IMG/VR virus record: IMGVR_UViG_3300025615_000008
Coordinates: 1 to 47,913 of that record
DNA: 47,913 nucleotides
Strand: one strand, 5' to 3'
DNA from: a virus
Under the pieces are notes generated by a model. That model had not been told where the DNA came from. It worked only from the letters and a program-made list of their open reading frames with translations, and made no database searches. Positions 1-47,913 of this stretch are shown piece after piece. The translations under genes and the position numbers were made by a program. Every line of letters starts with the position of its first letter. Within the stretch, counting starts at the first letter, position 1.

Positions 1-127
1 CGCCTCGGCCGACCCACGACGGCCGACCCCAGCTGCGTCTCCATTACTCAGGCGCCTCGGTGAAGTCGAGGTAGTAGCTCTTCCCCAACTCGAAGTGGTC
101 CCACGCCTCCCGGTTCACGACACCCAG
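1..127. repeat. Terminal direct repeat (circular-contig overlap), left copy
   Basis: These 127 bases are identical to 47787-47913. The length equals a common maximum assembly k-mer, so this is best read as the overlap left when a circular or circularly permuted molecule is assembled, rather than a biological terminal repeat. The unique genome is then 47,786 bp, and the gene at 44-361 is directly preceded, across the join, by the spanin-like gene at 47106-47780. Confidence 0.9.
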
Positions 128-361
128 CTGGAGGCTTCCGGACGGACTCGCATCCCAGAACTTGCGGTTCTCGGATTCCGGGTCGTCCGAATACACGGGC
201 GTGAAGTTGAGCGTTCTCTTCTCCTCGGGGACCGGCCTGTCCGTGTCGGCTCTCGTCGCCACGACGTTCCCCTCGGAGTCCTTCATCTCCTTCTTGTGGG
301 GATAGGTGTTGTACAGCTCCGTCGTGAAGGAGTTGAGCCGGAACTTCGCTCGTACTGCCAT
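44..361 (-). CDS. Conserved phage hypothetical protein, 105 aa
   Basis: Soluble 105-residue protein starting MAVRAKFRLNSF and containing the block YSDDPESENRKFWDASPSG near residues 57-75, then GSLQLGVVN and a terminal YYLDF. Small phage proteins with this organisation (MxxRAKF start, PVYSDDPxSENxxFWxATPSG centre) are widespread and usually unannotated. I know of no established function. It lies in the late leftward operon between a small membrane protein (407-622) and the spanin-like gene across the circular join. The upstream bases on the minus strand (ACAGGGAGGACCGCG before ATG) give a good ribosome site, fixing the start. Confidence 0.85.
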   Translation of the reverse strand: MAVRAKFRLNSFTTELYNTYPHKKEMKDSEGNVVATRADTDRPVPEEKRTLNFTPVYSDDPESENRKFWDASPSGSLQLGVVNREAWDHFELGKSYYLDFTEAPE

Positions 362-406
362 CGCGGTCCTCCCTGTTGTGGCGCTGTTCGTGGCCGCGCC
401 TTCGCC

Positions 407-622
407 TCAAGTCTTCAGGCTCCCCAAGAACGAGAGGAGGTCTTTCGCCTGGGCCTTCCAATAGGCCACGTCCTCCGCCGTGAGCCAGCCGAGCTTCCAG
501 GCCACGACGGCGATGATGATGCCGAGGAAGATGAGCGTGTACTGGAACACCTTCTCGTGCTTGACGATGGAGAGGACGAGCTCCGCCAGGAATCCGCGCT
601 TGACAGCCGTGTCTTCGCTCAC
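407..622 (-). CDS. Small single-span membrane protein, holin-like
   Basis: 71 residues starting with GTG at 622, whose GTG overlaps the TGA of the upstream gene (GTGA), a typical coupling junction here. A hydrophobic segment YTLIFLGIIIAVVAWKLGW (about residues 29-47) is followed by a polar, amphipathic tail. The size, single span and position next to two cell-wall enzymes fit a holin or other lysis helper, but no specific holin family is recognised. A much longer open frame reaches back to 1030, but it runs antiparallel in codon phase over the neighbouring gene and is not credible. Confidence 0.65.
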   Translation of the reverse strand: MSEDTAVKRGFLAELVLSIVKHEKVFQYTLIFLGIIIAVVAWKLGWLTAEDVAYWKAQAKDLLSFLGSLKT

Positions 623-1071
623 AGTCCGACCCACAGGAAGATGGCGACCCACAGCGGGCTCAGGTCCCCGAGCCCGTCCCAGAACCAGCCTGTGTAGGGA
701 TGCGTCCTCGCGATCCAGAAGGCGGCCTTCCAGCCGTCCGTCTTGATGTGGTTCCTCGCGTTCCAGATCTCCCGCGGCACGTAGAAGCCGACGGCCACCA
801 GCGTGAAGAACTCGCGGAACCCCTCGAGGAACGAGTACGAGCTCCAGAGCGCCAAGGCTCCGCCGACCAGGCCGGCGAGGGAGGCCCACAGGAGATGCTG
901 GAGCCAGCTGATCGGGTTGCCACCCTTCTTCCACCCAAGCCACGCGAGCTTCGGCGGCAGCTTGCGCTCCACCGTGTCTCCGAACGTGTTGAGGACTTCG
1001 AAGTGGTCGTCCTTCCAGCGCCAGACGCACGCGGCCAGGAGGAGGAGCTCGAGGATGCGGAACCGGATCAC
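619..1071 (-). CDS. Multi-span membrane protein of the lysis region
   Basis: 150 residues, rich in Trp and aromatic residues. Likely membrane segments are at the N-terminus (ILELLLLAACVW), around residues 60-80 (LLWASLAGLVGGALALW), 88-100 (FTLVAVGFYV) and the C-terminus (LWVAIFLWVGL). It starts one base after the stop of the L,D-transpeptidase-like gene and overlaps the next gene by GTGA. Context suggests a role in lysis or the envelope (holin or antiholin are possible), but no family is recognised. Function is inference only. Confidence 0.7.
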   Translation of the reverse strand: MIRFRILELLLLAACVWRWKDDHFEVLNTFGDTVERKLPPKLAWLGWKKGGNPISWLQHLLWASLAGLVGGALALWSSYSFLEGFREFFTLVAVGFYVPREIWNARNHIKTDGWKAAFWIARTHPYTGWFWDGLGDLSPLWVAIFLWVGL

Positions 1072-1072
1072 T

Positions 1073-1666
1073 TCAAAAGTCCTGTTCGAGCAGCAGTGTG
1101 TAGCTGAAGCTGTTCCCGTAGAGTGACCGTGCCTGCTTCGCTAACGCAAGGAGAAAGGCGTGGTGCTCCGGGTCCTGGACGACTTGGCAGCCGGCGCTCC
1201 ACTTGTCCACTTGGATCGACGGGCGCACAGCGTTGGCCCGGTGGATGTCGATCCCGAAGTTGCCGGTATCCTGGGGCTGACCGGTCACGTCGAGCACGTC
1301 GTCTCGGTTCGCGTCCCGGTAGACGGTCAACAATCCCTTCTGCACGAGGGCCTCGTCTCCCTTGTGCAGCCCGATCTCGTGAGAGCGGTGGTAGTGACCG
1401 GGTTTGAGGATCGCGGTCCCGTGAACGTTCATCGGGTATTCCCGCCAGAACGTGCCGGGGTCAGTGGTCCCGGGGAAGCCGAAAGAGCGCCATCCGTGAT
1501 CGAACCAGTAGGTGACCGTGATCCAGTCGTTGAAGCTGTTCGCCGTCAGGTCGGCCGTGCGGATGCCGATAATGTTTAGGTCGTAGCCGCGCTCGTCCTG
1601 GAAGACCGGATAGCCCAACTTCTCGAGAACGCCGACGATCTCCGATGCCTTCGGCGCCTCCCTCAT
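1073..1666 (-). CDS. L,D-transpeptidase-like (YkuD-fold) cell-wall enzyme, probable second endolysin
   Basis: 197 residues. The C-terminal half holds GIDIHRA (His142) followed 15 residues later by SAGCQV (Ser157, Gly159, Cys160), matching the His...S/T-x-G-C active-site layout of the L,D-transpeptidase catalytic fold. Other conserved-looking pieces are PGHYHRSHEIGLHKG (about 89-103) and YRDANRDD. Phage proteins of this type occur in lysis cassettes, where they are thought to cut or remodel peptidoglycan cross-links. It lies between two membrane-protein genes and about 300 bp after an NlpC/P60-type enzyme, so this phage seems to carry two unrelated cell-wall enzymes. Catalytic residues are visible; the actual bond attacked is not. 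Confidence 0.75.
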   Translation of the reverse strand: MREAPKASEIVGVLEKLGYPVFQDERGYDLNIIGIRTADLTANSFNDWITVTYWFDHGWRSFGFPGTTDPGTFWREYPMNVHGTAILKPGHYHRSHEIGLHKGDEALVQKGLLTVYRDANRDDVLDVTGQPQDTGNFGIDIHRANAVRPSIQVDKWSAGCQVVQDPEHHAFLLALAKQARSLYGNSFSYTLLLEQDF

Positions 1667-1863
1667 GGAGAAGGCTTCTTCACCATCGGCAAGTACGAGG
1701 CCGCGGCCTTCGCGGCGGCCAAGACATCAGCCTTGTCCACGATGAAGAGGCCGAGGCCCATGATGGCGAGCGGCGGCCAGCCGTGGTCGCCGAGCTTCAG
1801 GTAGGCGTACAGCCCGGCAACGAGCAGCACGAGTCCGACCAGCGTGTTGATGATCCTGCTCAC
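1663..1863 (-). CDS. Small two-span membrane protein, holin candidate
   Basis: 66 residues with two hydrophobic segments, IINTLVGLVLLVAGLYAYL (about 4-22) and PPLAIMGLGLFIV (about 30-42), and a polar, lysine-containing tail. Its stop overlaps the start of the L,D-transpeptidase-like gene by four bases (ATGA), so the two are translationally coupled. Size, topology and coupling to a cell-wall enzyme make it the best holin candidate here, but several other small membrane proteins nearby compete for that role. Confidence 0.65.
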   Translation of the reverse strand: MSRIINTLVGLVLLVAGLYAYLKLGDHGWPPLAIMGLGLFIVDKADVLAAAKAAASYLPMVKKPSP

Positions 1864-1962
1864 GGGGTCCCCCCTCTCCTTGGGATTGCGTCTAAACGTT
1901 CCACGTCCTTTTTCAATTCCTTCACCTGATCCACCAGGCGGTGTAGGACTTGGCGAGATAGG

Positions 1963-2421
1963 TCATGGCTCGTCCCTCAGCCTGCGGACGCCCAGGATGC
2001 GGCTCGCCTGAAAGGCCTCGACCGTCACGGCGTTGCCCTGATTTCCGCCGAGCAGCAGCACGCGGTCGTTCTCGATGCCCGCGAAGAAGCCCACATGCCC
2101 GGGCGCATCGATCACCTCTGGCCCGGGTTGGGGGCCTTCGCCGCGCTGCAGAACGACGACGTCCCAGCCAGGCCTCGCCTCCGCAAGATGGATCGAGCGG
2201 CCCACGTGCAGCCAGGAGCGGGCCCGTAGAGACTTCGAGCGCGGAAGTCGCAGGTGCCAGGTGATCCAGTTGACGAATGCCGAGCACCAGGGCGTCCCAT
2301 CATCCTCCGGCCATTCCTGGTCGAGGCGGAGCATACCCAACACGGTCGCATTCGACTTCGAGCCCGGCACCTCGGCGAGGCCGACATAGCGCTGGGCCAA
2401 CCAGAAGGCGGTGATGTTCAT
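1963..2421 (-). CDS. NlpC/P60-type (TIGR02594-like) endolysin
   Basis: 152 residues. WCSAFVNW near residues 45-52 carries the likely catalytic Cys46, and APGHVGFFAG near 106-115 the likely His109, followed by LLLGGNQGN with an Asn/Gln that could complete the triad. This order matches small CHAP/NlpC-P60-like phage lysins, which cut peptidoglycan as amidases or endopeptidases. The ATG at 2421 overlaps the TGA of the upstream membrane-protein gene (ATGA), so this start is preferred over the longer open frame. No signal peptide is seen, so a holin would have to release it. Confidence 0.8.
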   Translation of the reverse strand: MNITAFWLAQRYVGLAEVPGSKSNATVLGMLRLDQEWPEDDGTPWCSAFVNWITWHLRLPRSKSLRARSWLHVGRSIHLAEARPGWDVVVLQRGEGPQPGPEVIDAPGHVGFFAGIENDRVLLLGGNQGNAVTVEAFQASRILGVRRLRDEP

Positions 2422-2627
2422 GAGGCAGCCTTCCTCTTGAGATGGTCCTCGATCACGGTGGCGGCATGCGTCCCGAGCAGTGCGCCGCCCAGGAACGCCG
2501 CATAGGCCTCGAACGAGGCATGGAGCACGATGGCCATTGCCGTGATCAGCAGGGAGAAGAGGTAGCTGTTGAACTGCTTTCTGCCGCCCACGGCTGCATA
2601 GAAGCGGTTCGGCGCCAGATCCGTCAT
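2418..2627 (-). CDS. Small membrane protein, 69 aa
   Basis: Hydrophobic stretches LFSLLITAMAIVLHASF (about 23-39) and AAFLGGALLGTHAATV (about 43-58) suggest two spans, with a basic C-terminus (DHLKRKAAS). Its stop overlaps the endolysin start by ATGA, and its own start overlaps the upstream coiled-coil gene by ATGA. It could be a holin or antiholin. No family is recognised. Confidence 0.65.
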   Translation of the reverse strand: MTDLAPNRFYAAVGGRKQFNSYLFSLLITAMAIVLHASFEAYAAFLGGALLGTHAATVIEDHLKRKAAS

Positions 2628-2971
2628 AGCTTTTTTTCCCGGTCGATCCGGTCGCGCAGATCGTCGAGCGAACGGCCGAAGGCCTTGTCCCGCTCTTCAC
2701 TACGCGCATGGGCCTCGGCGAGTCGATCGAGCCGCCCTACGATCTTGTGAAGGGGCTCGAGGAACACCTCGGCCAATCGTTCCGCCTGCGCCTGCTGCTG
2801 CATCTTCCACTCCTGCCGGGTAACGAACAGATCCGGCTTGAACTCGCTTTTCGAGACCCAGATGCGACGGCCCCGCATCTCGATCAGCACCCAAATGGGG
2901 AAGGCGATCGCGCCGGCCAGCACGATCAGCTTCGCGATGAAGTCCACCCAGTCCCGGACATCACCCAGCAT
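2624..2971 (-). CDS. Membrane-anchored coiled-coil protein of the lysis region
   Basis: 115 residues starting at [10 protein letters not shown] (ATG at 2971). One membrane segment, FIAKLIVLAGAIAFPIWVLI (about 11-30), is followed by a long charged helical region (VTRQEWKMQQQAQAERLAE onward) predicted to be coiled coil. The start lies 11 bases inside the end of the glycosyltransferase gene. The plan (one span plus a periplasm- or cytoplasm-facing coiled coil) could fit a spanin component or a lysis regulator. Function is not recognised. Confidence 0.65.
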   Translation of the reverse strand: MLGDVRDWVDFIAKLIVLAGAIAFPIWVLIEMRGRRIWVSKSEFKPDLFVTRQEWKMQQQAQAERLAEVFLEPLHKIVGRLDRLAEAHARSEERDKAFGRSLDDLRDRIDREKKL

Positions 2972-4091
2972 GTCGTGCCCCTTTCCAGTAGTCGCTCTCG
3001 AGCGAGTTCCACCCGTCCCCTCGCAGTCCGATGATCTGCCGGAATGCCCGATCGTAGAGCATGCTGACCGGCTCCAGCCCATACCTACTTCGCGCACGCT
3101 CGGCGATGTATGCCCTGTCCAGCTCGGGTGCTCGATCGAGTGCGGCCAGAAAGTCCCCGAGCGTCTTGCAGCGGAAGCCCGTCTTCCCGTTCTCGACGGT
3201 CTCGGTGAATGCCCCGTAGTCCGTCGTGATCGCCGGCGTCCCGCACATCTGCGCTTCGGCCGCGACGCCTCCGAACGGCTCGGTGAAGAGCGTGGGCACG
3301 ATGATCGCACGGGCATTGCCGAGATAGGCGCTCCGCTGCCGACCCGAGATGGGCGGCACGTAGCGGATGTTCGGCGCGTCCTGGAGCCATGGGCCCGGGT
3401 CGCCCTGGCCGCAGAGCTCGAACTTCAGATCACGGCGCCGGCGGGCGATCTCCCAGATCGTATCGAGGCCCTTGATCTCGCAGATCCTCCCGAGGAACAC
3501 GACGCGATTGCGCGGAGGGCTGAGCTCGACGTCCCAGGCCTCCTCGTCGTAGTAGTTCGGGATGACCCACTCGTAGTTCAGGCCGTTCCGATCGGCGCGA
3601 CCCTGGTGCCAATGCCTCCAGGCCTCGGACTCGAAGACCTTGTGCGCCGCGTGGGCCAGGTGGAGATAGCCGATGCCTGATTCGACGAGCTGCATGGCTG
3701 GGATCCCGTCCACCCCCTGGCTATGCCCTGCGCCGAACGGCATGAGCACCAAGTCCTCGTCAGCCACGCGCTCGCGCAGCAGCTCGTTCAGCCGGCGGTT
3801 GAACTCGAGGTAGAGCGGGCTGCCGGTGTTGCCGTCGTCGCTATAGAACTTCGCGGGGTCGTTTCCATCATGGCCGCGGAGCTCGTTCTGCTCGTCGCGG
3901 CTCATGATGTCCACCTGCTCGGCCGCTTCGGTCTCGGCTCCCTCGACGCCGTAGTGCACGACCCTGTACTCGGGCTGATGGCGAGCGAACATCTTCGCGA
4001 ACTTCAGCACCTTCTCCGTGAACGCGCAGTGCGAGTACTCCTCCGTCGTCACGGTATGGGGCAGGCCGGGGAGATGCAGCGCCATCATCAT
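2961..4091 (-). CDS. GT4-family (GT-B fold) glycosyltransferase
   Basis: 376 residues from MMMALHLPG (ATG at 4091, overlapping the stop of the tail-tip gene as ATGA). The C-terminal half has the GT4 layout: [20 protein letters not shown] (donor-domain start), [30 protein letters not shown], and [20 protein letters not shown] with the E-x7-E-type nucleotide-sugar-binding region. The N-terminal half includes YGVEG and the charged stretch [10 protein letters not shown]. Such enzymes move a sugar from a nucleotide donor. Directly downstream of the receptor-binding tip gene it may glycosylate a virion protein or alter host surface sugar; which is unknown. The longer frame to 4136 is less likely. 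Confidence 0.85.
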
Positions 4092-7000
4092 CCGACCACC
4101 GGATGCCATTCGGCCCTTGAATTCGTCGAGCTCCACTTCACGACGTAGCCGTCGGAGGGGATGCCATTGACCACGAGATTGCCGACTCCCGTGGCCCCGG
4201 TCGGCCCGGTGGCGCCTGTGGCGCCTGACGCGCCGAGCGGTCCCTGCGGCCCCGTGGCCCCGGTCGGCCCGGTGGCCCCGGTCTCGCCGCCTGCGGACAC
4301 CACGTCCCAGTAAGTGCTGTTTCCCGGCCCCTGAGATGGTCCGAGGGCCGGCAGGATGCAGATAAACATGCCCTCGCCGACGAACGGGGATGGATCCCAG
4401 TGTACGCCGTCGCCCGGGCTATACGACGTCGCGGAGCTCCAATCGCCACGCCAGTTCATCCCGATGACGCCGGTGGGACCCTGCGCTCCCGTCGGCCCGG
4501 CGGGCCCCTGGACACCCTGAACGCCAGTAGGACCCTGCGGCCCTTGGGAGCCCGTCGCCCCGGTTGACCCCTGACTACCCTGGACACCCTGCACGCCGGT
4601 GGGGCCCTGTGGACCTTGGGCTCCCGTAGCTCCCGTGGAGCCGACGGGCCCTTGGACGCCCTGGACACCCGTAGGACCTTGCGGACCCTGCGGACCTGTT
4701 GGCCCCTGGACGCCTGTGGGGCCTGTCGATCCCTGGACCCCCGTGGCGCCCGTCGATCCCTGCCGAGCCACCACGTTCCAGTACGTCGGGTTCGAGCTCG
4801 GAGCATGGTTCGTGTTCGCCAGGAGGCAGATGTAGGCCGTGCCGTTGTACTCCACGACGTTGGTCGCCTCGTAGGCTGTCGCGCTGTCCCACGGCCCGAT
4901 CCACGTGGCTCCGACGGCACCTGTTGGGCCTGCTACTCCCGTGGGTCCCTGCGCTCCGGTGGGGCCCTGCGTGCCGGTCGCACCGGTGGCTCCGGCCGGA
5001 CCCTGCACGCCCTGAACGCCCGTGGCGCCCTGAGTCCCCTGAGGGCCCTGGGCGCCCGTGGCACCGGCCGGACCCTGCACACCCTGGACGCCGGTGGCTC
5101 CTTGGGGGCCCTGGGGTCCTTGTGATCCCGTCGCGCCGACCGTTCCCTGGACGCCCTGCACGCCGGTGGGCCCCTGCGGGCCCTGCGGACCGGTGGGCCC
5201 CTGGACGCCCGTGGGGCCTTGCACGCCGGTGGCCCCCTGCGTCCCGACTCCTGTCGGACCCGTGGTCCCCTGCGGTCCCGTCGCCCCGGTCGGCCCGGTC
5301 GGCCCGGTGGCGCCCGTCGCACCGACGGAGCCGCCCGTCGCGCTGAACGTGATGCGCGGCCGGCCCTCGGTCGTGGTATCGACCGAGACGTCGCCGGCCA
5401 CGACGAGCCGGTCCCCGGCAATCACACTCGAGTCCGATGGATTCTCTATTCGCGCACCCACGAGCCCGGTTATGCCCCAACCCTCGATCGTGCGCTTGAT
5501 GGACGGCCCTGAATCGCCCGAGCCACCCGAGCCTCCAGTGTCATCGTAGGGGGTGAGGGTGACGGTGATGGCCTCGTCTGCCGGCCAGCTTACGAACAGG
5601 CCAGCGGAGACGATCACGAATTCACCATCGTCTGTCAGATCGATGTTCCCGGAGTCCGGACCGTAGGTCGCACTCACTGCCGACCAATGGAACGACTGCA
5701 CGGCCGAGCTGGCTCTCTGCACGTCGGCCCAGAGCGTGTGCACGGTATAGTAGCCGCCGGGCGGCAGGCTCTGCTGCGTCACCACCCAGCGCAGCCCGAA
5801 CCCCTTGAGCGCGTTCGTGCCGCTCGTCGCCGCGGTCGTGTTCGAGACGGTGGCCCAGCTCGAGGTGCGGCCGAGCGAGTTCTCCGCCTGGACTTGGACG
5901 TCGTAGTCGACGGCGTCCGTCACCGGGCCGATCAGCAGCTCGGTGTCCGTGGCGAGCAACGGAGGCAGCGCGGTCCACACGCTGTCCGAGCTGCGCTTGT
6001 ACCGGACGTTGTAGCGCCGGATGAACGGGCTCGTCGACGCCGTGAAGGACAGCTTCAGGCGCGGGACGTAGCCGCCCTCCTGGGTCTTCAGCGCCGTCGT
6101 GCCGTCTGAGAGGACGGAGACGCTCGTGGGCGCATTCACGGCGTCGAGCGGGTTGAACAGGTCGGTGCCGGGCAGCGTGTCCCGGGTGTTCTGGGCGTCG
6201 AGCGTGTACGTCTCGTCCGTGTACTCGGTCAGCACCAGCCGGACCTGGGCGTCCTGCGTCATGCCGATGGCTCGCACGCGGAACAGCTTCTGTGTCCAGG
6301 CCGGCGTGGAGTGCGTGAGCGGCACCACCTGGCCGACGCGCAGCTCGAGTGCAGCCTCCTTCACGGTCACGCCGACGCCTACGTCGTTCCTGGCCTCGCG
6401 CAGCGCGACCATGCCGATCTGCTGGCCCATGTAGTAGTCGGTCGTGAACGGCAGATCGAGCTGGGCCACATTCTCGAACCCGGAGTCGTCCGTCAGGAAG
6501 TCGTTCGTGTCGCCCGGCTCGGGCCACGTGACGTCGTTCGGCTGCCAGCTCGCGTCCGCGTCGACGAACGTGCAGGCGACGCGGTTCGGCACCTGGTCGG
6601 TGCCGGCGCGGAAGAACTCCCAGTCGCCGATGATGTTGTCTTCGGTGAGCTCGAGCGAGGTCGGGGTGGCCACGCCCGGGATCGACATCGTGAACCTGCC
6701 GCCGGATGGGTCGATCCTCCCCCGACACGAGCTCAAGAGGTCCTGGAGGTTGCGGCGGAGGTCGCGGCTTGGGTCGAGGCGGCCGTTGCACGTGAAGCGC
6801 TTCTGGGTTCCGCCGGGGATCGAGACCGTCTCGTCGCAGTAGTTGGCCGCGGTGATGAAGCTGGCCTCGTCGATCTCCTCGCGAGTCCCTCCGTCCCGGG
6901 CAGCATACAATGCGCCCAGCCCGTAGCGCTTCGAGGTGAGGTAGTCGAGCACGCAGAGCGCCGGATTGTCCGACCAGACCCACGTCGAGCTGCGCGGATC

Positions 7001-7636
7001 ATAGACCTTCTGGCCCTTGACGATCGCGGTGATCGTCGGGATCCCGCCGGGGAACGCTTCCTCGTGGTAGCTCAGCCAGAACGCGCCGTAGGCGATGCCC
7101 TTGCCGGGCGCATCGGTCGTCCATTCGGTGAACGTGTTGTCGAGCTCGGCGTCGACCGTCTGAGTATCACTGCCTGCGTGCAGGCCATACTCGACCTTGT
7201 CGTTGCCGTCGACGATAAAGCTCGACTGCAACCCGTCAGAGCGCGGCTCGCCTTCGAACGAAGGGGAGCTGATCGCGAGCCGCTCGTCGAAGTAGATGTC
7301 CTCGATCGACTCGATGCCGCCGCCATTCTCCGAGCCGAGACAGAACGCGCCGACCACGGCGAGCCGCTCCCAGTTCGACGAGCTCTTGTCCACGCGGACG
7401 TCGGCCAGCCTGAGCCCGACCTTGGCCGTCCCATACACCACAGGCAGCGTCGCCTGGTTCGACACGACGTTCTGGAGGCCGCCTTGCTGCCTCTGGCTCA
7501 GCCCGCGCCGACCCAGGAGCCGCTCGAGGCCGCTGCTCGCCAGGTAGATGCCGGCGCGGATCGCCCAGCCCTGACCGGTGATCGCTCCGCCGACGATGGC
7601 CGCGGCGCCCACGATCGTCTGAGCGACGGCGCTCAC
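4088..7636 (-). CDS. Tail tip / host-specificity protein (J-like) with Fn3 and collagen-like repeats
   Basis: 1,182 residues. The N-terminal part (to about 480) matches tip attachment proteins of long-tailed phages: hydrophobic start, [20 protein letters not shown], then YGLGALY and [10 protein letters not shown]-type hub segments. A fibronectin type III domain follows (about 500-610; [15 protein letters not shown]). From about 766 to the end are Gly-X-Y collagen-like repeats ([20 protein letters not shown]), interrupted by two Trp-rich cassettes (about 907-957 [12 protein letters not shown] and 1058-1115 [12 protein letters not shown]) resembling carbohydrate-binding 5/12-type modules. The last residues ([15 protein letters not shown]) may form a trimer tip. 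Probably the central fibre that contacts the host. Confidence 0.85.
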
Positions 7637-8064
7637 GGGAGCCTCCAGAGCTGCAGCCGCTCGGGGAGCTCGCGCACGGACATGAGGTGCACGCCATCGT
7701 CGGGCAGCGTGTAGAGCAGATTCCCCGCGACCATCACATAGAGCCGTGCGGGATGGGCGTTGCCCTCGCGCTCGACCAGGAGGTCCCCGCTCTGCGCGAA
7801 TCGGATCGGGAGCTCACGGGCGCCCACCTCACGCAACGCTGTCTCGAGCCCGCCCAGTGCCTCCAGCGCCTCGAGCGCCGTCTCCTCGCTATCCCAGGAC
7901 AGGTCGCCAAGGGGATCGGCCTCATACAGCGCCCAGAGCGCTCCACGCGCCAGCGAGCCACAATCCGTCAGCCCCCAGACGTACGGCTCGGCGACGAGGC
8001 CTCGAGCCCACTTGATGAGGCGCATGTCCCAGTTCGGGACCCGGGCGAGCTGGGCGACGTTCAT
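7633..8064 (-). CDS. Tail assembly protein, DUF6950/NlpC-like
   Basis: 143 residues. The N-terminal half reads like small tail proteins related to NlpC/P60: [16 protein letters not shown] (about 27-42) places a Cys after Asp as in that fold, and [17 protein letters not shown] near the C-terminus resembles the strand after the catalytic His. It sits between the hub-type protein and the J-like tip protein, the usual position of the lambda K-like protein. Start and stop overlap both neighbours by ATGA. It may be a tip assembly factor or have residual peptidoglycan-cutting activity. Confidence 0.7.
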
Positions 8065-8735
8065 CGCCGATGGCCCGTCCTACCCGTATCGACCCCATGA
8101 TCCGTCGGCTGATAGCCGGCGGCCGCACGGTTGGCCCAGTAGATCGGTCGGTTCACGAGTTCGGGCACGAACTGGAAGAACGCGTCAGCCAGATAGCTCG
8201 AGGCCAGGCCTGCACGACGTAGCATGTCACGATGCGAATGCAGGTTCGTTCGCACGGCACGCACCTGGCCGAGCTCGTCGAGCCTCGACGCTATGCGGGT
8301 GTTGATCGTGACGGTGCCGGCGCGGTTGCCCTCCGTGTCGCGATGCTCGCGCACGTCGAACTTGCCGTTGAGGAACCCGCGGAACAGTTCGAGAGGATCG
8401 GAGACGATCGCCCATGAGCTGTCGAAGTGCACGAGGTAGATCACCGCCTCGCGGCCGCGCACGTGGTTCGTGAGGATCGTGGCGATCAGCGTCTGATCCA
8501 CGCCTGAGAGCGTGAGCGTCGTCCCCGTGCCGCTGCCGTCGTCCTTCTCCTCGATGTCCCCGATGCCCAGGACGCCGCCGATGCCTACCCACGTATGGCC
8601 GTCCCAGTCGATGTCGTGGGGCGCCGTGCAGAGGTAGAGCGTGCCGCCCGAGGCGTTGACCTCGAGCAAATGGGCGATCGCTCCGGTCTCGGCCGCGATC
8701 GCGGCCTGCATGCCGGCGGTCATGGAGCGACTCAT
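8061..8735 (-). CDS. Baseplate hub / minor tail protein, DUF2163-like (lambda L-like)
   Basis: 224 residues. The start (SRSMTAGMQAAIAAETG), WDGHTWVGIGGVLGI and TLTLSGVDQTLIATIL segments match DUF2163-type hub proteins, which form a ring at the distal end of the tail tube. The C-terminus contains ASSYLADAFFQFVPELVNRP and a Gly/Asp/Arg-rich tail. Position between another minor tail protein and the DUF6950-like protein agrees with the M-L-K-J order of lambda-type tails. No iron-sulfur Cys cluster like that of lambda L is evident. Confidence 0.75.
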   Translation of the reverse strand: MSRSMTAGMQAAIAAETGAIAHLLEVNASGGTLYLCTAPHDIDWDGHTWVGIGGVLGIGDIEEKDDGSGTGTTLTLSGVDQTLIATILTNHVRGREAVIYLVHFDSSWAIVSDPLELFRGFLNGKFDVREHRDTEGNRAGTVTINTRIASRLDELGQVRAVRTNLHSHRDMLRRAGLASSYLADAFFQFVPELVNRPIYWANRAAAGYQPTDHGVDTGRTGHRR

Positions 8736-9355
8736 GGGGCCTCCCGGAAGGTGACCCTGAGCCCACTGATGAACTGCCCGGGCCGGCCCGGAGGCTCGGC
8801 GTAGTCCACGATGAAGGCGCGCAGTGTCACGCCTGTGCGGGTGATCGCGGCGCCGTTCACCGGTGAGTTCCCCGAGGCGATCGGCGGGTTGAGCTTGATC
8901 GTGGCCAGCCCGGACCCGTCGGAGTCCGCATCCTCGACGACCTGCAGAATCTGGTTCAGTCCGGCGATCTTCAGCACGTCGCCGGCGCGCACGACATTCG
9001 TCACGTTCGCGGACCAGCCAGAGGTATCGATGTCCTCACCGGTCTGGCCGCCACCCGCAATCACCGGCGTGCCGCCGCCCGCTCCGAGCGGATCCTTGCC
9101 GGATCCGGGCAGGGCAGGGTGCTTGACGTTCAGGATCTGCTGCGTGCTGTACGCCCAGGCGATGAATGCGAGCAATGCCTCGACGTCGGCACGGCCCAGC
9201 CGGAGGTCCGGCCACGTCTCCTCCCAGATGCGACCGACCTGGAGTGTGGTGCGCAGCTGCGGCTTACCGGATCCGCCCAAGGCTGCCAGCCCCGTCGGGA
9301 CCCGCGGAATCGTCGCCCGCTTGGGCAGCAGCGTCCTGGGGAACGTGGCGGCCAT
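8732..9355 (-). CDS. Minor tail protein carrying an embedded beta-rich module
   Basis: 207 residues, directly after the tape-measure gene, where the distal tail protein (lambda M-like) is expected. The N-terminal region (LQVGRIWEETWPDLRLGRAD) looks like this class. Residues about 111-178 form a distinct segment: VRAGDVLKIAG, then NQILQVVEDADSDGSG, and a strand ending NGAAITRTG. The same signature occurs in the coat protein (19414-20580) and in a tail-tube paralogue (11958-12608). Function as a tip structural component is inferred from position. Confidence 0.7.
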   Translation of the reverse strand: MAATFPRTLLPKRATIPRVPTGLAALGGSGKPQLRTTLQVGRIWEETWPDLRLGRADVEALLAFIAWAYSTQQILNVKHPALPGSGKDPLGAGGGTPVIAGGGQTGEDIDTSGWSANVTNVVRAGDVLKIAGLNQILQVVEDADSDGSGLATIKLNPPIASGNSPVNGAAITRTGVTLRAFIVDYAEPPGRPGQFISGLRVTFREAP

Positions 9356-9356
9356 C

Positions 9357-11441
9357 TCAGCTTCCCCGGACCGCGGCGCGGAACGCGTCGCTCTCGCGTA
9401 CGCCCTCGGCCACCATCTGCAGAATCTGGCCCTTCTGCTGCCTGAGGAGCGCGGCTACGCCCGGCGCGTCGAGCGCGGCCACATTGAGATTCTGCGTCTG
9501 GTTCACGACCATCACCCGGCCGCCCGCTCCCGCGAAGGATGGCCGGGTGATGCGCGAGGCGTTCTCGACTCCGGGCGTGGTATTCGACGTCGCGCCGCCC
9601 CCACCCCCGCCACCACCACCTCCCCCCCCCATGGCCGCATCGAGCAGGCCGGAGATCCAGTTGGCCAGCGGCTCGGTGATGGTCTTGCGAGCCACTAGCC
9701 GCTCGATCTCGCGGATCATCTGGGCGAACGCGTCGACGACGTCGCCCGTGCCGGCGATGATGTCCTCGAAAGCGGTGGTGAAGTCCTCGGCCATCCGGTC
9801 GGCCGTCTGCTTGATCTGCTCGTATTCGGCCTCGAGCTCGGCGAGTTCCTTCTGCTTGAGCTCGCGAGCTTTGGCGGCCTGGTCCTGGAGCGCCTTGTTC
9901 GCGTCGAGCAACGAGGCCGCAAGCGCCAGCTGCTGGGCGCTGGCGCCCTGGGCCGCGAGGCGATGGAGTACGAGCGCCTTCTCACCCTTCGAAAGCTCGA
10001 GGTTCTGCTCTTTCAGGCCGGCGATCGCGTCCTCGATGGCCTTGCGTCGCTGCTCATCCTCTTTGGCCGCGTCCTCCTTGGCCTTCTGCTCGTCTTTGAG
10101 CACCTGCACGTGCTTCCACGCCGTGACGACCTGGTCCTGCGCCGCGCCGGTGATGCCCTGCTGCGCGAGCTCGTAGCGGAATCCGGCCTCCGCGCCCTGC
10201 TCGAGCTCTCGGCGCTGCTGCTCGAGGCTCGCCGTGATCTTGTCGATCGCGTCCTGGGCTGGATTGACCCCGCCGCCCCCGCCCCCACCTCCGCCTCCGC
10301 CTGCGTGCACGATGTCGGTGATGCGCTGCTCGATATACAGCAGGATCTGGCTGACGTCGCTCGCCGTGAGCCCCGCATTCTTCAGGACCTGGTCATTCTG
10401 CTGGATCGTGCGGTTCGGGCTGGGCATCAGCGCCGCGAACTCGCCGTAGCGCTTCTGCAGCGTCTCCACGCTGGTGACGTGGCTGAGCGACAGCTTGGTG
10501 CCGGTAACGTTCGGGTTCTCGCCGAACCCGCCCAGCCGCGCCAGGCCCTCGGCGATGATCAGCCAGCCTCGGCCGGCATCCGTGACGGAGCGCAGGGCCA
10601 CCGCGAGCCCGCTGCCCATGGCAGTCGCCAGCCCATCCGTGTTGCTGATCATGTCGTCGAGAGAATGGACGATCTTCACGATCTCCGCGTTCAGGCCGGA
10701 GTCACCGATCATCTTCGCGAACAGCGCCGTGGTATCCGAGAGGTTCGAGATCGCACCGTCCAGGGTGTTCATCCGATCGGCCATCGCATCGGGGAACTGC
10801 GTGTTGCCCATCTCGGCGAGGAACCTCGAGACGTTCTCGGCCGTGTTCTCCATCGTGCGAGACACGCCCTTGAATGAGAGCGTGATCTTGTCGCCAGTGA
10901 CCTGGGCGTCGACCCCGAAGCGTCGGAGCGGCCGGGTCATGCCGGCCGAGGCGCTGACCACCGCGTCGGAGAGATCGGTGATGTCTGCGGTGAACGCCGC
11001 GGCGAAGTTGCCGAGCCCATTGAGCTCCTGCTTCGATGGGTCGAACCCGCGGACGCGCAGGTTGATGAACGCTTGGGTGAGGTTCGCGATCTCGAACGGC
11101 GTCGTACGTGCGAAGTCGGTGATCAGGTCGAACGCCCGGGCGCCGTCCTCCGCTGAGCCTGTGACGGTGCCGAGCGTCGCCTGGAGCTTCTGGAACTCGA
11201 CGTTCGTGTTGAAGATGAACCGTGCGGTCCTCTCGAGCCCCCGGAACACGCCGTAGGCCGCGGCGACCTTCAGGACCTTGCGGCCCAGCCCGTCGAACTG
11301 CCCCTGCGCCCGATCGGCCGCCTTGCCCGAGGAGTCGACGGCGTCCTCGAGCGAGCCCAGCCGGCGCTCGGCGCGCTGGATGGCCCGCTCGTACTCCCTG
11401 GTATCGAATTCGAGGCCTACGACCTCGAGATTGTCAGCCAC
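9357..11441 (-). CDS. Tail tape measure protein
   Basis: 694 residues. The N-terminus (FDTREYERAIQRAERRLGSL) is coiled coil. Residues about 75-175 have the typical block TLGTVTGSAEDGARAFDLI, FARTTPFEIANLTQAFINL and RVRGFDPSKQ of tape-measure domains. A central charged helix (KDEQKAKEDAAKEDEQRRK) follows. Two glycine-only linkers of about 11-13 residues (codons near 10264-10300 and 9590-9630) separate domains, and the C-terminus carries NQTQNLNVAALDAPG. At roughly 0.15 nm per residue this would give a tail near 100 nm. Several membrane-prone short segments may act in DNA entry. Confidence 0.9.
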   Translation of the reverse strand: MADNLEVVGLEFDTREYERAIQRAERRLGSLEDAVDSSGKAADRAQGQFDGLGRKVLKVAAAYGVFRGLERTARFIFNTNVEFQKLQATLGTVTGSAEDGARAFDLITDFARTTPFEIANLTQAFINLRVRGFDPSKQELNGLGNFAAAFTADITDLSDAVVSASAGMTRPLRRFGVDAQVTGDKITLSFKGVSRTMENTAENVSRFLAEMGNTQFPDAMADRMNTLDGAISNLSDTTALFAKMIGDSGLNAEIVKIVHSLDDMISNTDGLATAMGSGLAVALRSVTDAGRGWLIIAEGLARLGGFGENPNVTGTKLSLSHVTSVETLQKRYGEFAALMPSPNRTIQQNDQVLKNAGLTASDVSQILLYIEQRITDIVHAGGGGGGGGGGGVNPAQDAIDKITASLEQQRRELEQGAEAGFRYELAQQGITGAAQDQVVTAWKHVQVLKDEQKAKEDAAKEDEQRRKAIEDAIAGLKEQNLELSKGEKALVLHRLAAQGASAQQLALAASLLDANKALQDQAAKARELKQKELAELEAEYEQIKQTADRMAEDFTTAFEDIIAGTGDVVDAFAQMIREIERLVARKTITEPLANWISGLLDAAMGGGGGGGGGGGGATSNTTPGVENASRITRPSFAGAGGRVMVVNQTQNLNVAALDAPGVAALLRQQKGQILQMVAEGVRESDAFRAAVRGS

Positions 11442-11464
11442 CGCCGCATCCTCCCCTCAACCCG

Positions 11465-11958
11465 TCAATTCTCTCGCTGCCGGCCCTCCTGGAGCCATGC
11501 GAGCCACAAGAGCAGTTCTTCCCTGGGCATGTCGCCGACCTCATCGAGGCTCTTCCCCAAGGCCTCCCCGACCATCAACCGGAGTCGGAGTCCTCCGTCC
11601 TCTCGGACTTTTTTTTTGCTTCCTCCTCGCTGTGCGCGGTCAGCGCCGAGCGATACATGAACGCGACCACGCGCTGAAGCACGTCCCACTCGGCCGACTC
11701 CATGAGCGTGATCCGGTCGCCCCATTCGAAGGCATTGGAGCCGTCTTCGAGCTCGGCCTTCTGGATCAGCAGCACGACCCTGCGCTCCAGCTCGTTCTTC
11801 GACGCCTCCCTGCCTTCGTCCTGCATGCGGTCGGCAACGGAGATCATGTCGTTCGTCGTGAGCGGGCTGAAGTAGAGCGTTTCGTCCCATTCCGGGACGA
11901 GGATGCTCCGGCGGTTCTCGCTCCTCGCCTTCAGGACCTTGTCTATCGTCCTCATCAT
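11465..11958 (-). CDS. Tail assembly chaperone, -1 frameshift product (GT-like)
   Basis: Predicted 164-residue product. Reading follows the G-like frame to ...EEEAKKK, slips back one base on the A run, and continues VREDGGLRLRLMVGEAL to WLAWLQEGRQREN, ending at 11465 just before the tape measure. The downstream frame has no start of its own and gives a plausible helical T-like domain. The organisation is the standard one for long-tailed phages. The product itself is inferred; slippage efficiency cannot be read from sequence. Confidence 0.75.
11575..11958 (-). CDS. Tail assembly chaperone, unshifted product (G-like)
   Basis: 127 residues (MMRTIDKVLKARSENRRSIL...), start ATG at 11958 sharing one base with the TGA of the upstream tail-tube paralogue (TGATG). 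It ends in an acidic tail (ERTEDSDSG). It lies between the tail-tube genes and the tape measure, the conserved site of G/GT chaperones that coat the tape measure during tail assembly. A nine-A run near the end of the frame (minus strand) allows -1 slippage to the longer product. Confidence 0.85.
   Translation of the reverse strand: MMRTIDKVLKARSENRRSILVPEWDETLYFSPLTTNDMISVADRMQDEGREASKNELERRVVLLIQKAELEDGSNAFEWGDRITLMESAEWDVLQRVVAFMYRSALTAHSEEEAKKKSERTEDSDSG
11606..11620 (-). other. Programmed -1 frameshift slippery site
   Basis: On the minus strand the sequence GCAAAAAAAAAGTCC contains nine consecutive A (plus-strand T run 11609-11617). Read in the chaperone frame this gives A-AAA-AAA, a canonical X-XXY-YYZ type heptamer on which both tRNAs can re-pair after a one-base shift. 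It lies about 30 bases before the unshifted stop. Confidence 0.8.
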
Positions 11959-12608
11959 CAGACCCAGTTCGGTGTGAGTGCGCCTTCGCCCTCGAAGTCG
12001 AACTCGACCATGAACAGCGCGCCGCGCTGCCCGGTGATCTTCGCGTTCGTGGGCATCAGGTCTCCCCAGCACTGCTTCGCCGAGGAGACCACGAGCATGA
12101 CAGCGAGCGCGGTGGCGTCGGCGTTCGAGTTCACCGCATCGATGAACGCCTTCTGCTTCGCGTCGCCGTAGTCCATCTGCACGGTGACGCGACCGGCCCA
12201 ACCCGGGACGTCGAGCGTGATCCGCTTGCCGGCGTCGCCCATGGTGGTGTGCTCGATCACGGGCCGGGACGGCGTCGCCTCCCATGCGGTGACCTGCGCG
12301 ATCGAGTTCGAGGCGAGCGTGACGGCCGCGTTGTCCGCCCAGCCGCCCGCGACCTGCACGTTCGGTGTGAACGTCACGTCGACCTCGTGGGCCGTGACGG
12401 CACCCACGACGCCACCGGTGACCACCGTGTACGTCTGTCCATCGCCGGCCACGGCGAACTGATCACCGGGCCGCACGACGCCTTCGAGGGCCGCGCCATC
12501 GAACGTCGCGGCCGAGGCGCCCTGGGCCGTAGCGCCCTGCACGAGCGGTGAGCCCGTGACGACGCCCCCCAGGGCGGCCTTTCCCTTGACCCCCCGGTAT
12601 GCGGCCAT
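11958..12608 (-). CDS. Second major-tail-protein paralogue with an inserted domain
   Basis: 216 residues. The start MAAYRGVKGKAALGG and the part from about 103 onward (VTAWEATPSRPVIEHTTMGD, GWAGRVTVQMDYGDAKQKA, FMVEFDFEGEGALTPNWV) align along their length with the 133-residue neighbour at 12612-13013. Between them, about residues 17-102, is an extra beta-rich segment with VRPGDQFAVAG and QTYTVVTGG. The gene is thus a tube-protein duplicate carrying an insertion, probably displayed on the tail tube surface or used in a specialised ring. It starts three bases after its paralogue's stop. Confidence 0.8.
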   Translation of the reverse strand: MAAYRGVKGKAALGGVVTGSPLVQGATAQGASAATFDGAALEGVVRPGDQFAVAGDGQTYTVVTGGVVGAVTAHEVDVTFTPNVQVAGGWADNAAVTLASNSIAQVTAWEATPSRPVIEHTTMGDAGKRITLDVPGWAGRVTVQMDYGDAKQKAFIDAVNSNADATALAVMLVVSSAKQCWGDLMPTNAKITGQRGALFMVEFDFEGEGALTPNWV

Positions 12609-12611
12609 GGA

Positions 12612-13013
12612 TCAGGTCCAGTCGATGGTGATCGCGCCGTCGCTCTCGAAGTCGAACGTGACTTCGATGTGGCCGCCCACCTTGGCACTGATCGGCGCCG
12701 ACGTCGGGAGGATGTTGCACGAGATCTGCTTCGGGCCCGTACCACTCACGACGCCGAGGAACGCGATCGGTGTCGGGTCGTCGTTCGAGACGAGCATGTC
12801 GATGATGGCCGCCTGAGCCGTGTCGTCGTAGTCGAGGCGAGCCGTGATCCGGCCGGTGCCGCCCGGATAGTCCAGGTCGCCCTTCTTGCCGGCGTCGCCC
12901 AGGGACGTAGCCTCGATGTACGGCCTCGAGGGGGTGAAATCCCAGCCCGTCACCTCGCCCATGGTGTCGCCGCCTACGCTCACCGAGCCCTTCACGCCGC
13001 GGTACTTCGCCAT
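12612..13013 (-). CDS. Major tail tube protein
   Basis: 133 residues (MAKYRGVKGSVSVGG..., ending FDFESDGAITIDWT). The alternation of beta strands, the segment TPSRPYIEATSLGDAGKK and the position right after the tail terminator and before the chaperones fit the major tail protein that polymerises as hexameric rings around the tape measure. It is very similar in plan to the next gene (11958-12608), which has an additional domain. The start has a strong ribosome site (GGGAGGAGGCGAAG before ATG). Confidence 0.8.
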   Translation of the reverse strand: MAKYRGVKGSVSVGGDTMGEVTGWDFTPSRPYIEATSLGDAGKKGDLDYPGGTGRITARLDYDDTAQAAIIDMLVSNDDPTPIAFLGVVSGTGPKQISCNILPTSAPISAKVGGHIEVTFDFESDGAITIDWT

Positions 13014-13060
13014 CTTCGCCTCCTCCCGTTCCGCCGCCTCCGCGGCTCGTTACACAGTCC

Positions 13061-13465
13061 CTACGCCACGCTCTCCGTCACTTCGAACGCGGCCGAAACG
13101 TTCACCTGAAGCCAGGCCTCATCGTCGGATTTCACTTCCACCGGTCCGCTCGCCGGCCTGAACTCGATGCCGCCGTCCATGTCGACCAGGTTGAACACGT
13201 CTCGCGCCGCATCGCCCAACTGCGTGAGCGGCCCATAGCCGCCGCCGGGCTTGCCGAACAGCTGTAGGATCACAACGCCGGTGATCCGCGCATTCGGACC
13301 CTGACTGTCCTCGAACGCGTCGCCCCAGCGGATCGTATGGCGCACCCAGCTCGCGTCGGGCGGCTCGAAGTCGCCGCCGCCGTAGTCGACCTCGGTGAGT
13401 GCGGCCCAGGCCGTCTCGAAGTGCTGCTCGATCGTCACGGCGACGCCCTGCATATCACTCGCCAC
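13061..13465 (-). CDS. Tail terminator / tail completion protein
   Basis: 134 residues. Segments EQHFETAWAALTEVDYGGGDF, WVRHTIRWGDAFEDS, GVVILQLFGKPGGGYGPLTQ and WLQVNVSAAFEVTE match DUF4128-like tail terminators, which cap the finished tail tube and join it to the head. Position between the gp10-like connector and the major tail protein supports this. It overlaps the upstream gene by 11 bases. Confidence 0.75.
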   Translation of the reverse strand: MASDMQGVAVTIEQHFETAWAALTEVDYGGGDFEPPDASWVRHTIRWGDAFEDSQGPNARITGVVILQLFGKPGGGYGPLTQLGDAARDVFNLVDMDGGIEFRPASGPVEVKSDDEAWLQVNVSAAFEVTESVA

Positions 13466-13862
13466 GGGTCACCTCCGCGAGCACCTTGCCGACGAGCGGC
13501 CGCATCTCGGCTGCCGTGACCTTAACCATGCCCTCGGGCGCCTGCTTCGAGCTGCCGTTCTCGAGCGGCGGGATGTAGGGCAGGGAATTCGTGATGAATG
13601 CCCGATCCCCCGCCTTGAAGTCCGCGAGGATCGTGGCCTGGCCCTCCTGGATCGCGGCGCGGCCCGACTTGTCGAACTTCTCCGGGTTGTTCGAGCGATC
13701 GATCTTGTCGACGCCGACATTCCAATTGGCACGTGCCCGGCCGGTGCGGACCGGCGTGCGCATGACGAGCCGACGATGCGCCTCGAGCAGCACGGCGCGG
13801 ACCAGCTTGTTCGAGCGGTCCCGTATCCCGGCCTTCACGCGGCCCGTGCCCTCGAGCTTCAT
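13455..13862 (-). CDS. Head-tail connector / neck protein, HK97 gp10-like
   Basis: 135 residues from MKLEGTGRVKAGIRDRSNKL (ATG at 13862, overlapping the upstream stop as ATGA). The pattern VLLEAHRRLVMRTPVRTGRARANWNVGV is the hallmark of HK97 gp10-like proteins (helix, then TPVRTGxLRxxW), followed by YIPPLENGSSKQAPEGMV. Members link the head-closure complex to the tail. A longer frame to 13913 exists but its added residues are basic and not family-like. Confidence 0.85.
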   Translation of the reverse strand: MKLEGTGRVKAGIRDRSNKLVRAVLLEAHRRLVMRTPVRTGRARANWNVGVDKIDRSNNPEKFDKSGRAAIQEGQATILADFKAGDRAFITNSLPYIPPLENGSSKQAPEGMVKVTAAEMRPLVGKVLAEVTRGE

Positions 13863-14137
13863 CCGGACACCCCCACGAGTCGCCTGGCCCGGCCGATGAA
13901 ACGCTCGAGCCAAGGCTGGCGCCGAGGCGCCGCACGAAGCAGCTCCGCCTCGAGGTCGACATCGACGTCCGCCTGGGCATTGAGCACGAGCGTGGCACGC
14001 ACCATGTCGGGGTGCCTCTGCCGCACATCGGACTCGACGCTGAATGCCACGACGCCGTAGAGCGGCCGTCCGTCCAGCTCGAGATGCAGGGTGGAGCTTG
14101 TCGGCCCGCCCGAGATCTTCAGCGTGTGCTGGCTCAT
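13859..14137 (-). CDS. Hypothetical protein in the connector region
   Basis: 92 residues (MSQHTLKISGGPTSSTLHLELDG...). The first 60 residues look beta-rich and the last 30 are basic and helical (WLERFIGRARRLVG). It overlaps both neighbours by ATGA. Not recognised. Similar beta-rich small proteins elsewhere bind ligands or decorate virions, but there is no direct evidence for that here. Confidence 0.65.
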   Translation of the reverse strand: MSQHTLKISGGPTSSTLHLELDGRPLYGVVAFSVESDVRQRHPDMVRATLVLNAQADVDVDLEAELLRAAPRRQPWLERFIGRARRLVGVSG

Positions 14138-16134
14138 CGCTTCACCCTCAGTTCGTAGAGCGCGGGGAGCCCGCCCGAATAGGTCGGGTCGACGCCGCTG
14201 ATCTCGAACTCCTTGTCGCCGATGACGACGAGGTCCGCCGGCGTGGGCTCACGCGTGAGACCCTTCGCCGCGATCATGAGCTTCCACTCCTGGGTCTTCG
14301 AGCCACCCGGTCCGCTCTCGCCCTTGGCACGGCGCGTATCGAGCCCCGGAGCCTCCAGCAGCGCCCGGGTCGTCTGGTCGGCCGTCGAGCGCGAGTAGGT
14401 GCGCGTGGACGTGTCGTAGGACCCGGTCGTCACGAACCGCAGGACGATCTTCTTGCCGAACTTCGCGATGAGCTTCTCGGCGACGTTGCGGAGCGGCCCG
14501 TCGAGCGGTGTGGTCGGGACGCTCTCGAGCCCGGTGTCCAGGCTGAGCCCCAGGTCGCCGATCGCGATCGAGACATCCGCGCCGGCCAGCGTGAGCTGGC
14601 GAGCGAGCAGCAGGGCCAGCGAGCTCACGCCCACCGAGACGCCGACCGCGTCGAGCGGGAACGACGTGGGGATCGCCGAGTAGCGGAGGCTCAACCCGGA
14701 TGCGCCCAGGCTCGTCGAGGCGGCCTCGAGGCCGATGAGCCGGCCGTACAGCAGCCCAAGATCCGAAGTGCCCAGGAGCATGGCCGGGACGCCCAGCGCG
14801 ATCTTGCGGCCCATGCGCAGCCCGAGATCCGAGGCGTCGGACGCGATCGCGACGGAGCCGAGTAGCAGGGTGACGCCAGCGCGGTAGGTCAAGCCGAGGT
14901 CCGATGCGGCCAGGGCGACCGCTGGCGCCCCCAGCGCCAGACCGTAGGCGCGGCGCATCCCAAGGTCCGACGCGGCCAGGGTGGACGCGACGGACTCGAG
15001 CGGGACTCTCCGATTGAAGCGGAGCCCGAGGTCGGAGACGCCAAGCGACGCCCCGACCGAATTAGCAAGGACGGTGAGCGTGAAACCCAGGTCGGATGCT
15101 GCGAGCGATGTCGTGACGGATTCGACAGCCAGCCGCTTGACGGATACCAGGCCGAGATCCGATGCACCGAGGCTCGTCGCGACGGAACCGAGAGCGAGTG
15201 AGTAAGTGGAGCCGCCGCTGATATACTCTGAGGCACCCTTGGTCCAGTTGATGCGGGTAACGCCGTTGATGTCGGTAGTGAACGGATCGGTGGCGTCTGC
15301 ACTCAAATCGAGGCCCGCAGTCAGCACACTACCGTTTGAGCTGAAATCCAGGCCAGCAGCGTTCGTGAACGGGTCGCCGATCGACTGTTGGCTGTTGGAG
15401 CCGGGGGCGTCGGTATAGTCGGACGCGTTGTAATCCGATCCGGCTGCGGCGGTGTTCAAATAACCGCCCGTCACAGCCGCGAATGAGACGTTATTGCGGG
15501 CCAAGATGCTCGAAACGTTGAATCCGTATCCGCCGCCGTATGCTGTGTTGTTGTCTAGAGCTGTAACCGAGGGTGTCTCAAAGACCCTCGCTGTCGCATT
15601 CGTGCTGTTGGTTACACCGATGCAGTTGCGAATCGCTTGGGCTGACGCAGCGGTTGCGAAGAGGATCGCGAGATTGCTGCCGCCTGAGCGGTGCAGACCG
15701 AATGCGCCGTCGATGAGGCCGTTGCCAGACCCGTCCCCGAAGTAGACCCCGCGCCCGGTCCCTGTGCCGGTCTTTTCGATCTGAACACGACCGAGCTTAT
15801 GACCACCGATATGGAGAATGCCGCCTGTAAGAGATGGGCCCTGGAAGATGTAGATCGTGTCGTCCCAAGTGTCCGTCGCTTCCTGACCGCTCGCTGGCTC
15901 GATGTCGATTAGGTGGCCGTTCGTCGTGATAGCGGAGAAGTCCACCGTGGCGGAGACTACGTCCGGCGTGCTGCCCGTCGAGTCTTTGAGGTAGATCGTC
16001 CAGTCGTCCGCGAGACTCGCACCCATCTCAGTAACGACATCGGTGATCGAGGCATAAGCCGCGTTCGCACCAGACAGAGCGGTCGTGGTGCCGTCGCCTC
16101 CAGCGCTGCCCGTATCTACGTAGCGAGTCTGCAT
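14134..16134 (-). CDS. Head-closure protein fused to a beta-helix and a 22-residue repeat array
   Basis: 666 residues with three parts. Residues 1-310 look like a right-handed beta-helix (RYVDTGSAGGDGTTTALSGA start, repeated N-rich turns, IRNCIGVTNSTNATARV). Residues about 311-535 hold ten imperfect 20-26-residue repeats centred on L(G/A)ASDLGL. Residues about 536-666 (RNVAEKLIAKFGKKIVLRFV, then EPTPADLVVIGDKEFEISGV, YELRVKR) read like head-closure/stopper proteins, which are normally about 100-130 residues and sit exactly here between the head-completion protein and the gp10-like connector. The fusion would place fibres at the neck, like whiskers or a collar. Bases in the first part are clearly poorer in G and C than the flanks. 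Confidence 0.75.
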   Translation of the reverse strand: MQTRYVDTGSAGGDGTTTALSGANAAYASITDVVTEMGASLADDWTIYLKDSTGSTPDVVSATVDFSAITTNGHLIDIEPASGQEATDTWDDTIYIFQGPSLTGGILHIGGHKLGRVQIEKTGTGTGRGVYFGDGSGNGLIDGAFGLHRSGGSNLAILFATAASAQAIRNCIGVTNSTNATARVFETPSVTALDNNTAYGGGYGFNVSSILARNNVSFAAVTGGYLNTAAAGSDYNASDYTDAPGSNSQQSIGDPFTNAAGLDFSSNGSVLTAGLDLSADATDPFTTDINGVTRINWTKGASEYISGGSTYSLALGSVATSLGASDLGLVSVKRLAVESVTTSLAASDLGFTLTVLANSVGASLGVSDLGLRFNRRVPLESVASTLAASDLGMRRAYGLALGAPAVALAASDLGLTYRAGVTLLLGSVAIASDASDLGLRMGRKIALGVPAMLLGTSDLGLLYGRLIGLEAASTSLGASGLSLRYSAIPTSFPLDAVGVSVGVSSLALLLARQLTLAGADVSIAIGDLGLSLDTGLESVPTTPLDGPLRNVAEKLIAKFGKKIVLRFVTTGSYDTSTRTYSRSTADQTTRALLEAPGLDTRRAKGESGPGGSKTQEWKLMIAAKGLTREPTPADLVVIGDKEFEISGVDPTYSGGLPALYELRVKR
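14530..15204 (-). repeat. Coding repeat array, ten copies of a ~22-residue unit
   Basis: Within the 666-residue protein, ten tandem units of 20-26 residues (about 66 bp) share the core SxGASDLGLxxGR; examples are GSVATSLGASDLGL, ESVTTSLAASDLGF, APAVALAASDLGL and VPAMLLGTSDLGL. The last two units diverge (VSSLALLL, IAIGDLGLSL). Hydrophobic and small residues alternate, suggesting beta strands with tight turns. Confidence 0.8.
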
Positions 16135-16316
16135 CAGCTACAATCCCTCTTTCGTTCGGGCCACTTCCTCGCGGCGATCTCTGGAAACGCGACATCGGCA
16201 AGAGTATGGGCCAAGTCCGCAACCGACATCAGACCGTTGATGGGTGCGGATACGTTGAAGGCGTCATGCACCCCGTCCGCCGCGCAGCGGTACAAGAGCG
16301 CGTCTGATCCGCGCAA
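16134..16316 (-). CDS. Possible small protein, TTG start (uncertain)
   Basis: 60-residue open frame beginning with TTG directly after the TGA of the upstream lectin-like gene and ending in TGATG with the next gene's start. Its C-terminal half (LMSVADLAHTLADVAFPEIAARK) is helical and plausible. Composition is not strongly protein-like at the N-terminus, and an alternative ATG at 16320 opens only an 18-residue frame. It could be a real coupled gene or the remnant of an insertion boundary between two fibre-like genes. Confidence 0.4.
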   Translation of the reverse strand: MRGSDALLYRCAADGVHDAFNVSAPINGLMSVADLAHTLADVAFPEIAARKWPERKRDCS

Positions 16317-17483
16317 TCATACTGACCACTCCACAAAGTCCCACATGTACTGGGTCTGATCTTGGGGCGGGCAGATCCACGTCGGGCCCCCGAACTGTTG
16401 CTCGCCGAGGTTCAGTGTGCCCATGGGCATGGGGCTTAGGTCCCAGAGAAGGGTATCGTTGATCCATGCCTTGTATGTCCCATCCCCTGCTCCAGCCGAA
16501 GACTCCGGCTCAAAATAGAGAGTGAAAGTTACGATTTGGTTGTTGTATGTGTCCAAGTTGACCGGTGCGCCATTGAGGTAACCTTCGATGCTGCCGAAAT
16601 TCACCCCGTTCTGCGTCCACTCAGGACTGGCACCGATGGCCCCAGCGAGACCATTGTCTCCGTTGTAGCCGAAGTACAGTCGATGCGCGTTTCCGATGTC
16701 TCCGGCACGGAAGATGATCAGGAGTTTGTGGCCGCCGCCGTTGCTGAAGGACCCGACTGTTGAGCTTCCTAATCCGCCACCTGATGCGGTCTGACCGAAC
16801 CATGTCTTCCACTGGACGTACGTCCCGCTGCCAAGTGAAAGATCACGGTTGAAGTAGATCATACTGTTTTGCTCACCATTGGCGTTGTAGCATGGGTCGG
16901 GCCCGGTGTAGCCCGCATGATACGTCCAATTGAACCGATAGGCGTGCGTGCTGCTCCCGTCATAGTTCGCTGTAAAGTCTAGGGGATAGATCGTATAACC
17001 ACCCGAGCTTCCGTTCTTGTACCCTGCACTCATCACCGAGAGCGCAGAGCCCAGGTCTTCTACCCCCGCCGCCTGAATGTCCTGAGATCCCCCCGATCTC
17101 GTATCGAAGACCAGGTTCGCGTCACCCACAGTCGGAGCGGTAGGGGGGGCGAGCGAAGCTCCCGCGCTCGGCGTTCCCGTAGCCGTATTCGAGTAGGTGA
17201 CGTTTGTCCCGTCGGAGGCCACGACCCGGAAGTCGTAGGAGTTGCCATTCACGAGCCCGGAGGGCTGGACGGTTTCAGCACTGCCCGACAGCGCGTTCCC
17301 GATGTTCGTCCAGGAGCCCGAGCCCGTGAGCCTGCGTTGAGGTTGAAGTGACGTCGCGTTGGCTGGTGCGGTCCACGTCAGCGTCGCCGTCCCGTCACCA
17401 ACGGACGAGACGGCCAGGTCGGAGATCGTGCCGAGCGTGTGATCTCCGATGCGCATGACGTAGTGACGCGCACCGACGGCCAT
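16317..17483 (-). CDS. Virion-associated fibre protein: fibronectin III plus lectin-like jelly-roll domain
   Basis: 388 residues. Residues about 19-110 form a fibronectin type III domain (ISDLAVSSVGDGTATLTW, YDFRVVASDGTNVTYSNTA). Residues about 125-388 look like a concanavalin A-like or polysaccharide-lyase jelly roll: FRAGDIGNAHRLYFGYNGDN, IVTFTLYFEPESSAGAGDGT, YKAWINDTLLWDLSP, and a Trp-rich end. Such domains bind or cut glycans. No catalytic residues can be assigned. It lies inside the connector operon beside the beta-helix fusion, and its bases are poorer in G and C than the surrounding genes, suggesting acquisition as a pair. Likely attaches to host or environmental polysaccharide. Confidence 0.7.
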   Translation of the reverse strand: MAVGARHYVMRIGDHTLGTISDLAVSSVGDGTATLTWTAPANATSLQPQRRLTGSGSWTNIGNALSGSAETVQPSGLVNGNSYDFRVVASDGTNVTYSNTATGTPSAGASLAPPTAPTVGDANLVFDTRSGGSQDIQAAGVEDLGSALSVMSAGYKNGSSGGYTIYPLDFTANYDGSSTHAYRFNWTYHAGYTGPDPCYNANGEQNSMIYFNRDLSLGSGTYVQWKTWFGQTASGGGLGSSTVGSFSNGGGHKLLIIFRAGDIGNAHRLYFGYNGDNGLAGAIGASPEWTQNGVNFGSIEGYLNGAPVNLDTYNNQIVTFTLYFEPESSAGAGDGTYKAWINDTLLWDLSPMPMGTLNLGEQQFGGPTWICPPQDQTQYMWDFVEWSV

Positions 17484-17490
17484 GGGCGCG

Positions 17491-17907
17491 TCAGGTGACG
17501 GTCAGGATCTCGGTCCCGACGTCCAGGTCGAAGCTCTCGGCGTCCGCCAGCGTGATCGACGAACCGTAGTCCCAGGTGCAGATGAGCGGATCAGCCGGAG
17601 ACGTCGGCGTGTCGTTGTAGTACACGACGTACCGGAACGGACCCACCGTCCCACCCGAGGCCGTCACGGTCGCGTCGACCGCGGTGATCGAGGTCACGCC
17701 GCCCGTCCTGCTCAGCCCGTTCTGGGAGTCGATGGGCGCAGCGTAGCCGTTCTCCTGCGTGATCTCCGCGAGATCGGCCTTCACCGCGTCGGCCGCGGCG
17801 TCTGGCGCCGTGTTGCTCAGGTACCAGTTGAGCGTGTCGGCCGAGAGATCGTGGACGCCGCTCGCCAGGTCCTCGCTGAACTGCTCGAATTTCGTGCCGG
17901 TGGCCAT
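17491..17907 (-). CDS. Conserved phage structural protein, possible capsid decoration protein
   Basis: 138 residues. The N-terminus (KFEQFSEDLASGVHDLSADT, LNWYLSNTAPDAAAD, VKADLAEITQENGY) and the C-terminal half (GPFRYVVYYNDT, WDYGSSITLADAESFDLD) match a widespread phage protein found in head or head-tail operons and usually called hypothetical. Its beta-rich C-terminal domain suggests a surface role. The function is not established as far as I know, so decoration is a guess from context. Confidence 0.7.
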   Translation of the reverse strand: MATGTKFEQFSEDLASGVHDLSADTLNWYLSNTAPDAAADAVKADLAEITQENGYAAPIDSQNGLSRTGGVTSITAVDATVTASGGTVGPFRYVVYYNDTPTSPADPLICTWDYGSSITLADAESFDLDVGTEILTVT

Positions 17908-17910
17908 GGA

Positions 17911-18369
17911 TCAGCCCTCCATCTTCTCGAGGAGCTCCAGGGCGGCACGCTGGTCACGCGGAGGCTTGTCGGCCCCGGTGACCTGCATCCACCGCTTCAC
18001 CTCGCCGTCGGAGAGCACGCGGCCCATCCGATCGGGAGCGTTCGCGCCATCGGCCACCCAGATCTCGCGCTCGGGCCACCAGCTCAGGTGATCGACGCGG
18101 ATCTTCATGCGCACGACGCCGGCGGCCGAGGCCTGGCGCAGCTCCTCGACCTTGGCGTTCACCTCGTCGGGCCAGTCGCCCTTGTGCGTGGCCATCTTCT
18201 CGCGGAGCTTCGCGAACTCCTTCCGAGCGGCCTTGCGCGCCTCGTCCTCGGCCAGGTCTTCGGCTCTCGCGAGCTCGCGGCCGTCGTCGAGCTTGATCAG
18301 CTGGGTGATGGTCAGCAGATACCCGAGGAACCTCACGAGCTCGCCGACCTTGGGCTTTCTGTTTGCCAT
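17911..18369 (-). CDS. Hypothetical protein in the connector operon
   Basis: 152 residues, strongly helical and charged in the middle (LAEDEARKAARKEFAKLREK), followed by WWPEREIWVADGANAPDRMG and a helical end. Not recognised. It stands between the head-completion protein and the 138-residue structural protein, with three bases to the next start, so it is probably made with the virion genes. Could be an assembly factor or a minor head protein. Confidence 0.7.
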   Translation of the reverse strand: MANRKPKVGELVRFLGYLLTITQLIKLDDGRELARAEDLAEDEARKAARKEFAKLREKMATHKGDWPDEVNAKVEELRQASAAGVVRMKIRVDHLSWWPEREIWVADGANAPDRMGRVLSDGEVKRWMQVTGADKPPRDQRAALELLEKMEG

Positions 18370-18383
18370 AGCCTCGTCCCTCC

Positions 18384-18911
18384 TCAGGATCTCAGCATGC
18401 GGAAGGCCAGACTGCTCGAGTCGACGAGCAGGGGCCGTAGATATCGCAGTACGTTCTCGGGTAGCTTCCCGGCCGGCCTGGAGAGGCGGGGGGTCACGGA
18501 CAAGGGTCCCAACTTCACGTCCTCGAACCCCTCCAGCCCTGTATCCGTGAGCGAGACCCCCCCGCCGAGTATCTCCAGCGCCAGCTCATACGTGGCCTTC
18601 TTGACCGGCTCGGGGATGACGGTCTCGAGGTACGCCCAGCCCTCGTCGCTGATGCAGCCGTAGCGCGGGAACCTGAGCGCCTGGGTCGTGCCGCTCGAGG
18701 TTCCGTTCAACGGGTGAACCGGCGTGCCCTCGAAGTCCTCTTGGTCGATGCGCCACGTCGCCATGATCAACGCCTGCGCCTTCTCGTCCGAGCTCGCGCC
18801 CGTCCAGTCCGAGGCGTCCTTGCGGTTCGCGAAGTACGCTTCAGCCTCCGCCATCGTGGCGTAGGCATTCGCGTCGCTGGCGCCGACCGTTGCGACCAGG
18901 CTTGCAGCCAT
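18384..18911 (-). CDS. Head-tail connector / head completion protein (DnaT-like Pfam family)
   Basis: 175 residues. The opening DANAYATMAEAEAYFANRKD, the helix ALIMATWRIDQEDFEG and the segment QALRFPRYGC are the familiar signature of phage head-completion proteins (often auto-labelled DnaT-like), which dock on the portal after packaging. Pro and Gly loops then a basic C-terminus (LRYLRPLLVDSSSLAFRML) complete it. Position after coat and before head-closure genes agrees. Confidence 0.8.
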   Translation of the reverse strand: MAASLVATVGASDANAYATMAEAEAYFANRKDASDWTGASSDEKAQALIMATWRIDQEDFEGTPVHPLNGTSSGTTQALRFPRYGCISDEGWAYLETVIPEPVKKATYELALEILGGGVSLTDTGLEGFEDVKLGPLSVTPRLSRPAGKLPENVLRYLRPLLVDSSSLAFRMLRS

Positions 18912-18990
18912 CCGTCAGTCCCGGCGGGAGCAGGCCCCGGGAGAGCGGGGTCCCCGGGCTTCCCCGGAGCCCCCAGCTCCCCGCGTGGCG

Positions 18991-19323
18991 CTACTCCGTG
19001 CCGGCCCCCTTCGCTGCGTGGGCCACGGCGAACTCGAGCGCGGCGTCGCGGCCATGGAACTTGCCGTTCGACGGACCCTCGATCAGCACGTCCTCGGGCC
19101 CGTAGAGATGCCCGTACGCGCCATCGGCTTCGTAGCGGTATCCCTCGGGGAACGGCGTCTCTTCCTTGCCGTTCTCGTCGCCCTTGGACTCCTGCTTCTT
19201 CGGGGCCTTCTTCTTCGGCTCCTCGAAGCGCTTGTGGACCTTGGCGTCGAAGTCCGACTCGTTGATGACGATGAAGGACCCTTCGGAGTTCGGATCCTTG
19301 ATCTTCACGGTGGGGAGCTTCAT
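18991..19323 (-). CDS. Conserved head-region protein, lysine-rich linker
   Basis: 110 residues. The N-terminus KIKDPNSEGSFIVINESDFD recurs in phage proteins placed just after the coat gene. A lysine/glutamate-rich linker (EEPKKKAPKKQESKGDEN) then joins a C-terminal domain (YEADGAYGHLYGPEDVLIEG). The start has an excellent ribosome site (GAGGAGGTGGGCAG before ATG). No function is established; a head accessory role is likely from position. Confidence 0.75.
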   Translation of the reverse strand: MKLPTVKIKDPNSEGSFIVINESDFDAKVHKRFEEPKKKAPKKQESKGDENGKEETPFPEGYRYEADGAYGHLYGPEDVLIEGPSNGKFHGRDAALEFAVAHAAKGAGTE

Positions 19324-19413
19324 CTGCCCACCTCCTCGGAGGGGTTCGGTTTGCTGATCCCGGGCGGGGCCCCGAAAGACCCCACCCGCTGATCAGCGCT
19401 TCAGCTCAGGCCG

Positions 19414-20580
19414 CTATCCGGCCAGCCTGCAGGCGAGCTCCCGGCGCACGAGCTTCACGCCATAGAGGATCCGCCACTGATACTTCGTCCTGGCATACTC
19501 GCGGCTCACCTCGAGGGTGAGCGTGAGCCCGGAGATCGGATCCACGGCCGCCCGCATGACGTTGCCGCCCATGAACCCGTCCGCCGGGCCGAGCGTGCGG
19601 GTCGCGAGCGCGAACGCGTCGCGATGGAATCCCAGGTTGGCCACGTGGCTCGACTTGACCGTGATGGCCTCGGAGCCGGCCAGCGCGATCTCGAGGCCGG
19701 GCTCGATCGCAAGCGTCACGTCCGTCGCTGCGGAGGCCTGCGTGGCGTCGGCGGTCAGCACATAGGTCTGGCTGTGGCCGGCGATGTTGATGATGTCGCC
19801 TTCCTTGAGGGCGCAGGCGCCGGTCGACGCTGCCGTGGTCGCGGCGAACGACTTCGTGCCCGCCGCAACGGCGGTCGAGGCCTTTGCGACGAGCCCCGTG
19901 GTGATGGTCCCGGCCGTGTGGGTGGGGATGTTCTGATCCATCGCCCACATGAACCCGAGCAAATCGCCGATCATCGCGGACGACAGCGTGTCCTCTCCGG
20001 CCCTGCGGAAGCTGGCGTCCTGGACCGCCCGGACGAGCAGCGCGTTGGCCTTGGCTGCCGTGCCGAGCACCATGTTCCGCGGCTCGGTCGGAGCCAGCTG
20101 GTCGTTCAGGACCCTGTCGACCGCCACGGCCTCGGCGAGATCGGGCGTGCCGCCGCCGGCGAACGGCGTGGTCCCCGCGGTCCCGGCATACCCGTACACA
20201 CCCTTGTACAGGGCCAGGATCTCCGCGTCGACGTAGTTCGCGAGCGCCTTCAGGTGCTCGGAGAGCTGGAGGTCACGAGCGCCGACGGCGACCTCGCGGG
20301 CCTCCTTGTCCGTCACGAACATGTCGGACTTCTTCCACCGGTCGAGCACGATCGCCACGCTGGACGGCGTGCTGTTGCCGCCTGCAGGTGGGGTCGGCCC
20401 GGGAGTCACGTCGCCCACGATCACAGCGGAGGGGACCGGCACGTTGACCGTGTCGCCCTGCTTCGCGACCTCGGTGCTCCAGTCGGTATTGATCAGCCTG
20501 GGCATGATCGCATGCTGACGAAGCGCCAACAGACCTCGTGCGAAGATCTGATTGACGATTGCGTCGAAGGTGTTGGCCAT
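19414..20580 (-). CDS. Major capsid protein, P22 coat-like (HK97 fold)
   Basis: 388 residues. FDAIVNQIFARGLLALRQHAI, the QGDTVNVPVPSA strand, DRWKKSDMFVTDKEA and RNMVLGTAAKANALL are typical of the P22 gp5-like coat family. Residues about 243-310 carry the beta-rich module ALKEGDIINIAG, QTYVLTADAT and AITVKSS. It builds the icosahedral shell around the scaffold encoded just upstream (20808-21593). A strong ribosome site (CAGGAGCCGAAG before ATG) fixes the start. P22-type coats are best known in short-tailed phages; here the tail genes are of the long non-contractile type. Confidence 0.9.
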   Translation of the reverse strand: MANTFDAIVNQIFARGLLALRQHAIMPRLINTDWSTEVAKQGDTVNVPVPSAVIVGDVTPGPTPPAGGNSTPSSVAIVLDRWKKSDMFVTDKEAREVAVGARDLQLSEHLKALANYVDAEILALYKGVYGYAGTAGTTPFAGGGTPDLAEAVAVDRVLNDQLAPTEPRNMVLGTAAKANALLVRAVQDASFRRAGEDTLSSAMIGDLLGFMWAMDQNIPTHTAGTITTGLVAKASTAVAAGTKSFAATTAASTGACALKEGDIINIAGHSQTYVLTADATQASAATDVTLAIEPGLEIALAGSEAITVKSSHVANLGFHRDAFALATRTLGPADGFMGGNVMRAAVDPISGLTLTLEVSREYARTKYQWRILYGVKLVRRELACRLAG

Positions 20581-20635
20581 CTTCGGCTCCTGGTCACCGG
20601 GGGACCCGTCATCCCATCCTCAGCGGATCCTCTCC

Positions 20636-20678
20636 CGCGTTCCCCCGGGAAACGCGAAAGGGCAGGGCGGCTTGCCCT
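20636..20678 (-). other. Tandem RNA hairpins upstream of the capsid gene
   Basis: The 227-bp gap between scaffold and coat genes holds two adjacent inverted repeats. One pairs CGCGTT with AACGCG (20636-20656, extended by CCC/GGG with one bulge); the other pairs AGGGCA with TGCCCT (20659-20678, 8-base loop). On the transcript they lie about 60-100 bases before the coat start. They may set the ratio of scaffold to coat message by partial termination or protect the mRNA. No T-run follows them. Confidence 0.35.
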
Positions 20679-20807
20679 GGCTCACGATTTCTCGTGCCCT
20701 CGGCACAGCCACCCCGCCCTCGGCGGAAGCCAGTGGGCCGGGAGATGTCCTGCCTCTGCGTCCCTCGATCGAGCGGCGCCTCCCGGTGCGCCGCCCGATG
20801 ACCTAAC

Positions 20808-21593
20808 TCAACTGACTCCGGTCTCGCCGGAGGCGATCTTCTCGGCGTTCTGGCCCCAGGCAAGCGCGTCGTTGCCGTCAATCGTGCCCGCGGCCGGCAA
20901 CCCTCCGCCGCCCGGCTCATGCGCGCCCGAGCCGCCACCCTTCGCGGGCATGTACGGCGCGGCCGCATCGCTCGTCGCCCAAGCCTCGACGTACTCGTCG
21001 ATCGAAACGTCACGCGGGATCCCGTCGGGGTCCTTGCGGAAAACGCCGCGGAAGGAGCCATCCTCCTGGACCATCTCTGGCCCGAGCTCCTTCAGCATGG
21101 CGCGAACGGCAGGCCGGTATTTGTCCACCACGCCGACCTTCGCGATGGCGCGATCGAGGCCGGCGTCGACCGTGCTGCCCCGAAGCGCAGTCATGGCCGT
21201 ATCACGCTCGCCCGTGATCTTCTCGAGCTGGCGGTTGAACTTCGCCTCAGCGGCCTCGACGCCCTTGCGCAAGCCCTCGGCGATGCGCTGCTGGACGTCA
21301 CCATCCTTGTCCCCGCCACCTGCCTGCAGGGCGTCGTGCACGCCCTGCGGAGTGAGGGCCTCGCCCTCTTCGCCAGCGAGCTCCTGCAGCTCCTGCCACG
21401 ACCTCGCCGCAGGCTTGAGCTGCCCGAGCTCACGCTTCTGCTTCTCGACCGTGCTCACCAACCCCTGGACCGCTGGGTGGGAGTTGTGGTCCTCGATCTG
21501 GAGCACGAAGCTGTCCCCGCTCTTGGAGTAGAGCTCGTGGAATGCCTCAGGGATACCCTCGAGCGAATCGAGAACCGCCTTCAGCTTCGCCAC
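20808..21593 (-). CDS. Capsid scaffolding protein
   Basis: 261 residues, acidic and highly helical: HPAVQGLVSTVEKQKRELGQ, then a coiled coil (AEAKFNRQLEKITGERDTAM), and a Gly-rich stretch (KGGGSGAHEPGGGGLPAAG) near the C-terminus. This composition and its place directly before the coat gene are typical of internal scaffolds that template procapsid assembly and leave before or during packaging. No protease domain is seen in the protein or beside it. Confidence 0.8.
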   Translation of the reverse strand: MAKLKAVLDSLEGIPEAFHELYSKSGDSFVLQIEDHNSHPAVQGLVSTVEKQKRELGQLKPAARSWQELQELAGEEGEALTPQGVHDALQAGGGDKDGDVQQRIAEGLRKGVEAAEAKFNRQLEKITGERDTAMTALRGSTVDAGLDRAIAKVGVVDKYRPAVRAMLKELGPEMVQEDGSFRGVFRKDPDGIPRDVSIDEYVEAWATSDAAAPYMPAKGGGSGAHEPGGGGLPAAGTIDGNDALAWGQNAEKIASGETGVS

Positions 21594-21669
21594 GTGACCC
21601 TCGCCTGGTCTCGCATCTGGAACCTCCGGAAACGACGAAGGGCGGCGCGCACGCCGCTATGTCAGCCTG

Positions 21670-21699
21670 AACTTACGTCAGGCGCGGATTCAATGTCAA
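21670..21699 (-). promoter_or_regulatory. Candidate leftward promoter for scaffold/coat/tail genes
   Basis: In the 132-bp gap before the scaffold gene the minus strand reads TTGACATTGA (perfect -35, plus 21694-21699) with TAAGTT 18 bases on (21670-21675). The ten bases TTGACATTGA are the same as those in the twin promoters at 45.1 and 45.7 kb, which suggests one promoter class. The -10 is weak, so an activator may be needed. Confidence 0.4.
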
Positions 21700-21725
21700 C
21701 GGTTTCTGCCAGCTGAGGGCCGCAC

Positions 21726-22214
21726 TCAGCCTTCAACGGTGCGCCCTCGTGGACCTGGACCCGTGAGACGGAATGCTCTCTGGATCTCCTCGGCCGATAG
21801 CGGCGTCCTGACCGCCAACAGCGCTACCTGCTCTCCCGTCGGCGCCGGCACCTTCACGCCGGCATCCCGCATGTATTGCACGGCCCCGAAGGCGTTCGGC
21901 GCTTGGCCGAGGATGAGCTGGAGGTTCACTACCGCGATGAAGAGCGCCTCGATGTCAGTCCACGGCGCCGGCTTGAGCTCCGCCTCGGCATCATCGAAGA
22001 TCGGACCGAGGAGTCGCTCTTCGAGGCGCTGAGCGAGTGCCCAGGCTTCAGCCTCGCCCACGCCTTCATCCTGGAGCTTCTGCCGGTACGTCGCGATCAC
22101 CTTCGCGACCCATTCAGTGATGTCCTGGACGGTGCCGAGGAGATCGGGGTGAGGTGGTACGCGGCGGTGGTGGATCATGCGCCACAACCTACCGCCACCT
22201 TTGCGCTCGCGCAC
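21726..22214 (-). CDS. Hypothetical protein between MuF-like and scaffold genes
   Basis: 162 residues from a GTG at 22214; an ATG at 22178 (MIHHRRVPPHPDLL) is an equally good start and would give 150. Contains helical stretches DITEWVAKVIATYRQKLQDE and EALFIAVVNLQLILGQAPNAFG. Not recognised. Being flanked by head genes it is likely a head accessory or internal protein. The region before it lacks a clear ribosome site for either start. Confidence 0.65.
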   Translation of the reverse strand: MRERKGGGRLWRMIHHRRVPPHPDLLGTVQDITEWVAKVIATYRQKLQDEGVGEAEAWALAQRLEERLLGPIFDDAEAELKPAPWTDIEALFIAVVNLQLILGQAPNAFGAVQYMRDAGVKVPAPTGEQVALLAVRTPLSAEEIQRAFRLTGPGPRGRTVEG

Positions 22215-22219
22215 TGACT

Positions 22220-23305
22220 CTATGTGTCTCCCGTGTCAGTAGCCGGAGCCACCACACCAGCCTTCTTCCTCAGCTCGTCCACCGTGACGATCGAGCGGTC
22301 CTGCTTCACCAAGTCGCGCAGGTTGATCTTGCCGTCGCGGAACAGCTTAGCGCGTCCAGGGCCCAGAATCTCGTCCTGCTTCGCGGCCGGCTGCTGTTTT
22401 AGCCAGTCCTCATAGGTCGTCGACGACTTCACCGGCCCGCCGTCCGAGGAGCGCATACCCGGGTCCGGCGGCTCGATGCCCAGGCCCTTCCAGTCGATTT
22501 GCGCGACGACGACGGTGCGGCATCCGTAGTGATACGGCGGCAGGTCGCTCGAGTCGAGCGGCAGGACCGTGCCGTCCTTCGACATGCAGATGAACGTCGT
22601 ATGCGAGTCGAGCACGGCGACGACCTCGAGGCCCTTCACGACGTCGGCGTTCTGCCGGTACGTCTCGACGTGGCCACGGTTCGCCACGAAGTTGATGGCC
22701 GTTCGGGCAATCGCCTCCGTCTCCCGGGTCGTGGTGCCCAGGACGCCGCTCGTGAACCCGCCGTGGCCGTTCGATCGGCCGCGCAGCCGGCGCACGATCT
22801 GGTCGAGCGTCTCGTTCTGCGCCATGCCGAGCTGGATCTGGCGGCGAGCTCGCCGGATTGTCGCGGCCTTCTGGGTGTCGGCCCAGCCCTTCAGCGTCTC
22901 ACCCTGGAACGGCTGTGAGTCGAGGATCGATTTCATGAAGTTCACGCCGATCCGGCCGGTCGTGATGTCGACGCCGATCGAGCCGACGGCGCCGAGCAGC
23001 TGCTGGCCGGCCCAGTCGGCCTGCTGTGAGCCGATCTCCGCGAGGCGCTGGCGGAGCGTCTTGCGCACCTCCTCGAACGTCTGGCCGACGAGCGGCTCGA
23101 TCTCGCCGAGCAGCTTCTCGAGGCGGAGCCGGCGATAGGCCTCGCGATCTGGCGCCGTGGGATCGAGCTTCGCGATCTGCGCGGCCAGATCATCGAACAG
23201 TGCCCGCAGGAGCGGCTGGACTTCGCGATTCAGGCCGTTCCCGAGACGCTGCAGCGCCACGAGGTTCTGGATCAGGCCGCCGATCGGGTCGTGCGGGCTC
23301 GCCAT
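22220..23305 (-). CDS. Mu gpF-like head morphogenesis / minor capsid protein
   Basis: 361 residues. The C-terminal third has the MuF signature: AIARTAINFVANRGHVETYR, VVAVLDSHTTFICMSKDGTV, then PPYHYGCRTVVV with the conserved Cys and aromatic residues. The N-terminal half is helical (LLRALFDDLAAQIAKLDPTA). Proteins of this type sit inside the procapsid near the portal and help start assembly. It follows the portal gene with the usual spacing (TGAGATG). Confidence 0.85.
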   Translation of the reverse strand: MASPHDPIGGLIQNLVALQRLGNGLNREVQPLLRALFDDLAAQIAKLDPTAPDREAYRRLRLEKLLGEIEPLVGQTFEEVRKTLRQRLAEIGSQQADWAGQQLLGAVGSIGVDITTGRIGVNFMKSILDSQPFQGETLKGWADTQKAATIRRARRQIQLGMAQNETLDQIVRRLRGRSNGHGGFTSGVLGTTTRETEAIARTAINFVANRGHVETYRQNADVVKGLEVVAVLDSHTTFICMSKDGTVLPLDSSDLPPYHYGCRTVVVAQIDWKGLGIEPPDPGMRSSDGGPVKSSTTYEDWLKQQPAAKQDEILGPGRAKLFRDGKINLRDLVKQDRSIVTVDELRKKAGVVAPATDTGDT

Positions 23306-23306
23306 C

Positions 23307-24806
23307 TCAGGCTGCGCCCCCCGTGCCGCCCGAATCTTGGGCTGGCGGCGTCTGCTGAGCTGCCGCCTTCGCCAGCGCCGCGAGCGTCTGCAGGTCGCCC
23401 TCCTCGAGCTTGGTGCGCTCCAGCTCGGGGTCGAACGTCTCGGGCAGGATCTCGCCCTGCACGAGCAGCTCCCAGAACGTGTCGAGCGACATCTTCGCCG
23501 GGACCAGCGCGGCCAGCGCTGTGATCATCTGGGCGTCGAGGCGGATGAGCTCGAAGTCGAGGTTGACCTTGACCTCGCCGCCCGAGTCGAGGCCCATCCA
23601 CTTCGCGTGATAGTAGAGCGCGAGAGTGAGTCCCATCTGCAGGCTCTTCGCGGCCTTGGCGAGCTGGGAATCCGACTCGGACTTGTCGATCCGCTTCGAG
23701 GTCGCTGTCTCGGCCGCTCGCGACTCGGAGTGCAGCATCGAGAGCCCGAGCAGCGCCATCCGATGCTCGGAGTCCTTCAGGCTCTCCCGCGTCTGCTCGA
23801 GGCCGGCGCCCTGGATCTCGACGTACGCCGCTGTCGCTTCCTTGGGGAGTGCCATCCCAACCGTCGGGCCGACGCTGAATCCCTTCACGTCGGAGTAGTC
23901 CACGCCGGTCGTGACGAAGATCGGGACGGACGCGACGTGCTCGACGTTGTCTCGGTCGGAGAGCTTCTGGAAGTGCCGGATGTTCTCGGTCGCGAGGTCG
24001 AGCAGGGGAGGCTCGGCGTCGAACGCCGCGACGCGGTTCGTGTAGACGGGCGCGAGCGGGATCTCGTCCATTTGCTCGCCGAGGAGTTGGGGCTCCCCAT
24101 CCATCACCCACTGCCGCTTGCCCTTGTCACCATCCTGGAGCTTCCAGGTCCTCCAACGGACCCGGCGAACCTCTGCTCCGCTTCCGTCCTCCGCCGGATG
24201 AGTCACCAGGTTGTAGGCGCGCACCCTGGGCACCTGAATCTCCTTGAACTCGTCGGCCGGATCCGTCTCGGTCGCGAATTCGCGCCAGCGGATGGCGGTC
24301 ACGACGTCCTTGCCGTTGATGCGCTCGGTGCTGATGCCCAGCACGTCCTTGAACTCGACGGCGATCCAGTAGGGGCGCTGGTCCTGGTCACGCGTCGCGC
24401 CTTCCGGGATCGGCGGCTTGTCGACGAAGATGAGCGCCATCCCATCGGCCCATGCCTCGTCGAAGAGGTCCTGCGCGAACGTGGGGAGGTCGCGGCCGGC
24501 CATGTCGACGTCATCCATGTGGGCCACGATCTGCTTCGGCACGTTCTCCTCGAGCTTCGGGTCCTTGCGCATGACCATGCCCGAGAGCCCTCCGATCGTG
24601 CGCTTGAACCAGTTGAAGAGCACCGAAGAGTTCACACGGCGCCGATAGTGGGTTTCGTCCTCCTTAGGGAACCTCGGCAGGTAGGTCGACGCCTGCTCGC
24701 GCAGTCGCAGCGTGCCACCCAGCACGTCACGGCAGATCCGGATCGCCTCTTCGCGGTCCTTACGCCGAAGGCTCTGGCGCCCCGGGCCCTCATTCAGCCA
24801 TTCCAT
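23307..24806 (-). CDS. Portal protein, DUF4055-like
   Basis: 499 residues. The N-terminal block YLPRFPKEDETHYRRRVNSS, VLFNWFKRTIGGLSGMVMRK and GMALIFVDKPPIPEGATRDQ matches DUF4055 portal proteins. The C-terminal half shows long helices and EQTRESLKDSEHRMALLG. Twelve copies form the ring at one head vertex through which DNA passes, docking terminase and then the connector proteins. The ribosome site GGGAGGGGGACG before ATG supports the start. Order terminase-portal-MuF is standard. Confidence 0.9.
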   Translation of the reverse strand: MEWLNEGPGRQSLRRKDREEAIRICRDVLGGTLRLREQASTYLPRFPKEDETHYRRRVNSSVLFNWFKRTIGGLSGMVMRKDPKLEENVPKQIVAHMDDVDMAGRDLPTFAQDLFDEAWADGMALIFVDKPPIPEGATRDQDQRPYWIAVEFKDVLGISTERINGKDVVTAIRWREFATETDPADEFKEIQVPRVRAYNLVTHPAEDGSGAEVRRVRWRTWKLQDGDKGKRQWVMDGEPQLLGEQMDEIPLAPVYTNRVAAFDAEPPLLDLATENIRHFQKLSDRDNVEHVASVPIFVTTGVDYSDVKGFSVGPTVGMALPKEATAAYVEIQGAGLEQTRESLKDSEHRMALLGLSMLHSESRAAETATSKRIDKSESDSQLAKAAKSLQMGLTLALYYHAKWMGLDSGGEVKVNLDFELIRLDAQMITALAALVPAKMSLDTFWELLVQGEILPETFDPELERTKLEEGDLQTLAALAKAAAQQTPPAQDSGGTGGAA

Positions 24807-24822
24807 CGTCCCCCTCCCATCC

Positions 24823-26280
24823 TCAAACCGTGTGCTGCGTGACCGAGGCGCTGCGCTTCGGCGCCGTCACCCGATACCTCGTCTCGTCGCCCGCGTGGTC
24901 CTCGGCGTTCGTGTCCACGTCGTCGATCTTGCGCGAGTCGCGGGGCAGGGTGGGCACCGTGCGAGCCCATTGCCTGCACGTGTCGAACGCCGCGAGCCAG
25001 GGCGCCTCCGGATCCAGCTTCGCCCGGGCCTTCATCATGTCGTGCATGCGCTTCCAGCCGCTGATCCTCGAGCCCGGCCGCTTGTCTGCCTCGGTGAACG
25101 AGACGCCGTGCTTCAGCATCGTGGACGCGATCGATGTCCCGTCCGTGTCGAGCTGGAAGATCTGCGAGTCGGCCGGCCCGGGCCGGACTCGCTCCCGGAT
25201 CCCGAGCTGCTGCTCGCGCTCGACGATGCCGAGTGCGATCTCCTTGTCGCTCATGCGCAGCCCGACGTTCGGGGTGCGCTCGTCCCAGCCGTACCACTCG
25301 GCGATGCGCAGCGCAGATCCTCGTGGCCAGATCACGCCGTCTGGCCCGACCGTTCCATCCGGCTCGGCCCACCAGCCCACGGAGAACGGCTTCGACGAGC
25401 CCCAGTCGTACGAGCGATCGATGCGCCAGCTCTTCGGAATCGCGAGCGTGCCGTCCTCGTTGAGCCACGGCTTGATGAGATGCAGCGGCCGATCCCACAC
25501 GTCGTCGAACATGCCGCCGGCGATGACGTCCCAATCGTCCGAGAGCCATGCCTCCCTCTGTGCGTTGGAGGTGGCTGACGCTTTGATGAACTCCGGGTAA
25601 TCCGGCTGCGCGGAGAGGAGCGCACGATTCTCGCTCCAGTGCCCGCGGAGATTGACGCGCCTCAACCCGGTCTCGGAGCTTTCGACGACGACGCCTGGGG
25701 GCGCCGGATCGATGAAGTAGGCCTTCACGGCGTTGTGGCCGACGCCCCATGGATTCGCGGTCGCACGGACCCGTTTTGGTACACCGGGCATGGAGCTTCT
25801 GCAACAGGCCTTCATCCGGTGGTAGCACTCGAGGTCCGGCCAGTTCGTGAGCTCCTCCCAACCGATCCAGGGCACTTCCCAGCCGTGGTAGTTCCAGTAG
25901 TCCTCTGGGTTGTCCATGTACCGGAAGAGCAGGGTCTCCCCGGCGGGCCAGCTCCACCGGTATTCGGCCTTGTTCCAGGTCGCGCCCGGGAAGATCTGTC
26001 GGAACCATTTGTTGCTCTTCCGGACCACGTCCTCGAGCTGCTGGTAGCTCTGCCGGAATAAGATCCCGAGCCAGGCCGCCCCATAACCGCGCCCGACGTC
26101 GCGAGCGAAGTCCATAAGGAGAGCGTCGGTCTTCCCGGGGCCACGCGTTCCTCGATAGAGACACTCGAAGACGGGGCATGTCAGAAAGAGCGCCTGCGAG
26201 CCTGGATGTGGGCGCCAGACGACATGAGTTGCTGGTTCGTGCTGACCTGCTGCGGCCTGGCCGGTCGACATGTGACTCAC
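24823..26280 (-). CDS. terL: Terminase large subunit (packaging ATPase-nuclease)
   Basis: 485 residues. Walker A GTRGPGKT at 44-51; Walker B-like WIGWEELTNW at 138-147 with catalytic Glu142/143; the nuclease half has RSYDWGSSKPFSVGWW, a central Asp in GPADSQIFQ, and the typical acidic end DDVDTNAEDHAGDETRY. The enzyme cuts concatemeric DNA and pumps it through the portal. The start is GTG at 26280 immediately after the small-subunit stop; an ATG nine bases later (26271) is possible. Packaging strategy cannot be read from sequence. Confidence 0.92.
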   Translation of the reverse strand: MSHMSTGQAAAGQHEPATHVVWRPHPGSQALFLTCPVFECLYRGTRGPGKTDALLMDFARDVGRGYGAAWLGILFRQSYQQLEDVVRKSNKWFRQIFPGATWNKAEYRWSWPAGETLLFRYMDNPEDYWNYHGWEVPWIGWEELTNWPDLECYHRMKACCRSSMPGVPKRVRATANPWGVGHNAVKAYFIDPAPPGVVVESSETGLRRVNLRGHWSENRALLSAQPDYPEFIKASATSNAQREAWLSDDWDVIAGGMFDDVWDRPLHLIKPWLNEDGTLAIPKSWRIDRSYDWGSSKPFSVGWWAEPDGTVGPDGVIWPRGSALRIAEWYGWDERTPNVGLRMSDKEIALGIVEREQQLGIRERVRPGPADSQIFQLDTDGTSIASTMLKHGVSFTEADKRPGSRISGWKRMHDMMKARAKLDPEAPWLAAFDTCRQWARTVPTLPRDSRKIDDVDTNAEDHAGDETRYRVTAPKRSASVTQHTV

Positions 26281-26868
26281 TCACCGACCCACCTGCTTCC
26301 CGAGCTCGGACTGCTGGTTCTGCGCCTCTCGTCCCCAGTTCCTCAGGTCGCCCTCGGCCGGCACCAGGAGCACGCCACCTTGGAAGTCCACGGTGTGCTT
26401 GTCCGCGATGCCGAGGTGCTTCCCGATCTCACGGAGCGCTCCAAGCTTGTCATGCGTCTTCAGCTCGAGCTTGATCTTCGTCTCGGTCGTACCATCGTCT
26501 CGCGTGTATCTCGTCGTCTCTGCCTTCACGGACGCCACCGCGGCAGCCTGTTCTTCGGTGAGGTCACGAGACGAAATGAACGTCGCGCTCTCTTCATCCC
26601 ACTCGAAGAGGTCCCGCACGTTCGCGAAGCCGATTCTGGCAAGCTCTTCGAGCACTCTGTCGGCGGTGATCTCGACCCGCTTGGCGCGCTCGACCTTGGC
26701 CTTGGCGATCGCTGTAGCGATCTGAGGTTTCTTGAGGTTATCGGCACCGGTCCGGTATGCCGTGCGCTTGCTGTACCCGGCGCGAATCGCGGCCTGTGTG
26801 GCGTTGAGATCGACCAGATATTCCTGGACGAAGGCCTCTTGCTTCGGAGTGAGCTTCATCGAGCTCAT
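26281..26868 (-). CDS. terS: Terminase small subunit
   Basis: 195 residues. The N-terminus LTPKQEAFVQEYLVDLNATQ and AAIRAGYSKRTAYRTGADNL is the Terminase_2 HTH signature used to recognise phage DNA. A central helical part (ITADRVLEELARIGFANVRD) and a Gln-rich tail follow. It precedes the large subunit with no gap and shares ATGA with the small gene upstream. Confidence 0.9.
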   Translation of the reverse strand: MSSMKLTPKQEAFVQEYLVDLNATQAAIRAGYSKRTAYRTGADNLKKPQIATAIAKAKVERAKRVEITADRVLEELARIGFANVRDLFEWDEESATFISSRDLTEEQAAAVASVKAETTRYTRDDGTTETKIKLELKTHDKLGALREIGKHLGIADKHTVDFQGGVLLVPAEGDLRNWGREAQNQQSELGKQVGR

Positions 26869-27038
26869 CCGACCCTCCGGATCTCTTCCCGGAGCGCTGT
26901 CTCGCGAGAAGTACGCCCGTCGCGCCCGAACGCCGCGATCATGTTGCCGAGCCCAATCCTCACGCGCTCAAGACGCAGCATGTGGCTCACATTGACACGG
27001 AGGCTCGTGTACTGCTCGGGTGTCATGGCGTTCTTCAT
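26865..27038 (-). CDS. Small hypothetical protein
   Basis: 57 residues from MKNAMTPEQYTSLRVNVSHM (ATG at 27038), overlapping the stop of the DnaB-like gene by ATGA and the terminase small-subunit start by ATGA. Basic and helical (LRLERVRIGLGNMIAAFGRD). Not recognised. The ATGA overlap is why this start is favoured over the longer 72-residue frame. Confidence 0.6.
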   Translation of the reverse strand: MKNAMTPEQYTSLRVNVSHMLRLERVRIGLGNMIAAFGRDGRTSRETALREEIRRVG

Positions 27039-27988
27039 ACTGCGCTTCTCCTCGGTTTGCGGATCCACGGATTCTCGGCCCATCCGTGTAGCTCATCAGG
27101 CAGAGCACCACGCCATTCGCATGTCTTCAGATTCGCCTCGATAGGTATCGCGACGAGCTGCGGCCCGTAACGATTTTTGTCAACCAGCATCCACATGCGC
27201 TTTAAGTGCGGCATGTGCTCGTCTACACGGACCGACGTGTGGTCGAGCATAATCACCTGCGAGGGGTTGCTGTACATCGAAGTGCCACCCCACAGGTCGT
27301 GGAACCGAGGCACTGACGCTGAGCGCAGTGTGTCGGTGACCAGTTGCGAGAACGCGATCGTAAGTGTCCGATTACGCTTCGCCCATTTCCTCAGGCCCTC
27401 GCTCACCGCAGTAGCGGCAGCTGCTATGTGCGCCGTATCGCCCTTGACCAATTGCAGATGGTCGAACAGCACAACCATCGGCTGGCCTAACATTTCGTCC
27501 CTGATATCGTCCAGGTAGCGGATGATTGATGGCAGTTCCTCGTTCTCAATCTCGTCATTTATCGCGACCTTGCCAGCGTAAGGCGTCAGCTCGATTAGCT
27601 GACGACAGCGGTGATCATCGAATCGGGAGTACGTGAAGTCGTAATACCCAAGCGGGCTCGTAGCAGCATACAGCCTGCGCAGAATCTGGTCAGCTGGCTC
27701 CTCCAAGCTCATGAGGCAAACAGCGAATCCCTGGCTGATTGCTTTGAGTGCAAGCGCGATCATGAGCTGCGTCTTGCCTACGTTAGATGCCCCGCCTACG
27801 ACCAGATACCAGTAATCGTCGAGGCCGCCGCCTGTATCATCGCAGGCCTTGTCCCATTCTTCGATGCCCGTAAGCAAAAGCTTCGCTGTCTGCGCGCGCC
27901 GTTCGAGATTTCTTGCGTACGAGCGCACGGTGTCCGGGTGAAATGCATCCAGCCATATCGTGTCCCGGCCATCGTCAACCCCCGACAT
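27035..27988 (-). CDS. DnaB-like replicative helicase / RecA-type ATPase
   Basis: 317 residues from MSGVDDGRDTIWLDAFHPD (ATG at 27988, 14 bases inside the end of the upstream initiator-like gene). Walker A GGASNVGKTQL, Walker B VVLFDHLQLV and sensor-like LTIAFSQLVTDTLRS fit the C-terminal motor of DnaB/KaiC-type ATPases; LWGGTSMYSNPSQVIMLDHT resembles the DnaB region before the arginine finger. The N-terminal domain of classic DnaB is missing or much reduced. It probably unwinds the replication fork. Bases are less GC-rich than the structural genes. Confidence 0.8.
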   Translation of the reverse strand: MSGVDDGRDTIWLDAFHPDTVRSYARNLERRAQTAKLLLTGIEEWDKACDDTGGGLDDYWYLVVGGASNVGKTQLMIALALKAISQGFAVCLMSLEEPADQILRRLYAATSPLGYYDFTYSRFDDHRCRQLIELTPYAGKVAINDEIENEELPSIIRYLDDIRDEMLGQPMVVLFDHLQLVKGDTAHIAAAATAVSEGLRKWAKRNRTLTIAFSQLVTDTLRSASVPRFHDLWGGTSMYSNPSQVIMLDHTSVRVDEHMPHLKRMWMLVDKNRYGPQLVAIPIEANLKTCEWRGALPDELHGWAENPWIRKPRRSAV

Positions 27989-28811
27989 AGAAGCCGCCTC
28001 CAGGCATAGGTCGGCCGTTCGGAAACTTCGGATCTCGTGCATCTCCGTTGGCGCGTCTGGGCGCCACGTATTCCAGCCATGGCTCGCCAGGTCCCCAGAA
28101 CGTCGAAGCTCGAGCAACGAACTCCGTGGATTCCTTTCCTGATTCTGCGCAATACGCAGCGTAATGCTCGGCAGATGCTATCAGAGCGTGAACGTCGTCA
28201 CCAGCTCGAACTCGCGATCGGAATGCTTTGTAGGCTGCGACCTTCGGGTTGCCGCCACCGCGTTGCGGGTATCGCGCCCACGCTGTCTCGAAATCCTGGG
28301 GATATACGTAATGCCCGTTCTTGCGTGCTGGCTTAGCTGGCCATTTCTGCATGGGTGCATCAGCATGCACCAATGTAGTTTTCCTTACTCCATTTCCCTC
28401 TTCCTTATTCCTTATTCCCACGGTGAGCCCTCCGTGATCACTCACTGAGGACTCACTGAATTTCTCTAAGTTGTTGGGTGGCTTTGGGTAAGAGGATGCT
28501 GTCGGCCTGTTGATCTTCTGGTGTTCACTCCACTTGCTGATGGCCCCGTAACGCTCCCCGTCCACCGTGTATACAACGATCCGACCGAATGCCGCGAGGG
28601 CCCTCAGTGAGTCCTCAGTGAATCGTTCGTCGAGGTCTCGGTCATGGGGGAAGATCGCACCCAGCAAGAGCCGCGCGTTCGCCAAGAAACGGCCTTCGTC
28701 GTCGGCTTGGTTCCATAGCCCTATGTAAAACAGGCGCTGGTCGCGGGTTAGGTTGGTGGCAAGCTTCTGGTCAAGCCAGAATTGTGGCTTTATGCTTCGT
28801 ATTCTAGCCAC
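27975..28811 (-). CDS. Replication initiator / helicase-loader-like protein
   Basis: 278 residues. The N-terminal part (MARIRSIKPQFWLDQKLATN, RLFYIGLWNQADDEGRFLAN) is the characteristic start of phage replisome-organiser/DnaD-like proteins with a winged helix. A variable linker with acidic and Ser-rich stretches follows, and the C-terminal domain (YPQDFETAWARYPQRGGGNP, KVAAYKAFRSRV, FVARASTFWG) is typical of DnaT/loader-type ends. It immediately precedes the DnaB-like gene, as in many phage replication modules. It likely binds the origin and delivers the helicase. Confidence 0.8.
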   Translation of the reverse strand: MARIRSIKPQFWLDQKLATNLTRDQRLFYIGLWNQADDEGRFLANARLLLGAIFPHDRDLDERFTEDSLRALAAFGRIVVYTVDGERYGAISKWSEHQKINRPTASSYPKPPNNLEKFSESSVSDHGGLTVGIRNKEEGNGVRKTTLVHADAPMQKWPAKPARKNGHYVYPQDFETAWARYPQRGGGNPKVAAYKAFRSRVRAGDDVHALIASAEHYAAYCAESGKESTEFVARASTFWGPGEPWLEYVAPRRANGDARDPKFPNGRPMPGGGFYVGG

Positions 28812-28977
28812 TGTACTGGCTCCGGAAACGCGTGAGCGGGCTCCCGCAAATCCTACATCTCGCGCCGTCGTGTTCCCATATCCTGCGTTTCTCGGTCTCT
28901 TTCAGTGTTCGGGCCCGTTCGTGGCACGCGCCGCTCGGGGCAACGAATAACCTGGCACGTAATGCGAGATAGCTCAC
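28804..28977 (-). CDS. Small zinc-knuckle protein, HNH-like N-terminal fragment
   Basis: 57 residues from GTG at 28977, overlapping the upstream stop as GTGA, and overlapping the next gene by eight bases. RRIWEHDGARCRICGSPLTR resembles the first half of HNH nucleases (R...RDGxxCxxCG), but the catalytic His-Asn half is absent. It may be a stand-alone zinc-binding protein or a truncated HNH gene. Confidence 0.6.
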   Translation of the reverse strand: MSYLALRARLFVAPSGACHERARTLKETEKRRIWEHDGARCRICGSPLTRFRSQYSG

Positions 28978-29171
28978 ACCCGCCCCCTGACGCACGCCAG
29001 GTACTCCGACATGCACCGACCGCAGGGGCAGTCACGATGGGGCGTGTATGGGCCATGGAGCGCGTCTGCGACCGTTTCCCGTGGTTCGGGCGGTAGGTCG
29101 TTCAGGATGTCGGTGATGATTTCGGAGACGTGGCGCAGGCGGGAGTGGGAGCGCCGGGGGATGTCGGTCAT
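28974..29171 (-). CDS. Small hypothetical protein with a Cys motif
   Basis: 65 residues (MTDIPRRSHSRLRHVSEIIT...). The C-terminal CPCGRCMSEYLACV has four Cys that could bind a metal. The middle segment is acidic and helical (ILNDLPPEPRETVADALHG). It overlaps both neighbours (ATGA and GTGA). Not recognised. Confidence 0.6.
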   Translation of the reverse strand: MTDIPRRSHSRLRHVSEIITDILNDLPPEPRETVADALHGPYTPHRDCPCGRCMSEYLACVRGRV

Positions 29172-29398
29172 GCCGTGGGGGCCTCTTGTGGAAGGATTAG
29201 GGTAGAAGGCGCGGGCGGCGGGAGCGCCACAAGTCGCGCCCAGACCGTTCCAGATGTGGGGAGGCAGATGCCCGTCGGCATCTCCCGCCCGCCCTTCACT
29301 GCGTAGTATATGTCGTGTGCGCGTTCCATCGCAATGGTAGGCTGTCTCACTTCTCGCTCACTTGTCACCTCCGGGTGTGTCGCTCTCGGCGTTGTCAC
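29168..29398 (-). CDS. Small hypothetical protein
   Basis: 76 residues (MTTPRATHPEVTSEREVRQP...). ERAHDIYYAVKGGREM is the only structured-looking stretch; the C-terminus is Pro-rich (LPPPAPSTLILPQEAPTA). Start lies 41 bases inside the upstream gene's 3' end and the stop overlaps the next start by ATGA. Not recognised; coding is moderately supported by the overlap pattern. Confidence 0.5.
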   Translation of the reverse strand: MTTPRATHPEVTSEREVRQPTIAMERAHDIYYAVKGGREMPTGICLPTSGTVWARLVALPPPAPSTLILPQEAPTA

Positions 29399-29621
29399 CT
29401 CCGGGTGCTAAGCGCGCTTGGCGATAGACTTGGGCTACGACACCATCATTCCGGTATTCAAACTGTTCTGTTGGAACAAACACGATGCCATCACCTTCAG
29501 GAACACTGGATACGTGTTCCGGAATAGCATCTATGTCATACCATATACCGTCTATAGGTAAGCCCTCGCCACGAATAACAATCATACTCGGCTCAGTTCC
29601 CCGTGCTTTGTTCTTAGCCAC
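29358..29621 (-). CDS. Small hypothetical protein
   Basis: 87 residues from GTG at 29621 (VAKNKARGTEPSMIVIRGEG), eight bases inside the upstream gene. The middle part (LPIDGIWYDIDAIPEHVSSV, GDGIVFVPTEQFEYRNDG) is beta-rich and hydrophobic in a regular way; the tail (GGDNAESDTPGGDK) is polar and repeats TPGGDK-like words that also occur in codons of adjacent genes. A downstream ATG (MIVIRGEG) is an alternative start. Not recognised. Confidence 0.55.
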   Translation of the reverse strand: MAKNKARGTEPSMIVIRGEGLPIDGIWYDIDAIPEHVSSVPEGDGIVFVPTEQFEYRNDGVVAQVYRQARLAPGGDNAESDTPGGDK

Positions 29622-29871
29622 TTGTCGTCTCCGGGTGCTGGGTCGTCGGTTGCTTGGCAATGAACTCGTACATCGAGCGGACGACATCTTCTCTCTGTGC
29701 GTTGGAGACGTAGGTCATCCATCCGTCGTCGCCGAAGGTGAATGTGAGAAGTACGAACCCGATCCGTGGGCTGTCGGGGTTGGCGTCACTGTGAGCGTCC
29801 AGCACTTCGCCGATGCGTTGTCCGATGGCTTGGCAGGTCTGCTCCATGGGACTGAGCACAGGTTCGGCCAT
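29614..29871 (-). CDS. Small hypothetical protein
   Basis: 85 residues from MAEPVLSPMEQTCQAIGQRI (ATG at 29871 sharing one base with the upstream TGA). A helix then FVLLTFTFGDDGWMTYVSNA and NAQREDVVRSMYEFI are regular enough to be a folded alpha/beta domain. The last residues (TTQHPETTSG) are encoded by words similar to the end of the next gene. The FxFGDDGWxTYVSN pattern recurs in small phage proteins, but I know of no function for it. Confidence 0.6.
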   Translation of the reverse strand: MAEPVLSPMEQTCQAIGQRIGEVLDAHSDANPDSPRIGFVLLTFTFGDDGWMTYVSNAQREDVVRSMYEFIAKQPTTQHPETTSG

Positions 29872-30260
29872 CAGTAAGGCACCGCCTTCAGCATCATCCT
29901 GCCACGCGACAACAGCTTCTGGATCTTCCACTTGCCGCCGCGCAGTTCAATCACCTCGCCCTCGCTGAACACGGGATGAGCTTTGCCCGTCTCTGCTTCC
30001 AGTTCGGCGGCACGTGCTTTCAGAATTTCGATGTCCAGCAGTGCGAGGCGAGCGGCGATCTCGTGTGATAGGTACGCAACTAATTCGTTGTCTCCTTCTC
30101 GCTCTGCTTGTAGCAGCCTCTCGATCACGCCGTTATATGTCTCGCTCATCATTGTCTGGGCCTCCCGCGGCATCCCAACGGCGCCGCAGTCGAGACAGTG
30201 CCATGCACGCGCGGGTAGGTGCTCGGCGAGTTTTCGGTTGTGGTGCTCGCAATTACGCAT
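29871..30260 (-). CDS. Hypothetical protein with an N-terminal zinc ribbon
   Basis: 129 residues from MRNCEHHNRKLAEHLPARAW (ATG at 30260, preceded by GGGAGA at good spacing; an ATG at 30284 is possible). The opening C-x2-H-H ... WHCLDCG places four metal ligands. Then a long helix (VIERLLQAEREGDNELVAYL, ARAAELEAETGK) and a small beta C-terminus (VIELRGGKWKIQKLLSRG). Not recognised. Confidence 0.6.
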   Translation of the reverse strand: MRNCEHHNRKLAEHLPARAWHCLDCGAVGMPREAQTMMSETYNGVIERLLQAEREGDNELVAYLSHEIAARLALLDIEILKARAAELEAETGKAHPVFSEGEVIELRGGKWKIQKLLSRGRMMLKAVPY

Positions 30261-30289
30261 CGTTGTCTCCCGGATACGTGACATGCTCT

Positions 30290-30637
30290 TCAGGTAGTAG
30301 AGGTCGTGAATGCTTCGGGATCGTCCGGCGGGATCGCACCGGTGCGGCGCAGATGGGCCCAGACCTGGTCCCGCCTCGAGTAGTAGCGGACCTCGCGCCA
30401 TAGGCCGTCGAGGCCCTCGAACTCGAGCTGGAACGTCACGGCGCCCGGAGCTCTGTCGAAGGCCTGGACCGGCTTCGTGAGCCGCCTTCGGTCGAGTTTC
30501 CAGCGGTAGCGCCGGCCGTTGGTCCAGGTGAGTTCCTGGAGGCCGACCTCGTCCGCGAACCTCCGGTACGTCGGATGCCCTGGGTGATCGTCGCACTTGG
30601 GGCAGGTGCGGTCGAGGGAGAGATCGAGCTGAGTCAT
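30290..30637 (-). CDS. Hypothetical protein with a Cys pair
   Basis: 115 residues (MTQLDLSLDRTCPKCDDHPG...). CPKC near residue 12 and downstream His may bind zinc. The middle part has strongly patterned strands (VTFQLEFEGLDGLWREVRYY). Start overlaps the upstream stop as ATGA. Not recognised. Likely an early accessory protein. Confidence 0.6.
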   Translation of the reverse strand: MTQLDLSLDRTCPKCDDHPGHPTYRRFADEVGLQELTWTNGRRYRWKLDRRRLTKPVQAFDRAPGAVTFQLEFEGLDGLWREVRYYSRRDQVWAHLRRTGAIPPDDPEAFTTSTT

Positions 30638-31065
30638 AGGACCAGCTCCGGATCAGGGATCAGTGCCTTCTTCCCGATGCGTCGGATGGCCCGCTTCGCG
30701 ACCGCCAGGCGTTTCTTCGCGTCCTTGCGGCAGCGGATCAGCTCGACGAGACGAGAGCAGGACGGGCAGGAGCGGACCTCGGGAGCGGCCGCGATGTGAT
30801 CGAGCGTGACGAAGTTGACGGGGGCCGCTCGGCTCAGTCGGTAGGCGGCCACGTCCTCCAGCCGCTCCTTCGCCGCGGTGAAGTGCGTCCGGTGCCCAGA
30901 GCCGTGCCAGTCATCCCAGGCGTCGGTGCCGAAGACCAGGCCCTCGGGCTCGATCTCGTTCGGGCACTCGCATTCCGAGATTTCCTTCGTGAGCCGCTGG
31001 ACGAGCCAGGACCAGTAGTCGTAGTCGCGGCAGGCTTCGAGGGCCTGGGTGGCGAGCTCAGGCAT
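30634..31065 (-). CDS. Hypothetical protein with Cys-rich centre
   Basis: 143 residues from MPELATQALEACRDYDYWSW (ATG at 31065, eight bases inside the upstream gene). CECPNE and CPSCSRLVELIRCRKDAKKR give several Cys; the C-terminus is basic (KRAIRRIGKKALIPDPEL). May bind nucleic acid through a zinc site. Not recognised. Confidence 0.6.
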   Translation of the reverse strand: MPELATQALEACRDYDYWSWLVQRLTKEISECECPNEIEPEGLVFGTDAWDDWHGSGHRTHFTAAKERLEDVAAYRLSRAAPVNFVTLDHIAAAPEVRSCPSCSRLVELIRCRKDAKKRLAVAKRAIRRIGKKALIPDPELVL

Positions 31066-31216
31066 GGGTCTTCTCCGCTGGCCCCACGCGGCCTCCGCAT
31101 GTGGGACATCCCATTGACCCGCAGACGAGCGGGCCATCCGGATCCGGGACCTCGATGATGCCCGGGCCGAGCTCGGGGGTGACATCGTATTCGTCGATTC
31201 GTGCCCGGCAGCTCAT
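31058..31216 (-). CDS. Small zinc-ribbon-like protein
   Basis: 52 residues from MSCRARIDEYDVTPELGPGI (ATG at 31216, overlapping the upstream stop as ATGA). CGSMGCPTCGG supplies three closely spaced Cys. Very short, but both ends are tied to neighbours by overlaps, which supports coding. Not recognised. Confidence 0.55.
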   Translation of the reverse strand: MSCRARIDEYDVTPELGPGIIEVPDPDGPLVCGSMGCPTCGGRVGPAEKTHA

Positions 31217-31593
31217 GCAACCCTCCTGGTCGGCAGCATCCCCGGATGCGATGGATCCTCCTTCGCCGTGCCTCCCTCGAGCACCGCCATGCCGTGCGCG
31301 ATCGCCCAGGCCTCGTGCCCATCGATCCCGCAGCCGGACGCGTCCTCGAAGTCCCAGGAGCCGAGCTCGGAGAGCTTCGCGGCGATGCGCTTCACGGTGC
31401 GGAGCGTGCGCACGTTCCAGACGACGCGGCGCCCGGTGGGTAGATGGGTGAGTGTCCAGCCGCGGCCCGTCTGGTGCGCAGCGAAGCAGACCGAGACGTA
31501 TCCCCGCACGGTCGCCCAGCTGGTCCGTATGCCGCTGTCCTTGCCGGTCGCGATCCGGAAGACCCGCCGGCACCAGGTGAGCTTGGGCTTCAC
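31213..31593 (-). CDS. Hypothetical protein containing a 43-bp shared sequence
   Basis: 126 residues (MKPKLTWCRRVFRIATGKDS...). TLTHLPTGRRVVWNVRTLRT and VKRIAAKLSELGSWDFED look like a small alpha/beta fold; W...F...G...A pattern in the C-terminal half is regular. Bases 31436-31478 inside the gene are identical to 39644-39686, where they are read in another frame. Overlaps both neighbours by ATGA. Not recognised. Confidence 0.65.
   Translation of the reverse strand: MKPKLTWCRRVFRIATGKDSGIRTSWATVRGYVSVCFAAHQTGRGWTLTHLPTGRRVVWNVRTLRTVKRIAAKLSELGSWDFEDASGCGIDGHEAWAIAHGMAVLEGGTAKEDPSHPGMLPTRRVA
31436..31478. repeat. 43-bp exact repeat, copy 1
   Basis: GTGGGTAGATGGGTGAGTGT starts the 43-base stretch identical to 39644-39686. 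Here, on the minus strand, it codes HQTGRGWTLTHLPT. The other copy, at the end of a different gene, codes APDGPRLDTHPSTH in a different frame. See findings. Confidence 0.9.
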
Positions 31594-32165
31594 GAGGCCT
31601 CCTGGAGGTAATGCTCCTCGAGGTGGGGCTGGCCTAGCGCGAGCAGCTCGGGCAGCATGGCCTCGACCTGCTCCCGGGTGAGCTCCTCACCGAGGATCGT
31701 CGACGCGTAGTAACCGGCCACGTAGGGCCGGAACCATTCGGAGTGCGGATGGAGGTAGGTGGCTTCGAGCGCGACCTTGGCCTGGATCTCGAGGTGACAG
31801 ACCTGGCAGAGCGCAGCGAGATTCCACCAGCAGAGGTTCGCTTTGTTGTTGTCGAGGTGGTGGACGGTTAGCGTGCGCTGGCGACAGTCGTGCCGGGGAT
31901 GCCCGACGCACCGGCGGTCGCAAGGCAAGACCCCAGAGCGCACGTAGGAACCACCCGCCACCCGATCGATGCGCGGATGGAGCGTGGCCACCAGGCGCTT
32001 CGAATAGAGCGTCCAGACGTAACGCTGGATATCGCGTGCTTCCGGAACCCAGCGGGCACCCGGATGCCCGCACCGGACGCATCGGAAGCGTGCCGCGACC
32101 TTCACCGCGAGAGAGACATCCGCCCATTCCGGCGGATAGCTTCCCCGGAAGTCCGGCCTACCCAT
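31590..32165 (-). CDS. HNH endonuclease
   Basis: 191 residues. FRCVRCGHPG supplies the first Cys pair; LTVHHLDNNKANLCWWNLAA gives the HH...N core, followed by LCQVCHLEIQ with the second Cys pair and the last His. This is a complete HNH nuclease domain of about 100 residues placed centrally, with RHDCRQR and YSKRLVATLHPRIDR as inserts. Such proteins in phages cut DNA in packaging, homing or host-DNA attack. Position in the early/replication block, away from terminase, favours a role other than packaging. Start overlaps the wHTH gene by eight bases. Confidence 0.8.
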   Translation of the reverse strand: MGRPDFRGSYPPEWADVSLAVKVAARFRCVRCGHPGARWVPEARDIQRYVWTLYSKRLVATLHPRIDRVAGGSYVRSGVLPCDRRCVGHPRHDCRQRTLTVHHLDNNKANLCWWNLAALCQVCHLEIQAKVALEATYLHPHSEWFRPYVAGYYASTILGEELTREQVEAMLPELLALGQPHLEEHYLQEAS

Positions 32166-32442
32166 TGAGGTCCTCCACGGCCAGGGCCTGCTTCCCCGCG
32201 TCGGTGAGCTCCCAGTTCTCGGATGCCGTAGCGCCCGGGGTTTCCAGGTATCCGAGATCCACGAGCCGGTCGGACGTTCGGAGGAACGCCGTGAGCCTGG
32301 GCCCCGTCAGCCCGAGCTCGTCCCGGGCCAGACTCAGCAGCCGACCAGGGGCGTGCAGATCGATCGCGTTGAGCACGCGGCGATCGCTGATCGTGAGGGG
32401 GGCGGCGCGGCTGCTGCCGCCCGTTGCAGTCAAGTGACTCAT
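32158..32442 (-). CDS. Small winged-helix-like protein
   Basis: 94 residues (MSHLTATGGSSRAAPLTISD...). RRVLNAIDLHAPGRLLSLAR, LGLTGPRLTAFLRTSDRLVD and LGYLETPGAT form the helix-turn-helix-wing order of small MarR/PadR-like domains, ending with WELTDAGKQALAV, a phrase common in such transcription factors. It may regulate the early genes. Three bases separate it from the next upstream stop. Confidence 0.65.
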   Translation of the reverse strand: MSHLTATGGSSRAAPLTISDRRVLNAIDLHAPGRLLSLARDELGLTGPRLTAFLRTSDRLVDLGYLETPGATASENWELTDAGKQALAVEDLNG

Positions 32443-32445
32443 CGT

Positions 32446-33177
32446 TCAGCGCAGGACCGCGAAGTCGCCGACCTTGCCCTCGAGCCAGGCCGCGATCGCT
32501 TCCACCGCGTCGAGCTGCCACTGGCCGCCGTCCGCCTCCCAGAGCCCAACGATCGGAGCGGACCCCTTGCCCTCGACACGCAGGATGAACTTCGAGGCGG
32601 GCTGCGCGACCTCCCGGAACGTCCGGTAGGGTGCCAGCACCACCGGGTTCGGTACGTCGCTCTGTTCCTTCAGGCCGACCCGGGTGGTCACGTTCTGGCT
32701 CACGCCGTCGTCCTCGACCTGGACCTCGGCATCCCCGGTCACGTTGCCGATGAGCTTCAGCACGGTGGCGCGGTCCCCGCGATCCTCGAAGAGCGCCTGC
32801 AGCGAGATGTTCATCTCCACGAGCTGGCGGTATGTGTCGAAGAAGTTGGCGTCGAGGGCGGTCGTCTTCGCCTCGACGTAGGTCATCCGCACGGCCCGGG
32901 CCTGAAGCTTTGAGACCACGCGGACGGACGTGGGGGAGACCACGTGCACCATGCAGTCCGCGCCGTTGAGCTCGTCGCGGTTCGCCTCGATGTAGTCGAC
33001 GAGCCCTTGGAGCGAGTGGACCACCAGCGTCTTCGGCTCGTCGGGTGGCAGCTCCTTCGGCATGCGGTGGAGCTGGAGAGAGCTGAACTCCTCGCCGGTT
33101 GCGCTCTGGAAGAGGACCTCCTCGCCCGCGGCCAGCTGGGCGAGTTCCTTGATCGCGTTGACAGCTGTTCCGTCCAT
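32446..33177 (-). CDS. DUF2303-like conserved phage protein
   Basis: 243 residues from MDGTAVNAIKELAQLAAGEE (ATG at 33177 with AGAGGAGA upstream). KTLVVHSLQGLVDYIEANRD, VVLAPYRTFREVAQPASKF and ILRVEGKGSAP follow the pattern of DUF2303 proteins, typically encoded beside the 'replication terminator'-type protein found directly upstream here. Their biochemical function is unknown to me; genomic context links them to DNA replication or recombination. Confidence 0.65.
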   Translation of the reverse strand: MDGTAVNAIKELAQLAAGEEVLFQSATGEEFSSLQLHRMPKELPPDEPKTLVVHSLQGLVDYIEANRDELNGADCMVHVVSPTSVRVVSKLQARAVRMTYVEAKTTALDANFFDTYRQLVEMNISLQALFEDRGDRATVLKLIGNVTGDAEVQVEDDGVSQNVTTRVGLKEQSDVPNPVVLAPYRTFREVAQPASKFILRVEGKGSAPIVGLWEADGGQWQLDAVEAIAAWLEGKVGDFAVLR

Positions 33178-33252
33178 CGTCTGATTCTCCTCTCGCGTGA
33201 GGTGGTGAAGTGCGGAAATGCGCAATTCCGCATGGCGTCGGTTCGTGCTTTA

Positions 33253-33660
33253 TCAGTTGGCGGTTTCGCGCCGTGACCTGATGTCCAGGACCTCGCCCGT
33301 GCGGGCGTCCACGACGTCCTTCTCGTCCTGCGCCTCGCCTGCGCCCTCATCGAAGGGCAGGTCCTCCTGGGCGGTGTCGTGGGTGGTGGCGCGCGAGCCG
33401 TCCTTCTGGTGCCGCATGAAGACATGCCCGGCGAACGTCTCGAGGGAGGCGAGCTTCAGCTTCGATTCGAGGCGGCATGCGGCTTCGTTGCGGGACTTGT
33501 GGGGCTTGAACTTCACGGTCAGGGTGATGCTCCTGACCTCCTCCGGATCCGTGTTCGGATCCCGGATGTTCTCGAGCACCTTCTGGAAGAGGTGATCGAA
33601 CACCTTTGGGGCCATCCGGCCGGCCACAGTTTCGAGCGTGACTTCGGTGAGGTCTGTCAT
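33253..33660 (-). CDS. Conserved phage protein ('replication terminator protein'-like)
   Basis: 135 residues. TVAGRMAPKVFDHLFQKVLE, NIRDPNTDPEEVRSITLTVK and FKPHKSRNEAACRLESKLK match a widespread phage family (A...ExFxxAL..VxxNIxDPNTxxxxxRxITLxV) often auto-named replication terminator protein, without firm evidence. The tail is acidic (DLPFDEGAGEAQDEKDVVD), similar in style to single-strand-binding-protein tails. It pairs with the DUF2303-like gene downstream. Confidence 0.7.
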   Translation of the reverse strand: MTDLTEVTLETVAGRMAPKVFDHLFQKVLENIRDPNTDPEEVRSITLTVKFKPHKSRNEAACRLESKLKLASLETFAGHVFMRHQKDGSRATTHDTAQEDLPFDEGAGEAQDEKDVVDARTGEVLDIRSRRETAN

Positions 33661-33925
33661 GCCTGGGACCCTCCTGCGTGTAGATTCACGTGTAGATTCG
33701 CGGGCACGGAACGCGCTTCTCCCGACCCCCGCGATGTGCGGAAAGCGTTGGTATTACTGGCAATTGTGTATGGGCGAGGTTGTCCCAGAGCGGCCTTTAC
33801 GGGACTTTGGAACCGGCGGTGGTGGTTCGAATCCACCCGGGCCAATCTCAGAAGCCGTTGTGCGAGAACGGCTCCCGAGGGCCCCCGAATCGGGGGCCGA
33901 TTCACGTGTAGATTCACGTGTAGAT
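33661..33925. other. Structured non-coding locus: four 11-bp repeats, two hairpins, tRNA-like segment
   Basis: Four copies of CGTGTAGATTC occur in two pairs with 12-bp spacing: 33677-33687 and 33689-33699, then 33905-33915 and 33917-33927. Between them are a tRNA-like 3' half (33804-33844), a hairpin AGCCGTT/AACGGCT (33853-33873) and a GC palindrome GGCCCCCG/CGGGGGCC (33880-33898). Repeat pairs around a core recall attP arm sites or origin iterons. An open frame crosses the locus but its translation is that of the repeats and tRNA-like bases, not of a protein family. Confidence 0.5.
33804..33844 (+). other. tRNA-like 3' half (anticodon loop to acceptor strand), not an intact tRNA
   Basis: Plus strand: loop CTTTGGA (33805-33811, would place anticodon TTG, Gln), then the T arm GGTGG-TTCGAAT-CCACC (33821-33837) and CGGGCCA (33838-33844), which could be an acceptor 3' strand. 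Bases upstream do not supply TGGCCCG or a proper D arm, and the 5' anticodon stem mismatches. Such a 3' half is what tRNA-targeting attP sites carry. No integrase is present. Confidence 0.35.
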
Positions 33926-34366
33926 TCATGGCCGTTTCGGGGCCTCCTCCGGCAGGACTGGGTGCCCGCAGGCGCCGTCCGCAGCCCAGTCGTCGGGGTA
34001 GTGAAAGAGCCCGACGCCAGCCGGAGGCTCCGTCGTCGACACCATCCGGTCCTGCGACCAGTTCACGTGCTGCAGGATCCCAGCCCCGAGGTCATGCGGC
34101 CCGGGTCCAGGCTGGCATTTAGGGCAGGGCGCGGCGATGAACGGGACCGGGAGGACGAACCTCCCGGATGCCGTCTGGGGGACAGTGTCGGGTAACCGGT
34201 CCCGCACGACCTTGGGTGCGCGAGCGCGACGCTCCTCCCACTCTGGCGGAATCGGCGCCTGGTGATCTCTCGGGCCCTCGCAGCCGTCCTCGAGGAAGAA
34301 CTCCAGCTCAAAGCCGCAGTGGTCACAGCGGTACGTCATGACGTTCCAGTAGTGGCGCTCAGCCAT
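33926..34366 (-). CDS. Hypothetical zinc-ribbon protein
   Basis: 146 residues (MAERHYWNVMTYRCDHCGFE...). CDHCG near residue 14 and CPKCQPGPGPHD near 82 make two Cys pairs about 65 residues apart, a plausible split zinc ribbon; CGHPVLPE follows. PPEWEERRARAPKVVRDRLP is a polar linker. Not recognised. The start overlaps the small membrane-protein stop by eight bases. Confidence 0.65.
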   Translation of the reverse strand: MAERHYWNVMTYRCDHCGFELEFFLEDGCEGPRDHQAPIPPEWEERRARAPKVVRDRLPDTVPQTASGRFVLPVPFIAAPCPKCQPGPGPHDLGAGILQHVNWSQDRMVSTTEPPAGVGLFHYPDDWAADGACGHPVLPEEAPKRP

Positions 34367-34544
34367 CCCTCTGGCCTCCGGTCGTTAGAAAGTGGAGGGC
34401 GAAAAGGAGCAGGAGCCCGGCGATCGCCAGGCCGAAGAGGTCGCCCGATGGGGGATGGAACGTCGCCGTCGCGATCCCGCCGAGCGTCATGATAGCGACG
34501 CCCGCGAACAAGCCGGCCAGGGCACCGCGTTCCAGGGTGGTCAT
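34359..34544 (-). CDS. Small two-span membrane protein
   Basis: 61 residues. ALAGLFAGVAIMTLGGIATA (about 8-27) and LFGLAIAGLLLLFALHFL (about 36-53) are membrane segments. Overlaps upstream by ATGA. It sits in the accessory block far from the lysis genes, so a role in superinfection exclusion or host-membrane change is as likely as lysis. Not recognised. Confidence 0.6.
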   Translation of the reverse strand: MTTLERGALAGLFAGVAIMTLGGIATATFHPPSGDLFGLAIAGLLLLFALHFLTTGGQRDG

Positions 34545-34750
34545 GCGGCCGAGTCCTCCGAACTATCCGGGGTAGTGGAGAAGAGCGGGACGAATCTCCA
34601 CCATCGGGACTCCCTCCCGCGCTCGTAAGATTCGCCGGGTCCCGGTACCGCCTCCACGGAACACGTCACGCGGTACCATTCGTAGATAGTCAGCGAAAAC
34701 TCGGCGTCGAGGTCCGTCGGGATGCGCTCACCCCGCGTCAGGTCAAACAT
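34541..34750 (-). CDS. Short paralogue of the MFDLTRGERIP protein
   Basis: 69 residues (MFDLTRGERIPTDLDAEFSL then IYEWYRVTCSVEAVPGPGES). Aligns with the 71-residue protein at 37550-37765 at both the N-terminal 20 residues and the WYRVTCSVEA segment, but lacks about 27 residues between them and has a different C-terminus (RWWRFVPLFSTTP). The ATG lies eight bases inside the end of the methyltransferase gene, in a 44-bp stretch identical to the junction at 37734-37777. Confidence 0.6.
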   Translation of the reverse strand: MFDLTRGERIPTDLDAEFSLTIYEWYRVTCSVEAVPGPGESYERGRESRWWRFVPLFSTTPDSSEDSAA

Positions 34751-34762
34751 CGGGTTCCTCCC
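34719..34762. repeat. 44-bp gene-junction repeat, copy 1
   Basis: Identical to 37734-37777. On the minus strand both copies contain a ribosome site, the last codons EEPDV-stop of the upstream gene, and the start MFDLTRGERIP of the downstream gene. The upstream genes differ completely (methyltransferase here, pentapeptide-repeat protein there). Confidence 0.9.
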
Positions 34763-36041
34763 TCTCGGGGGTGGCGAGATGTTTGCCGATCCAACTGACC
34801 ACGTTCACGGTGACTGCGTTGCCTAGCATCCGGTAGCGGGGTCCATCGGCTAGATCCCTGCGCTTGCCGTCTTGATCTACGCCCCACTCCGTCCATCCGT
34901 CAGGGAATCCCTGGAGGCGTTCGCATTCTCTTGGCGTAAGCCGGCGGGGGACGGTGCCACGCACGACCATGTTCCGCGGCATCGAGTCCTTGCCCGCGCT
35001 GGCTCCGTGATGCTTGTGGAATGAGGCCGTGATGGGATCAGCTACCGCCTGCGCCACGATCGGCGTTCCCCGGCCCGTGCCGTCCTCGCTGGCGTCGAAG
35101 CCTTCGGCGCGGAGGCAATGGGCGATGGCTGGCGCGTGAGCTCCGGCCGCGAGCGGGTGGCACGGGTCGCCCGCCTTCGGGTTGCTGTAGTTCGCCGCGC
35201 TGGTGATCTGAGTCGTGTCGAAGGCGATGATGTTCCCGTTGTCACAATTGCTGTTCGGCCCCTTCCCTTCGCCGGCAGTAAGTGGGTGGGCCAGCACGTT
35301 GGGGTCCTGCCCCCGGCTTTCACCTACTCTTGCGACACCCCGGCCCGAGCCTGTAAGGCTTGGCGCAGACTCACGGGTAGTTCCTTTCCCCGCTTTTCGG
35401 CTCGGCGCAGGATGCCCCGACAGGCCTTCGGGGATAGCCAGTATTTCTCCGGGACATGGGGCTCCAGGATCTCGTGTAGCGAGCACAAAGACCCGGTGCC
35501 GTCGCTGGGCCACTCCGAAGTATTTAGAGTCCAGCACCCGCCAGGCCCCCACATACCCGAGGTGCGCCAACCCATGAAGGACGACGGCCATGTTGCGGCC
35601 CGTATGAGACGCAAGGAGTCCTGCAAGGGCATGGCACAGATCGCACTCGACAGCCCCCGAACGCTCGCGGACCCTTCGATGGATTCGGCGGATTCGCGCA
35701 GCGGATCGGCAACTAATGCAGCCACATCCCGACAGAAGCCCAGGGACGTTCTCGATGAGAACCCAACGGGGAGCGCACTCAGCGACGATGCGATGGAACT
35801 CGTACCAGAGCCCACTACGCTCGCCGTCAAGGCCCGCACGGCGGCCCGCAACGCTGAGATCCTGGCACGGGAATCCGCCGCAGATGAGATCAACGGGAGC
35901 GAGGCTTGACGGTCCGACATTATCCACGTCCTCATGTAGGTCCACGTCCGGCCAGTGTCTTCGGAGCACGGCCCTCGCCTGCGGGTCGATTTCGACTTGC
36001 CACGCGCACCGCATCCCGGCACGCTCGAGGCCAAGGTCCAT
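34743..36041 (-). CDS. C5-cytosine DNA methyltransferase, main part (motif I cut off by an insertion)
   Basis: 432 residues from the in-frame ATG at 36041 (MDLGLERAGMRCAWQVEIDP). Motif IV GGFPCQDLSVAG with catalytic Cys59 (PCQ at 58-60), motif VI LIENVPGLLSG, motif VIII QRRHRVFVLA and motifs IX-X (RRLTPRECERLQGFPDGW, YRMLGNAVTVNV) are present; a Cys-rich insert (CGCISC, CDLCHA) may bind zinc. The AdoMet-binding motif I FxGxGG is missing and is found 520 bp upstream (36559-36597), separated by an HNH gene. C5 enzymes methylate DNA to evade host restriction. Without the 12-residue piece this product probably cannot bind AdoMet well. Confidence 0.85.
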   Translation of the reverse strand: MDLGLERAGMRCAWQVEIDPQARAVLRRHWPDVDLHEDVDNVGPSSLAPVDLICGGFPCQDLSVAGRRAGLDGERSGLWYEFHRIVAECAPRWVLIENVPGLLSGCGCISCRSAARIRRIHRRVRERSGAVECDLCHALAGLLASHTGRNMAVVLHGLAHLGYVGAWRVLDSKYFGVAQRRHRVFVLATRDPGAPCPGEILAIPEGLSGHPAPSRKAGKGTTRESAPSLTGSGRGVARVGESRGQDPNVLAHPLTAGEGKGPNSNCDNGNIIAFDTTQITSAANYSNPKAGDPCHPLAAGAHAPAIAHCLRAEGFDASEDGTGRGTPIVAQAVADPITASFHKHHGASAGKDSMPRNMVVRGTVPRRLTPRECERLQGFPDGWTEWGVDQDGKRRDLADGPRYRMLGNAVTVNVVSWIGKHLATPEREEPDV

Positions 36042-36086
36042 GCCGCCAACTAAATGCCCGCGAATAGCGAACCGAACGTAAGCGTT

Positions 36087-36527
36087 CTAGTCGCCATCGC
36101 GGGCCAACCTCATGCATTCGATGTTGTTGATTTTCCCGTCGTACTTCCGATGACAGGATCGGCACATTCTGCGGTAGTCTTCCAAGTCTTCGATCTTCCC
36201 CGTAAGGTTGGCCCAGTCGTATGACCTGCGTCTATCGGTAGTACCGCATACATCACACCGCTGCGGTTGCCCGAATCTTGTGGTAAGCCTGTGGTGCATG
36301 GCTTTATATGTGGCATCATCCCCTTTCCACATATGGTTTGCTTCTCCCCACTGGTCCCGCTTGGCAGCGACCCTCGCGGGAATACCCCACCGCCTCATGG
36401 CCCTCCACACCACCTTTTGCGTGGTACCCCACTTGTTCGCCACCTCTGCTTGCGTCATGCCGGAGTCGTAATCTCGGCGCAACTCTTCTTCGGAGAATGG
36501 CACGGAATAGGTGTGCTGGTTGCTCAT
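36087..36527 (-). CDS. HNH homing-type endonuclease inserted in the methyltransferase gene
   Basis: 146 residues. N-terminal HTH-like region (FSEEELRRDYDSGMTQAEVA, NKWGTTQKVVWRAMRRWG) for DNA recognition, then an HNH domain: AMHHRLTTRFGQPQRCDVCG, SYDWANLTGKIEDLEDYRRM and CRSCHRKYDGKI, with two Cys pairs and the Asn/His. Mobile HNH genes insert at sites matching their own target. Here it lies inside motif I of the methyltransferase, in the same reading frame as the downstream part but separated by TAG and 15 codons. Its bases are less GC-rich than the host gene. No good ribosome site is seen. Confidence 0.8.
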   Translation of the reverse strand: MSNQHTYSVPFSEEELRRDYDSGMTQAEVANKWGTTQKVVWRAMRRWGIPARVAAKRDQWGEANHMWKGDDATYKAMHHRLTTRFGQPQRCDVCGTTDRRRSYDWANLTGKIEDLEDYRRMCRSCHRKYDGKINNIECMRLARDGD

Positions 36528-36558
36528 GCGGTGAACGTACCTATGCCAGCTATCGTAG

Positions 36559-36597
36559 TCAACCGCCGATGCCGGAGAAGAGGCTTCCGAATATCAC
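36559..36597 (-). pseudogene. 5' fragment of the C5-cytosine methyltransferase (motif I)
   Basis: GTG at 36597 opens VIFGSLFSGIGG and then TGA. FSGIGG is motif I of C5 methyltransferases, whose next residues should be MDLGLERAGM, exactly what starts the part at 36041. The GTG overlaps the TGA of the upstream gene (GTGA) and has GGGGAGGG upstream, showing this was the original start of a 444-residue protein. GGCGG occurs at both edges of the 520-bp insertion. Confidence 0.8.
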
Positions 36598-37553
36598 GTC
36601 CCCTCCCCGGTGTGCCCCGTGGGGGCGGCGGGTAGGGCATCGTACTCGCTGGCGGGCACGGGGTGGAAGTCGTCGTAACCGTGTCTGTGTTTGTTCAGAC
36701 TCCACGCCTCCTGGACCGCCTCGCTCCAAGTGGTATATCGTGTGATCGGCGTCCTCCAGCGGTACCCTCCCCATGAGGCGCGGCAGGCTAGTATCCACCC
36801 CGGCTCGGGAGCGGGGACGACCTTCCATCCGTCATCCCATTCGAGCGCGATCCTCCCCGAGCCTTCTGGGTTGTAGGGGATTGTGACGGTCTCTCTGTCC
36901 TCCTCCTGGGGCCGAGCGCGTGAGCATGGCTCCTTGGCTTCCTGGTCGGTTGCGTCGTATCCGCATTGGCGACAGACGCCATCGGGGGTCGGTAGGTGCC
37001 ACAGGTGCGACGGGTCAGCCTGGGCGGCGATGTCGTATAGGCTCCCCTCTGCCCCTTGGCGGGACAGGGCGAAGAACGACAGCACCTCGTCTGCGGTAGC
37101 GGGTCGAAGCTCTCCGAGCCACCACTCGTCACCGACTAGGCAACCCTCGCTGCGGTAAGTGTCGCCCTCTCCGCCGGCCATATCGGCTTCAGTCAGGCAC
37201 CACTTTCGGCCTTCCCAGATGCTCCACCCTTCGGGCGCGTTCTCCACAACATTCTCTGGGGCTTCGTCGGCGCTCGTCATCCCTATCCCACCGGAGTCGC
37301 GCCACCAAATGGTGGTCTCTTGGAATTTGTCGGTGAACCACAACTCCTCTACGTGGCGCTCCCGATCCGTCTGCTCCCGCCTCTCGGGGACGCGGCGGTA
37401 GGTAGCAAGGACCATCAAGGGGCGAAAGCAGCAGCTATCGAGAACCGGATGGGTGCAGCCCTCGTCAGGCGACCACGAACCACGGAAGTACCTATGGCCA
37501 CGATCACATCCAACATAGTCCACACGGTCGGGTCCGATGCGCTTCTCGCTCAT
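36594..37553 (-). CDS. Hypothetical accessory protein with C-terminal phage domain
   Basis: 319 residues from MSEKRIGPDRVDYVGCDRGH (ATG at 37553, ATGA overlap with the upstream gene). N-terminal His/Cys-rich part (CDRGHRYFRG, CTHPVLDSCCFRP); middle WSIWEGRKWCLTEADMAGGE; the repeat-derived word LSRQGAEG (37043-37067) shared with 38138-39256; CRQCGYDATD; and an end rich in Trp and Arg (WGGYRWRTPITRYTTWSEAV) then TGHTGEGT. Looks composite, assembled from several small modules. Function is not recognised. Confidence 0.65.
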   Translation of the reverse strand: MSEKRIGPDRVDYVGCDRGHRYFRGSWSPDEGCTHPVLDSCCFRPLMVLATYRRVPERREQTDRERHVEELWFTDKFQETTIWWRDSGGIGMTSADEAPENVVENAPEGWSIWEGRKWCLTEADMAGGEGDTYRSEGCLVGDEWWLGELRPATADEVLSFFALSRQGAEGSLYDIAAQADPSHLWHLPTPDGVCRQCGYDATDQEAKEPCSRARPQEEDRETVTIPYNPEGSGRIALEWDDGWKVVPAPEPGWILACRASWGGYRWRTPITRYTTWSEAVQEAWSLNKHRHGYDDFHPVPASEYDALPAAPTGHTGEGT

Positions 37554-37765
37554 TCGGGTTCCTCCCCACATGGGTCTGGGATGGCCTCCACGGAACAAGT
37601 CACGCGGTACCACTGGCCATCATGTTCGATTTCGTGGACGCCGATGGGGGTGCCTTCGTCGATGAGCCACACGAAAGGGTACTCGCCGCTCGGGTCGTCC
37701 GTCGTTAGGCAGAACTCGGCGTCGAGATCGGCGGGGATGCGCTCACCCCGCGTCAGGTCAAACAT
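37550..37765 (-). CDS. Hypothetical protein, MFDLTRGERIP family
   Basis: 71 residues (MFDLTRGERIPADLDAEFCL, SGEYPFVWLIDEGTPIGVHE, QWYRVTCSVEAIPDPCGEEP). A compact beta-rich protein, longer paralogue of 34541-34750. Start lies in the 44-bp repeated junction. The long open frame upstream (to 38035) is a shadow of the pentapeptide repeats. Not recognised. Confidence 0.65.
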   Translation of the reverse strand: MFDLTRGERIPADLDAEFCLTTDDPSGEYPFVWLIDEGTPIGVHEIEHDGQWYRVTCSVEAIPDPCGEEPE

Positions 37766-37777
37766 CGGGTTCCTCCC
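37734..37777. repeat. 44-bp gene-junction repeat, copy 2
   Basis: Identical to 34719-34762; contains the end (EEPDV) of the pentapeptide-repeat gene and the start of the MFDLTRGERIP gene. See copy 1. Confidence 0.9.
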
Positions 37778-38141
37778 CGTCCAGCACGGCGCCCCTGAGG
37801 TCGGCGCCCCTGAGGTCGGCGTCCCTGAGGTCGGCGCCCCCGAGGTAGGCGTACCTGAGGCTGGCGGCCCCGAGGTCGGCGGCCCCGAGGTAGGCGCCCC
37901 CGAGGTTGGCGCCCCTGAGGTTGGCGCCCCCGAGGTCGGCGTACCTGAGGTCGGCGCCCCCGAGGTTGGCGCCCCTGAGGTTGGCGCCCCTGAGGTCGGC
38001 GCCCCCGAGGTCGGCGCCCCTGAGGTCGGCGCCATCCTCCAGCGCGGCTGTCACCGCCTCACGGATCGTCGGGGTATCCTCACTGCGGTACAGCACGTCT
38101 CGGGTATAGCGGTGTCTGATCTCGATCTGCCGGGCGCTCAT
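37758..38141 (-). CDS. Pentapeptide-repeat protein
   Basis: 127 residues from MSARQIEIRHRYTRDVLYRS (ATG at 38141, ATGA overlap upstream). After an N-terminal helix-like region (TIREAVTAALEDGADL) about 15 repeats of A(D/N)LxG follow (GADLRGADLGG, GANLRGANLGG, ADLGAASLRYAYL). Such repeats fold into a right-handed square helix that in some proteins mimics DNA and shields topoisomerases. Phage copies may block host enzymes. The ending DGEEPDV is shared with the methyltransferase C-terminus. Confidence 0.8.
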   Translation of the reverse strand: MSARQIEIRHRYTRDVLYRSEDTPTIREAVTAALEDGADLRGADLGGADLRGANLRGANLGGADLRYADLGGANLRGANLGGAYLGAADLGAASLRYAYLGGADLRDADLRGADLRGAVLDGEEPDV

Positions 38142-39256
38142 TGGTCTTCCTCCCTCCAGATGTGCCCCGTGATCCATGCGGGCGCACCGTCAATGTCCCA
38201 CTTCGCCAGCTCAGCCCGTGCCCATTCGCGCTCTGGGTGCTCCCTCTCGGGGGTGGCGGGACGAGACGCGGCGAACCCGGAATACGCTGGATGGGTCCCC
38301 ACCTCCAGCGCGTGTAGCGCCCATCCGGGCAGGGTGCGCCTCGTCCCCTTCACGCGCTGCCCGCAGTTGTGTGCTGCGGCGTCGAGATCCTTTCCTTGGG
38401 GGACGGAGCGGAGAATGGCGGCGATCTTCCCGGTTGCGGCCTCGAGAGCGGCCAAGGCAAGATTGGCCATACACGACCCGCACCAGTCTTCGCGGTAGTC
38501 GTACATCTCTGGACAGGACTTGGGCTCACAATCGCGGGTGAGACAGGTTTCACTCGCCGAACGATGCAGGGCTGACATCACCAGGTCCCACGCCCTCTTC
38601 TCCTCCAACCCATTGCTTTCTCCCTCCCCGGTATGCCCGGTATGCCCCTTGGGCTGCTCGATCTGCCGCGCTTCCATCTTCACGCGCACGTCGGCCCAAT
38701 CAGGGTCAAATCCGTGGAGGTGCCCGCTTTCTTCCGGGCAGGCGTGGTGCCTGGCGTCTTCCCCGCAGATGCACGTCCGCAGATTCCAGTACGCCGACTT
38801 GGCGTCATCTAAGTCTCTGCGCTCCTTGGGCTGGGCACGGAGAGCGGCGATACGTGCCACGGGGTCGTAACTGCGCCGATACTCGGTCCACGCTGCGTGC
38901 GCGCCACCGTCGTCCTCGTGCTCATGGTGGCGGTGCGTGGCGCTCAGCGTGTACCCGGCCCAGAATACGCTGCGAACTTCAGCGTCAACCGCGTCCACGA
39001 AGTTGTCCTCCTTCCCCTCTGCCCCTTGGCGGGACAGACGAGCAACCGGGAACTGACTGTCGGCGTCATGTAGAACGCGGCATAGGTATGCGCCACCTTG
39101 GCCTATGTACCGAGAAGTGATCCGGTCGTAGAACTCGGACGCAGCGGCAAGTCCCATCTTGTGAGTCACCGTCAGGGGTCCACCGTCCTCCGTGACGTGG
39201 ACAACGACGCAATCCTCCCGCTCCTCCTGCTCTTGGTCCTTCAGCTTCTCACTCAT
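38138..39256 (-). CDS. Large accessory protein, hypothetical
   Basis: 372 residues from MSEKLKDQEQEEREDCVVVH (ATG at 39256, ATGA overlap). The N-terminal part (GPLTVTHKMGLAAASEFYDR, VARLSRQGAEGKEDNFVDAV) includes a 25-bp exact repeat shared with 36594-37553. A His-rich stretch (SATHRHHEHEDDG), CICGEDARHHACPEESGHLH with possible metal ligands, and KGHTGHTGEGESN follow. The C-terminus (TPEREHPEREWARAELAKWD) includes TPERE, also present at the end of the methyltransferase. Appears modular; not recognised. Confidence 0.6.
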   Translation of the reverse strand: MSEKLKDQEQEEREDCVVVHVTEDGGPLTVTHKMGLAAASEFYDRITSRYIGQGGAYLCRVLHDADSQFPVARLSRQGAEGKEDNFVDAVDAEVRSVFWAGYTLSATHRHHEHEDDGGAHAAWTEYRRSYDPVARIAALRAQPKERRDLDDAKSAYWNLRTCICGEDARHHACPEESGHLHGFDPDWADVRVKMEARQIEQPKGHTGHTGEGESNGLEEKRAWDLVMSALHRSASETCLTRDCEPKSCPEMYDYREDWCGSCMANLALAALEAATGKIAAILRSVPQGKDLDAAAHNCGQRVKGTRRTLPGWALHALEVGTHPAYSGFAASRPATPEREHPEREWARAELAKWDIDGAPAWITGHIWREEDQ

Positions 39257-39426
39257 TCTTCCTCCCCGTCCAGCAGCTTGACGGCGCCCCCGAGCTCGGC
39301 GTCCTGGTCGACCGGGCGCGACACGCGGTCGAGTTCCTTCTGGCCTTCGCGGAGCCCGTGGCGCGTCACCCAGCCGAACGGCACGCCGATGCAGAGTCCT
39401 ACGAAGATCCATGGGAGCGCTCCCAT
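39253..39426 (-). CDS. Small membrane-anchored protein
   Basis: 57 residues from MGALPWIFVGLCIGVPFGWV (ATG at 39426, ribosome site GAGGAGGATTCGC). One N-terminal membrane segment followed by a charged tail (REGQKELDRVSRPVDQDAEL) ending LLDGEEE. Overlaps the next gene by ATGA. Possible inner-membrane anchor; not recognised. Confidence 0.6.
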   Translation of the reverse strand: MGALPWIFVGLCIGVPFGWVTRHGLREGQKELDRVSRPVDQDAELGGAVKLLDGEEE

Positions 39427-39449
39427 GCGAATCCTCCTCACCCTCGCTC

Positions 39450-39632
39450 TCAGTGCAGCGCCCGGCGGATCCGGTCGCCTGCATTTGGGGTCCAGTTGTC
39501 CGGCAGCTTGTGCCGGGTGGCGGTGGCCGGGCCGACGAGACGGGTCGCGAGCGCGACGAGTCCCACCAGCGCCACGAATCCGGCGCCGGAGACCGCCGCG
39601 ACGATCAGGTCCGTCAGCCCGGGCGTATGCAT
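39450..39632 (-). CDS. Small membrane protein
   Basis: 60 residues. DLIVAAVSGAGFVALVGLVA (about 8-27) is a single membrane segment; the C-terminus is polar and basic (TRHKLPDNWTPNAGDRIRRA). Start shares a base with the upstream stop (TGATG). Not recognised. With the next gene it makes a pair of tiny membrane proteins. Confidence 0.6.
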   Translation of the reverse strand: MHTPGLTDLIVAAVSGAGFVALVGLVALATRLVGPATATRHKLPDNWTPNAGDRIRRALH

Positions 39633-40072
39633 CAGAACGGGAAGTGGGTAGATGGGTGAGTGTCCAGCCGCGGCCCGTCTGGTGCGTCGGGGCTATTGGC
39701 CTCGGCCGTCGCCAGACGCCGGCGCTCCTCCTCCCATTCCTCGAGCAGCTCGCCCGAACGGGCCTTCTCGAGGTCGATCTCGTCCATCGGATCGGAGACC
39801 ATGTTGAGCCCGTGATCGTCGAAGACCGGGATCGCGACTCCTTCGCCGTACGGCCCATTGCCGTTATGGAGCATGACTTCGGCGGCCCGGCGCGCCACGC
39901 TCTCGGAGCAGGGCGTGATCCCATAGACGGATCCCCAGCCGAACTCCTTGATGAACTGTGGGTTGTTCGGCGTCTCCGGGATGGTGATGACGAGCATCTG
40001 CCCACGCTCGATCGAGCCAGCTAACTTCCGATGGCCCAGGAGTTCCACCACTGCCCACTTCTTCTCGTCCAT
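39632..40072 (-). CDS. Conserved phage hypothetical protein
   Basis: 146 residues from MDEKKWAVVELLGHRKLAGS (ATG at 40072, GGAGAACGAC upstream). The run KWAVVELLGHRKLAG, FGWGSVYGITPCSESVARRA recurs in many phages as an unannotated family of about 130-150 residues. A helical end (DLEKARSGELLEEWEEERRR) follows. The last 14 residues come from a 43-bp sequence shared, in another frame, with 31213-31593. Function unknown. Confidence 0.7.
   Translation of the reverse strand: MDEKKWAVVELLGHRKLAGSIERGQMLVITIPETPNNPQFIKEFGWGSVYGITPCSESVARRAAEVMLHNGNGPYGEGVAIPVFDDHGLNMVSDPMDEIDLEKARSGELLEEWEEERRRLATAEANSPDAPDGPRLDTHPSTHFPF
39644..39686. repeat. 43-bp exact repeat, copy 2
   Basis: Identical to 31436-31478. 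Here it encodes the C-terminal APDGPRLDTHPSTH of the 146-residue conserved protein, in a frame different from that used in the other copy. Confidence 0.9.
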
Positions 40073-40187
40073 GTCGTTCTCCGTGTCCCAGGGTGGGGTG
40101 CGGGCTCCGACTGCTTCGGTTGGGCCCGGCCTTGCCCAGCCCGCCCCCCTGGCCGGCTTCGCGTCGTGGGAGCCCCTTCTCGGTTTG

Positions 40188-40316
40188 CTACCGGCGTCTG
40201 GCAACCTGGCAGGCCTCGAGGCCCCGGTACTTACGCCCGTCCGGCTTCGTGCTCCCTCTCGGGATTTCGAGCTTGGGGATGGTGGCGACTGGCCGGAGCT
40301 CGGCCTGGGCGCTCAT
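40188..40316 (-). CDS. Tiny protein, 42 aa
   Basis: ATG at 40316 overlaps the stop of the next upstream gene as ATGA. The product MSAQAELRPVATIPKLEIPR continues for 42 residues to a basic end (LEACQVARRR, stop TAG at 40188). It is short but in the operon's usual coupled arrangement. About 115 bp after it (40073-40187) hold no gene that I can see. Not recognised. Confidence 0.45.
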   Translation of the reverse strand: MSAQAELRPVATIPKLEIPRGSTKPDGRKYRGLEACQVARRR

Positions 40317-40612
40317 AGCCCCAAGCCTCCCTGGTGAGCCCGGGCTCCGTCTCGGTCGACGTACTCGATCTCACCGGTCGCCTCGTCGACGAGCCCGTAG
40401 CCGTCGAAGTAGCGGAGGAGCAGCTGCGCCATCACGGGCCAATACTCCTCGCTGACCCACCACCCGCGTGACTCCGTCCACCAGCGTCGATCCGAGGACG
40501 GCACCTGCTCCTTGAGGTCGTCGATGAACGCCTCGGAGTAGGGCGTGTGGACCAGAAAGCCCTCGCGGTCGTCCGGGCCCTGGAACGGCTCAGCCTGGGC
40601 GCTCTGGCTCAT
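40313..40612 (-). CDS. Hypothetical protein, HARP-like sequence
   Basis: 99 residues (MSQSAQAEPFQGPDDREGFL...). FIDDLKEQVPSSDRRWWTES, RGWWVSEEYWPVMAQLLLRY resembles the short phage domain (R-W-x5-W-V...L) related to HARP-type modules of annealing helicases. The position just after the metal-binding protein and nuclease suggests involvement in DNA metabolism. ATGA overlaps on both sides. Confidence 0.6.
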   Translation of the reverse strand: MSQSAQAEPFQGPDDREGFLVHTPYSEAFIDDLKEQVPSSDRRWWTESRGWWVSEEYWPVMAQLLLRYFDGYGLVDEATGEIEYVDRDGARAHQGGLGL

Positions 40613-41982
40613 CCGGCCGCCTCAGCGCTCGAGCGCTCGGGCTCGCGGTACTCCAGGAGCCCGCGGTCGACCATGGCCAGCGCGAGCTCGTAGTCGTCGA
40701 CCGTCCAGTCCTTGCAGGACGACTTCCCGACTCGCTGCTGCTGCCAGATCTTCCGCTCGGCGTCGCCCCAGTCCGGGCGCTTCTCACCGAGCTTCCCGAA
40801 GTACTCACTGTTCAGCTGGCGCAGCGTCTTGCCCGTCCTCGAACCGCGGGGCTCGTCGGGAGCTGCTTCCGGCTCAGGCTCGGCCTTGGGCTCGGGCTTA
40901 TCCTCCGGCTCGTCGAACGGGAGATCGTCGTCCACCTCGAAGTCCGGGCCGTCCTCCTCGGGATGGACCTCCGGCTTACCCTGGACGACGGGGGGAGAGG
41001 CGGCGTTCTTCTGCCGGATCCGCTCTTCGAGGCTCACCTGCGGGACCGGATCGTCGGCTGGGGCCATGTTGGCTGCCTCGGGGAAGTACTCGCCGCCCTC
41101 GGATTCGGCTTCTTCCCGCATCTCCTCGGTGAGTAGCTCGACGTAGGCTTCGGGATCGCCCACCGTGCCGGCCAGGAGCTTCGCCTGCTTCCAGTCCTGG
41201 GCGGCGCCGGCCGCGATCTGTTGCGCGTGCTCAAGAGACCCCTGCAGGGCCAGCGTGACGATGGGCTGGGTCGTCGTGCCGCCGTCTCCGTTCCCGTTGC
41301 CCTGATAGCTCTTTGTGGCCGGATAGACCTTGAGCTTGAGCGGGAGCCATGCGACCGTGCCGAACTGCTCGTAGAAGAGCTCGAGCTGGGTGCGCAGATT
41401 CGCGATCGACTCCCAGGACGTCGTCTTGAAGACGTGAACCGTGCCCCATTCGTCCGAAGCCTCGAGCCATACGCTCAGCACGCCACGCGGCTTGCAGACG
41501 AGGCCAGAGCGCGGGTCGGCCCCGAGCCTCGGGCAAGTGCACTCGCGCTCCACCCTCGAACCATCCTGCTGGACCTCGAGCGCCGTCTCGCCGTTGCCCT
41601 GGCAGACCCAGCGCTTACCGTCGTGGCACCCGAGGTGGGTGACCAGGTTCTCGTGCGGCTTGGGGAAGAGCAGCCGAACGCCGAGCTCCTTCGGCGCCTC
41701 GCCGATCTCGCCGTGGATCCGCTCATCCCGCTGATAGCCGCGGTCGAGCTTCCAGGTCCGGCCCTTCTGCGGGTCCTTGGGGTGCGAGACCTCTTCGATC
41801 CTCTTCTCGCGGGTCGTGATCTCGAAGCGGACAGGGTCCACGTACCGCGTGGGGAGGAGCCAGGGCCCGTTCCTGCTCCAGCGAACCCTTTGGTCATGGC
41901 CGCCGACTTTCACGTATCCGGCGACGGAGAGCCTCGGCGGCACCAGCTCTCGGCTAATCTGGGTGAACGGCATGTGGTTCAC
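40609..41982 (-). CDS. Recombination-region metal-binding protein ('hydrolase or metal-binding', Gp3/RDF-like)
   Basis: 457 residues from GTG at 41982 (overlaps the nuclease stop as GTGA); ATG at 41973 is possible. CQGNGETALEVQQDGSRVER, ECTCPRLG, the paired Cys, VLSVWLEASDEWGTVHVFKT and TSWESIANLRTQLELFYEQF, WLPLKLKVYPATKS fit the phage family often named hydrolase or metal-binding protein and related to recombination directionality factors. The C-terminal third is acidic and Pro-rich (EPEDKPEPKAEPEPEAAPDE), then a helical end domain (RTGKTLRQLNSEYFGKLG). It works with the nuclease and ATPase encoded next to it. Confidence 0.7.
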   Translation of the reverse strand: MNHMPFTQISRELVPPRLSVAGYVKVGGHDQRVRWSRNGPWLLPTRYVDPVRFEITTREKRIEEVSHPKDPQKGRTWKLDRGYQRDERIHGEIGEAPKELGVRLLFPKPHENLVTHLGCHDGKRWVCQGNGETALEVQQDGSRVERECTCPRLGADPRSGLVCKPRGVLSVWLEASDEWGTVHVFKTTSWESIANLRTQLELFYEQFGTVAWLPLKLKVYPATKSYQGNGNGDGGTTTQPIVTLALQGSLEHAQQIAAGAAQDWKQAKLLAGTVGDPEAYVELLTEEMREEAESEGGEYFPEAANMAPADDPVPQVSLEERIRQKNAASPPVVQGKPEVHPEEDGPDFEVDDDLPFDEPEDKPEPKAEPEPEAAPDEPRGSRTGKTLRQLNSEYFGKLGEKRPDWGDAERKIWQQQRVGKSSCKDWTVDDYELALAMVDRGLLEYREPERSSAEAAG

Positions 41983-42881
41983 GCAGCCACCCCCAGGCCC
42001 CTCAGGGCCTCGATGCGCAGCTCGAGCGACTTCATCTGCCAGTCGGTCGGCTGCAGTTCGTGGAGCCCGCCCGGATATCCGGGCCAGACGTCCAGGCGCT
42101 CGCATTCGGCGTAGCGCTCGAGGAGCAGGTCCATCTCCTCCTCGCCGGCCACGAGCCACTTGTCTGGGACCTGGTGCACCCAGGTCAGGTAGGGCGGGTC
42201 CTTCTCGATTGCGATGACCGCGAAGTCCCGCTCCGGCAGCCCGAGCAGCGCCGAGTATCGGATGTAGAACGCAGCCTGCCGGTAGTAGCGCAGGTCCTCC
42301 ATCTGCCGCCCGAAGTGCTCGGGTCTCGCGTCCGTCGTGCTCTTCAGGTCGGCCAGCACGCCGAGGCTCGGATTGCGGATGTCGAGCCGGAACTTGGCGC
42401 GGAATCCGTATGTCGGATCAGTGGCCACCCCGGACTGCTCGACCTCGGCGCCCTCGAGTAGCGCAGCGGCGTCTGGATTCGACCAGACGGCGTCGCGGAT
42501 CCGTGGGAGAGCATCGTAGTTGTCGCCCTTCAGGATCCGGAGGAACGGGTTGTCGGCCAGCATCGCAGCCACCCGGTCCTTGTAGGCGTTCGAGTTCGGG
42601 TGACCCTCCGGCCTCGGCCTGAACCACTTGTCGAGCTCGTCCGGCTGGAGCACGGCCATATGAATGGCCGAGCCGAAATCGAAGTTCTGCTGCTTCTGGG
42701 GCGTGATCTCTGGAGGATTGTCCTTCTCCTCCTTGTACTTCGCTGGAGCGATCTCGAACGTCTTCAGCGCCGTCTGGCTGATCGCGTCCCATTGGTGGTA
42801 ATGGAGGTCGAGGACGTTCGTGTAGAGCCCGTCCTCGGCCGGGAGGATATGCGGATCCTTCGCGAGTTCGCGGGCGGTCAT
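41979..42881 (-). CDS. PD-(D/E)XK-type exonuclease, DUF3799/RecE-like
   Basis: 300 residues from MTARELAKDPHILPAEDGLY (ATG at 42881, ATGA overlap). HYHQWDAISQTALKTFEIAP and FGSAIHMAVLQPDELDKWF are the N-terminal motifs of RecE-type phage nucleases. FRAKFRLDIRNPSLGVLADL followed by KSTTDARPEHF supplies the catalytic D-x(n)-D-x-K. RQAAFYIRYSALLGLPER continues the fold. It likely degrades double-strand ends for recombination or replication, beside the SMC/RecF-like ATPase. No RecT-like annealase is recognised in the window. Confidence 0.8.
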   Translation of the reverse strand: MTARELAKDPHILPAEDGLYTNVLDLHYHQWDAISQTALKTFEIAPAKYKEEKDNPPEITPQKQQNFDFGSAIHMAVLQPDELDKWFRPRPEGHPNSNAYKDRVAAMLADNPFLRILKGDNYDALPRIRDAVWSNPDAAALLEGAEVEQSGVATDPTYGFRAKFRLDIRNPSLGVLADLKSTTDARPEHFGRQMEDLRYYRQAAFYIRYSALLGLPERDFAVIAIEKDPPYLTWVHQVPDKWLVAGEEEMDLLLERYAECERLDVWPGYPGGLHELQPTDWQMKSLELRIEALRGLGVAA

Positions 42882-44344
42882 CGGAGCGCCTCCTCCGCCT
42901 CGCCGATCGGCTCGACGGTCAGCGGTCCGTCCGTGACACGCGTGACGACCGCCTCGAGGCCTGCGTCGGCCACCGCATCCATGAACAGCTCGTAGGTCCG
43001 CTGGTCGAGGCATTCCATGCCGTCCATGCAGACGAGGGGGACCTCCCCGGCCCGGAGCTTCGCGAGCTGGACCGCGAGCTCGACCTGGGCGGCCGTGTTG
43101 AGGCGCGGCACGGGGATGCCCTCGCGGTAGACCTCGCCGTCGCGGATCTCGACGCCAGGGATCGGCATCTCGGCCAGCAGCTTGCCCTTCAGGCCTTCGA
43201 GCTTCGTCAGGGCCGCCGTGAGGGCCCTGGACTGCTCGTCGGCCTTCTCGGCCTTCTCCGTGGCCTCCTCGACCATCTTCCGGGTGTTCTCGTATCGTCC
43301 CTGCGCCTTGAGGCGCTCGCGGGCCGCGGAGATCTCCTCGCCGAGCCGATTGATCGCCGGCTGCTCGTCTATCTGGGTGTCCTGCTTCCGGCCATCGGCG
43401 TCACTGCGGATCTTGGCGACCTGCTCCTCGGCCTCGCGCTCGAGCGAACGGATCTCCTCGCGGAGCTGCTCCGTGACTTCGTGCAGATGGTTCTGGGTGT
43501 CCTGCTTCCGGCCATCGGCGTCACTGCGGATCTTGGCGACCTGCTCCTCGGCCTCGCGCTCGAGCGAACGGATCTCCTCGCGGAGCTGCTCCGTGACTTC
43601 GTGCAGATGGTCCTTGACTTCGGAGACGGCCTGCTCGGTCTCGGCGTCCACCTTGCCGAGCTTCTGCGCTAGGGCGCGCTCGTACTCGTGGCGCTTGTTC
43701 TCGAGCCATTCGAGGTCTGGCGCGTCGCCGTCATCGTCATCGGGCAGCGAGGCGCGGAGTTGCTCGGCGGTCGTTCGGTTCTCGCGGACGACGCGGTTCA
43801 CGGCCGTGCGCTCGTCGTACACCGCATGGTGCGCGCTCGCGATCGCAACCAGCGGATGGACGCCTTCCGTGCTCGCCCCGTTGAGCTCTACATCGGTGCC
43901 TGCCACCGCCTCCTTCAGCGCTTCGCGGTCGAGCTCGAGTGGCATGGCCTCCAGGAGCTTCTGGACGCGGTCGGCCGGCGAGCTCGCAGTGAAGAAGTCG
44001 AGCGGGTTGATGGACAGCTGGTCCATGAGCCCGTTCAGGTAGGTCTGCGGCGTCGAGATCTTGCCCATCGTCGGGTGCCGCACGTCGACGTCGCTCGTGT
44101 GCGGCCGGACCCGCTTCGTGACCTCGACGTCGTCCTCGAAGACCCAGACGACGCGTCCTTCTTCGGCCCCTTTGCGGATCAGCGTGGCGTCATGGCCGCC
44201 CTTGGCTACGGCCTTGAGGGCCTCGAGCACGGACGTCTTCCCCGTCCCGTTCGCGCCGGTAATCAGCGCTCCGTGCTTCCCGGGTCGGATCTCCAGGTCC
44301 TCGATCCCGAGGATATTCTGGATCCGAATCAACTTGACTCTCAT
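42878..44344 (-). CDS. SMC/RecF-like ATPase with a duplicated coiled-coil segment
   Basis: 488 residues from MRVKLIRIQNILGIEDLEIR (ATG at 44344, AGGAACGACACG upstream; a start at 44359 is less likely). Walker A GANGTGKTSVLEALK; the C-terminal head with LVCMDGMECLDQRTYELFMD, a Walker B-like strand (VPLVCMDG); two long coiled coils between them. A 120-bp perfect tandem repeat (43372-43611) duplicates 40 residues (HEVTEQLREEIRSLEREAEE...). Such proteins partner with nucleases in DNA end processing (RecF/SbcC style), and a nuclease gene is directly downstream. Confidence 0.8.
   Translation of the reverse strand: MRVKLIRIQNILGIEDLEIRPGKHGALITGANGTGKTSVLEALKAVAKGGHDATLIRKGAEEGRVVWVFEDDVEVTKRVRPHTSDVDVRHPTMGKISTPQTYLNGLMDQLSINPLDFFTASSPADRVQKLLEAMPLELDREALKEAVAGTDVELNGASTEGVHPLVAIASAHHAVYDERTAVNRVVRENRTTAEQLRASLPDDDDGDAPDLEWLENKRHEYERALAQKLGKVDAETEQAVSEVKDHLHEVTEQLREEIRSLEREAEEQVAKIRSDADGRKQDTQNHLHEVTEQLREEIRSLEREAEEQVAKIRSDADGRKQDTQIDEQPAINRLGEEISAARERLKAQGRYENTRKMVEEATEKAEKADEQSRALTAALTKLEGLKGKLLAEMPIPGVEIRDGEVYREGIPVPRLNTAAQVELAVQLAKLRAGEVPLVCMDGMECLDQRTYELFMDAVADAGLEAVVTRVTDGPLTVEPIGEAEEALR
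43372..43611. repeat. 120-bp perfect tandem duplication in a coiled coil
   Basis: 43372-43491 and 43492-43611 are identical over 120 bp and keep the frame (40 codons). Each codes HLHEVTEQLREEIRSLEREA and the following 20 residues ending GRKQDTQ. The absence of any difference shows a recent event or continuing gene conversion. Confidence 0.95.
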
Positions 44345-44401
44345 CGTGTCGTTCCTCATCGTTGGGTTGCATCACCTCGTGTGATTGGCGGCTCAGCCGC
44401 C

Positions 44402-44641
44402 TCAGCCCTCGACCAGTTGGCCCTGGTCGGGGGCTTTCTTCTGTCCCTCCTCGAAGCGTTCGAGCTCCGCGAGCCTGCCCAGGAGCCGCTGGTGGTCGTC
44501 TTCACGGCCGCTAGCGCGGAACCGCTCCACTGCGGAATGGAAGGCAGCCTTCAGGCGGGCATGGATTGGCTCAGCGGCCATCTGATCACGCACCCGCCCC
44601 TGCCTGTAGCGGATCTCGTGGTCGAGGCGCGGGTCGATCAT
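44402..44641 (-). CDS. Small helical protein
   Basis: 79 residues (MIDPRLDHEIRYRQGRVRDQ...), charged and helical throughout (RLKAAFHSAVERFRASGRED, RLLGRLAELERFEEGQKKA). ATGA overlap with the upstream gene. A 57-bp gap with GATGAGGAACG separates it from the ATPase gene. Not recognised. Confidence 0.6.
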   Translation of the reverse strand: MIDPRLDHEIRYRQGRVRDQMAAEPIHARLKAAFHSAVERFRASGREDDHQRLLGRLAELERFEEGQKKAPDQGQLVEG

Positions 44642-44847
44642 GACGACGCCTCGGCCGGCACTCGGCCGTCCCTGCTGATCCGGATCTCGCCTCGATCCAG
44701 CCGATCGGCGAACTCCTGGGCCTCGCCTTCCGTCTCGAACTGCACGAAGCCGCCACCCACCTTCCGCACCAGCTGGCCCTCAGGGCTCTGCACGAACCAA
44801 GGGACGTCCGCACCCATCCACGTCGGCTCGAAGCTCGTGATGATCAC
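44638..44847 (-). CDS. Small hypothetical protein
   Basis: 69 residues (MIITSFEPTWMGADVPWFVQ...). Alternating strands (PEGQLVRKVGGGFVQFETEG) and one helix (EAQEFADRLDRGEI) suggest a compact alpha/beta fold. ATGA overlaps with both neighbours. Not recognised. Confidence 0.6.
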   Translation of the reverse strand: MIITSFEPTWMGADVPWFVQSPEGQLVRKVGGGFVQFETEGEAQEFADRLDRGEIRISRDGRVPAEASS

Positions 44848-45059
44848 GACGCTGCGGCCTCTTCCGGCGCCCGCCGGAAGGCATCCACGTATTCCCGGAC
44901 GTCGGACCGGCGGAATCGAAGCCGGCTCCCGATCTTCAGCGAAGGGATCTCCCCGGACCGGGATTTCGCGTAGACGGTCTGTGGGTGCAGGCCGAGATAT
45001 TCCGCCACCTCGTCCACCGTCATGAGGGGCTCCAGCTCGTTGCGTTCGCTATCGGCCAT
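44844..45059 (-). CDS. AlpA/excisionase-like helix-turn-helix protein
   Basis: 71 residues. MTVDEVAEYLGLHPQTVYAK, SRSGEIPSLKIGSRLRFRRS and DVREYVDAFRR are the MerR-like HTH_17 pattern of excisionases and AlpA-type regulators. It is the first gene of the main leftward operon, behind a promoter and a palindrome (45068-45166), so an autoregulatory or switch role is likely. Without an integrase, a role in excision is doubtful. Confidence 0.75.
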   Translation of the reverse strand: MADSERNELEPLMTVDEVAEYLGLHPQTVYAKSRSGEIPSLKIGSRLRFRRSDVREYVDAFRRAPEEAAAS

Positions 45060-45067
45060 GCCTATCT

Positions 45068-45166
45068 TCCTGGGTTGAGCTTAGAGGCGCTTAAACGACT
45101 TTAAGCATCGTGACACATGACAACGTAATATCGTGGGGCGCTCAATGTCAAGGGCATGGTGCAGAC
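45068..45166 (-). promoter_or_regulatory. Promoter/operator repeat, copy 1 (heads the main leftward operon)
   Basis: 99 bp that match 45663-45761 at 98 positions. On the minus strand TTGACA (plus 45146-45151) is followed 15 bases on by TATTAC (45125-45130), then a perfect palindrome GCTTAAA-GTCG-TTTAAGC (plus 45089-45106) at about +12 to +30, and the HTH gene starts at 45059. The 15-base spacer is short. The palindrome may be an operator or a 5' RNA hairpin. Confidence 0.65.
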
Positions 45167-45208
45167 CGCCTCCCTGCGGGGCCAGGAGCTCGTGCGCTAC
45201 TACGGGCA

Positions 45209-45646
45209 TCAGTTGTAGTTCGCGCAGCTCGGCGCTCCCTCTCCCCGGGCGAGCGTCGCCTGATAGCTCGGAGCGCCATCGAGGGACGCGTTCCCGCGGA
45301 TGGTGTCGGCCGCGGCCCAGTGTCCGCCGAACGACCATTCGTAGGCGTATTCGGTCGGCGTGCGGATCCAGACGCTATCGCCCTCGAGCGCGCCGCCCAC
45401 CGGTGCGATGTATCGGTCGTACGGATGATTCTCGGGGAAGAAGTCGAGCAGAACGCAGCCGGTCAGGGCGCCGGCCGAGTCCGACGTGATCCCGAGCTCG
45501 ACGATGTTGCTGTCCGGGTCGAGCGCGGTCATCTGCCAGAACCCCACGAGGCTGGCGCCTGTTGGTGTGACGGGGTCGGATGCGGTGGTGCAGGATGCGA
45601 CGGACAGCGCTGCGATCGCCAGCGCCAGGGCGGGAAACTTCCTCAT
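45209..45646 (-). CDS. Secreted lipoprotein, possible moron or superinfection-exclusion protein
   Basis: 145 residues from MRKFPALALAIAALSVASC (ATG at 45646 at best distance from AAGGAG; an ATG at 45649 adds one Met). A basic-hydrophobic signal peptide ends in a lipobox SVASC with Cys19 as lipidation site. The mature part has strand-rich segments SLVGFWQMTALDPDSNIVEL, GALTGCVLLDFFPENHPY and ADTIRGNASLDGAPSYQATL and a last Cys that may pair with the one in GCVLLD. No family is recognised. It lies between the twin promoter repeats. Confidence 0.75.
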   Translation of the reverse strand: MRKFPALALAIAALSVASCTTASDPVTPTGASLVGFWQMTALDPDSNIVELGITSDSAGALTGCVLLDFFPENHPYDRYIAPVGGALEGDSVWIRTPTEYAYEWSFGGHWAAADTIRGNASLDGAPSYQATLARGEGAPSCANYN

Positions 45647-45662
45647 CATGATCTCCTTATCG

Positions 45663-45761
45663 TCCTGGGTTGAGCTTAGAGGCGCTTAAACGACTTTAAG
45701 CATCGTGACACATGACAACGTATTATCGTGGGGCGCTCAATGTCAAGGGCATGGTGCAGAC
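45663..45761 (-). promoter_or_regulatory. Promoter/operator repeat, copy 2 (drives the lipoprotein)
   Basis: Second copy of the 99-bp element. The single difference changes the -10 from TATTAC to TAATAC, closer to consensus, so this copy may be stronger. The palindrome lies at 45684-45701. The lipoprotein ATG is 14-17 bases downstream of the repeat end. Whether the region also drives the rightward genes at 45827 is unknown. Confidence 0.65.
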
Positions 45762-45826
45762 GGTAGTGGTACAGTTTGAATCCTAGCCCCGGTTGCGTCG
45801 CACGGGAGCGGCCCCATCTTTCAGGT

Positions 45827-46189
45827 ATGGCCAAGACACCGAAACGACCGCGTGACATGAAAAGCGCGACAAGCCCCGGGCTTCAGCCCGCGGGAGAACG
45901 TCAATTCACGCCGCATGAGGAGGCCGCGATCCAGGCAGCCCTCCCGTACTACATAGCCGCGAACCGCCACATTTCCGAGGGGGGCGGAAGCCCTGGCCAG
46001 TACCAAGGGATGACGGCCGACGAGGTTCTTAGTGCTCACGGGATCCGGCATGACTTGAGCTTCACCGGCCGATACTGGCGGTACGGCGAGATCGTGGCCG
46101 AGATGCAGAGGCGTTCCGGGATCGTACGCGGAAAAAAACGGACCCACCAAGCGCCGTCGATCTCTAGAAGCGCAGGAGGAGGGCCATGA
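45827..46189 (+). CDS. First gene of the rightward operon, hypothetical
   Basis: 120 residues from MAKTPKRPRDMKSATSPGLQ (ATG at 45827). After a basic start, FTPHEEAAIQAALPYYIAAN and RHISEGGGSPGQYQGMTADE, VLSAHGIRHDLSFTGRYWRY, GEIVAEMQRRSGIVRGKKRT follow, with a Ser/Gly-rich tail. Not recognised. It and the next two genes are the only ones on this strand and point away from the lipoprotein gene. Ribosome site is weak (CAGGT). Confidence 0.65.
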   Translation: MAKTPKRPRDMKSATSPGLQPAGERQFTPHEEAAIQAALPYYIAANRHISEGGGSPGQYQGMTADEVLSAHGIRHDLSFTGRYWRYGEIVAEMQRRSGIVRGKKRTHQAPSISRSAGGGP

Positions 46190-46190
46190 T

Positions 46191-46706
46191 ATGAAACGCT
46201 CGATACTGCTGCTCTGCGTCGTCACGTTTGGGGCTTCTCACGCCGCAGCTCAGGTACCCAGCCTGCGCCAGGCGCGCCAGCGGGCGAGCTACCAGGTCGC
46301 GCGCATCGAGAACGCGCTCCAGGAGGACTCCACAGCACTCGATCACGCGAATCGGCTCTACGCGATGCTAGACTCGATGGTCAAGGCCGACTCGCTGGCC
46401 GCTCTCTCGACCGCCTACGACACGATCCGTATCGGCTACCTGCCGCATACCGCCAACCCGTCGCTCATGAACTGGCGGTGGAGCGATATGGTGCTCGATT
46501 CGATCAGCCTGCGCGGCGAGATACGCGACGCGGATACCGGCGCGCTGCTCGCGGCGGGCCAACAGGTAGACGCGTGTGCCTACATGCTGATCGACGGCGT
46601 GATCGTCGCGAAATCGTACGACTACTGCCCGGACCCTCCCGCGACCGCCATGGCGTTCCAGCCGCTGCTCGTGGACACCTCCACAAGCTGGGGCCTCGGT
46701 GGATGA
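46191..46706 (+). CDS. Secreted (periplasmic) hypothetical protein
   Basis: 171 residues. KRSILLLCVVTFGASHAAA is a clean Sec signal peptide with cleavage expected near AAA-Q21. The mature part has a helical region (RQRASYQVARIENALQEDST, LYAMLDSMVKADSLAALSTA), a strand-like part (SLRGEIRDADTGALLAAGQQ) and two Cys (VDACAYM, SYDYCPD) that may form a disulfide. Very strong ribosome site AGGAGGAGG. Exported by the host during infection; function unknown. Confidence 0.75.
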   Translation: MKRSILLLCVVTFGASHAAAQVPSLRQARQRASYQVARIENALQEDSTALDHANRLYAMLDSMVKADSLAALSTAYDTIRIGYLPHTANPSLMNWRWSDMVLDSISLRGEIRDADTGALLAAGQQVDACAYMLIDGVIVAKSYDYCPDPPATAMAFQPLLVDTSTSWGLGG

Positions 46707-46947
46707 GTTCTCCACGACGAGCGGCCGCAAGCCGCGCAACCCGGCCATCCTCGCCAAGAAACGCGAAGCCGTCCTCGAGGCGGCGGTCGAGATGGCGCGT
46801 CGGGTGGTTGAAGCGCGCGTCGAGCGTCTTCACGAGCTCGAGCAGGAGCTCGAGCACGCGCGCAGGGACGCCGACCAGTACCGCCCGGGCCGGCTAGCTG
46901 GGCGGGGGGCCGAGCGCGAAGGGCTCGGCCCCCCAGCCCAGCTTTAA
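46699..46947 (+). CDS. Small coiled-coil protein, last gene of the rightward operon
   Basis: 82 residues from GTG at 46699 (VDEFSTTSGRKPRNPAILAK), eight bases inside the previous gene. Long charged helix (REAVLEAAVEMARRVVEARV, ERLHELEQELEHARRDADQY) then a tail (RLAGRGAEREGLGPPAQL) that is read through the terminator hairpin. The frame from the overlapping ATG at 46703 is less protein-like. Not recognised; could be a regulator or anti-factor. Confidence 0.6.
   Translation: MDEFSTTSGRKPRNPAILAKKREAVLEAAVEMARRVVEARVERLHELEQELEHARRDADQYRPGRLAGRGAEREGLGPPAQL
46896..46943 (+). terminator. Very strong hairpin at the end of the rightward operon
   Basis: Inverted repeat with about 19-20-bp arms: AGCTGGGC + GGGGGCCGAGC pairing with GCTCGGCCCCC + GCCCAGCT, one small bulge on each side, loop GCGAAGG, followed by TTTAAGG. 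Half of it is within the last gene. Probably a bidirectional block between converging transcription. Confidence 0.7.
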
Positions 46948-47065
46948 GGTGGTGTAGGCGGGGTAGTGGACAAGGTCGCTAAATCCTGAGCCCTCACCGT
47001 TGGGCCTGAGTCTTACTACCGAGGTACTCGTTCAGTCGGGGATCGGCACAGGCTCAAAATCTGGA

Positions 47066-47082
47066 CTGCTAGTTTCTAGCAG
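47066..47082 (-). terminator. Candidate terminator of the leftward late operon
   Basis: Perfect 7-bp hairpin CTGCTAG-AAA-CTAGCAG (minus strand) followed by TCCAGATTTTG, 24 bp after the spanin-like gene. The T-run is short. The 158 bp between 46947 and 47106 contain no gene that I can see. Confidence 0.5.
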
Positions 47083-47105
47083 GGTTTGGATGAACGGTGC
47101 GCGTA

Positions 47106-47780
47106 CTATCCGGCGTTGTAGGACGACTGCGCAGCTGGGCGCTGGAGGTGCGGTTCGACCAGCAGTTCCCATCCGGCCACGAAGAGTGCGCTCCATATCG
47201 CCTTCTCTTTCGGGTCGCGCACGAGCTTCACCGCCCACGAGGGATGGGCGGCACGCTTGTAGACCTGGGTGGCCTGGATCTGCGCGGCCAGGGCGGCGTT
47301 GATCTTCGTGATCGTGGAGTCGGCGGCGTTCCAGCCGGCTCGTAGATACTGGACCTGGACCTCGAGCGTGTCGCCTCGTGCCTTCTGCGCGTCGCGCTCG
47401 GTACGTAGCGCGGCGACCTGGATCCTCCACTGCTCGCGCTCGCTCTCCACGGCCTCCTGGACCTGTGGCTGGTTGGCTATCAGGGAGTCGAGCGTGCGGC
47501 CCACGTTGACACGTCGCGCTTCCGCCGCCTGAGCGCGCCTCCCGGCCGCGTCAGCAACGCGGACGAGCGAGTCGATCACCAGGGCCTTCTGGATGCTGTC
47601 GGCCCTCTGAGCGGCACGTAGCGAGTCAGAGACGCCCTGCGCCTGGTGCGCCACGGCCACAGCGGAGTCGGCCCGGAGCTCCACGGCGTTCTGCTGGTGG
47701 TTGGCGTGGACGATGGCCGCCGCCACTCCGCTGCCCGTGCCCAGCAGAAACCCGATGAGGAGCCACTTTAGTGCCTTCAT
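47106..47780 (-). CDS. Spanin-like inner-membrane coiled-coil protein (Rz-like)
   Basis: 224 residues. ALKWLLIGFLLGTGSGVAAA (about 3-22) is a membrane anchor or uncleaved signal; the rest is a long, Ala/Gln/Arg-rich coiled coil (ADSIQKALVIDSLVRVADAA, VQEAVESEREQWRIQVAALR, AQKARGDTLEVQVQYLRAGW) with a C-terminal domain (PSWAVKLVRDPKEKAIWSAL). This is the plan of an i-spanin, which links inner and outer membrane in the final lysis step, although it is longer than usual and no embedded o-spanin is seen. It is the last gene of the late operon across the circular join. Confidence 0.65.
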   Translation of the reverse strand: MKALKWLLIGFLLGTGSGVAAAIVHANHQQNAVELRADSAVAVAHQAQGVSDSLRAAQRADSIQKALVIDSLVRVADAAGRRAQAAEARRVNVGRTLDSLIANQPQVQEAVESEREQWRIQVAALRTERDAQKARGDTLEVQVQYLRAGWNAADSTITKINAALAAQIQATQVYKRAAHPSWAVKLVRDPKEKAIWSALFVAGWELLVEPHLQRPAAQSSYNAG

Positions 47781-47786
47781 GGCGCG

Positions 47787-47913
47787 CGCCTCGGCCGACC
47801 CACGACGGCCGACCCCAGCTGCGTCTCCATTACTCAGGCGCCTCGGTGAAGTCGAGGTAGTAGCTCTTCCCCAACTCGAAGTGGTCCCACGCCTCCCGGT
47901 TCACGACACCCAG
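47787..47913. repeat. Terminal direct repeat (circular-contig overlap), right copy
   Basis: Exact copy of bases 1-127. It contains the 3' part of the 105-residue gene annotated at 44-361, so that gene must not be counted twice. See the left copy for the interpretation. Confidence 0.9.

Follow-up and report, generated by a model that had tools for sequence, protein, structure and literature searches.

In-frame fusion of a phage head-closure (stopper) domain to a repeat array and a beta-helix-like module

Introduction

Can an appendage of the phage neck be built into the stopper chain itself, instead of being mounted there as a separate protein? The question is raised by one metagenomic contig of an uncultured tailed virus of bacteria, a 47.9-kb linear record whose entire analysed stretch of 47,913 nt is called the window here. 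An initial annotation, made from the sequence, described one of its open reading frames (ORFs), of 666 aa, as a stopper-like C-terminus behind a repeat array. The neck of a long-tailed phage has portal and adaptor in 12 chains each and stopper and terminator in 6 each; the stopper ring is a hexamer (PMC12886913). In the lactococcal phage TP901-1, elongated neck passage proteins are mounted on the neck and present a glycan-directed module; the authors state that their molecular attachment there is not known (PMC10747895).

Results

A complete stopper domain at the end of a 666-aa protein

The ORF listing of the window shows a frame that opens with ATG and is free of internal stops, and a family search of the 666-aa product returned a single match, to head closure Hc1 (phrog_161). 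The frame, this match and the repeats described below confirm the overall layout in the initial annotation. Its parts are:

14134..16134 (-): fusion protein, 666 aa, with a beta-helix-like N-terminus, a 22-residue repeat array and a C-terminal head-closure (stopper) domain
15205..16134 (-): residues 1-310, putative beta-helix-like adhesin module (homology to proteins of contigs L192 and L196; GC3 0.71)
14539..15207 (-): residues 310-532, ten 22-residue repeats with the core ASDLGL (unit HMM, lag-22 autocorrelation)
14137..14502 (-): residues 545-666, complete head-closure Hc1 / stopper domain (profiles, AlphaFold2, Foldseek)

The proposal that the last ~130 residues are a head stopper is borne out by agreement between profile, structural database and predicted fold. 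In particular, phrog_161 'head closure Hc1' matches residues 548-666 over profile positions 7-119 of 120 (E=4.9e-8), an iterated HMM from related phages scores the domain at E=3.8e-26, and a PDB profile search with 33 Hc1 rows reached entries named stopper or connector (10lj, 'Stopper protein gp12', 7e-9; 8gtf, 2e-5; 8hdr, 0.02). A C-terminal part lacking a stopper fold would have spoken against the initial annotation, but the AlphaFold2 model of the isolated domain (pLDDT 86) does have that fold; its top 20 Foldseek matches in the PDB are all phage neck or stopper chains (20/20), and the top matches include phiCD508, T1, Pam3, GTA, the SPP1 connector and Bxb1. Within the full-length model the domain has a pLDDT of 82-96 except in one loop region and finds the same structural matches.

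A separate stopper gene was the other observation named in the initial annotation as refuting it, and no second Hc1 was found in the 47.9-kb record, which is linear and perhaps incomplete: phrog_161 matches the fusion ORF only, phrog_25 has zero matches in the record, and the iterated HMM, run over the coding-strand ORFs, identifies the fusion ORF as the sole Hc1. Residues 545-666 are a complete head-closure domain and the only one in the record. The protein is like SPP1 gp16-like stoppers and phrog_161 members in domain, fold, gene position and sole copy; in contrast, known Hc1 members are single-domain proteins of ~110-130 aa, whereas here 540 residues precede the domain. The first residues of free-standing Hc1 homologues align to fusion residues 541-544. 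ATG, GTG and TTG are absent in frame from residues 503-568, and no Shine-Dalgarno-like start was found near the Hc1 boundary.

The repeat array and the N-terminal module

The unit HMM finds exactly 10 copies in residues 310-532, spaced 20-25 residues apart, and the lag-22 autocorrelation has a z of about 10 against composition-preserving shuffles, in keeping with the ~225 residues of repeats first described. A tandem repeat search of the DNA (TRF) found none; since the repetition is visible in the protein only, the array is either old or kept by selection on its fold.

The ~310-residue beta-helix that had been read in the N-terminus stands as a matter of homology, whereas family searches and structure prediction do not establish it. 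Residues 1-310 have no match of their own in Pfam, PHROG or NCBIfam, and their pLDDT in the full-length AlphaFold2 model is about 25-60; that model was made without N-terminus homologues as input and is uninformative for residues 1-540. The motif YVDT..GGDGT led to proteins of L191/L196 and L192. The start of the module is 46% identical to the L192 protein (E=3e-10) and 37% identical to the L196 protein (E=4e-6) over 61-75 aa, end-to-end alignment of the module gives 30-32%, and the L196 homologue reaches Pfam Beta_helix (PF13229) just above the cut-off. Both proteins have a related starting domain followed by 20-22-residue repeats. L192 encodes the protein unfused, in the interval from Hc1 to Neck1, and has a phrog_644 homologue close by. 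The L196 contig is podovirus-like, and there the protein comes after a phrog_644 homologue. Judged by these alignments, residues 1-310 are related to beta-helix virion proteins, and because such a protein occurs both in the L192 neck cluster, unfused, and in a podovirus-like contig, the beta-helix-plus-repeat architecture is a mobile virion module.

Gene order, base composition and the derived state of the fusion

The surrounding genes are:

13061..13465 (-): tail terminator (phrog_179, E=1e-20)
13455..13913 (-): tail completion / Neck1, HK97 gp10-like (phrog_169, E=6e-41)
13859..14137 (-): 92-aa ORF (ORF list); its ATG and the fusion-gene stop codon overlap
16317..17483 (-): 388-aa Fn3 plus lectin-like protein (weak Pfam fn3, PDB Fn3-type matches; GC3 0.71)
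17491..17907 (-): phrog_644 family protein (PHROG match), in other phages associated with proteins that have period-22 repeats
17911..18369 (-): 152-aa protein inside the inserted block, no significant family match
18384..18911 (-): head-tail adaptor Ad1 (phrog_477, E=1.7e-29; Pfam DnaT_2, E=5e-19)
19414..20580 (-): P22-type major capsid protein (Pfam P22_CoatProtein), the query for finding relatives

Family searches place the fusion gene between adaptor Ad1 and Neck1/terminator, where the stopper gene had been expected, in the order adaptor, stopper, Neck1, terminator. The same order without an insert occurs in L002 and L003 (capsid protein 69% identical), where Ad1, a plain 128-aa Hc1, Neck1 and the terminator lie back to back, whereas about 3.9 kb separate the Hc1 domain from Ad1 in the window. 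Because these relatives carry the same gene plain and adjoining the adaptor, the fusion in the window is the derived form. The Fn3 part of the upstream gene is upheld by Fn3-type PDB matches and by Pfam, below its cut-off; its lectin part is a reading of the sequence. The 388-aa product is presumed to be a neck accessory.

GC3 is 0.71 both in residues 1-310 and in the Fn3-lectin gene, against 0.83-0.92 in most neighbours. The shift falls at about residues 330-370, within the repeat array, and the repeats closest to Hc1 match it in GC3. A change of composition inside the repeats fits the import of the N-terminal block, together with the Fn3-lectin gene, as a cassette that recombined within the array. 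The dip in GC and GC3 spans 15205-17483, a probable imported cassette, which includes a 182-bp non-coding gap at 16135-16316.

Hc1 fusions are rare and the adaptor-stopper interval is usually short

No relative of the whole fusion was found among 50,697 phage records or in IMG/VR, and searches of phage records or IMG/VR with the N-terminal part, the repeats or Hc1 separately gave no whole-fusion relative either. Hc1 matches numbered 53 in a capsid-based survey (duplicates included) and 81 in an Hc1-based survey, with 16 more from phrog_161 and >80 places from phrog_25 (about 400 genomes each); among over 200 further Hc1 frames examined, there was no other true Hc1 fusion. Several long frames were rejected as candidates: those of L028, L038-L040 and L072 run out of frame through Ad1, and the four longest phrog_25 frames, from bacterial genomes (328-611 aa), are arginine-rich read-through of GC-rich DNA with the real starts adjoining Hc1. 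The long terminator frames of L042-L044 were dismissed on the same grounds.

Of 109 phages, the window included, 98 have an Ad1-Hc1 interval of <=600 bp, 7 one of 0.6-2 kb and 4 one of >2 kb. The 11 of 109 with extra DNA (0.6-4.6 kb) include several with adhesin- or esterase-like genes, and the long intervals contain, as read from sequence, LamG-like, fibre-like, collagen-like and esterase-like genes. In L009, L132, L149 and L017, the interval serves as a cargo slot whose genes are lectin-like, fibre-like or esterase-like. As a separate observation, the phrog_10356 profile matches the Hc1 of L192 (L192:4681-5025) at positions 5-105 and the LamG-like neck-slot protein of KBS-S-2A (L009:6179-6937) at positions 370-639; its members may include an Hc1-adhesin fusion, and no member carrying both halves was found.

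Comparable fusions in other neck ring proteins

Neck ring proteins other than the stopper also carry added N-terminal domains:

L064:10183-11529; L065:5921-8686; L067:4639-5988; also L091-L093 and L096: SGNH/SASA esterase-Ad1 fusions
L005:12244-13884 (MW202657): 546-aa protein that begins with an adhesin-like part, is Gly/Ser-rich in the middle and ends in a tail terminator domain (phrog_179)
L105:6430-8691 (MW202473); L106:6448-8406 (MW202478): tubular protein A fusions (N-terminal module, period-22 repeats, ring domain)

Ad1 lies at the C-terminus of 448/449-aa SGNH/SASA esterase proteins on contigs from several metagenomes, with Pfam SASA above its cut-off and the GDSL, GTND and DxIH blocks present, and is C-terminal in a 921-aa protein as well; the close relatives L062, L063, L068 and L073 have plain Ad1. 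As in the window, a surface-type domain is N-terminal to a neck ring protein in phages with a P22-type coat; in contrast, the added part is an enzyme domain without a repeat stalk, and the ring is the adaptor (12-mer) instead of the stopper (6-mer).

Podovirus tubular protein A (phrog_394; PDB connector match, 1.6e-17) is C-terminal in 652- and 753-aa proteins, each directly after a phrog_644 homologue. These fusions share the repeat period of 22 with the window, whereas their ring is of the adaptor type. The KP32 tail tubular protein A is likewise an enlarged connector-ring protein of the adaptor type, in its case with a lectin-like region (PMC5440376). HMM and profile comparison did not show homology between the repeats of the window and those of L105, L106, L107, L108 and L196; the period alone is common to them.

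A repeat ORF with a period of 19 to 25 occurs in 5 of 8 loci found through phrog_644 versus 4 of 185 other loci, in a set that was not independently sampled, and one of those four, L192, has a PHROG match to phrog_644 as well; the association is a lead, not a rate. In sipho- and podoviruses (L103-L109, L192, L196), phrog_644 homologues lie beside period-22 repeat proteins, lyases or beta-helix proteins. Possibly, the phrog_644 protein is a partner or anchor of adhesin cassettes.

Discussion

Overall, the locus is likely to encode a functional stopper that gained a virion-surface appendage by in-frame fusion, giving six neck appendages per virion. Since the stopper domain is retained, six per neck is the simplest reading; of the 6 or 12 fibres in the connector ring proposed at first, six are expected and twelve are not, stoppers being hexameric (PMC12886913). 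Residues 545-666 would assemble as a hexamer below the 12-mer adaptor, hold the packaged DNA and receive the terminator, and the ten-unit repeat stalk and the beta-helix module would emerge at the outer rim of this ring, so that the ring itself, in place of separate whisker proteins, would probably carry the fibres. The stopper of phage 812 has an extra external beta-sandwich, and its N- and C-termini touch decoration proteins near putative whiskers (PMC12886913), so that an N-terminal extension could plausibly exit outward and leave the channel unblocked. From the kind of module and its neighbours we infer an adhesive N-terminal part; the six appendages, probably joined by the Fn3-lectin and phrog_644 proteins acquired along with them, would likely bind or process host surface glycans on approach, as is thought for whiskers and neck passage proteins.

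The extension could instead brace the neck. The external beta-sandwich and decoration proteins of phage 812 are thought to do so (PMC12886913), and no fibres were seen on the Milano collar (PMC10491603). This role is unlikely, as the N-terminal module is of a beta-helix virion type and adjoins an Fn3-lectin gene of equal base composition, and the SGNH esterases of the comparable fusions fit surface chemistry better.

It is improbable, too, that the protein is a precursor cut by a protease between repeats and stopper, leaving an ordinary ring and a beta-helix-repeat part that is released or attached elsewhere. The junction does nearly coincide with the first residue of free-standing Hc1 homologues, and the same N-terminal architecture is a separate protein in L192 and L196; however, no cleavage motif or protease was identified, and the fused adaptor proteins of several independent contigs suggest that fusion is tolerated as such.

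A ring mixing plain and fibre-bearing stoppers, with Hc1 also made alone by internal initiation, would ease crowding, and in-frame codons are available (GTG at residues 501 and 503; ATG at 441 and 452). We regard it as very unlikely, because no Shine-Dalgarno-like sequence precedes these codons and a product begun there would still carry part of the last repeats. Highly improbable is an artefact joining two genes by chimera or error: the fusion is known from a single metagenomic contig, is absent from close relatives and shifts in base composition inside the ORF, but the insert has neck genes of this same phage on either side, arranged as expected, GC3 is shared by Hc1 and the repeats next to it, and, with no ATG/GTG/TTG at the boundary, one indel cannot restore two genes unless a start codon was lost as well.

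An appendage covalently built into the stopper would differ from known neck structures in how it is attached. The stopper of phage 812, like that of the window, is enlarged by an outer domain, whereas its whiskers are separate proteins, apparently held by the decoration proteins (PMC12886913). The TP901-1 neck passage protein has its own gene and an N-terminal domain modelled as its own collar (PMC10747895); here, by contrast, one continuous ORF carries the putative appendage and the stopper. Evolved Dit and major tail proteins with carbohydrate-binding modules (PMC7291167) are host-binding grafts on ring proteins, as proposed here, and the structural ring domain is likewise retained in the window protein (AlphaFold2, Foldseek); they differ in place, since Dit sits at the tip of the tail and the tube protein along its length, whereas the stopper belongs to the head-closure ring.

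More broadly, and tentatively, the neck rings (adaptor, stopper, terminator and podovirus tubular protein A) could be a general grafting platform and, after the tail tip and the capsid, a third site of adhesion, with cassettes landing in the adaptor-stopper interval and becoming fixed by fusion. These cassettes, for adhesins or esterases, would in some cases bring along a phrog_644 partner and a stalk of period-22 repeats, and the stalk may act as a recombination joint. If so, an in-frame ring fusion fixes a cassette covalently and shows where its unfused versions attach. A natural appendage-stopper fusion, together with the adaptor and terminator fusions, would be covalent evidence for the neck attachment site, which becomes testable with one protein. 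Moreover, a genome-sealing ring is suggested to tolerate 540 extra residues per subunit, and overlooked host-binding domains could be sought in the neck. Elsewhere in the window, an 1182-aa ORF at 4088-7636 (-) shows strong short-period repetition and is probably a tail fibre.
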